DNA of 32,607 nt from an uncultured Bacilli bacterium (GCA_944332555.1 CALVKF010000014.1:1-32607), one strand, 5' to 3'. Shown: positions 1 to 32,607, numbered from the stretch's first letter. The notes: generated by a model not told the origin, from the letters alone. Made by a program: numbers and translations.

Positions 1-1
1 T

Positions 2-142
2 TTAGGAGTAAATGTTAGAAGGTATTTTTCTTCGTCAATAGAAAATAAATTTAAAAGCAATTGTTGGAATACTCCATTCACTTTACAAAAAGAAAAATTT
101 CCTTATGTAAAGCCAAAAGAAAAGAGACTGTCAAATAATTAA
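2..142 (+). CDS. C-terminal end of an unidentified protein (5' partial)
   Basis: An open frame runs from the left edge to a TAA at 140-142 and encodes 46 residues rich in Lys, Ser, Phe and Asn, with the stretch NCWNTPFTLQKEKFPYVKP. No start codon lies in the window, so this is either the tail of a plus-strand gene that begins further left or a chance open frame. I do not recognise the family. Its stop lies inside the terminator hairpin that ends the convergent minus-strand gene, which fits two genes meeting tail to tail. Confidence 0.4.
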   Translation, partial: LGVNVRRYFSSSIENKFKSNCWNTPFTLQKEKFPYVKPKEKRLSNN

Positions 143-170
143 TTACTTAATTATTCAACAGCCCCTTTTT
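119..170 (-). terminator. Terminator of the phosphatase-HsdS gene, possibly bidirectional
   Basis: The inner stem is perfect: AATAATTAA (134-142) pairs with TTAATTATT (147-155) around a 4-base loop. An outer stem (120-131 with 158-169) pairs best when read on the minus strand, where its mismatches become G-U pairs, and a T-rich stretch follows on that strand. It lies directly after the stop of the minus-strand gene. Confidence 0.65.
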
Positions 171-1422
171 AATTGAAATATTCGCTCACTTTTTTAATAT
201 ACAAAGTATCTAATTCGTTTGAATTTTTATCAATAATAATTTTTATTTGTTCTAAGTTCATAACTAAATCAACAAAGTTATTTTGCAATTCCAAAGGAGG
301 TACAATAATTGGTAAATTAGACAACATTTGCTGATTTATATTATTTATATTTGCTCCTCTACTGTCTTTTTTTAATGATTTTTTAAATTCTTCATTTTGG
401 AATAATTTAATTAAAAATCTAGGATTTATGAGTTTACTTTCATTTCTGAATCTTATACAAAAGCCACTAAAAGTTACATCTTCCTCAATATCAACAAATA
501 TTAAACTTCTGCCAACCAAATCCTTACTTCCATTTGATCTAACAAACAATATATCATTATTTTTTAATAGTGATATTTGTTCAGGTTTCTCTGTTAAATA
601 TAAATCTTGTAAGTATGAACTATCATTTATGATATCTCCATATTTAAACTCACTAACACCCAAAAACTTAATTTTATAATTTTGACTTTCTTTACTATAG
701 TTCATACCATTTTTTAATGTACCTAATTCAGAAAGTAAATATTTATTCCAGTTTCTTTCATTTTTTATTGGATTACCGAATAATTCAATAAATTTAGAAT
801 TAATTAAACAATCTATATCAACAATGAAATTATTATCATTAAATATTATTTTATATACTCCTGGACTTTTTGGTTTTTCATAAATAATTTCTTTTTTATT
901 ATATTTTGCATAAATCTTTCCATTAACAAATTTAAAATCACAATGATTTTGTAAGAATGATAAAAGCATTATTCCATGAATAACTACAATTGATTTTTCA
1001 TTTTTTTGTAAAATATCTTCTATGAAACTATTAAATCTCAAGTCTATATCATTCAATGATTCTCCATTATTAACTTTAAAATTTTTATCTTTAAATGAAT
1101 GCTCTGTAAAATCACTAGGAAGTTCATTTAGATATTTTATTCCGAATTCTCTTTCATTTATTCTATCATCTAATTTTATTTTTGTTTTATTTGATTCACT
1201 TAAATATTTAGCAGTTGCTATAGCACGAAAAGAATTACTTGAATATATATTTTTAATATTCTTTAATTCTTCTATCTCACATAGCTTTTGAGCTTTTTCT
1301 TCTCCTTGAACAGATAATATCATATTTTTATTATATTCATTCCATAAAACATTTTCATAAGCTTCGTAATTATCTATTTCTACAAATGGACTAGAGTGCC
1401 TCACTAAATATATAATTTTCAT
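169..1422 (-). CDS. Fusion: histidine phosphatase domain + HsdS-like DNA specificity (TRD) domain
   Basis: This 417-residue protein has two unrelated halves. Residues 1 to about 205 look like a phosphoglycerate-mutase-type histidine phosphatase: LVRHSSP at residues 6-12 carries the RH signature, then a GEEKAQKL helix, a YSSNSFRAIATA stretch, the acidic EREFG motif, and a second catalytic His in VVIHGIML. Residues from about 213 on read as one target-recognition domain of a type I restriction specificity subunit: SKFIELFGNPI...NW, the conserved opening of an HsdS TRD module, then LKNNDILFVRSNGSKDLVGR and the closing LPIIVPPLELQNNFVDLV plus helix. No HsdM or HsdR is visible in the window. The start has a good ribosome binding site (GAGGAGG) and a divergent promoter. 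The domain calls are family knowledge; the joint function is unknown. A recombination-made chimera is possible, but the frame is intact. Confidence 0.8.
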   Translation of the reverse strand: MKIIYLVRHSSPFVEIDNYEAYENVLWNEYNKNMILSVQGEEKAQKLCEIEELKNIKNIYSSNSFRAIATAKYLSESNKTKIKLDDRINEREFGIKYLNELPSDFTEHSFKDKNFKVNNGESLNDIDLRFNSFIEDILQKNEKSIVVIHGIMLLSFLQNHCDFKFVNGKIYAKYNKKEIIYEKPKSPGVYKIIFNDNNFIVDIDCLINSKFIELFGNPIKNERNWNKYLLSELGTLKNGMNYSKESQNYKIKFLGVSEFKYGDIINDSSYLQDLYLTEKPEQISLLKNNDILFVRSNGSKDLVGRSLIFVDIEEDVTFSGFCIRFRNESKLINPRFLIKLFQNEEFKKSLKKDSRGANINNINQQMLSNLPIIVPPLELQNNFVDLVMNLEQIKIIIDKNSNELDTLYIKKVSEYFN

Positions 1423-1460
1423 GTATCATTCCTCCTCATACGATTTTTATTATGTTTTCT

Positions 1461-1488
1461 TATATATAATAATTTATATCATAGACAA
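1461..1488 (-). promoter_or_regulatory. Promoter for the phosphatase-HsdS gene in a divergent intergenic region
   Basis: On the minus strand TTGTCT (1488-1483), a 16-base spacer and TATATA (1466-1461) lie just upstream of the GAGGAGG ribosome binding site. The rest of the roughly 210-base gap holds a plus-strand TATAAT at 1603-1608 ahead of the PHP-ATPase gene; I see no good -35 for that one. The two genes may share control, but no operator-like repeat is evident. Confidence 0.5.
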
Positions 1489-1633
1489 AACTATTCTATT
1501 TATCTAAAAATATTATATCATTAAATCAAATTCTTTATCATCGTTTAATTAATTTTTTTAAAATAAACTATTAAAAATAAGTTAGAATTGTCAATTAAAT
1601 GTTATAATAATCAGTAATAAAAGGAGGAATTTT

Positions 1634-3769
1634 ATGAAAATAGATCTACATTGCCATACTTTAAAGACAAAATCTGAAGAATCCGAAAAAAGAAATGTAT
1701 CGATCCAACAATTTAGAGAAAAAATCGAATTAGCCGAAATAAAAATGCTAGCAATTACTAATCACAATTTATTTAATGAAGATAATTATAATTATCTAAG
1801 GGAAAATGTTAAAGATATTTGTCATGTTCTACCGGGAGTTGAACTTGATGTTGAAGGTGAAATTGATAAAAGCCATGGACATATTATATTAGTTTGTTCA
1901 CAAGCAAATGTTAGTAAATTTAAAAATAAGTTGGAATTAATATTAAAAAATTCAACTCCAGACACTTTCATAATTAATACACATGAATTATATAATAATT
2001 TTAAAGATTTAGATATAATATATATTGCACATTTTTTAAAGGATAAACAATTATCGATAAATGACTTAAATGACTTTCAAAATTATATGAATAAACCTTT
2101 AAGATTACTTAAAGAAGCATCAAACATTGTGTCGATTGGCGTATTACAAAGTAATAACCACCGAGCAATGATTGGATCAGATATTATTGATTGGGATGAT
2201 TATGAAAAGTCTAGTTTTGGAGAGTTAAAATTTGAAATATCCGATTTTGATCATCTTCTTAAATTAGTTGATAAAGACAAATTGATAATAGAAGATTTAA
2301 TTAATGAAAATTTAGATGAAAAAATTGTTGTTTATGGAAAAAGTCAAACAAAAGAGTTTCCATTTGAAATACCAATATATGATGATGTTAATATTATTTT
2401 TGGTGATAAAGGTAGTGGTAAATCCGAAATAATTTATTCATTAAAAAATTATTATAATAAAAAAGGATTAAAATGTACTACTTTTTCTGGCGGAGACAAA
2501 GAATCATGGTATACAACAATGAAAAGTATAAAAAGCGAAGAATATGATATAAAAAAATTGGAATTAGATGATAATCTAGAATTTGAATACAAAAATATTA
2601 TAAACTTTTCTGATAAAAATCCAAATTCAATAAAAAATTATTTTAAATATTTTAAAAATTGTTCTACGAATTCTAAAAAGAAAAAAATGAAATGTTTAAA
2701 TATTGAAAAATTCCTTAATTTTTCAGAAGAAAAATATAATTTACTTTATAATGATATAAAAGAAATAGACTATTTTATGAAAAAATTAGATAACTTCGAA
2801 TATACAAAAACACACAAAGATGAAATAGAAAATTTAAAAAAATCATTAAAAAAAACAAGAAGCAATATAATTGATGAATATAAAAAGAATTGGATATATG
2901 AAAATTCCAAACGCTTTGTTGATGATTTTGTAGAAAAAATGAATAAATATGTATCTGAAAACGTTGGGAGTCCCTCTATGCCGACAGACACTGGATTATT
3001 TGATTATATTAAAAATAGAATTGATCTTAAAAATAATTGTTCAAAATTTCTTGAAACTCTAAATTCTAATAAAAAGTCTGAAAGAAAATTTATCGGAAAA
3101 TTAGGATTAAAGGGAGAAGTAAAGATAAAAACAGATTATGAATTTATTAATTCAGAAAACAAGAAAAAAATAAATGCAGCAACATTATCAACTAATAAAA
3201 CTGAGCTTGCAGAAATAATTACAAACATAGAAAAAATTATTGAAAATATATCAAGTAATAAAATTGTTGATTTTATAAAAACAATAAAAGATGATTCTTC
3301 AAAATTAAATATAAATAGTCTGAAAAATTTCATTTCAATCAATAGAGATTTTACAATCAATGATAATCCTTATAAACCATCAAAAGGTGAACTAGCAATA
3401 TTATCATTACAACATGACTTATTAACAAAAAAAGATTACGATATATTTTTAATAGATGAGCCAGAGGCAAATCTTGGCAGTACATATATAAATGATGAAA
3501 TAGTCCCATTATTAAATGAACTAGCACGTTCTAAGAAAAAAATAGTCGTTGCCACTCATGATGCAAATATTGCAATTAGGACAAGACCTTCTTGTTCGAT
3601 TTTAAAAGTAGTAAATAATGATCAATATAAAACTTATATTGGAAATATGTTTACTGATATATTACAAGATATAAATTCTACCAATAAATTAAGTTGGAAA
3701 AATGAAAGTATAAAATATTTAGAAGGTGGAAAAGAAGCATTTGAAGAAAGAAGTGATTTATATGAATAA
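1634..3769 (+). CDS. PHP-domain / SMC-ABC-type ATPase fusion (Ppl/TrlF-like, putative anti-phage)
   Basis: The 711-residue protein opens with a PHP (polymerase and histidinol phosphatase) metal-dependent phosphoesterase domain: DLHCH (residues 4-8) gives the H-x-H motif, with ITNHN, PGVELDVE, HGHIILV and IAHFLK following. From about residue 255 comes an SMC/RecF/ABC-like ATPase: Walker A GDKGSGKS near 257-264, a helical lysine-rich insert (about 340-560), a signature-like region KGELAILSLQHD near 585, Walker B IFLIDEPEANLGS near 604-616 and an H-switch VVATHDAN near 640. This order matches single-gene PHP-ATPase anti-phage proteins (Ppl) and RefSeq's TrlF family. The ribosome binding site is AAAGGAGG. 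It overlaps the next small gene by 8 bases. Nucleic acid as substrate is inferred. Confidence 0.85.
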   Translation: MKIDLHCHTLKTKSEESEKRNVSIQQFREKIELAEIKMLAITNHNLFNEDNYNYLRENVKDICHVLPGVELDVEGEIDKSHGHIILVCSQANVSKFKNKLELILKNSTPDTFIINTHELYNNFKDLDIIYIAHFLKDKQLSINDLNDFQNYMNKPLRLLKEASNIVSIGVLQSNNHRAMIGSDIIDWDDYEKSSFGELKFEISDFDHLLKLVDKDKLIIEDLINENLDEKIVVYGKSQTKEFPFEIPIYDDVNIIFGDKGSGKSEIIYSLKNYYNKKGLKCTTFSGGDKESWYTTMKSIKSEEYDIKKLELDDNLEFEYKNIINFSDKNPNSIKNYFKYFKNCSTNSKKKKMKCLNIEKFLNFSEEKYNLLYNDIKEIDYFMKKLDNFEYTKTHKDEIENLKKSLKKTRSNIIDEYKKNWIYENSKRFVDDFVEKMNKYVSENVGSPSMPTDTGLFDYIKNRIDLKNNCSKFLETLNSNKKSERKFIGKLGLKGEVKIKTDYEFINSENKKKINAATLSTNKTELAEIITNIEKIIENISSNKIVDFIKTIKDDSSKLNINSLKNFISINRDFTINDNPYKPSKGELAILSLQHDLLTKKDYDIFLIDEPEANLGSTYINDEIVPLLNELARSKKKIVVATHDANIAIRTRPSCSILKVVNNDQYKTYIGNMFTDILQDINSTNKLSWKNESIKYLEGGKEAFEERSDLYE

Positions 3770-4040
3770 AATTATAAAAACAAATATATTTTTTGAAGAT
3801 GATATTGCATATATTAATTTTAACTTTGATGTCCCTATAAAAATTAATATTATGTCTGATGATCAAGAAAATTTAAGAAAAGTATTTCAAAATATTCTTG
3901 AATTATTTATTAATGATATGAATATTGAATTTGAATTTAATAAAGAAAAAGATGATTTATATTCTGAAACAGCCGAAAAATATATAAGCCATATTAATAA
4001 TGAATTAAAAATACTACGCGAAAGTTATCCAATAAAATAA
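3762..4040 (+). CDS. Small acidic partner of the PHP-ATPase, unknown function
   Basis: This encodes 92 residues from the ATG at 3762, which overlaps the end of the PHP-ATPase gene by 8 bases, so the two are probably translationally coupled. An in-frame GTG at 3726 would add 12 residues but lies deep inside the upstream gene; the ATG with AAGAAAG upstream is preferred. The N-terminal half looks like a short beta-rich domain (FFEDDIAYINFNFDVPIKINI), followed by an amphipathic, Glu/Asn-rich helical half. There is no signal peptide, membrane segment or recognisable motif. From position it may regulate or assist the ATPase; that is inference only. Confidence 0.7.
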   Translation: MNKIIKTNIFFEDDIAYINFNFDVPIKINIMSDDQENLRKVFQNILELFINDMNIEFEFNKEKDDLYSETAEKYISHINNELKILRESYPIK

Positions 4041-4116
4041 CTTTTTAGTATTTTTCTATTTATTATTAATTTTATCTATGGTATTATTGATATAGAAATT
4101 GATATTACTTATCAAG

Positions 4117-4147
4117 AAGTGAAAAGTTGTAGATAACTTTACCACTT
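4117..4147 (+). other. Imperfect hairpin upstream of a terminator
   Basis: AAGTG-A-AAAGTT (4117-4128) pairs with AACTTT-AC-CACTT (4135-4147) around a 6-base loop, giving an 11-bp stem with a small internal loop. It sits in the gap after the PHP-ATPase operon, about 15 bases before a terminator hairpin and about 100 bases before the strong ribosome binding site at 4228. It could be part of an mRNA 3' end or of a leader for the next gene. The rest of the 4041-4243 gap holds nothing else I can name. Confidence 0.35.
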
Positions 4148-4162
4148 GCTCCATTTGAATAC

Positions 4163-4200
4163 AACTTACGGACTGTAAAAAGTTCGTGAGTTTTTATTTT
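4163..4200 (+). terminator. Terminator of the PHP-ATPase operon
   Basis: AACTTACGGAC (4163-4173) pairs with GTTCGTGAGTT (4182-4192), 11 bp with two G-U pairs, followed by TTTATTTT. A closely similar hairpin with a similar flank (GCTCCAT about 15 bases before the stem) occurs at 6661-6688. Confidence 0.7.
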
Positions 4201-4243
4201 ATATAAAAGCATTGTTCTCTTTCTAGGAAGGAGGACATTTTTT

Positions 4244-4534
4244 ATGCTTAAATTTAAAACTATTCAGACATTAAAACCAAATACGGAAATACTTGAAATA
4301 ATTAAGAATTCTGAGTACAAAATTAAAAATGGTAAAGTTAAAAATTTACTACATACCAATTTACAAATTATAAAACCTACTGAATATCTGATTACATATC
4401 CTATTACTCTTACAATACTAGAATACAAAGTAAATGAAATATCTAGTAAAACATTTTATATTAAAGAGCATAATCAAAAATACAATCTCAAAGAAATCAA
4501 ACAAATTTTAAATAATTTGTCTCTTTTCAACTAA
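4244..4534 (+). CDS. Hypothetical protein, 96 residues
   Basis: The start is well supported by an AGGAAGGAGG ribosome binding site at about 4227-4236. The product is a basic, soluble-looking protein with alternating hydrophobic residues that suggest beta strands (LITYPITLTILEYKV) and a helical end. I see no membrane segment, zinc motif or known family. It stands alone between two hairpin terminators, so it is probably its own transcription unit or is reached by read-through from the PHP-ATPase operon. Its size and place among defence-like genes would suit an accessory or toxin/antitoxin-like role, but nothing in the sequence shows that. Confidence 0.6.
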   Translation: MLKFKTIQTLKPNTEILEIIKNSEYKIKNGKVKNLLHTNLQIIKPTEYLITYPITLTILEYKVNEISSKTFYIKEHNQKYNLKEIKQILNNLSLFN

Positions 4535-4562
4535 AGTGTTGCTCAATCATCAAATATAGCAG

Positions 4563-4598
4563 ATATATCAAATGGTAACTCCATTTGACATATTTCTT
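4563..4598 (+). terminator. Terminator after the 96-residue gene
   Basis: ATATATCAAATGG (4563-4575) pairs with CCATTTGACATAT (4581-4593), 13 bp with one mismatch that would be a G-U pair on the other strand, followed by TTCTTTATT. The remaining 4600-4742 stretch also holds TTATGGGAA/TTCCCATAA (4720-4738), a perfect short hairpin just after the stop of the minus-strand HD gene and possibly its terminator. Confidence 0.5.
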
Positions 4599-4742
4599 TA
4601 TTAGTTAAATTAGAAAATAATATAACAGTCCTTTAAACTTTTATTTTAAAAAGTGTGTAAGTACAAACTAAATTTTATGTCCTAGCCAGCACTGAATTTA
4701 TACTCCCGTATAAATTTTATTATGGGAAATTCCCATAACCCT

Positions 4743-5777
4743 TTAGTCATTAAAATTAAAATCTAAATACACATAATTATTCATATCATAGGCTAAATTA
4801 TTTTCTATAAATCTATTTGCAATTTTACAGCATTTAGAAATTCTTTTGCCATTAAATAATGGATCAATATATCTAACTTTTGCCCCGTGATGTACATAGT
4901 AAACATCTTTAGGTTCTTCTTTTGATATTTTTACTTTCTTTGCATTTTTCCAAATATTAAATATGTTATTATATTTAGAATTTTCTATAATACTAATTAC
5001 ATCACTTTCTTTTAATTCATATAAATCTTTTTTAGATATTTTGTTTTCATTACTTAATCTTTTTAAAATATCCGCTAATAACTGCATAGAATATCTAGTT
5101 CTATCTTCACGATATATAACAGATAATCTGCTTGTAACTTTTACAAAATTTCTAGCTATTTTTTTAGTCTTAAAACCCAGTTCTATTTCATTTTCTTCAT
5201 TCGATTGAATCTCTATATTATCATAAATTTCTTTAATACTTTCAAAATCTAACAATTTATACGTAAACAAAGCATTTGAAAGAGAATACTCTAATCTGTC
5301 AGCAGATAGTTTTGGAGTATCATTATCTGCAATCGGATATAAGTGATAATTGTCTACTTCTTCTACATTAATTTTATCTCTTTTTAATAGTGTCATTATT
5401 TCTTTAGAATTTTTAATCATTTCTGTGGTTAAATCTTCTGTTGACTCTTGTGCCATATAATCTCCATTTAGAAAATCTACACAATGCTTAAATACAGGTG
5501 TGGCTATATCATGAAATAAACCAGATAAAGTCTGTTTTCTATCATGAGTAAAATGCCAAACAATTAGAGCAACTGCTACAGAATGATCTAAACTTGAAAA
5601 GAAAAAATCACTTTCAAATAAATCAGAATATATAGTACCACAAGTAATACTAATATATTGTTGCGATAATAATTCTTTTGTATCTATGTATTCGTTTAAC
5701 CATTCAGGAAAATCAGGCTCTAAAATTTTAAAATAATCTTTTATTTCTTTACTAACATTATCATAATATTTACTCAT
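4743..5777 (-). CDS. HD-domain phosphohydrolase
   Basis: A 344-residue HD superfamily protein. The metal-binding set is visible: H65 in SSLDHSVA, H89-D90 in SGLFHDIA, and D160 in KLSADRLEYS, the spacing and context usual in dNTP-triphosphohydrolase-like and other HD nucleotidases and phosphodiesterases. The C-terminal third is lysine-rich with a strand-like end (NYVYLDFNFND). Its ATG lies inside the last codons of the upstream zinc-ribbon gene (8-base overlap), so the two are coupled. Substrate is unknown; nucleotides or phosphorylated signal molecules are the usual targets of the family. HD hydrolases that deplete dNTPs are a known anti-phage strategy, but that role is only suggested here by the neighbourhood. 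Confidence 0.85.
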   Translation of the reverse strand: MSKYYDNVSKEIKDYFKILEPDFPEWLNEYIDTKELLSQQYISITCGTIYSDLFESDFFFSSLDHSVAVALIVWHFTHDRKQTLSGLFHDIATPVFKHCVDFLNGDYMAQESTEDLTTEMIKNSKEIMTLLKRDKINVEEVDNYHLYPIADNDTPKLSADRLEYSLSNALFTYKLLDFESIKEIYDNIEIQSNEENEIELGFKTKKIARNFVKVTSRLSVIYREDRTRYSMQLLADILKRLSNENKISKKDLYELKESDVISIIENSKYNNIFNIWKNAKKVKISKEEPKDVYYVHHGAKVRYIDPLFNGKRISKCCKIANRFIENNLAYDMNNYVYLDFNFND

Positions 5778-6507
5778 TTTCTGCCTTCACCTTCTTCGAT
5801 TTCATAGTTTCAGCATCATCAACAATTAAAGACATTGATATAAAATATACTAAGGCATCAATAAAATTTTTCATATCATTAATATCCCTGTCGTCTTGTA
5901 TTTTTACATAATGTGCTTCATCGTTACCTATCCATTCGGACTTTTCTGCTAAAGTTTTAATTTTATCATTGTCAATATAATCCTTTATACATTTCATCAT
6001 CCATGTTGACTTTATTTCATCAGCTTTTTCTGGATTATTATAAATTGCAAAATCTTTTATTAAGAATTCTAATGATTTTCTATAGCCTAATCCCGCAATT
6101 TCATCTAAAGAAAATTCCTCAGCTTTTAATGCCTGATTATATACTTTTACAAATTGAGGAGATACTTTCTTAAGTTTTTCATTAAATTCTTTTTCTTTAA
6201 AATTAATAGGAGCAGAATGATTTAATTTTATCATGTTATAATTTTTTTCGCTATATTCTTTTCTTCCATCAGATAATGTTCTTGTAAGTTTTCTACTAAT
6301 TTCATATTCTGAAACAATTAATGAATGACATCCATTACAATAATCAGCAACTGATAAAATTTCTTTATCATCTCTAGCATGTACAATTCCATATAAGTTT
6401 TGTGGTGCCAATGCTTTTTTACAATTCGGACATTCTTCTATAGCTTCGTAATTTACAGTAACTGTAGTATTATCATTTTTTCTATTAAAATTTTTGTTTA
6501 TTTTCAT
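5770..6507 (-). CDS. Zinc-ribbon protein with a DUF4145-like helical domain
   Basis: The start is the ATG at 6507, preceded by TTGGAGGTC and by a TATAGTATAAT-like -10 region; an upstream in-frame extension to 6573 would cover that promoter and lacks a ribosome binding site. The 245-residue product has two CxxC pairs (C26/C29 in ECPNCKK and C57/C60 in YCNGCHS), a zinc ribbon, then a helical region with GLGYRKSLEFLIKDFA and WIGNDEAHYVK. That arrangement resembles DUF4145-type domains, which often occur in restriction and defence proteins. It is translationally coupled to the downstream HD hydrolase. It could be a sensor or nucleic-acid-binding partner of that enzyme (inference). Confidence 0.7.
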   Translation of the reverse strand: MKINKNFNRKNDNTTVTVNYEAIEECPNCKKALAPQNLYGIVHARDDKEILSVADYCNGCHSLIVSEYEISRKLTRTLSDGRKEYSEKNYNMIKLNHSAPINFKEKEFNEKLKKVSPQFVKVYNQALKAEEFSLDEIAGLGYRKSLEFLIKDFAIYNNPEKADEIKSTWMMKCIKDYIDNDKIKTLAEKSEWIGNDEAHYVKIQDDRDINDMKNFIDALVYFISMSLIVDDAETMKSKKVKAENE

Positions 6508-6650
6508 AATGACCTCCAAGATATTTGTTGAACCTATTATACTATAAAATAACAAAATTCTCCATACTCTCATTGAAATTTAATGATATTTCATATATAA
6601 TATTTTCAGAAAGAGAACGAAGTTCGTAACTTGTATGTGATTCGCTCCAT

Positions 6651-6697
6651 AAAAAAAAATAACTTACGAACTTAAAAGTTTGTAAGTTTTTATTTTT
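6651..6697 (-). terminator. Bidirectional-looking terminator after the PD-(D/E)XK gene
   Basis: AACTTACGAACTT (6661-6673) pairs with AAGTTTGTAAGTT (6676-6688), with a run of nine A on the left (T9 on the minus strand) and TTTATTTTT on the right. For the minus-strand gene that ends at 6724 it is a strong terminator. The flank and stem resemble the hairpin at 4163-4192. Confidence 0.75.
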
Positions 6698-6723
6698 AAA
6701 TTATTCATTTAATCTTTATAATA

Positions 6724-7992
6724 TTATTTACCTTTTAATAATTCATTGATATTTTCTAATCTTGCAAGATTTTTATCATTATAATATTCCGGCAAAACAT
6801 TTTTAATCAATTCTATTAAATCTTCTATCTCATCAACTCTATTATTAATACTATAATAGAAATAATTATTAGAATTTTCTGGAATACATAATCTGCCATA
6901 TTTATCAATAGTATGATAACTTTTAGTCTTAGCATTTTCATATTCTTCTGGTGAATATATAAATTTATGTTCATTTACTTTATCTAACTGTTTATAATCA
7001 GTTATTTTTACTTTAGAAATTATATCTTTAAAAACTTGATAAATAAACTCACAATCAGTATAATAACTATTATTTAATTTATTTCTTTTTTTAATATTTT
7101 GAGCAATTCTATTTATAGTATCAAATGTATTAATATATTCTTTTTCTATTTTAATATCTATACTATTCATTTTAGTTAAATTAATAAACAATATCTTCAA
7201 TAATTTTTGATAATTTTGAAAAAATGATTTTGCTTCTTTTTTTGAAGTATTTTCTAAAAATTCTTTAATAATGTTTTTATTATTATTCCATACCGCTAAT
7301 GTAAGTTTTTTTCCTTCGCTAGTAATAGGAATATAATTAATATCTTTTTCTGTTCCATATAAACTAGAAAAACCAACAATATATTCATTTAGTGTAAGAG
7401 ATAAATTTTTATTATCTGTCATATAACTACAGGGCTCATATACATAATCAATTAAATCTTGATAAGTAATTTTTAAATAATTTTCTTCCCCTTTAAAAGA
7501 TTCATCATTACCTAAACTTAAGTATATATATATCTTTTTATAATTTTTATATTTTTTATCAATATCTTTTTTGTAATCATCACATTGATCATGTTCAAAA
7601 CTATAAAGTTTCGCCTCCAAGGCTATGAGATAATCTTCCCCTTCAGCATTAAACGTTATGATTAAATCTATTCTTCTTCCATTAAATAATACCTCTTGAG
7701 TTCTTACATTAATATTAGATAAATCTGCATTAGAAATACATATTTCTCTAATATTTGGAAATTTATCTTCTATATCTTTACTTGAAATTAATTCGCAAAA
7801 TAAATGTAGTGGATAATCTTGCAGATTATAAGGATTGTTTTCCTTTAATAATGATGCTAAAAAATTGGTATTAGCATCTTCAAAACGAAAAAAATTGATT
7901 TGTTCTAATATACTAGTTTTTTCATAATATTTGGCAAATTCTATCCATTCTTTACTATTTTTAAATTTAATTAATTCATTAAACAAGTTCAT
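6724..7992 (-). CDS. PD-(D/E)XK nuclease superfamily protein
   Basis: A 422-residue protein with a PD-(D/E)XK core: E38 in FRFEDANTNFLASLL, D109 in GRRIDLIITF and E126-x-K128 in LIALEAKLYSFEHDQ. The order and the NTNFLASLLKENNPY opening match the PD-(D/E)XK proteins collected as PDDEXK_4. The remainder is a helical, Lys/Asn-rich region from about residue 240, ending in a short mixed domain. No membrane segment. Its ATG overlaps the 3' end of the upstream RecA-like ATPase gene by 14 bases, so the two are almost certainly made together; an ATPase plus nuclease pair is typical of defence modules. Catalysis is inferred from the intact motif. Confidence 0.8.
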   Translation of the reverse strand: MNLFNELIKFKNSKEWIEFAKYYEKTSILEQINFFRFEDANTNFLASLLKENNPYNLQDYPLHLFCELISSKDIEDKFPNIREICISNADLSNINVRTQEVLFNGRRIDLIITFNAEGEDYLIALEAKLYSFEHDQCDDYKKDIDKKYKNYKKIYIYLSLGNDESFKGEENYLKITYQDLIDYVYEPCSYMTDNKNLSLTLNEYIVGFSSLYGTEKDINYIPITSEGKKLTLAVWNNNKNIIKEFLENTSKKEAKSFFQNYQKLLKILFINLTKMNSIDIKIEKEYINTFDTINRIAQNIKKRNKLNNSYYTDCEFIYQVFKDIISKVKITDYKQLDKVNEHKFIYSPEEYENAKTKSYHTIDKYGRLCIPENSNNYFYYSINNRVDEIEDLIELIKNVLPEYYNDKNLARLENINELLKGK

Positions 7993-8518
7993 CTATATCT
8001 ACCTCTTTTATATTACCATTATCATCTTTATATAAAAATATTACTTTTTGATAATACTTACTAATTTCATTAATATTTAAATCAAGAATAGTAGGTTTTC
8101 TATCTTTCATCAAAGATAACTGAGAAACTAAAATAATTGGTACATCTAATTTTACTGCAATGTCTTTTATTCTTTTAATTTTTTCTATAGTCTCCTTTTC
8201 TTTTGGAGTATCTTTTAACAAAATTAATTGCAAATAATCAATTACAATTAAAGATAATCCATTATTCATTTGATTATACTTTTCACTAATAGAATATATA
8301 TCATCAATAGTTAAGACGTCTGCAATTTTCTTTATAGAATCACTTACTAATCTTTTTTCTAATTGTTCCTTTGAACTTTCTAAACTAAAATATAATATTG
8401 GTTTATCACTTTTTTTAGCAATATCATTAGCTATATTAATAACTAATGTTGTTTTTCCTAAACCAGGTCTACTAGCAATACAAAGGATTGTCCCCTTTTC
8501 TAATGTATCTATATTCAT
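7979..8518 (-). CDS. Stand-alone RecA-like ATPase resembling the DnaB helicase C-terminal core
   Basis: The ATG at 8518 with GGAGGT upstream is preferred over a TTG at 8536, which overlaps that ribosome binding site. The 179-residue protein follows the RecA-type core of the replicative helicase DnaB motif by motif: Walker A ASRPGLGKTT, FSLESSKEQL, LTIDDIYSI, Walker B LSLIVIDYLQLI, VPIILVSQLS and KVIFLYKDD. It lacks the DnaB N-terminal domain and linker, so it is about a third of a normal helicase. It is not the chromosomal helicase. Coupling to the PD-(D/E)XK gene suggests an energy-driven loader or translocator for that nuclease, or a shared regulatory role (inference). Confidence 0.8.
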   Translation of the reverse strand: MNIDTLEKGTILCIASRPGLGKTTLVINIANDIAKKSDKPILYFSLESSKEQLEKRLVSDSIKKIADVLTIDDIYSISEKYNQMNNGLSLIVIDYLQLILLKDTPKEKETIEKIKRIKDIAVKLDVPIILVSQLSLMKDRKPTILDLNINEISKYYQKVIFLYKDDNGNIKEVDIDELV

Positions 8519-8550
8519 TTTATCAATTACCTCCAATTAATTATATTTAT

Positions 8551-8637
8551 TTATGTAAATATGAATAGCCCTCCTACACAGTTGCCAATATTATCAAATC
8601 CTAGATAATCCTTGGTAAGATCTAATACTAAAGGTAT
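8551..8637 (-). other. Possible coding remnant downstream of the NIF3-like gene
   Basis: On the minus strand, after a TGA that overlaps the end of the NIF3-like gene, a frame stays open for about 28 codons to a TAA at 8553-8551 and reads like a protein C-terminus, ending in GFDNIGNCVGGLFIFT. There is no start codon or ribosome binding site. It may be the tail of a decayed gene that once ended this operon, or chance. A short AATAC/GTATT inverted repeat lies near 8624-8637. No clear terminator is present in this 119-base gap. Confidence 0.25.
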
Positions 8638-8978
8638 TATTCAAAATAACTTTCATCTAATAAAGGTATAATATCAATACCAGGTTCTTCGTAAGGGTGA
8701 ACACTCCTTAATTTTGTAAGTACTTCTTTTACCTTTCCAACATCACATATTACCTCTAATTTTTCTTCTTGGACAAATTCTAACTGATTAGATTTTCCAA
8801 TAAAAGGATTAGCTTTTTCATTTGGTTTAAATGTTCCTATACATTTTGTACTCATAGAGCAATGAGTATAATTTCCTATTACTCCTGCTCCAGCATCGCA
8901 AATTACATCTCTAACTTCTTCAACATTTTTAGTAGGTACACTAACAATTATTTTTACTTTATTTATATTAAAATTCAT
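8637..8978 (-). CDS. NIF3/YqfO-like (CutA-fold) small domain protein
   Basis: A 113-residue protein matching the stand-alone form of the domain inserted in YqfO/NIF3 proteins: KIIVSVPTKNVEEVRDVICDAGAGVIGNYTHCS, then GTFKP, and the closing SVHPYEEPGIDIIPL. In NIF3-type proteins this is a PII/CutA-like fold. The single-domain versions have no settled function, so a regulatory or trimerising role is the best guess. Ribosome binding site AGAAGGAG. It is the last intact gene of the AAA+ operon, 11 bases after the HD pseudogene. Nothing is odd about its length. Confidence 0.8.
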   Translation of the reverse strand: MNFNINKVKIIVSVPTKNVEEVRDVICDAGAGVIGNYTHCSMSTKCIGTFKPNEKANPFIGKSNQLEFVQEEKLEVICDVGKVKEVLTKLRSVHPYEEPGIDIIPLLDESYFE

Positions 8979-8989
8979 ATATGCTCCTT

Positions 8990-9621
8990 CTAATTATTAT
9001 CTCTAATATAATTTATTAAAAAAGTTCGCCATTTTAAAGCATCTTCCTCTTCAAATAAATTAAATAAAAAATCTACTACTATCTTTTGTCTTTTAATGGC
9101 TTCTTTTCTACCAGACTTTGTTAACATCATTTTTGGAAGTCTTAATATTTTTTCAAATATATGATTTACTCCACTAGCAGAACCCTTCTTATAATCATCA
9201 ACAGTTAAATTTAGATTAGGGAATGTGTCTTTATCAAAAAATGGTCTATTGTGCTCTTTACTATAAGCATAAGTTCTAAGAATACCTGATGCTCCTAGAG
9301 CATCACACATATCAGCATCTGATACAACTTTTGCTTCAATAGACTCTGGAGTAATACCTGAGATTCTTTTACTATAACCAATTGTAGAGATAGCTTTTAA
9401 TATAATTTCTTTAGTATTATCATCTATATTACATTTGATCATGATTTCTTTAGCATTAGCTAAATTTGTTTCCCCAAATAATTTGTAATTATAATATCTT
9501 TATTAGCGCCTTCGCTATCGGCAAAAATACATGCTAATTTAACAACTCTATTTATATGATCCATTCCAGAATTATCACTAGCAAGTAATTTTTCAACCTC
9601 TTTATATACTTTATCAATCAT
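8990..9621 (-). pseudogene. HD-superfamily hydrolase gene, broken: catalytic HD motif deleted with frameshift
   Basis: The intact start is the ATG at 9621, which overlaps the stop of the preceding gene (ATGATTGA). The first 45 or so codons read MDHINRVVKLACIFADSEGANKDII, the usual first helix (first metal-binding His) of a small HD hydrolase. The frame then runs into a stop. The correct continuation, YKLFGETNLANAKEIMIKCN, resumes in another frame, and the rest (ISTIGYSKR, VSDADMCDALGASGILRTYAY, HNRPFFDK) is well conserved. Between them, about a dozen codons that in relatives carry the LLHD-x-DD motif are missing, and the loss is not a multiple of three. The ATG at 9442 would give only a 150-residue HD-less fragment. 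An assembly fault is possible but would have to delete exactly the active site. Confidence 0.85.
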
Positions 9622-9913
9622 ATAATACTGATTCAATAGCTATATAATCATCATTAATATCATCAACTATTTCAGATATATTAAATTTAGAAAATTTATT
9701 AACTAAATATTCTTTAGTTTTAAAAAACATACCAATTTCATTTATTAATAAATCATCAATTACTTGAATATTTAATTCTTGTAAATACTTTATTACTTCT
9801 AAACAATTAACTTGATCACATTCTAAATCATATAATATATCTTCAGAATTATTATTAATCATTTTTAATATAGTAATATCACTTATTCCTATATCTTTTA
9901 AAAATTGTAACAT
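9614..9913 (-). CDS. Small helical-repeat (mTERF-like solenoid) protein, unknown function
   Basis: 99 residues, entirely helical in appearance, with a periodic pattern: LKDIGISDITILKMINNNSE, then LQELNIQVIDDLLINEIGMF, then VNKFSKFNISEIVDD. The L..LGI....I..LL spacing resembles mTERF-type helical pairs. This is a pattern match by eye, not a firm family call. Its ATG overlaps the stop of the 578-residue gene by one base (TAATG), and its own stop overlaps the start of the HD pseudogene, so it is translated as part of the operon. No charged or catalytic motif is present; binding or scaffolding is the likely kind of role. Confidence 0.6.
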   Translation of the reverse strand: MLQFLKDIGISDITILKMINNNSEDILYDLECDQVNCLEVIKYLQELNIQVIDDLLINEIGMFFKTKEYLVNKFSKFNISEIVDDINDDYIAIESVLYD

Positions 9914-11649
9914 TATCTACCTCTCTTCTCTAAAACTTTTTTAGCACAATCAAATACTAAATTAAATTCTTCTTCATTTAAAATACTATTTTTCGTTAAG
10001 GCATACATTAAAGCTTCAAATTTACCACCTTGGCCATGACGAATTAACAATTCATAATTTCTTAAAACTTTATTTCTAGAAATAATTACTCCATTAAAGT
10101 TATATCTTAAATCATCTATTTTGTAATTTTCTTCTAAAAACTTAATTAATTCATCATTTAGGGCATTAGTCATATTATAATCAAATGTATCTTTTTCTAT
10201 TAATAATCCATAATCTGTAGAAAACTCGGGAATATATTGTTTAACTACTTCACTACCATTAGTAAAATCTATTCCATAACCTTTTTCACTTTCTACAGTA
10301 ATTCTTTTTGGTAGTAAAATGCTCTTTTTAGTTTTTCTAAATACTTGTTCATTTTCCTCTTTAGCTTTATATAAACGATAAAACATTGGAGAATTAGTAG
10401 CTCTAACTAACATTGATGGATTACTACAAGCATATTCATAACCTCCAAGTTCAATAAACATATCCATTGTCTCTAAATTAGTTGTAACTTTAAAAGCACT
10501 TGGAGAATTCAAATAAGATTCCTTAGGAATACCATAAAAATCAAAATCTCTGACACATCTTTTAAGTCTATTAGGATTCATTCGCATTACTTCTTCACAA
10601 CTATCAATAATTTTTAAAACATTAGCCCCTAAAGATTCTAGATAATCATGATTAATAACAAAGTTTTCATAGCGTCCGCCATTATTTTGACCACCACCAC
10701 TAGAACCCCCTGATTTTTTATATCTTCTAAAGGCTCTTTTTCGATTAATAAATATTTCTTGAGCACATAAAACATTTTCAAATACTTCATTTAATGTTTC
10801 ACTAGATTCATTAACAATCATATCTCTTTTTAATAATTCAATAATTGTTGATACATTTTCTTTATTACTATGAATTAATATATTACAAAATTGTTTTTGA
10901 AATCTCTTAATATTAACAAATATATTATTATCTTCTAACAGTTTAAATATTGCATCCATATTTTCTAAAGTTCCGTATCTATATAATAAATTTCTAGTTT
11001 CTTCTTTAATTAAATCAATATTATAGCCATAACTACTAAATAAAGCTTCAACTAAATTACTATCTATATTAGTTTCCTGTGCTATTTCTAATTCTTCATC
11101 TGGAATTTCTTCTAATTCTAATTCATCAACTTTAGATATATTTATTATCGATAATGTACACAGTTCTCCAATTAATTTATTAACCTCAGAAATATCTATA
11201 TACTTATTTAATATTTCAACTAAAATTCTTAAATCTTCACTACTTATATAACTGCCATTATATATTTCTCTAACACTTTCCTCTAAATTTTCTAGTTTCT
11301 TTATTTCGTTATGTAATTTATCTATTTCTTGTTTTTGTTCTTGATATATTTTTTCTATTTTTTCTAAAACACTACTTATTATATTTTTAATTCTTTCTAA
11401 TTCATTATCAGTTATTAAGAAAAATTCTAAACCTAAAGCTTGTTTTAAATATTCTAGATTATCATGTTCAAACTCCGTTATATAATCTTTTATATCTTCC
11501 ATATTAAAATTAAGTAGAGATTGCGGATTATTTAAAATATCTTTTAAATTACTTATTTTAACTTCTAAATCTAAAATAGTTGCAGTATTAATTCTTTCTT
11601 CAATTGCTTGTTTTTCTTCTCTAAATGCTCTAGTTATTAATTCATTCAT
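9913..11649 (-). CDS. Large helical protein with coiled coil and Gly/Ser hinge, unknown function
   Basis: 578 residues, no membrane segments. In order: a helical N-terminus, a coiled-coil stretch near 80-130 (IKNIISSVLEKIEKIYQEQK...), an acidic patch near 185-200 (DELELEEIPDEELE), repeating helical pairs, a basic patch RKRAFRRYKK running into a Gly/Ser/Asn hinge near 310-328, then a C-terminal half with further pairs (LESLGANVLKIIDS, FDFYGIPKESYLNSPSAF, FIELGGYEYACSNPSMLVRA) that resemble mTERF-like repeats of the neighbouring 99-residue protein. It ends in a basic tail (EKRGR). I do not recognise the family. Start and stop each overlap the neighbouring genes by one base (TAATG), so strict coupling and roughly equal output are likely. 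A substrate or scaffold of the operon's AAA+ unfoldase is a guess. Confidence 0.65.
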   Translation of the reverse strand: MNELITRAFREEKQAIEERINTATILDLEVKISNLKDILNNPQSLLNFNMEDIKDYITEFEHDNLEYLKQALGLEFFLITDNELERIKNIISSVLEKIEKIYQEQKQEIDKLHNEIKKLENLEESVREIYNGSYISSEDLRILVEILNKYIDISEVNKLIGELCTLSIINISKVDELELEEIPDEELEIAQETNIDSNLVEALFSSYGYNIDLIKEETRNLLYRYGTLENMDAIFKLLEDNNIFVNIKRFQKQFCNILIHSNKENVSTIIELLKRDMIVNESSETLNEVFENVLCAQEIFINRKRAFRRYKKSGGSSGGGQNNGGRYENFVINHDYLESLGANVLKIIDSCEEVMRMNPNRLKRCVRDFDFYGIPKESYLNSPSAFKVTTNLETMDMFIELGGYEYACSNPSMLVRATNSPMFYRLYKAKEENEQVFRKTKKSILLPKRITVESEKGYGIDFTNGSEVVKQYIPEFSTDYGLLIEKDTFDYNMTNALNDELIKFLEENYKIDDLRYNFNGVIISRNKVLRNYELLIRHGQGGKFEALMYALTKNSILNEEEFNLVFDCAKKVLEKRGR

Positions 11650-13736
11650 TATCTACCACCACCATTTGTTAATAATTCTTCATCATTTCTTTGAATTTTT
11701 ACAATTAAATCTTGCGAATTATTTATTATTTCATCAATTGCTCTAAGTTGAGCCATTCTTAAACTATCAACTGTAATTTCATTTATACCAAACATTCTTT
11801 TTAAATATTCTATTTTTATTTGTTTATCTTTAGTTTTATTATTATATAGTTCTTTTAAATATTCTTCATCAAAATCTGTACCAAATATAGTTAATATCTT
11901 ATTTATTTCTTCAAATTGTACAACAAATTCATTATTGGCTTTATTATAATCCATATTATCCCCAGTCTTATAAAATAAAGTATAAAGTAAATAAACTCTA
12001 TTATTTTTATCATAACCATATTTTTCTTTTAAATATTCCATATTGCTCGGAGATACCCCAACTGTAATAAAACCAAATCGTATATCTCCATTACGTAGTC
12101 TTCTAATAGTATTATTTTCCCATGATTGTTGAATAAATCTATCTGTATTTCCCCAAAATTTCGGAGGTTTTATATCTTCTGTAATCGCAAAAAGAGTATT
12201 AGCATCAGTTAAAGTCATTTTATCTATTGCTGCAGATACTCTAGGTAATGTTTCTTTATAATCATCTTCAACACTAATAGCATTCATATCTTCTAAAATC
12301 TTTTTCCCGTTATAAGGAAAAATTACTATATTATTTAAAGAATTATTAGCATTTTCTAAAGTATTTTTACCATACAATTCTTCTTGCAACTCTGTAACAT
12401 TTTTCTTTATTTCCAAAGTTATTTGTTTTAAATTTTCTAAATACATATTTATATCTCTTTGAACATCTTCTAAACCAAATGAAGAAATATATTCTTCTGC
12501 ATTATTGATTACTTCTCTTAAAAAAGATAATTGTTTATTATATTCTAATATTTTGGCATATAAAGTTACTTCTAACAATGAATAATTTGGACTAATCATT
12601 TTTGCTTCTTCACTTTTGCCTCTAAGTATAGCATCATTCATACTTATTAAAACATTTTTTTCTTTTTCTGGTAAATCTGCAAATCTTTCGGCTTGTTTTA
12701 AAACATAAAATTCAGAATCTTCTATAAAAGTTTTATCTTCTTCACTTAATTTAATTATTTCTTCTTTTTCACTACTTTTTTCAATAGATGCATATACAGT
12801 TATTAAAGATTTAAAAATTTCTATAATTTCTTTTGAATGAGTATTAAAATTTGGTATTAAATATATAGTTAAATCTGTAAGCATTGCTCTTTTTAAATCA
12901 CTTTCAAAACTCCAAGTATCTATATGGTCTTGAACAGTAAAATTATCTTTTAAAAATTCTTTAATTAATTCATTATCACTAACAACCGCAGCAACTTTTA
13001 GCTTCTTATAAATACCGATTATTTGATTTATTACTTCTACTTCATCTTCTTTAGCATTAACTCTTATTTGCTCTAATAACCCTTCGATATCTAGGGTTTC
13101 AACTTCTTTAGTTTGCCTTAATTCTTTAGCAATTACACTTGCTTTAGTTTTTATTTCATCTACAACAATATTTTTCTTAATTTGTTCTTCTCTTTTATAA
13201 AACTTAATATTGTAATCATAAAACTCTAGTATTAATTGTTGTTTAACTAAATGATCTAATTCTACTTCATTTAAAAATTCCATAAATGATGCAAAGTTAT
13301 CACTACTTATTGGCTTAATTATCCTCTCATCATCCATGAGTGCACTATATTCTTCATATGTTTTTATTTGGACTAAAATTGCTTCTTTTTCTGAGTTATT
13401 ATTTTCTCTATTTTTAGCTTGAGTTTCTCTTATTTTATTAACAAATGCCTTAATATAATCACTTATAACTCTTTTCTTTTCATCATCCATTAAATTCCAA
13501 TAAGGATAAATTTTCTTTATTTCATTAATTCGGGACATAGTAAAATCTTCACTTGCCACCAAGCGAATTATAGTTGTAAGAGCTTCATCACTAATTGTTG
13601 TAATATTTTCTTCTAAAGCAGCAATAATATCTTCTAAACCATCATATAATTTATTTCTTTCATCAATTATCTTTAGTTTTTCTGAAAAATCCGCTATTTT
13701 ATCTAATAAATATTTTTTAAACACACCTATATTCAT
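11649..13736 (-). CDS. Very large helical protein of the AAA+ operon, unknown function
   Basis: 695 residues, predicted almost wholly alpha-helical, acidic and lysine-rich, without signal peptide or membrane segment. The N-terminal 500 residues are long helices with coiled-coil character (EKLKIIDERNKLYDGLEDII; ITLEIKKNVTELQEEL). The last 200 look more globular, with PPKFWGNTDRFIQQSW, IRRLRNGDIRFGFITVGVSP and LLYTLFYKTGDN, and the protein ends NGGGR. The family is not recognised. The gene starts one base after the stop of the 148-residue gene (TGATATG) and ends overlapping the start of the 578-residue gene. Size and place suggest a structural or adaptor subunit of a complex with the ClpX-like protein; this is inferred from context only. 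Confidence 0.65.
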   Translation of the reverse strand: MNIGVFKKYLLDKIADFSEKLKIIDERNKLYDGLEDIIAALEENITTISDEALTTIIRLVASEDFTMSRINEIKKIYPYWNLMDDEKKRVISDYIKAFVNKIRETQAKNRENNNSEKEAILVQIKTYEEYSALMDDERIIKPISSDNFASFMEFLNEVELDHLVKQQLILEFYDYNIKFYKREEQIKKNIVVDEIKTKASVIAKELRQTKEVETLDIEGLLEQIRVNAKEDEVEVINQIIGIYKKLKVAAVVSDNELIKEFLKDNFTVQDHIDTWSFESDLKRAMLTDLTIYLIPNFNTHSKEIIEIFKSLITVYASIEKSSEKEEIIKLSEEDKTFIEDSEFYVLKQAERFADLPEKEKNVLISMNDAILRGKSEEAKMISPNYSLLEVTLYAKILEYNKQLSFLREVINNAEEYISSFGLEDVQRDINMYLENLKQITLEIKKNVTELQEELYGKNTLENANNSLNNIVIFPYNGKKILEDMNAISVEDDYKETLPRVSAAIDKMTLTDANTLFAITEDIKPPKFWGNTDRFIQQSWENNTIRRLRNGDIRFGFITVGVSPSNMEYLKEKYGYDKNNRVYLLYTLFYKTGDNMDYNKANNEFVVQFEEINKILTIFGTDFDEEYLKELYNNKTKDKQIKIEYLKRMFGINEITVDSLRMAQLRAIDEIINNSQDLIVKIQRNDEELLTNGGGR

Positions 13737-13737
13737 A

Positions 13738-14184
13738 TCAACGTTCCTTATATTCTTTATTATCTTTAGTTAATTTCAACATTTTTTCATCAAACAATTC
13801 TTCTGCAACACTATAAAAAGTAATATCTTCTCCCAAAATAATTTGAATTTCTGTTATCAACTTTTTAAAATAAGCAATTAAACTAGAAGATATTTCTCCT
13901 TTATCATAAGCTTGTTTCATTAAAATTAATATTTCCCTAACCACTGCATTATTTTGGTTCTCATTTACTTTTTTTAATAAACTTTCAATTTCTAATCCTA
14001 CTCTTTCTTGATCTGTTAGTAATTTATTATTATTAATAATGTATATATCATTTTCATATTTGGTTAAATCATTATCATACAATTTACTTAACACCGAATA
14101 CAAATTATAAATTATCTTCTTATCTGGAAATTTTATTGCATTATCCCTTAATACACTTTTTACATCATCAATATTATAATCCAT
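13738..14184 (-). CDS. Medium helical protein of the AAA+ operon, unknown function
   Basis: 148 residues, soluble, almost all helix, with many Lys, Asn, Asp and Ile. There are no cysteines or catalytic-looking motifs; the sequence ends in a basic tail (KEYKER), as do several operon neighbours. It starts with ATG preceded by AAGGAGATG and lies about 56 bases after the AAA+ gene, and it ends one base before the 695-residue gene. The family is not recognised. It may be an adaptor or small subunit. Confidence 0.6.
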   Translation of the reverse strand: MDYNIDDVKSVLRDNAIKFPDKKIIYNLYSVLSKLYDNDLTKYENDIYIINNNKLLTDQERVGLEIESLLKKVNENQNNAVVREILILMKQAYDKGEISSSLIAYFKKLITEIQIILGEDITFYSVAEELFDEKMLKLTKDNKEYKER

Positions 14185-14240
14185 AACGCATCTCCTTAAC
14201 TACTCTAATTGTATCATAAAATGCATTAAAAAAGAAGAAG

Positions 14241-15476
14241 TTATCTTCTAATTCTCTTAAAAGTATTACCAGTAATTTCTAACACTATTTCTTTATCTAA
14301 ATAAATTGTGTCAGATGAACTTCTTAAAATCTCTTTTAAATATTTTGTTCTAATACTATTTACAATTGTCTGTAAACTTCTGGCTCCAGTTTTTAATTTA
14401 TATGCTTCATCAACAATTATTTCTAAAACTCCCTCGCCAATTACTAATTTTTTGCCATTATTTTCCACTAATTCTGCAAAAGTTTTTAAAGGACTAATTG
14501 ATGATTCAGTTAAGATTTTGTATAAATCTTCTTTAGTATAATCATTAGTATGTAAATAAGTATTAAATCTTCCCACTAATTCGCGTTCTAAACCTATTCT
14601 CACTAAATCATCGGGAGTTATTTCATAAGAATCATGAGTACTTTCAAATACTCTTTCAAAACCTATTGGATTTGATACATTAGTCTTGGCATCTCTTAAT
14701 TCTGATAAAGAACCAAGACAAACAAAAGTAATTTTTGATGTATCAAACTCAATGTTTTTTTCGGTTGAACTCGGATTTATAAAATATTTTCCACCCCCTA
14801 AAAAGTCTAGAAGTTGTTGTTGTACTGCTTTTTTCATTTCGAAATTATTACCCTTAATTGCTAATTTATCAAACTCATCAAAAACAATTATACCTCTCTC
14901 AGCCTTTTCTAAATTACCATGAGCATTATTATATAAACTAACTAAAGTATCAGTTATATTACCTCCGACATAACCCGTTGCTGAATAATTGGTAATTGAT
15001 GAAGCCGCAAAAGGAACATTTAATCCACTTGAAATAGCACTAGTTATAGTTGTTTTACCCGTTCCTGTTGAACCATCAAGAAAAATAATAGAACGACTAG
15101 AAGCATCCCCATTATTAAGAGCAATAGATAAATTATTAACAATATTATAAAATAAATTTTCAGCTAATTCTTCTTGACCAACAAATCTTTTCTTGATATC
15201 TTCTAACAAAGTCCATAATTTATCACTATTTAAACTAATATAATTTTTCTTTTCTAAAAGCACTAAATCTGTAATTGTTGATGCTTCTTCATGAGCCATT
15301 TCATCAAGCACTTTTAAACTTCCATTTTTAAGAGCATAATTATAGGCATCATCAAAACTTTTATGATATTTAAAGCTACTTAAATATGGCATAAATTTTT
15401 GAGCAAAAGCATCTAATATTTTGGTATTACCCCAAAATATTTCATAAAATAAACCATAAAGAACTTCAGAACTCAT
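14241..15476 (-). CDS. ClpX-like AAA+ unfoldase (N-terminal domain probably cut off by a frameshift)
   Basis: 411 residues from the first in-frame ATG. Motifs: VGQEELAENL before the P-loop, Walker A GSTGTGKT (135-142), GYVG pore loop (169-172), Walker B GIIVFDEFDKL (195-205), IGF tripeptide at 271-273 at the place where ClpX has its ClpP-docking loop, arginine-finger region ELVGRFN (R303) and sensor 2 GARSL (R366). That order is ClpX/HslU, not generic AAA+. The ClpX zinc-binding N-domain is absent. The same frame stays open for about 40 codons upstream of this ATG (protein-like KSDDIKILEEKEIIEIYKKY) but has no start codon, and no ribosome binding site precedes the ATG, so the true gene probably begins at 15856 with one base lost near 15589. 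Expected role: ATP-driven unfolding of a specific partner, possibly feeding a ClpP peptidase. Confidence 0.85.
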   Translation of the reverse strand: MSSEVLYGLFYEIFWGNTKILDAFAQKFMPYLSSFKYHKSFDDAYNYALKNGSLKVLDEMAHEEASTITDLVLLEKKNYISLNSDKLWTLLEDIKKRFVGQEELAENLFYNIVNNLSIALNNGDASSRSIIFLDGSTGTGKTTITSAISSGLNVPFAASSITNYSATGYVGGNITDTLVSLYNNAHGNLEKAERGIIVFDEFDKLAIKGNNFEMKKAVQQQLLDFLGGGKYFINPSSTEKNIEFDTSKITFVCLGSLSELRDAKTNVSNPIGFERVFESTHDSYEITPDDLVRIGLERELVGRFNTYLHTNDYTKEDLYKILTESSISPLKTFAELVENNGKKLVIGEGVLEIIVDEAYKLKTGARSLQTIVNSIRTKYLKEILRSSSDTIYLDKEIVLEITGNTFKRIRR

Positions 15477-15586
15477 AAATTTAATTTCTTCTGATTTATT
15501 AGAAATTTTAGCTATTATAATTTGATAATATTTTTTATAAATTTCAATAATTTCTTTCTCTTCTAATATTTTAATATCATCACTCT

Positions 15587-15856
15587 TTAAACAAACAAAT
15601 CCAATAAATCAACAATATTTAAATCCTTATAAGATGTTAATTTTGCTGCCCAACTATTATCCGCAAGGAAAAATGCTAAATATAGGGCATAAGCAAACTT
15701 TTCTTCACTATCATAAGAATCTATTACAGCAGTTCTTATAGTATCTTTAATGTTATTTGATTTATTTAACATAGTTTGATAAAGAGAACAAGCATATTTC
15801 ATAAGTTCTTTAGTTCCTAAACTTAAATTTTTGTAACTATATAATTCTATATTCAT
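15587..15856 (-). CDS. N-terminal domain of the AAA+ protein, separated by a probable one-base frameshift
   Basis: The 89-residue frame starts at an ATG with GGAAGTG upstream and a TATAAT-like box about 30 bases before it. The product is a helical domain (LGTKELMKYACSLYQTMLNK; EKFAYALYLAFFLADNSWAA) ending DLLDLFV at a TAA. Inserting one T in the TTT before that TAA joins it to the open frame of the ClpX-like gene (DLFV-LKSDDIKILEE), giving one protein of about 538 residues. I infer that the two were, or in relatives still are, one gene. Explanations are mutation, assembly or sequencing error; the site is not a classical -1 slippery heptamer. As a separate protein it would be a small helical domain of unknown function. 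Confidence 0.65.
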   Translation of the reverse strand: MNIELYSYKNLSLGTKELMKYACSLYQTMLNKSNNIKDTIRTAVIDSYDSEEKFAYALYLAFFLADNSWAAKLTSYKDLNIVDLLDLFV

Positions 15857-15895
15857 CTTATCACTTCCAATAAATGCTATTATATAAAATATATG

Positions 15896-15925
15896 AAAAA
15901 AAGTCCATTATAATTTGGACTTTTT
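15896..15925 (-). terminator. Terminator of the transglutaminase gene
   Basis: AAAAGTCCA (15899-15907) pairs with TGGACTTTT (15916-15924) around 8 bases, with a T7 run on the minus strand. It overlaps the transglutaminase stop codon and separates that gene from the AAA+ operon promoter. Confidence 0.85.
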
Positions 15926-17669
15926 AAGATTTAACCTCAATTCTTACTGTATCTTTAGCAACATTACCAGCTTCATCTACACCAGTTATCTCAACAACAT
16001 AATAATATTTAGTTCGATCAAGATTACTTACCCGCAGATCATAAAATGGCGAATCTCCAACAACTATAGCATCAGCACCTTTTGGGTCATTAGTTTCAAT
16101 TACTTTACCACTTAAAGTAACTTCTCCGACTGAATCTCTTGTACTAACTCCATAATCAACATAATCAGTATAACTTAAATCTGCCACTTGTTGTTCGATT
16201 GTAAATTGCTTATTAGGGTCTCGGTAATTAACTCTAACAACAAAGTTTAGTTCTCGACCCTTTTCATCTTCTAGATGGATTATTTCATATCTTAAAGCCC
16301 CCCATTTTTGGGTAATACTAATTGTCCCATTAGTATTTATTGTTCCTCTATCACCAGAGACGGTTTCCCAAACATAGTTAGTAGCAGTATTATCTGACAT
16401 TGTATGGATATAATTTACTTTATTATTTGCTTCAATATTAATATAAGTTGTTGGTGTTGTTGCATAATCAATTTCAAATGTATCAGGAATAACATATTTA
16501 TAACTACTAACGGCAGTTTTAGCAGTATAACTTTTACCGGCGATAGTGATTGTTGCCTTCAAATAATTACTTTCAGGTTGTTTTTGAAATCCATGAAAAG
16601 ATGCTACATCACTATTACGATTTATATATTTATAAGGTTTAGAATCATTATCATCTTCCCCAAAAGCAAGATATGTAATTTTACCATTTTTAAGGGAATT
16701 ATCTTCTCTTTGTGGATCAAAATTATACCATTTACCATTAATTTTAATATTCACAGTTGTATGTCCTGAACCATCTTTATTTCTAGCACTTATAACATAA
16801 CTATCTAACCCAATTCTTCTAGTTAATACCATAAACATAGCAGAATAATTATCACAAGAACCTCTATGAGTTCCAAATCCATTAGTAGCCAAGAAAACTT
16901 CTACTGCATCTCTTTCATAAAAACCATAAGTATTTATTAAACTATCAATTTCTTCTCCAATAACAAAACCTAATTGATAACTCATATTATTAATTATCCA
17001 ATCATATACGGCCTTTACTTTTTCATAAGTGGACATTGAATCATTAGTTACGGAGTTTAAAACCGATGTAGCATAATTATCAAGTGTTGGATAACCAGTT
17101 TTAGTGGGGTTTAATTTAGCGCTATTTAAAATACTTTCAATACTACCAGATGGAGCATAAGAACTACTAGATGAACTTGATGAACTATTGCCTTTATTAG
17201 ATGATGAACTAGAAGAACTTGATTCAGTTTCTTCTTCTACATCAACTGGCTTTAAAGAATTTAAATAATCACTTATTTCCACTGACACATTACTTACTTC
17301 TTCAACACTTTCTAGCAAATTTACTTTTTCTTTTAAAGATTCTAAATTAGCAAGTATTTCTTCTTTTTCTGTAATACATTCTTCATTATCATTATCTAAA
17401 CAAATATTATTATAATTATTAATTTCTTCATCTAATATTTCTAATAAAGTATTCTTTTGTTCATCAAATGTTTTATCAACTAATACCGATTCTATTGTTT
17501 CATTAGAATTAATATTAGATTGCGCTTTAACTTCTATTTCTTTATTAGATAAAAACCAATATAACCATACTAATAAAATAAGCATTACTAAAATTATAAT
17601 AATACCTATATAAGTATACTTTTTCTTTTTATTATCCACAACTTTTTTAGTTTTCTTATTATTTTTCAT
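15924..17669 (-). CDS. Membrane-anchored transglutaminase-like protein with Ig-like C-terminal region
   Basis: The ATG at 17669 with GGAAGTGGGAAG upstream is chosen; an earlier in-frame start at 17708 would overlap the -10 region (TATAAT) and lacks a site. The 581-residue protein has a lysine-rich N-terminus, one membrane segment at about 20-40, an acidic coiled region, a serine-rich linker (two blocks of 8 or more Ser), then a transglutaminase-like core: catalytic Cys in HRGSCDNYSAMF, His in GSGHTTVNIKI and Asp in WYNFDPQRED. C-terminal beta-rich domains follow (YVWETVSGDRGTINTNGTIS; YYYVVEITGVDEAGNVAKD), of Ig or BIG type. Orientation should place the enzyme outside the cell. Members of this family act as proteases, cross-linkers or amidases on surface polymers; the substrate is not evident. 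Confidence 0.85.
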   Translation of the reverse strand: MKNNKKTKKVVDNKKKKYTYIGIIIILVMLILLVWLYWFLSNKEIEVKAQSNINSNETIESVLVDKTFDEQKNTLLEILDEEINNYNNICLDNDNEECITEKEEILANLESLKEKVNLLESVEEVSNVSVEISDYLNSLKPVDVEEETESSSSSSSSNKGNSSSSSSSSSYAPSGSIESILNSAKLNPTKTGYPTLDNYATSVLNSVTNDSMSTYEKVKAVYDWIINNMSYQLGFVIGEEIDSLINTYGFYERDAVEVFLATNGFGTHRGSCDNYSAMFMVLTRRIGLDSYVISARNKDGSGHTTVNIKINGKWYNFDPQREDNSLKNGKITYLAFGEDDNDSKPYKYINRNSDVASFHGFQKQPESNYLKATITIAGKSYTAKTAVSSYKYVIPDTFEIDYATTPTTYINIEANNKVNYIHTMSDNTATNYVWETVSGDRGTINTNGTISITQKWGALRYEIIHLEDEKGRELNFVVRVNYRDPNKQFTIEQQVADLSYTDYVDYGVSTRDSVGEVTLSGKVIETNDPKGADAIVVGDSPFYDLRVSNLDRTKYYYVVEITGVDEAGNVAKDTVRIEVKS

Positions 17670-17730
17670 ATACTTCCCACTTCCTATTATTATATGTCCA
17701 ATTACCAATATAGTGTATCAAAAAACAGAA

Positions 17731-17758
17731 AAAAAGTCCATATTTTATTTAGACTTTA
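17731..17758 (-). terminator. Terminator of the GNAT gene
   Basis: AAAGTC (17733-17738) pairs with GACTTT (17752-17757), with a T-run on the minus strand. The stem overlaps the end of the GNAT coding region. It is shorter than the other terminators here. Confidence 0.5.
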
Positions 17759-18209
17759 TTTCCATTCTTATATTTTTAATATTCATTCCCATAGATTCAT
17801 AAAACTTAATTGCCTCTGTATTAAAGCCCCAGACATTTAATTCAATTGAATCTATATTATTTTCCTTGGCTTTTAAAGTTAAATAATCAAATAACTTTTT
17901 AGCAATACCTTTTCTTCTATGATTTTTATCTACTACAATATTTTCAATAAAGTAATAAGTCCTAGGCTTAATAATAGGTAGTGAATTAGTATGCTGTAAT
18001 GTTGCATTTAAAGCTCCAACTATTTTTTTATTTTCTACATATACATAATTGAGATTATTTGCATCATTTAATACTTTTTTAAAATATTCTTTAGGAAATG
18101 ATTCTCCATCATTATATATATCTGGTCTATTACTTAAATGTAATTCATGAATTTGTTTAACTAAAATTCTTACATCTTCATAATCATTTAAATTCATTTC
18201 TCTAATCAT
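17745..18209 (-). CDS. GNAT-family N-acetyltransferase
   Basis: 154 residues, normal length for a single GNAT domain. The acetyl-CoA binding motif is clear: ENIVVDKNHRRKGIAKKLFDYL (R/Q-x-x-G-x-G/A as RRKGIA), preceded by VYVENKKIVGALNAT and followed by LNVWGFNTEAIKFYESMGM. It should transfer an acetyl group to an amine; the acceptor cannot be read from sequence. The ATG overlaps the stop of a 26-codon ORF (ATGA), so its translation is probably coupled to that short ORF. Confidence 0.9.
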   Translation of the reverse strand: MIREMNLNDYEDVRILVKQIHELHLSNRPDIYNDGESFPKEYFKKVLNDANNLNYVYVENKKIVGALNATLQHTNSLPIIKPRTYYFIENIVVDKNHRRKGIAKKLFDYLTLKAKENNIDSIELNVWGFNTEAIKFYESMGMNIKNIRMEIKSK

Positions 18210-18286
18210 AATAGATCTTCAAACTCACTAACTAAATCATATCTTTTTATTTGCCCTATTATTCTTTTAAGTCCTTCTTGTTTCAT
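18206..18286 (-). CDS. 26-residue ORF coupled to the GNAT gene
   Basis: ATG at 18286 with AAAGGTGG upstream; the ORF ends in TGA overlapping the GNAT ATG (ATGA). The peptide is basic with an acidic end (MKQEGLKRIIGQIKRYDLVS...). A promoter lies just upstream. The overlap and own ribosome binding site argue that it is translated. It may be a leader peptide that sets GNAT output or the remnant of a larger gene. Confidence 0.5.
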   Translation of the reverse strand: MKQEGLKRIIGQIKRYDLVSEFEDLL

Positions 18287-18313
18287 GAAACCACCTTTCA
18301 ATAAGGTTATTTT

Positions 18314-18342
18314 ATCATATATTTATTTCTTTTAAAAGACAA
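18314..18342 (-). promoter_or_regulatory. Promoter for the short ORF and GNAT gene
   Basis: On the minus strand TTGTCT (18342-18337), 17 bases, TATGAT (18319-18314), followed about 25 bases later by the ribosome binding site of the short ORF. Confidence 0.55.
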
Positions 18343-18354
18343 ATTACTTAAAAT

Positions 18355-18370
18355 TCAACTAAAAAGTTGA
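18355..18370 (-). terminator. Weak terminator after the 183-residue gene
   Basis: TCAACT (18355-18360) and AGTTGA (18365-18370) form a 6-bp hairpin with loop AAAA; ATTTTAAG follows on the minus strand. It lies directly after the stop at 18374. Confidence 0.35.
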
Positions 18371-18373
18371 TAA

Positions 18374-18925
18374 TTACTTACCAACTCTATTTATATACTC
18401 AAGTAAACTATTAAAATTATCTATTATAAACTTTTGAAACTCAATACTATAAAATACAATATCATATGTTTCTAAATTATTATTAATTCTTCTTACTGCT
18501 ATTCCCATACTTTTACCAAGTTCAGTTGGTCTTTTACAATTTCGATTATTAATAACTTCAATTTTTAAAATATCATTTTCTAATAACCAACTATAGACAT
18601 CTTTTAATTTTAAATCATTCATATCCAAATTATTTTTTAAATCATTTATTTTTTTAACTATTTTAGACAATGGTAATTCTTCAGTAAATTCATAGTTATT
18701 TAATTCATCAATTGTTAAATTAAATGGAATACCTTTATTTTTATTTCCTTTAATTCCTTTAGCAATAACTTCTTTTAAAACATCATTAACATAATAAAGA
18801 CATCTAGTTATTTTAATGTTATTAAGTGTATCATCTTCTGGCACTACTTCTCCAGTAATTGGATTAATACCTTGAGCCATTTTTTCAATATATTCTTGAG
18901 CACGTTTTAATAATTCTTTATTCAT
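18374..18925 (-). CDS. Conserved hypothetical protein, possibly nucleic-acid-binding
   Basis: 183 residues with ATG and a strong AAGGGGGA ribosome binding site. It opens LLKRAQEYIEKMAQGINPITGEVVPEDD, which reads like a conserved opening motif of a widespread but uncharacterised Firmicutes family, then a region with LKDVYSWLLENDILKIEV followed by PTELGKSMGIAVRR, which resembles a winged-helix or similar DNA-binding fold. This is a fold guess by eye. No membrane segment or enzyme motif. It lies about 40 bases downstream of the DUF4299-like gene and may share its transcript. Confidence 0.6.
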   Translation of the reverse strand: MNKELLKRAQEYIEKMAQGINPITGEVVPEDDTLNNIKITRCLYYVNDVLKEVIAKGIKGNKNKGIPFNLTIDELNNYEFTEELPLSKIVKKINDLKNNLDMNDLKLKDVYSWLLENDILKIEVINNRNCKRPTELGKSMGIAVRRINNNLETYDIVFYSIEFQKFIIDNFNSLLEYINRVGK

Positions 18926-18965
18926 AAATCCCCCTTGAATGAGTATTATTTTATTATATTTTTTC

Positions 18966-20126
18966 TTATTTGTCTATATTTTCAGCAGTTTTCTTCCAAA
19001 ATTCACTTAATAATTTAATAATTTCTTTGGCATCATCAATTTCTGTTTCCTTTTTGTATTCTTTAAATTCACTGAAAGTTCCTGAATCACTTACTATACC
19101 TAAATACCATTTGCTGAATCTCTCTTTTTTATATTTAAAAATATAACAATGAATGTTTTCAGTTACAAATTCATTAGTATATTCTATTTTACTGGGTTTA
19201 TGCCCAAGTTCCCTATAATCACTTAACCAATTACTTAATTCATCTTTAGCTTTTTCTATTTTATATTTACTTATTTTAGTCATTATTTTATCATCAATAG
19301 TAACTAGTTTATGTTTATAATCAAATTTAGGTAATTTATTAATATTAATTAATTTACAAAAATCATTATAAGGTATTTCACAAGTAATACTATATTCTTG
19401 ATTTTCAATTATAGCAACACTCCAAGAAGTTATATTATCTAGTATTTTTTGATTATATCCAAATGGTAAATATGTGTTTATTGGAAATATTGATGAAACA
19501 TCTTTAGTTAGACCATATTTAGCAATATACTTATCATTATTTTTATATATTAAAGGAATGGCATAGTAATACATTGGTCTTTGTAAATTATCTAAATATT
19601 TAGCAAAATAATTATAAGCTTTATCCTCTTCATTACTTCTTAATTTAAGTACTAAATCATCATCAATTACAATGGGATAAATACAACCAAATATTGTTAA
19701 ACCAACTTTAAGTTCCTTGCAAACTATTCTTTTATTAAAATCATCGGCCTCTACTTGCAATTTTTCTATATCATCTAAACTATATACTTCTCCTTCTTGA
19801 GTAAATTTATCCAGATTAAAATATTTACAATACATTGTAATAAATTTATAAAATATTACTATATCAATTACACTACAAGGATAATTTAAGGTAAGCTCTA
19901 CATTATAATCATCATCTACTAAAAAGGAAAAACCTCTCCCAAATAATTTTTTATAAAACAAAATAAAAGGTACATTTCTAATATCATTTTTACCAGTATA
20001 TCGCTCATATCTATAAGCATCATCAAAAGTTCCTATATAAAGCTCTTTAGAATAAGCCATTTGATTTAATAATTTAAAATCTATTTTTTTCTTTTTATGG
20101 TGATTAATATTAACTACTATAGACAT
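18966..20126 (-). CDS. DUF4299-like protein
   Basis: 386 residues, ribosome binding site AAAGGGGGG. The N-terminal half contains FILFYKKLFGRGFSFLVDDDYNVELTLNYPCSVIDIVIFYKF, which by eye fits the GRGF...YP(S/C)S..D.. pattern of DUF4299 proteins; the second half, with ITSWSVAIIENQEYSITCEIPYNDF, is beta-rich. No function is known for that family. It follows DUF2000 and DnaQ-like genes on the same strand with short gaps, so probably one transcript. The family call is tentative. Confidence 0.55.
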   Translation of the reverse strand: MSIVVNINHHKKKKIDFKLLNQMAYSKELYIGTFDDAYRYERYTGKNDIRNVPFILFYKKLFGRGFSFLVDDDYNVELTLNYPCSVIDIVIFYKFITMYCKYFNLDKFTQEGEVYSLDDIEKLQVEADDFNKRIVCKELKVGLTIFGCIYPIVIDDDLVLKLRSNEEDKAYNYFAKYLDNLQRPMYYYAIPLIYKNNDKYIAKYGLTKDVSSIFPINTYLPFGYNQKILDNITSWSVAIIENQEYSITCEIPYNDFCKLININKLPKFDYKHKLVTIDDKIMTKISKYKIEKAKDELSNWLSDYRELGHKPSKIEYTNEFVTENIHCYIFKYKKERFSKWYLGIVSDSGTFSEFKEYKKETEIDDAKEIIKLLSEFWKKTAENIDK

Positions 20127-20139
20127 TTTAGTCCCCCCT

Positions 20140-20556
20140 TTATCTTAACAAACCAATACTACCTGTTAGTTTATTAACTTTTTTCTTATCACCATAAATG
20201 GCAATGCCATCATATTTTAAGTCTTTAGCATCAACTCCACTTATTTTAGAAATATATTCTTCATAATTTTTACAACTTTGAGCAACTGAAGAAAAATCTG
20301 CAACAACTAAGTCACTATATTCTTCTTGATAAAGTTTTTCCCTTAACGAAAACAGCATACTAGCATTACCTTTAAGTATGGGAATAGGTATTTTTATTAC
20401 TCCCATATGCGTATTATTACTTTTATCTACTACATCACTACCAACTAACTTGGGATAATGAGCTCCTATTGTATTGCCTAAAACTGCTGCTGTATTAGCA
20501 ATTAATCCCAGTGGTAAATTTTCATCAATAATCATAACACATTTTTTATCTTCCAT
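20140..20556 (-). CDS. DUF2000 family protein
   Basis: 138 residues from the ATG at 20556, with AAGGAGAG placed correctly before it; a GTG two codons earlier touches that site and is not preferred. The sequence MIIDENLPLGLIANTAAVLGNTIG, then GIIKIPIPIL-like VIKIPIPILKG and VVADFSSVAQSCKNYEEY, matches DUF2000, a small alpha/beta family related to peptidyl-tRNA hydrolase-like folds and of unknown role. Length is normal. It sits 11 bases downstream of the DnaQ-like gene. Confidence 0.85.
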   Translation of the reverse strand: MEDKKCVMIIDENLPLGLIANTAAVLGNTIGAHYPKLVGSDVVDKSNNTHMGVIKIPIPILKGNASMLFSLREKLYQEEYSDLVVADFSSVAQSCKNYEEYISKISGVDAKDLKYDGIAIYGDKKKVNKLTGSIGLLR

Positions 20557-20567
20557 AAACACTCTCC

Positions 20568-21122
20568 TTAATTATATATTTTACTTTGTAATCCCCATAA
20601 ACTTAAATAAACTTGATTAGTAAGAACGCAATCATTTAAAGCTCTGTGTTCACAACGCTTTTCTAAATTAAAATAAGTTATTAAATCATCTAAACGATGA
20701 TGTTTGAGCTCCGGCAAAAACATTCTCGATAATCTTAATGTATCAACATAATCATTAGTTAGAAAAATACCTAATTCACTCTCTAAATTATCATATAAGA
20801 AATTAACATCGAAATTGACATTATGCCCAACAATGACATCATCACCTAAAAATGCTAAAAAGTCTTCTAAAACTTTAGTTAAATCTTCACCATATTCCAA
20901 CATTTCTGCATTTGTTATACCTGTTAGATGAGCAGTAAATGATCCAACATATGAAACTTTAATTAATTTAGAAAATGTATCAACTACTTTTTTATTTCGC
21001 ACTCTTATAGCACTGATTTCTAATATTTCGCCACTTCTTGAATCAAGTGATGTCGTTTCAATATCTACAACTGTATAATCATCTAATTCTTTTATTAAAC
21101 TATTACCTTTAAATTCTCGCAT
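20568..21122 (-). CDS. DnaQ-like 3'-5' exonuclease (DEDDh)
   Basis: 184 residues: ExoI motif VVDIETTSLD (D20, E22), ExoII VGHNVNFDVNFLYDN, and ExoIII HRALNDCVLTNQVY, the DEDDh set of the DNA polymerase III epsilon superfamily. The short length and lack of polymerase or beta-binding extension make a stand-alone exonuclease (DNA or RNA end-trimming) more likely than the replicative proofreading subunit. The ATG overlaps the stop of the upstream gene by one base (TAATG) with GGGAGG before it, so translation is coupled. Confidence 0.9.
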   Translation of the reverse strand: MREFKGNSLIKELDDYTVVDIETTSLDSRSGEILEISAIRVRNKKVVDTFSKLIKVSYVGSFTAHLTGITNAEMLEYGEDLTKVLEDFLAFLGDDVIVGHNVNFDVNFLYDNLESELGIFLTNDYVDTLRLSRMFLPELKHHRLDDLITYFNLEKRCEHRALNDCVLTNQVYLSLWGLQSKIYN

Positions 21123-22117
21123 TAAACCTCCCTAATTGTTTCTAGAAAACTATTTAATTTATCTGGAATTCTTCTTGGACTCCGAACAGATTTAAGTCCA
21201 TAATTGTTAAGTAAATCAAATGTTAATAGATTATCATTAAATTCTTTAATTAACTTAATAGTCATTATATTATCATTTATATATATAATTTGACACTTAT
21301 ATTTTATATACCCCATTGGTTTAGTCATATAAATATAGATTATATCACCAAGTTCCATACTGCTTTGATGTTTCCAAGTTATTATATCACTTTTCTTAAA
21401 ATCACTAACAATATCATAAACATTGGGATTTGCAGGAATTATCCAAGTACTTTTTTTATTTACAAGTTCATAACTAATGTCTATTAACTCCATAATTTTT
21501 TCGTCTTTACAAGTATCATCTAAAATAATAGTTATCCAACTTTTCTTACTCATATGATACGCCGGAAAAATGCCCTTTTCTTTTAAATAACTATTAACTA
21601 AATCATCTACTTTTACATTAATTATTTCTATTTCTCCTGATTCATTGTTGATAACTTTACTTTTATCAACATTTAAAATAGCTGCAAACCATTTATTACT
21701 CTTTTTGCTTCTAAATATTCCATAATTCGGATACTTATCCCATAAAAATTCAGAACTAACATTATATTTTTTTGTGATTTCATTAACAATACGATTAGTT
21801 TGATTAAAAGAAAAATAATGACTAATATAACAATTACTAACAATATTTTTTAATATATTTATATATTCTTCTTTAACACTATTAGAAAAAGATCCTAGAT
21901 TTTCTACTCTAAAGTTTGTATATTCTTCATTTGTTTCTATATCATATATTTTACCTATTAGTTCATTATTTGCATTAATAATTATTTCTACCCTAAATTT
22001 ATTATTCATAATATTAGTTATATATTTATAATTATCTTTTTCTTTAATAAAACCAAAAGGTATTAATTTATCTTTATCTAATATACATTTTTTTATTATT
22101 TCTTTTTCTATATTCAT
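21122..22117 (-). CDS. MmcQ/YjbR-like domain fused to an EVE/PUA-like domain
   Basis: 331 residues from the ATG at 22117; a TTG three codons upstream is possible. Residues about 115-210 match the MmcQ/YjbR (CyaY-like) fold: DKYPNYGIFRSKKSNKWFAAIL, KVDDLVNSYLKEKGIFPAYHMSKKSWITIILDD. The C-terminal third, TWIIPANPNVYDIVSDFKKS, ITWKHQSSMELGDIIYIYMT and YGLKSVRSPRRIPDKL, looks like an EVE/PUA-like domain of the kind that binds modified bases in RNA or DNA. The N-terminal 110 residues are unassigned. Coupled to the downstream exonuclease, it could target that enzyme (inference). It has a good promoter at 22154-22182. Confidence 0.75.
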   Translation of the reverse strand: MNIEKEIIKKCILDKDKLIPFGFIKEKDNYKYITNIMNNKFRVEIIINANNELIGKIYDIETNEEYTNFRVENLGSFSNSVKEEYINILKNIVSNCYISHYFSFNQTNRIVNEITKKYNVSSEFLWDKYPNYGIFRSKKSNKWFAAILNVDKSKVINNESGEIEIINVKVDDLVNSYLKEKGIFPAYHMSKKSWITIILDDTCKDEKIMELIDISYELVNKKSTWIIPANPNVYDIVSDFKKSDIITWKHQSSMELGDIIYIYMTKPMGYIKYKCQIIYINDNIMTIKLIKEFNDNLLTFDLLNNYGLKSVRSPRRIPDKLNSFLETIREV

Positions 22118-22153
22118 ATATCCCAAGTTCTTTCATTAATTTTTTTCATATAA

Positions 22154-22182
22154 ATTATAACAATTATTTAAAGTAAACACAA
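22154..22182 (-). promoter_or_regulatory. Promoter of the MmcQ-EVE / exonuclease transcript
   Basis: On the minus strand TTGTGT (22182-22177), a 17-base spacer and TATAAT (22159-22154), 37 bases before the ATG at 22117. The three TGTCGAA boxes lie just upstream of its -35. Confidence 0.7.
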
Positions 22183-22202
22183 CTATTATTCTACCAAAGA
22201 AT

Positions 22203-22239
22203 GTCGAATTTTGGCTTGTTTTGTCGAACCTTGTCGAAA
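22203..22239. promoter_or_regulatory. Three TGTCGAA boxes (Spo0A-box-like) between divergent promoters
   Basis: The heptamer TGTCGAA occurs at 22203-22209, 22222-22228 and 22233-22239, all in the same orientation; the last two are 11 bp apart, about one helical turn. TGTCGAA is the known core of the Spo0A box in Bacillus and Clostridium. The boxes sit upstream of the -35 of the toxin-like transcript (22243) and of the MmcQ-EVE transcript (22182). Whether this organism has Spo0A cannot be told from the window. Confidence 0.6.
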
Positions 22240-22242
22240 TGC

Positions 22243-22270
22243 TTGCAAATAAAAAAATAACAGCTATAAT
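22243..22270 (+). promoter_or_regulatory. Promoter of the small-peptide (toxin-like) transcript
   Basis: TTGCAA (22243-22248), a 16-base spacer and a perfect TATAAT (22265-22270). The expected start is near 22277, just before or within a hairpin. Confidence 0.7.
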
Positions 22271-22271
22271 A

Positions 22272-22318
22272 GATAACTGTTACCCATTATTGGTGAGGCG
22301 TCGCTGTTATCCGTTTTT
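22272..22318 (+). terminator. Leader hairpin with T-run (attenuator) in the toxin transcript
   Basis: GATAAC (22272-22277) pairs with GTTATC (22306-22311), followed by CGTTTTTT. A longer alternative pair, ATAACAGC/GCTGTTAT (22257-22264 with 22303-22310), overlaps the -10. On the minus strand TAACAG/CTGTTA (22258-22280) is followed by T7 and may terminate that strand. Confidence 0.55.
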
Positions 22319-22321
22319 TAA

Positions 22322-22354
22322 CTCCTCCTTCTAAACAAGGATAAAAGGGAGGGA
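22322..22354 (+). promoter_or_regulatory. Ribosome binding site masked by an upstream complementary stretch
   Basis: CTCCTCCTT (22322-22330) can pair with AAGGGAGG (22346-22353), the ribosome binding site of the peptide ORF at 22362, leaving it sequestered in the full-length leader. Such self-masking is typical of type I toxin mRNAs. Confidence 0.5.
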
Positions 22355-22361
22355 TGTACAG

Positions 22362-22445
22362 TTGAATGAAGATTTATATCTACTAGTAGTCATTTTGATA
22401 CTGGTCATCTATGGAACAAACAACAAAAAAGACGCCGACAAGTAA
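22362..22445 (+). CDS. 27-residue hydrophobic peptide, putative type I toxin
   Basis: TTG start with AAGGGAGGG 8 bases before it; no ATG in the locus opens a usable frame. The peptide begins NEDLYLLVVILILVIYG and ends in a charged tail NNKKDADK: one short membrane-spanning helix plus a polar tail, as in Fst, TxpA/BsrG and holin-like type I toxins. It has a strong promoter, a leader with terminator, a masked ribosome binding site, and a convergent antisense RNA across its last codons and 3' region. Translation is not proven. The toxin role is inferred from this whole layout rather than from sequence identity to a known toxin. Confidence 0.6.
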   Translation: MNEDLYLLVVILILVIYGTNNKKDADK

Positions 22446-22497
22446 AATGTAGCGTCCAACACACATTTGGCGCTACCCAATATGGGTAACACTTACA
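22424..22497 (-). ncRNA. Putative antisense RNA (antitoxin) overlapping the peptide mRNA
   Basis: A transcript from the promoter at 22503-22531 would start near 22496 and run about 72 bases to a textbook terminator: GACGC (22456-22452) pairs with GCGTC (22435-22431), followed by T6 (22430-22425). It covers the last codons and 3' region of the peptide ORF and is fully complementary there. It contains two further hairpins, ACCCA/TGGGT and GTAGCGCCAA/TTGG-A-CGCTAC. Its first bases (TGTTACCCAT) also occur at the 5' end of the sense RNA, an inverted repeat in the DNA. Confidence 0.6.
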
Positions 22498-22502
22498 TAT
22501 AT

Positions 22503-22531
22503 AATATACCAAATTTCAAAATAAATTACAA
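22503..22531 (-). promoter_or_regulatory. Promoter of the antisense RNA
   Basis: On the minus strand TTGTAA (22531-22526), a 17-base spacer and TATATT (22508-22503). It starts only six bases after the stop of the upstream XRE gene. Confidence 0.6.
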
Positions 22532-22536
22532 GTTAA

Positions 22537-23106
22537 TTACTCACAATTTCCACCATTTTCTCTAAAATAGGTTTTAATGTTTTCTACACTATGATCTGTA
22601 TTGGCCCAATCAGTAATATCTTGCAAATAAATTTGCATATTCTCATTACATTCTGGACAATCAAAATAATTATCATCCCCAATAGTTATAGTATAGTTAT
22701 TATCTTCAATCGAACAATTTAGAGTTGCACTTGTAGCTTTATTACTAACTGATTCACTTGATTCTTTGCGAAAAACAGTAAAAGTAATAATACCTATAAC
22801 CAACAACAAAATATATATTATAATAAGTATTCCAAAGACTTTAAGTATTTTAATAATAATGCCTGCTAGTTTTTCAGTATTAGATACTTTTTCTTCAATC
22901 ACAGCTTTAATATCATTATCTAAAAGTTCATCTATACTTACATTAAGTATTTTTGATAAACCCTTTAATTGTTCAGGATTGGGTTGTGTACTACCAAGTT
23001 CCCAATTAGATATTGTTTGTCTAGTGACTCCTAGTTTTTCCGCTAGGTCTTCTTGAGAGTATCCTTTTTCTTTTCTTAATTTTAATATTTTGTTTCCTAA
23101 ATCCAT
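22537..23106 (-). CDS. XRE-family regulator with membrane anchor and extracellular tail
   Basis: 189 residues from the ATG at 23106 (GAGGTGAAG upstream); earlier in-frame starts overlap the promoter region. Residues 1-65 are a classical Cro/C1-type HTH: LGNKILKLRKEKGYSQEDLAEKLGVTRQTISNWELGSTQPNPEQL. A linker, one membrane segment at about 95-115 (GIIIKILKVFGILIIIYILLLV...) and a roughly 65-residue outer tail with CPEC and another two Cys follow. A membrane-tethered repressor that senses an outside signal is the simple reading. It could control the divergent or neighbouring type I locus 3' of it, but no operator shows this. Confidence 0.85.
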   Translation of the reverse strand: MDLGNKILKLRKEKGYSQEDLAEKLGVTRQTISNWELGSTQPNPEQLKGLSKILNVSIDELLDNDIKAVIEEKVSNTEKLAGIIIKILKVFGILIIIYILLLVIGIITFTVFRKESSESVSNKATSATLNCSIEDNNYTITIGDDNYFDCPECNENMQIYLQDITDWANTDHSVENIKTYFRENGGNCE

Positions 23107-23194
23107 AATTTCTTCACCTCGATAACAATTATATATTAGTACCATTTTTATATCTACCAAAATAGTTTGGAAATTACGCAAAGTTTTTTAACAT

Positions 23195-24520
23195 TTATGT
23201 ATTTTTATGATTTTTCTTCCATTCTTTTATTTGTTCAAGTCTTTGTTTAAATTTAATTTCATTACCTTGAGTTGTTGGTTGATAATAAGTTTTACCAATT
23301 AATGAAGGTGGCAAACAATCCATGGTTGTGAGTTTATCTTCATAATCATGAGCATATTTATAACCCTTACCATAATTAAGATTTTGCATAAGTTTTGTTG
23401 GAGCATTGCGAATTTGTAGTGGCACTGGTTCAGCAATAGTATTTAGGGCATCCCTGCAAGCATTCATATATGCAACATCACATGCATTAGATTTAGGAGC
23501 AATGCTCATATAAATAACCGCTTCCGTAAGGTGGACATTACATTCAGGCATACCAATAAAGTGACATGCTTGATAAACATTTACTGCCACATTTAGAGCA
23601 TTAGTATCAGCAAGACCTATATCTTCTGATGCAAAACGAACTATTCTTCTAGCAATGTAAAGTGGTTCTTCTCCTGCTTCAAGCATGCGAGCAAGCCAGT
23701 AGACTGCTGCATCAGGATCACTATTACGCATGGATTTATGAAGAGCTGAAATAATATTATAATGTTCTTCCCCATCTTTATCATAAAGTAGTGTTTTTTT
23801 AGTTAAACATTCTTCAATATTTTCACGAGTTACATGAATAACTCCTTCTTTATCTATATCACTATTAGTAATAATCATATCAAGGGTTGTTAGGGCACTA
23901 CGAGCATCGCCACTCGCAAATGTGGCAATAAATTTTAAATCATCTTCTGCTATTTCAACTTTACTTTTGCCAAAACCTCTTTCATCAGTAATTGCTCGTT
24001 TTAAAAGCGTTAAAATATTTTCTACTGATAATTCTTTTAACACAAAAGTGCGACATCTAGATAAAAGAGCATTGTTTATTTCAAATGAAGGATTTTCTGT
24101 TGTTGCTCCGATTAAAACAATGGCTCCTTTTTCCACAAATGGCAAAAAAGCATCTTGTTGAGCTTTATTAAATCTATGAATTTCATCAACAAACAAAATA
24201 GTTTTAATACCTAACTTTTTATTATTATCGGCATCTTCCATTACTTTTTTTATTTCTTTAATTCCTGATGTTACCGCAGAAAAATTAATAAAATCCGATT
24301 TAGTTTCATGAGCAATAATCCGAGCGAGTGTTGTTTTACCTACCCCCGGTGGCCCCCAGAAAATCATTGATGAAACATTATCGCTTTCAATCATTTTCTT
24401 AAGTATTTTACCATTCCCTATCAAATGTTCTTGACCAACAAATTCACTTAAATTTCTTGGACGCATTCTATAAGCCAGTGGTTCATATTTTGATTCATCA
24501 AAAAGTGATGCTTGTTCCAT
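23195..24520 (-). CDS. rarA: Replication-associated recombination protein A (RarA/MgsA), AAA+ ATPase
   Basis: 441 residues, typical for the family. It starts with PLAYRMRPRNLSEFVGQEHL, then Walker A GPPGVGKTTLAR, Walker B ILFVDEIHRFNKAQQDAFLP, sensor 1 IGATTENPSFEIN, arginine finger ALLSRC, and the RarA-specific C-terminal region (ALHKSMRNSDPDAAVYWLARML, YGKGYKYAHDYED). It belongs to the clamp-loader clade and acts on stalled forks and single-stranded DNA ends with SSB. The ATG has GGAGGG. It is a housekeeping gene and shows no damage. It sits 36 bases after the terminator of the MBL gene, so it has its own promoter (TATAAT about 30 bases upstream of the ATG). Confidence 0.97.
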   Translation of the reverse strand: MEQASLFDESKYEPLAYRMRPRNLSEFVGQEHLIGNGKILKKMIESDNVSSMIFWGPPGVGKTTLARIIAHETKSDFINFSAVTSGIKEIKKVMEDADNNKKLGIKTILFVDEIHRFNKAQQDAFLPFVEKGAIVLIGATTENPSFEINNALLSRCRTFVLKELSVENILTLLKRAITDERGFGKSKVEIAEDDLKFIATFASGDARSALTTLDMIITNSDIDKEGVIHVTRENIEECLTKKTLLYDKDGEEHYNIISALHKSMRNSDPDAAVYWLARMLEAGEEPLYIARRIVRFASEDIGLADTNALNVAVNVYQACHFIGMPECNVHLTEAVIYMSIAPKSNACDVAYMNACRDALNTIAEPVPLQIRNAPTKLMQNLNYGKGYKYAHDYEDKLTTMDCLPPSLIGKTYYQPTTQGNEIKFKQRLEQIKEWKKNHKNT

Positions 24521-24560
24521 TTTATCCCTCCTTTTTAGTAATTAATATTATACAACAAAA

Positions 24561-24587
24561 TAGCCAAACCGCATATAGATTTGGCTA
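24561..24587 (-). terminator. Terminator of the MBL-fold gene
   Basis: TAGCCAAA (24561-24568) pairs with TTTGGCTA (24580-24587), 8 bp perfect; TTTTGTTGT follows on the minus strand. Confidence 0.75.
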
Positions 24588-24593
24588 AATATT

Positions 24594-25226
24594 TTATTTC
24601 ATTAGAATATTACATTCTATATCTTTATCAATTAAATTTTTAAAATTAATAACATCTTCTTTTGTACCTACAATTAAACCATAATGAATTGGTACAACTA
24701 TTTTTGGTTTAATTTCATTAACTAACTCTGCTGCTTCAAAAGTATTCATTGTATATGTTCCTCCGATTGGAACAAATGCCACATCACATTTTACTTGTTT
24801 GTTTTCTGGAGTTTTATCAGTATCACCAGCAATATAATAAGTTGTATTGTCTAAACTTATTATATAACCAACCCAATTATTATCTTTAGGATGAAAATTC
24901 TTATTCGTGTTATATGCCGGAATTGTTTTAACATTAATTCCAATAATATTATATTCTCCATTTGGTTTTACAACTATTATATGTTCTTTGTCAAAACCAA
25001 ATTCTAATACTTTTTCTTCTAAATCACTAGGTATTACAATAATAGTATTATCCTTTATTACTTTTTTCAAATCATCTTCTGAATAATGATCATAATGACT
25101 ATGGGTAATAAATACTATATCAGCATCATTATAATCTTTATTTATTTTATATGGATCAAAATAAATAACTAAACCTTTATTTATTCTAATACTACTATGA
25201 ATTAATACTTCAACATTATCTAACAT
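24594..25226 (-). CDS. MBL-fold metal-dependent hydrolase (UPF0173-like)
   Basis: 210 residues. The metallo-beta-lactamase motif THSHYDHYSEDD (HxHxDH) is present, followed by a metal-binding Asp in YYIAGDTDKTPE and a His in KIVVPIHYG; the GTYTMNTFEAAEL stretch between the last two is typical of the UlaG/UPF0173 branch. The substrate is unknown; this branch includes lactonases and phosphodiesterases. It is a single-gene transcript with terminators on either side (24561-24587 and 25270-25291). Confidence 0.88.
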   Translation of the reverse strand: MLDNVEVLIHSSIRINKGLVIYFDPYKINKDYNDADIVFITHSHYDHYSEDDLKKVIKDNTIIVIPSDLEEKVLEFGFDKEHIIVVKPNGEYNIIGINVKTIPAYNTNKNFHPKDNNWVGYIISLDNTTYYIAGDTDKTPENKQVKCDVAFVPIGGTYTMNTFEAAELVNEIKPKIVVPIHYGLIVGTKEDVINFKNLIDKDIECNILMK

Positions 25227-25269
25227 AAAATCATCTCTTTTCTTAAATTAATTATATCATTAATTAAAG

Positions 25270-25291
25270 AAAAAAAGTAGTATACACTACT
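25270..25291 (-). terminator. Terminator after the pseudogene
   Basis: AGTAGT (25276-25281) pairs with ACTACT (25286-25291) around 4 bases; T7 on the minus strand. A second hairpin, TCTTGTGA/TCACAAGA (25309-25328, 8 bp perfect, loop GCCA), lies between it and the pseudogene and has no T-run. Confidence 0.7.
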
Positions 25292-25348
25292 CTATTCTAA
25301 AAGGATTTTCTTGTGAGCCATCACAAGAGATATAGATAACATCAGAGT

Positions 25349-25964
25349 TTAGGTAAAAACAAGGCCTGACCGCACTTTTTCATCATTTATATATAATGAA
25401 TATGTTTTATTTTTTTCCTTTTTTATTTTAAAATTGTTTTCCCATATTTTTTTATTTTCATCACAATGTTCTTTCCTTCTTCTTAAACTTACAGGATTAC
25501 TTTCATCCAATTCCTTAATAAAACCTTTTAAATTCTTGTTTACAATACCTGTTTTTAAATAAAGTTCGTACCCATTAGTATATTCCTTAACATCATATAA
25601 ATTTAAATCTACCCTTTTTCCAATATCTTTCAATACTTCTTCCTTATTTTTAACTTCATCAGCATTTTCATTTTCTAAAATACTAATTACTGTTGTAGGC
25701 CACTAGCAATATATCTTCCCATAATTCCTTAATCATCTATAAATCCATATACAAATACTGTTGAAATAGGACTTTTGAATCTTTTTAAATTCATATTCAT
25801 TAAGAATAATGGATATGTATTATCTTCACTTAAGCTTTAGGTGCTCTAATATTTCTTAAGGCACGATATAAATCTTTCTTTTCTTCTAAAGACTCTGGTA
25901 TTTTAATATTACTTAATTTATTATCTTCTTTAATTAATTCATTTATTAAATAATCTATTTTCAT
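25349..25964 (-). pseudogene. Decayed gene with frameshifts and stops, family unknown
   Basis: From an ATG at 25964 with AAGGAG the frame reads MKIDYLINELIKEDNKLSNI and on to RALRNIRAPKA, then stops. Coding sense resumes in another frame (SEDNTYPLFLMNMNLKRFKS, STVFVYGFIDD), hits TAA, continues (GIMGRYIASGLQQ) to another stop, shifts frame again (TVISILENENADEVKN) and then runs through the 94-codon open frame 25633-25349 (DIGKRVDLNLYDVKEYTNGY ... SNPVSLRRRKEHCDENKKIW) to a natural-looking end. At least two frameshifts and one in-frame stop, so it is a pseudogene of about 200 codons, probably also with internal deletions. The intact relative is not known to me. Confidence 0.8.
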
Positions 25965-25974
25965 TGGACTCCTT

Positions 25975-26865
25975 TTACTTTATATTTTCTTTTAGAAATT
26001 CTATTCTTTTTTGCATACTATCTTTAGTTATTTTGCTTTTTAAAATCATATCATAACCATGAACAGTTCCTTTAGTTTTTACTAATTTTACATTAGTGTT
26101 TTTTTCTTTTAATCTATTATAATAATTAATTCCTTCATCATGTAATGGATCAAATTCAGCAATTTCAATATAAGTATTAGGAATATTATTTTTTAGAGTG
26201 GCTTGCATTGGTGATGCTTCTATTTTTTCAGAATCATTAAGTCCCTTCAAAAACATTTGCCACATTTTTTTGTTGTTTTTGCTATTCCACATTGGTGTAT
26301 TATAATACTTTTTCATAGACTTTGTTTTTGTCATGGCATCAGTGCTCGGATATATTAACATTTGCGCACAGATAGAATCTAGAGCATTTGTTACATAAGT
26401 GGCTAGTATAGCACCAGCACTATCTCCCCCGATGATAATTTTTTCTTTATTTATTCCTAATTTTTCATAATTTTTTATAACCCATTTATAGGTATTTATA
26501 GCATCGTCTCTTATTTCCTTATAAGTATATTTTGGTAGTAATCGATAATCGGGGAAAATGACTTTTAGTTTGGCATATTTAGCATAAATTGCTACTCTTT
26601 TCTTGTGAAAGGGGGATGCCTTATAACCAAATCCACCACCATGAAAATATATTAAACAAGGTAAATTATCATTATTATTTTTAGGTTCAAATACATATGT
26701 TTTTATATTATTGTTAAAATATTTTTTTATTTTAACATCTTTAGAAATAGGGGTTAATGCAAATAATATAGTTAATGGTATTTTAGATAATGATATAGTA
26801 AATTTATTAAATGGTATTTTAATAAATTTACATATGAAGAAATCTTTATTAATATTATATTTCAT
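25975..26865 (-). CDS. Alpha/beta hydrolase (HSL-type esterase/lipase)
   Basis: 296 residues. The hormone-sensitive-lipase hallmarks are present: oxyanion motif LIYFHGGGFGYKAS near residue 70-80, nucleophile elbow IIIGGDSAGAILATYV, acid in AEFDPLHDEG and catalytic His in GTVHGYDMI. A hydrophobic N-terminus (FNKFTISLSKIPLTILFALTP) may be a membrane anchor or signal-like segment. It should hydrolyse a carboxyl ester; the natural substrate is unknown. It is 11 bases upstream of the pseudogene, so the two once formed one transcript. Intact length and motifs. Confidence 0.9.
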   Translation of the reverse strand: MKYNINKDFFICKFIKIPFNKFTISLSKIPLTILFALTPISKDVKIKKYFNNNIKTYVFEPKNNNDNLPCLIYFHGGGFGYKASPFHKKRVAIYAKYAKLKVIFPDYRLLPKYTYKEIRDDAINTYKWVIKNYEKLGINKEKIIIGGDSAGAILATYVTNALDSICAQMLIYPSTDAMTKTKSMKKYYNTPMWNSKNNKKMWQMFLKGLNDSEKIEASPMQATLKNNIPNTYIEIAEFDPLHDEGINYYNRLKEKNTNVKLVKTKGTVHGYDMILKSKITKDSMQKRIEFLKENIK

Positions 26866-26912
26866 ATTTTACTCCTAAATCTATTTAAATTATAACATTT
26901 ATTTAAATAAAA

Positions 26913-26934
26913 ACATAGTATTAATCTACTATGT
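26913..26934 (-). terminator. Terminator downstream of a truncated minus-strand gene
   Basis: ACATAGTA (26913-26920) and TACTATGT (26927-26934) form a perfect 8-bp stem, with TTTTTATTT following on the minus strand. Confidence 0.75.
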
Positions 26935-26954
26935 TACAGGTTCTAAATTACCTA

Positions 26955-27111
26955 TTATTTTATAAATATATCTTTAAAATTATTATAATCATCTAAATAA
27001 ACTTCTATATCCTCAAATTTAGTATCTTCTGGAAAACAAATAGTAAAATTGTTTTCACCATTATGTTCTATACATTTGGCATTTTGACTATTGCCAGACT
27101 CATCATAAAAA
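26955..27111 (-). pseudogene. 3' fragment of a gene cut by an ISL3-type remnant
   Basis: On the minus strand a frame with protein-like content, NFYDESGNSQNAKCIEHNGE and ending DYNNFKDIFIK, runs from about 27111 to a TAA at 26957-26955, followed by a proper terminator. There is no start codon in this frame; its 5' part has been replaced by the transposase remnant on the right. About 50 residues remain; the family is not recognisable. The tail (FTICFPEDTKFEDIEVYLDD) suggests a beta-rich surface or secreted domain. Confidence 0.6.
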
Positions 27112-27461
27112 TTTGATATTTATTACAATTGATTTAATAAAAGAAACTCTTAAAAGTGCATATAATGATACCGATGTTGAATCTATGCATAATAAAATAG
27201 CTAGCATAGTTGATTTATGTAGAGAAAATGGTCATAAAAAATTAATATGGTTTTCTAATCTTATTACTAATCATTATGAAGGAATAATTAATCATGCTAT
27301 ATATAACATTTCTACTGGAAAAGTTGAAGGAATAAATAATAAAATAAAGACATTAAGAAGACAACATTATGGTATCCCAGATGATGAATATTTCTTCTTA
27401 AAAATAATTGATGTTAGTTATACTAAATAATTTATTTCCCACACCTTTTGGGACAGAACCC
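27112..27461 (+). mobile_element. Remnant of an ISL3-family insertion sequence (right end)
   Basis: The last part of an ISL3-type DDE transposase (27113-27430, plus strand) is followed by AT-rich DNA and an end-like sequence, CCCACACCTTTTGGGACAGAACCC (27438-27461), read inward as GGGTTCTGTCCC. The left part of the element and most of the transposase are missing; the left boundary falls at about 27105-27116, where the minus-strand gene fragment begins. No target duplication can be checked since only one end remains. Confidence 0.65.
27113..27430 (+). pseudogene. C-terminal fragment of ISL3-family transposase
   Basis: About 105 codons beginning within the gene (the TTG at 27113 is not a real start). 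The segment SNLITNHYEGIINHAIYNIS, TGKVEGINNKIKTLRRQHYG, IPDDEYFFLKIIDVSY is the conserved C-terminal portion of ISL3/IS204-type DDE transposases, with the catalytic Glu in VEGINNKIK. Full transposases of this family are about 400-450 residues, so three quarters are gone and the fragment is inactive. Confidence 0.8.
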
Positions 27462-27573
27462 TATTTGTAAAGTTTTTTCAAAAAAACACTAGCCAAAATT
27501 GCTAATATGATTTATAATATGTAATTACAGAGTGATATAAAGGTGTTTATGAGAAGGTGTACGGGAGAATTGC

Positions 27574-28245
27574 ATGAAAAAATTAAACATCTTTATTGAT
27601 GAATCTGGAGATTTTGGAATTAATGATAATGCTTCAGATCTTTATGTTGTATCATTTGTCTTTTTAAGTTCTCTTAATAATATAGAACCTTTTTTAAATG
27701 CATTTAAAGAAAGACTTAATAAACTGAAATTTACCAAAATGATTCATACTGCTGATTTAATTAGACATAAAGGAGATTATAAGGATTTATCAATTGACTT
27801 GAGACAAAGTATATTTAATTCCCTATTTGTTTTTACAAAAAGGTCACCAATTAAATTAAAAAGCATTGTAGTAAACAAAAAATATACTGATAGTTATAAA
27901 CTATTAAAAAAACAATTAACTGCAGAATTGAATGATTTAGTATCTAGTAATCATAAGTTCTTCCAACAATTTGATAAAATAGTTATTTATTATGATAATG
28001 GTCAATCACAATTAGCAGCAATTTTAGAAGATGTATTTAAAGATTTTAATATATCCTTTATTAGTGATTTTGATAAAACTAAAGAAAAACTATTTCAAGT
28101 AGCAGATATGCTTACCTTTATAGATAAATACTATTATAAATATAAACATAAATTGTATATTTCTAAAAATGAAAAAATATTTTTTGAAAACATGGAAATG
28201 CGTAAGTTACTAAAGGAACTTAAAAACAAACGAATAAGCATTTAA
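27574..28245 (+). CDS. DUF3800 domain protein (RNase H-like fold predicted)
   Basis: 223 residues, ATG with GGGAGA. The DUF3800 pattern is clear: NIFIDESGDFG at the start, KMIHTADLIRHKGDY, KIVIYYDNGQSQ with its Asp, and the closing FQVADMLTFIDKYYYKY, an Asp-bearing C-terminal motif. The family is often assigned an RNase H-like fold and is frequent in mobile and defence contexts; no activity is firmly established. It is the only plus-strand gene nearby, directly after the IS remnant, and ends at a strong bidirectional terminator. A 16-codon ORF with its own AAAGGTG (27549-27599) overlaps its start and could be a leader. Confidence 0.85.
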   Translation: MKKLNIFIDESGDFGINDNASDLYVVSFVFLSSLNNIEPFLNAFKERLNKLKFTKMIHTADLIRHKGDYKDLSIDLRQSIFNSLFVFTKRSPIKLKSIVVNKKYTDSYKLLKKQLTAELNDLVSSNHKFFQQFDKIVIYYDNGQSQLAAILEDVFKDFNISFISDFDKTKEKLFQVADMLTFIDKYYYKYKHKLYISKNEKIFFENMEMRKLLKELKNKRISI

Positions 28246-28269
28246 AAAGCAACCCAAAGGTTGCTTTTT
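28244..28269. terminator. Strong bidirectional terminator
   Basis: AAAAAGCAACC (28244-28254) and GGTTGCTTTTT (28259-28269) form a perfect 11-bp stem with loop CAAA and T-runs on both strands. It ends the DUF3800 gene (stop at 28243-28245) and the opposing RNA at 28244-28380. Confidence 0.95.
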
Positions 28270-28380
28270 AAAGCGGCGCCTAGCGCCTACGCGGGTAGAA
28301 CCGTTTGCTCATCTAAGAATTAATCTTAGGCCACATGGCTCCAAGTAGATATAATCTACTAATACATTATATCCACTAAC
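28244..28380 (-). ncRNA. Orphan structured RNA gene (about 135 nt), no ORF
   Basis: A near-consensus promoter (28387-28415) on the minus strand starts a transcript near 28380 that ends at the terminator 28244-28269. The interval holds no ORF and has a marked G+C island (28274-28313, about 65% by hand count, in DNA of about 26%). On the plus strand the stems are GGCGC/GCGCC (28275-28287), CTAC/GTAG (28287-28298), CTAAGA/TCTTAG (28313-28329), GCCA/TGGC (28330-28339) and AGTAGAT/ATCTACT (28344-28360). It does not fit tRNA, SRP RNA, tmRNA or RNase P as I know them. A 6S-type or lineage-specific regulatory RNA is possible. Confidence 0.6.
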
Positions 28381-28386
28381 AATTAA

Positions 28387-28415
28387 ATTATACCAAACAA
28401 TTTCCTATTTGTAAA
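28387..28415 (-). promoter_or_regulatory. Promoter of the orphan RNA gene
   Basis: On the minus strand TTTACA (28415-28410), a 17-base spacer and TATAAT (28392-28387), 19 bases after the stop of the sensor kinase gene. Confidence 0.75.
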
Positions 28416-28433
28416 TACATTTTGCCAAAAAAA

Positions 28434-29312
28434 TTATATTGTATTAAAGACAATTGTTATAACTAATTCATTATTCCTTAATTTAGCAGTTATCTTACCA
28501 TTATTTAATTCTACTAACTTGCGAGCAATGCTTAAACCTATTCCACTGCTTTTATTAGCATTTTCAACTGTAAAAAATCTATCAAATATTTTAGCAACAC
28601 TAATTCTATCTAAAATAGTAGTTTTATTTTTAAAAGTAATAATTCCATTATCATCTAACTTTATATTTATATATTCATCGCTATATTTTAAAGCATTCAT
28701 TATTATATTATCTATAATTCTATTAAAACTTAATTTATTAATATATCTTATAATTTTTTTATTAGTAATTGTAATACTTGGATTAATTCCTTTTTCTTTA
28801 AATAAATCATAAAAGCTAGCAATTATATTTTCTAACTCATCATTTAGACAAACATTTTCTTTATCTAAAGAATTATTAGATATTTTAGAATAATCAAATA
28901 ACTCTTCAGTAAGTATTGTTAAATCATTAACTTTAGCATTAATATATTTAATATATTCTTTTTGTTTTTTATTTAAATTATTAGTTTCTATTAAATCCAA
29001 GTAACCCCTTATTGCAGTAAGGGGTGTTCTAATATCATGAGTCATATTGGTAATAACATTTACTAAATTTTGATTACCATTAATATATTCTAATTTTAAT
29101 TTTCTTAAATATTTTAAATCTTTATTTAAATTATTTACTAATTTTTTTAAGTTTTTATTATTACTACTTATAGTAATTAACTGATTAGTATTATTATTTA
29201 ATATAAATGGTAATTTATTTTCTATTTCTTTAATTGTCTTATTTAAAATAATTAATTTAATAGATAAATATAAACTTATAATAATAAAAATAGTTAATAA
29301 AATATAAATCAT
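28434..29312 (-). CDS. Sensor histidine kinase
   Basis: 292 residues, short for the family. One N-terminal membrane segment (about 1-23), no extracellular sensor loop, a helical linker, then the H-box NMTHDIRTPLTAIRGYLDL (H92), N-box IDNIIMNALKYS, F-box KIFDRFFTVEN and G-box SSGIGLSIARKLVE. It is the last gene of a response regulator / ABC transporter / kinase module, 12 bases after the permease. A sensor with no sizeable outer loop usually responds through the partner permease, as in peptide-antibiotic detoxification modules (BceS, NsaS type); that is inferred here. Partner: the OmpR-type regulator at 31112. Confidence 0.93.
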   Translation of the reverse strand: MIYILLTIFIIISLYLSIKLIILNKTIKEIENKLPFILNNNTNQLITISSNNKNLKKLVNNLNKDLKYLRKLKLEYINGNQNLVNVITNMTHDIRTPLTAIRGYLDLIETNNLNKKQKEYIKYINAKVNDLTILTEELFDYSKISNNSLDKENVCLNDELENIIASFYDLFKEKGINPSITITNKKIIRYINKLSFNRIIDNIIMNALKYSDEYINIKLDDNGIITFKNKTTILDRISVAKIFDRFFTVENANKSSGIGLSIARKLVELNNGKITAKLRNNELVITIVFNTI

Positions 29313-29324
29313 GATATATCCTTT

Positions 29325-30146
29325 CTAATTAATTTCTTTTTTGTTAAATAAATAAATACCTAAACTTGTAAATATTATAATTACTCCGATAGAATAAAGA
29401 GGATAATAAGTATAGTCGGCCTCATCGGCATTTAAACAAATTGCTTGACCTTCTGGAATAGCACTTAAAATTATTTGATAAAGGGTTCTCATATTTTTGG
29501 AAGGATACATTGGATTAGGTATCTCTTCATAAACTATTCCTTCTTCAGTTAATGTTGCTTGATTTGTAGTTTCTGGTTGGGATAATATTCCATATACCAC
29601 CATACATCCATAAAACAAAATAACTACTAATAAGATATTAATCATCGAACTAATTGTTTTACTAGTAACATTCATAGCAACAAATACATTTATTGCAGCC
29701 ATAGCTATACTAAATAAAATAATTGTTAGTACTAAATAAAGCACTTTACCAATACTTAAATCAATTTTTCCAAATAATATTGTACCTAGAATTCCTACAA
29801 CTAAAATAAATAATAATATATAAAATAATGTAGCTATACTCATAACAATAAAATTTGCTAAATAAATATTTTTTCTATTATGTCCCATTATTATTTTATT
29901 ACGAATGGTACCACAAGAATATTCACTACCAACAAATATACTAGTAATTATAGCAATATAAAAGCCTATAATTATACCAATCCGTGGAAAAAAGTCTATC
30001 GTTTTATATATTTCGTTAAACTTATTTCTATCTATATATGCACTAATAATTAAGGCTAATGCAAACACGATTGTAAGTATTGCTAATCCCCAAAATAATC
30101 TATCTTTTTTTATTCTAGTCAAACTTGCTTTAAGTAAATTAGGCAT
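29325..30146 (-). CDS. ABC-2-type transporter permease
   Basis: 273 residues from the ATG at 30146; earlier GTG/ATG codons (30155, 30152) lie on the ribosome binding site GGGAG. Six likely membrane segments (WGLAILTIVFALALIIS, GIIIGFYIAIITSIF, FIVMSIATLFYILLFILV, YLVLTIILFSIAMAAINVF, ILLVVILFYGCMVVYGIL, LYSIGVIIIFTSLGIYLF) and one larger outer loop before the last. GSEYSCGTIRNKIIMGHNR is a coupling motif seen in bacitracin/lantibiotic-type permeases (EcsB/LanEFG-like). It overlaps the ATPase gene by 8 bases. Confidence 0.88.
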   Translation of the reverse strand: MPNLLKASLTRIKKDRLFWGLAILTIVFALALIISAYIDRNKFNEIYKTIDFFPRIGIIIGFYIAIITSIFVGSEYSCGTIRNKIIMGHNRKNIYLANFIVMSIATLFYILLFILVVGILGTILFGKIDLSIGKVLYLVLTIILFSIAMAAINVFVAMNVTSKTISSMINILLVVILFYGCMVVYGILSQPETTNQATLTEEGIVYEEIPNPMYPSKNMRTLYQIILSAIPEGQAICLNADEADYTYYPLYSIGVIIIFTSLGIYLFNKKEIN

Positions 30147-31053
30147 TATCATCACTCCCGATTAAATTTAGAAAATAATTTTCTAATGTTTCTGATGCTT
30201 CTAATACATCAATAACCTCTAAATTGTTTTTAGATAGATCACTAATCAATTTAGGAATTTTTATATTACTAAAAATATTAATAGTTTTGTCATTCTCTAT
30301 TTCATAAGTAATGTTTTGGGAATCTAAATAAGGAATAATTTTTTTAGCATCATTTACTTTTAAAACTATTCTATGTTTCATTTTATTTATTAACTCATCT
30401 TTACTTATTTCTTTTTTCATTTTACCTTTATCAACAAAACCATAATGTGTTGCTATTTTCGATAATTCATCTAAATAATGACTAGATATTAAAATTGTAA
30501 TATTTTTTTCCTTATTTAATTTTAATATAAGTTCGCGGATATCGATTATACCTTCAGGATCTAAACCATTTATTGGTTCATCCAAAATTAAGATATCAGG
30601 GTTACCCGCAAGAGCTATGGCAATTCCGAGTCTCTGGCGCATTCCTAATGAAAATTTACCAGCTTTTTTAGCACCGACATCAGAAAGTCCAACAAGTTTT
30701 AATAATTCATCTACATCATCAAATGTAGGAGAACCAAGTAATGTAAGCTCTTCAATAATGTTATCACGAGCACTTAAATTTTCATATATTGCGGGAGTCT
30801 CAACAATTGCACCAATTCGACTTCGCACATTTAATATTTCCTTATCGGTATTTTTAATACCATAAATATAGTATTCTCCAGTATCTACTTTTTGTAAGCC
30901 ACAAATAAGCCTAATTAAAGTAGTTTTACCTGCCCCATTTTTTCCAATAAGGCCATAAATTGAACCAACTGGTACATGCAAATTCAAATCATCTAAAGCT
31001 TTAAAGTTTTTATACTTTTTAGTTAAAGATGCAGCTTCAATCACATAATTCAT
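30139..31053 (-). CDS. ABC transporter ATP-binding protein (lantibiotic/bacitracin type)
   Basis: 304 residues: Walker A GLIGKNGAGKTTLIR, Q-loop AIVETPAIYENLSARDN, signature FSLGMRQRLGIA, Walker B DILILDEPINGLDP and H-loop ISSHYLDEL, plus a C-terminal extension of about 90 residues as in the BcrA/LanF group. The ribosome binding site is AGGAGATGAT. It pairs with the permease it overlaps. An 11-bp-period direct repeat lies in its upstream region and overlaps its likely -35, which fits control by the adjacent response regulator. Confidence 0.95.
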   Translation of the reverse strand: MNYVIEAASLTKKYKNFKALDDLNLHVPVGSIYGLIGKNGAGKTTLIRLICGLQKVDTGEYYIYGIKNTDKEILNVRSRIGAIVETPAIYENLSARDNIIEELTLLGSPTFDDVDELLKLVGLSDVGAKKAGKFSLGMRQRLGIAIALAGNPDILILDEPINGLDPEGIIDIRELILKLNKEKNITILISSHYLDELSKIATHYGFVDKGKMKKEISKDELINKMKHRIVLKVNDAKKIIPYLDSQNITYEIENDKTINIFSNIKIPKLISDLSKNNLEVIDVLEASETLENYFLNLIGSDDNA

Positions 31054-31091
31054 ATTAATATCATCTCCTAACTATAATTTTAAATAATAAT

Positions 31092-31110
31092 AGTTAAGAA
31101 TTAGTTAAGA
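31092..31110 (-). promoter_or_regulatory. Direct repeat operator ahead of the ABC transporter genes
   Basis: AGTTAAGA occurs at 31092-31099 and 31103-31110 (minus strand TCTTAACT twice), 11 bp apart, one helical turn. Such tandem sites are typical for OmpR-type regulators. On the minus strand TTAACT could serve as -35 with TATAGT (about 31077-31072) as -10, 20 bases before the ATPase ribosome binding site. Confidence 0.6.
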
Positions 31111-31111
31111 T

Positions 31112-31765
31112 TTATTCTTTTATCTTAAAGCCAATTCCCCAGACTGCTTCAATATAGTTATTGCTAGTATATTTTCGCATCTTTTTCCTAATATTACTAA
31201 TATGAACTTTTAAAGAATTTTCATCACAATCTAAATTATCTATACTTATTAAATCGAGTAACATATTTTTAGTCACTACTCTTTTAGTATTTTGTAATAA
31301 TTCTTTTAATATTAAATATTCAGTTTTAGTAAGTTTAACTTTTTCATTATTAATCATTAAAGTTTGATAATCATTAAGTAAATGTAATTCTTTATATTTT
31401 AATTCATAATTTTGTTTATTATTTCTAAATTGAACTTTAATTCTCGCCAAAAGTTCATCTTTATCAAATGGCTTTGTTACATAATCATTAGCTCCATCAA
31501 GTAAACAATTAATTTTATCATTACTACTAACTTTAGCGCTAATTATAATTATCGGAATATCTTTAACTTTTTTAATTAAATCTTCTCCATTTATATCGGG
31601 AAGCATCAAATCAAGTAATATTAAATTTATATCTTCTTGTCTTATTATATTTAGAGCATCACTACCGTTATATGCATCATAAGTAATATATCCATTCATT
31701 TTTAAAATTTCTTTTAAAATATCATGTATACTATAATCATCTTCAACAATTAATATTTTTTGCAT
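31112..31765 (-). CDS. OmpR-family response regulator
   Basis: 217 residues from the ATG at 31765. Receiver domain: acidic pair ED at 8-9, phosphoacceptor D52 in LILLDLMLPDING, Ser in IIISAK and Lys in VTKPFDKDEL; then a winged-helix DNA-binding domain (VKLTKTEYLILKELLQNTKRVVTKNMLLD ... VHISNIRKKM). A TATAAT on the minus strand (31787-31782) lies only about 17 bases before the ATG and no Shine-Dalgarno is present, so the mRNA is probably leaderless or nearly so. It should be phosphorylated by the kinase at 28434 and act on the repeat at 31092-31110. Confidence 0.95.
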   Translation of the reverse strand: MQKILIVEDDYSIHDILKEILKMNGYITYDAYNGSDALNIIRQEDINLILLDLMLPDINGEDLIKKVKDIPIIIISAKVSSNDKINCLLDGANDYVTKPFDKDELLARIKVQFRNNKQNYELKYKELHLLNDYQTLMINNEKVKLTKTEYLILKELLQNTKRVVTKNMLLDLISIDNLDCDENSLKVHISNIRKKMRKYTSNNYIEAVWGIGFKIKE

Positions 31766-31791
31766 AAACATCACTAAAAATATTATACTAC

Positions 31792-31816
31792 AAAAAAAAG
31801 ATTATCGGAATAATCT
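31792..31816 (-). terminator. Terminator of the 181-residue membrane protein gene
   Basis: AGATTAT (31799-31805) pairs with ATAATCT (31810-31816), loop CGGA; T8 on the minus strand (A8 at 31792-31799). Confidence 0.9.
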
Positions 31817-32362
31817 TTAATTAAGTCCAAAATAATCAAACAAATCATCGTCATTGGTACTAACAAATTCATAAACAAAAGATTCACTATCATCAACTCT
31901 AAGGCTAATATTACCATTAGCAAAATCTGTAATATCTATATAAAATGTAGCACCATTACAATCAAAGCTATAATTATTTACATCTACTGCTGTAAAATTA
32001 GAAACATCTCCGCTATAAAAAGGTTCTGATGCAAACCAACCTAACATAAAATGATTAGGATTAAAAGAAGCTATAACCATATCACTTTTTTGACTAACAG
32101 ATGCCCAATTTCCTGTAAGCATTGTAAATAATTCTAAAGATGTATAAGGAACTACTTCTGGTTCTTTTTCTTCTTCATTATTTTCGTTATTTTCTTCTGT
32201 AGTATTATTTTGTTCATTATTATTCACATCATTAATATTATTTGAAACATCATTATTATCTTCACTTATTTTATCATACACCAAATAAGCGATAACTCCT
32301 AGAACTAATACTATTAAAATAGCCACTAATATTATTAATATTTTCGTATTTTTATTTTCCAT
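31817..32362 (-). CDS. Membrane-anchored protein with Asn/Glu-rich linker
   Basis: 181 residues. A short polar N-terminus, one membrane segment at about 8-28 (ILIILVAILIVLVLGVIAYLVY), a low-complexity linker of Asn, Asp, Glu and Thr to about residue 68, and an outer C-terminal domain of about 110 residues with LFTMLTGNWASVSQKSDMV and a beta-rich pattern. GNWAS suggests a lipocalin-like or small beta-barrel domain, but I cannot assign it. It is a surface protein with no known role. Ribosome binding site GGAGTAGG; strong terminator right after the stop. Confidence 0.75.
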   Translation of the reverse strand: MENKNTKILIILVAILIVLVLGVIAYLVYDKISEDNNDVSNNINDVNNNEQNNTTEENNENNEEEKEPEVVPYTSLELFTMLTGNWASVSQKSDMVIASFNPNHFMLGWFASEPFYSGDVSNFTAVDVNNYSFDCNGATFYIDITDFANGNISLRVDDSESFVYEFVSTNDDDLFDYFGLN

Positions 32363-32374
32363 TTTCCTACTCCA

Positions 32375-32607
32375 TTACTTACTTTCTTTATGTTTTTTAA
32401 AATCTTTACTTAATTTTGCCTCACCAACTAAATCAATTATTGCTCCAAGCATTGCAAATACTCCCCCGATAACAAAACAAATTATTTGAGTATCAGTATT
32501 TATAACAAAAATCATAGTAACAATAACTAATGCTAATCCAAGTATTGCCATAACTGAACCAATATTCATAAGTTTAATACTTATATGTTTTTCATCTTTT
32601 GCTAACT
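32375..32607 (-). CDS. Small two-helix membrane protein, 5' end probably outside the window
   Basis: From the ATG at 32569 the product is 64 residues with two membrane segments (MAILGLALVIVTMIFVI and ICFVIGGVFAMLGAIIDLVG) and a basic tail (AKLSKDFKKHKESK). That ATG has no ribosome binding site, and the same frame stays open to the right edge (LAKDEKHISIKL), so the real protein is probably longer. The family is not assignable. It lies 12 bases upstream of the 181-residue gene and probably shares its transcript. Confidence 0.55.
   Translation of the reverse strand, partial: LAKDEKHISIKLMNIGSVMAILGLALVIVTMIFVINTDTQIICFVIGGVFAMLGAIIDLVGEAKLSKDFKKHKESK

Follow-up and report, generated by a model that had tools for sequence, protein, structure and literature searches.

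Encoded on the minus strand of a 32,607-nucleotide stretch of DNA from an uncultured Bacilli bacterium (here called the window; 24% GC, from a genome of 1.3 Mb in 64 contigs) are four genes, A, B, C and D, that make up a conserved unit, reduced in many relatives to B and C alone. B is predicted to end in a domain of the RelE/HigB fold and C to contain a solenoid resembling mTERF proteins. This anatomy, comprising the gene order, the coupling of the genes and the folds of B and C, is well supported. We read the unit, with a probability of roughly 40%, as an oversized toxin–antitoxin-like module that acts by the mechanism set out below.

The four genes lie head to tail from 14184 to 9614, and their order and sizes (Table 1) are as a preliminary description of this DNA had given them. 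The junctions B/C and C/D are both TAATG, common to the two genes on either side, and a single nucleotide lies between the stop codon of A and the start codon of B. None of the four proteins has a match above noise in Pfam, NCBIfam or PADLOC, and the best PHROGs match among them is at 0.0038. The preliminary description had named a match of the helical proteins to a known family as grounds for its refutation; such a match exists in part, at the level of fold, where B resembles RelE/HigB proteins and C resembles mTERF proteins.

Table 1 Positions of the unit, its predicted domains and the adjoining features in the window
Feature	Position	Strand	Description
Exchanged block	7979..14200	(-)	A–D, HD, NIF3-like and DnaB-like genes; 98–100% identity among three genomes
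Gene D	9614..9913	(-)	99 aa, very acidic; related to the repeats of C
Gene C	9913..11649	(-)	578 aa; helical bundle at the N-terminus, then a predicted mTERF-like solenoid and a conserved C-terminal domain
Conserved motif of C, YNFNGVIISRxKVLR	10060..10104	(-)	Residues 516–530, in the C-terminal domain
mTERF-like solenoid of C (predicted)	10240..11082	(-)	Residues 190–470; alternating longer and short helices
Gene B	11649..13736	(-)	695 aa; long helical part and C-terminal RelE/HigB-fold domain (predicted)
RelE/HigB-fold (BECR) domain of B (predicted)	11892..12338	(-)	Residues 467–615; conserved R553 and K590
Gene A	13738..14184	(-)	148 aa, acidic; heads the unit
Extended -10 promoter-like box before A, TGATACAAT	14208..14216	(-)	Identified by eye and by comparing loci
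Hairpin and T run, 3' end of the ClpX-like gene	14228..14248	(-)	Terminator-like; read by eye
ClpX-like gene	14241..15856	(-)	Split by a 1-nt deletion; neighbour, outside the unit

Searches of an order-level sample of 288 genomes found C in at least 49 with a five-row profile (A1) and in at least 65 with a 28-row profile (A7), both counts being lower bounds because few candidates were scored per genome. The A7 matches fall in 36 of 102 genera, all within one family of uncultured Bacilli. Outside that family, no convincing match to C was found in the class sample (296 genomes) or the phylum sample (295 genomes), the single class-sample match, at 7e-4, probably being due to chance. Within the genus of the window, 4 of 30 genomes (G000, G013, G017 and G022) are known to carry the unit. 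Its presence is patchy among genomes, and its insertion sites differ between genera.

The unit recurs at about 60 loci examined, and at most of these the gene order, A-B-C-D or B-C, is the same; the layout is therefore not due to chance, and the order of the genes is kept in relatives, a point on which the preliminary description had made its operon depend. B is located 5' of C on the same strand, usually overlapping it or a few bases apart, with an open reading frame of 64–78 aa between the two in some groups. In the fuller form D lies 3' of C, usually at -4 to +3 nt, whereas the minimal form lacks A and D and consists of B (about 300–350 aa) and C (about 600 aa). A was matched by its profile at 12 loci, the minimal B-C form not being among them.

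Surrounding the unit are mostly core genes. Tallies by family list tRNA ligases, sigma factors and RNase III, the neighbours in one genus are murA, spoIID and mreB, and at two loci (L063 and L064) the unit is situated, as read by eye, just 5' of rpsO and pnp. Near the unit in the window are genes matching the candidate defence families PDC-S26 and PDC-M49A, and near that of locus L021 is an nSTAND protein; strong PADLOC matches are few among 111 neighbours. An association with defence islands, hinted at by the window and L021, was rejected on these 111 neighbours, drawn from many loci and mostly core genes. A link to sporulation was also set aside: genes for spoIID and M23 adjoin the unit in one genus and three neighbours match the SigF/SigG families, and BLAST searches revealed no general pattern. 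Nor was an origin from phages borne out, viral contigs holding no relative and phage records no relative of the window's C.

Upstream of A lies the ClpX-like gene, and the preliminary description had joined it to the genes that follow as an AAA+ operon, an unfoldase with large helical partners. The operon is real, and the ClpX-like gene falls outside it: among the approximately 60 loci it adjoins the unit only in the window and in two relatives near-identical to it (L017 and L018), and in G011 and G019 it was seen at loci that lack the unit. The gene encodes 538 aa in two relatives and is split in the window into reading frames of 89 aa (15587–15856) and 411 aa (14241–15476) by one missing A near 15597, which may be an assembly error. 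The protein is of the ClpX type, with Walker A and Walker B motifs and the IGF tripeptide kept, and ClpP is encoded in the genome of the window.

The close spacing described for almost the whole series of genes, found at all three junctions within the unit, does not extend to this boundary, where 56 nt separate the ClpX-like stop codon from the start of A. This region contains an extended -10 box and, overlapping the ClpX-like stop codon, a hairpin with a T run (-4.5 kcal/mol). At loci L023, L024 and L061 a comparable succession of hairpin, T run and -10 box was read by eye 5' of A, and at L021, L022 and L062 such a box was read there on its own; a generic scan for consensus promoters and terminators called neither the hairpin and T run nor the box before A.

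A further boundary is drawn by the pattern of sequence identity. The segment from about 7979 to 14200 is mostly 98–100% identical in the window, G013 and G022, with lower identity on either side, the ClpX-like gene included. In the comparison of the window with G022, synonymous divergence is 0.02–0.1 for A–C and 0 for D, compared with 0.4–0.6 for flanking genes and 0.22 for the ClpX-like gene, which carries no matching exchange signal. Because its identity is higher and its synonymous divergence lower than in the flanks, we conclude that the segment was recently exchanged as a unit. In genus g81, synonymous divergence of A, B and C exceeds that of the adjacent rpiB, spoIID and M23 genes, and this comparison suggests exchange there too. 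The HD-type gene within the block encodes 227 aa in relatives and 150 aa in the window, where 31 and 6 nt are missing relative to both relatives. The ratio dN/dS of A–D in close pairs is 0.04–0.27, and all four genes are therefore under purifying selection.

On gene order, intergenic signals and identity profile we reject the ClpX-like gene as a member of the unit. An AAA+ machine driven by ClpX, with the three helical proteins as its partners, is favoured by the proximity of the genes in the window and in two relatives, by the Walker motifs and IGF tripeptide that are kept, and by a genomic ClpP. It is nevertheless very improbable, given that the gene is lacking at the other loci, is set apart from A by terminator- and promoter-like boxes, lies outside the exchanged block and is frameshifted in the window.

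The larger part of B is helical. In a model of B predicted with AF2 from an 11-row alignment (pLDDT 80.8, pTM 0.39), helices extend to about residue 465 and the remainder is alpha/beta, so that the protein is not all-helical as had been proposed. Aligned to this C-terminal part by VIA-align are the HigB structures 6af3 and 6af4 (Z 8.6, 108–112 residues, 3.3–3.7 Å), with 108 of the 114 residues of 6af3 included, and more than 12 further RelE, YoeB, YafQ, HigB2 and ParE structures, together with Cami1, cover residues 467–615. Unrelated helical structures aligned to the middle of B reach slightly higher Z values than the RelE/HigB structures. Foldseek alone gave no significant match for B or C, and sequence searches of the PDB with profiles of B, C and D found no related chain; the fold assignments rest on the second look with VIA-align and, for B, also on Pfam. 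With Z values of no more than intermediate size for B, support from sequence matters.

Such support comes from the B protein of locus L086 (347 aa), which matches the Pfam family Gp49 (PF05973) at 2.3e-5 and 24.8 bits, the curated cut-off being 23.9. Gp49 is matched by 4 of 39 B proteins, and ParE_toxin weakly by 2. A search of 117 genomes with Gp49 returned six matches, of which three are B genes adjoining C (G116, G118 and G084), two are B-like genes without an adjacent C (G031 and G107) and one is a classical HigB-like gene in a related genome (G092), followed there by a gene for a protein with an HTH recognised by eye. The only PDB match of this classical gene is 6af3, which also heads the RelE/HigB structures aligned to B. 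A profile of small B proteins aligns with it at an E value of 8.7e-4, and one of all B proteins, headed by that of the window, does so in the same register at 0.0072, both against a single sequence and with low hhalign probability. Across the B family, whose members range from about 300 to 700 aa, an arginine in an [IV]RxxF strand is nearly invariant, as are one or two lysines that follow the succeeding strand; their counterparts in the window, R553 and K590, would by alignment correspond to RelE-type catalytic residues. Model and sequence thus concur that the C-terminal domain of B is, as predicted, of the RelE/HigB (BECR) fold.

C is predicted to consist of an N-terminal helical bundle (residues 1–180), a solenoid (residues 190–470) and a C-terminal domain (pLDDT 85.7, pTM 0.62). 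The twelve PDB structures most similar to the predicted model are all of the mTERF type, and because these top twelve are unanimous we assign the solenoid, at the level of the model, to the mTERF-like fold. Among the matches are MTERF1 (Z 11.8), MTERF3 (9.3), MTERF4 (9.1) and a chain of the Tetrahymena mitoribosome, with TAL effectors lower, although for repeat proteins Z values below about 13 possibly reflect a common arrangement. In sequence profile searches C matched no mTERF chain, and the mTERF profile PF02536 was matched by no C member and weakly by two D members (best 0.017). The C profile does align with D (2e-4) and, at 2e-5, with a protein of 31-aa tandem repeats encoded in a related genome; the repeats are degenerate in C and tandem in the L122 arrays. 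By this measure D is a small relative of C, which agrees with its earlier description as solenoid-like.

Both proteins are acidic, with median pI values of 5.3 for the C family and 4.4 for the D family. The window's C has a pI of 4.9 as a whole protein and a solenoid with a net charge of 0, properties that do not favour strong binding to DNA or other nucleic acids. In neither the C nor the D family did Pfam detect an RHH, HTH, AbrB or Phd antitoxin domain, the one exception being a stray PrlF match at 7e-4 among 28 C proteins.

Because a RelE-type domain on a helical arm goes with a translationally coupled acidic partner, the toxin-like gene leading, and because presence is patchy and genomes have exchanged it, the unit resembles a toxin–antitoxin system on a larger scale. 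The effector would be the RelE/HigB-fold domain of B, carried on the long helical arm. C, translated from an overlapping start codon, would bind B and keep this domain off its target, and the small acidic D, and A, would complete the complex. When the complex is disturbed by a trigger, B would cut mRNA at the A site of the ribosome and so halt translation; RelE-type cleavage of mRNA on the ribosome is known from the superfamily (PMC2807027; PMC11980606). What is putative in this model is the RNase activity of B and its neutralisation by C, D and A, together with the trigger and with any binding of C to nucleic acids, and we hold the mechanism tentatively, at somewhat less than even odds. A complex of fixed stoichiometry is plausible, because the genes are tightly coupled and their order recurs.

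In common with the type II systems HigBA and RelBE (BECR, Gp49), the unit has a RelE/HigB fold, predicted here at the end of B, with a conserved arginine and lysine, and a translationally coupled two-gene core that is patchy and exchanged; B, the toxin-like gene, precedes its partner as in higBA. In contrast to these systems, B is 3–7 times the length of the toxin and is not a small single-domain protein of about 100 aa, the partner C is a protein of 500–800 aa with a predicted mTERF-like fold and no HTH or RHH, and as many as four genes are involved.

Several observations run counter to a toxin–antitoxin model: the size of B (300–700 aa against about 100 aa for a toxin), the lack of any RHH, HTH or AbrB domain seen by Pfam in C and D, neighbours that are mostly core rather than mobile or defence genes, and the two genomes with a B-like gene and no adjacent C.

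Patchiness and exchange between genomes also speak for an anti-phage sensor–effector, in which the solenoid of C, with D, would recognise nucleic acid or protein of an invader, free the RNase of B and abort infection. Multidomain toxins of the RelE/ParE superfamily have been argued to act in phage defence (PMC11980606), and the PDC-S26 and PDC-M49A matches in the window and the nSTAND protein near L021 fit such a role. However, the prevalence of core neighbours (tRNA ligases, sigma factors, RNase III, murA), the scarcity of strong PADLOC matches among the 111, and the lack of a relative in viral contigs and of the window's C in phage records make it unlikely. Similarly unlikely is a lineage-specific, non-toxic translation or RNA factor, with C binding rRNA or mRNA and the RelE fold of B docking on the ribosome. 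mTERF4 acts on the mitoribosome, and its mitoribosome structures are among the fold matches of C; purifying selection on all genes and a place in core chromosomal loci, including those before rpsO and pnp (by eye), are likewise in keeping with such a factor. Yet the unit is present in no more than about a quarter of the genomes sampled from the order and in 4 of 30 from the genus of the window, a distribution unlike that of a housekeeping factor, and its exchange between genomes is unlike that of a housekeeping factor.

Less probable again is a multi-subunit RNase system of a new class, particular to uncultured Bacilli, in which C, reading nucleic acid in the manner of mTERF or TALE proteins, would address the ribosome-directed B so that translation is cut on a specific sequence or invader. 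We give marginally less weight to the RelE-fold domain of B being catalytically dead or of the gyrase-directed, ParE-like type and serving a helical complex for structure or binding only. The domain is indeed very divergent, reaching Gp49 in the 4 of 39 proteins and ParE_toxin weakly in 2, but the near-invariance of the arginine and lysine at matching positions across such divergent members speaks against this reading.

The layout had been presented as undescribed, and no earlier account of it was found in the libraries and papers searched, which are partial; in the literature covered, we found no account of coupling between a protein of the RelE fold and one resembling mTERF. The predicted solenoid of C matches the fold of MTERF1, MTERF3 and MTERF4 over about 235 residues (Z up to 11.8), and C differs from that family in having no significant sequence match to it, in being bacterial and acidic, in its additional N- and C-terminal domains and in its coupling to a RelE-fold protein. 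The pTERF proteins, reported in 2024 as prokaryotic mTERF-like DNA-binding tandem-repeat proteins mostly from Bacillota MAGs, are given neither an operon context nor an established role in the portion of the report drawn on here (PMC11417379). They too have mTERF-like repeats, and the C profile aligns with the 31-aa tandem array of a related genome; compared by description, C differs from them in its degenerate repeats and added domains, and that portion describes no operon with a RelE-fold protein. Cami1 (8phb) and other multidomain RelE-type effectors share with B the terminal placing of a RelE fold in a larger protein that is, in the case of B putatively, regulated (PMC11980606); unlike Cami1, B has no CRISPR-type sensing domain that we could see, and its partner is mTERF-like. 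A 2025 survey of multidomain RelE/ParE-superfamily proteins does not mention mTERF (PMC11980606). We rate the folds of the parts as known and their combination and scale as new, as far as the partial libraries searched go.

To our knowledge, mTERF proteins have been described chiefly in organelles, and no role has been established for their relatives in prokaryotes. In at least one in five of the genomes sampled from this uncultured order, the module pairs an mTERF-like protein of bacteria with a putative RelE-type effector. If confirmed, it would provide a testable function for bacterial mTERF-like proteins, extend RelE-superfamily systems to giant multi-gene forms and allow four families of 'hypothetical' proteins to be annotated.

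Upstream of the unit A-B-C-D, as a neighbour of the conserved genes, is a ClpX-type protein that has no zinc domain and an N-terminal region of its own. An IGF tripeptide of the kind that serves ClpP docking is present, ClpP is encoded in the window's genome, and a search of that genome with the window protein found no second ClpX. The HD-type gene has lost stretches of 31 and 6 nt that are present in two relatives, whose sequence in this region hardly differs in other respects. As the missing bases, by eye, take in the HD-type motif region, the enzyme is probably dead in the window's genome. Elsewhere in the window is an ORF with an N-terminal half resembling phosphoglycerate mutase and a C-terminal half resembling type I restriction specificity proteins (by eye), possibly a fusion or an assembly join.

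Features near the unit and at related loci
Feature	Position	Strand	Remarks
Fused ORF	window 169-1422		single ORF, read by eye
PDC-M49A match	window 1634-3769		PADLOC candidate defence family, 1e-31; close to unit
PDC-S26 match	window 6724-7992		PADLOC candidate defence family, 1e-18; close to unit
HD-type gene	window 8990-9442		two deletions
ClpX-type gene	window 14241-15856
Tandem-repeat ORFs, adjacent	L122:4102-6576, L122:6637-9576	minus	G123 contig 7
B-like genes, Gp49-type end	L141:331-1875, L140:472-1887

The paired ORFs at locus L122, of 824 and 979 aa, are made of 31-aa tandem repeats (unit ESKGLLELVKTCPTILAQGKSQEIEKILTLL) in exact register, with a few variable positions, one of them immediately ahead of the GK step. 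These proteins resemble long arrays of the pTERF or TALE type; relatives occur in about 9 of the 288 genomes of the order, among them an open frame of 1147 aa in genome G294.

B and C also occur in other arrangements. Two B-like genes have no C gene immediately adjacent; directly upstream of one is a sigma-factor-like gene, and the other sits upstream of a tyrosyl-tRNA synthetase-like gene. At four loci (L111, L123, L132 and L134), B-C or C-C is duplicated in tandem, which suggests that copies diversify side by side.
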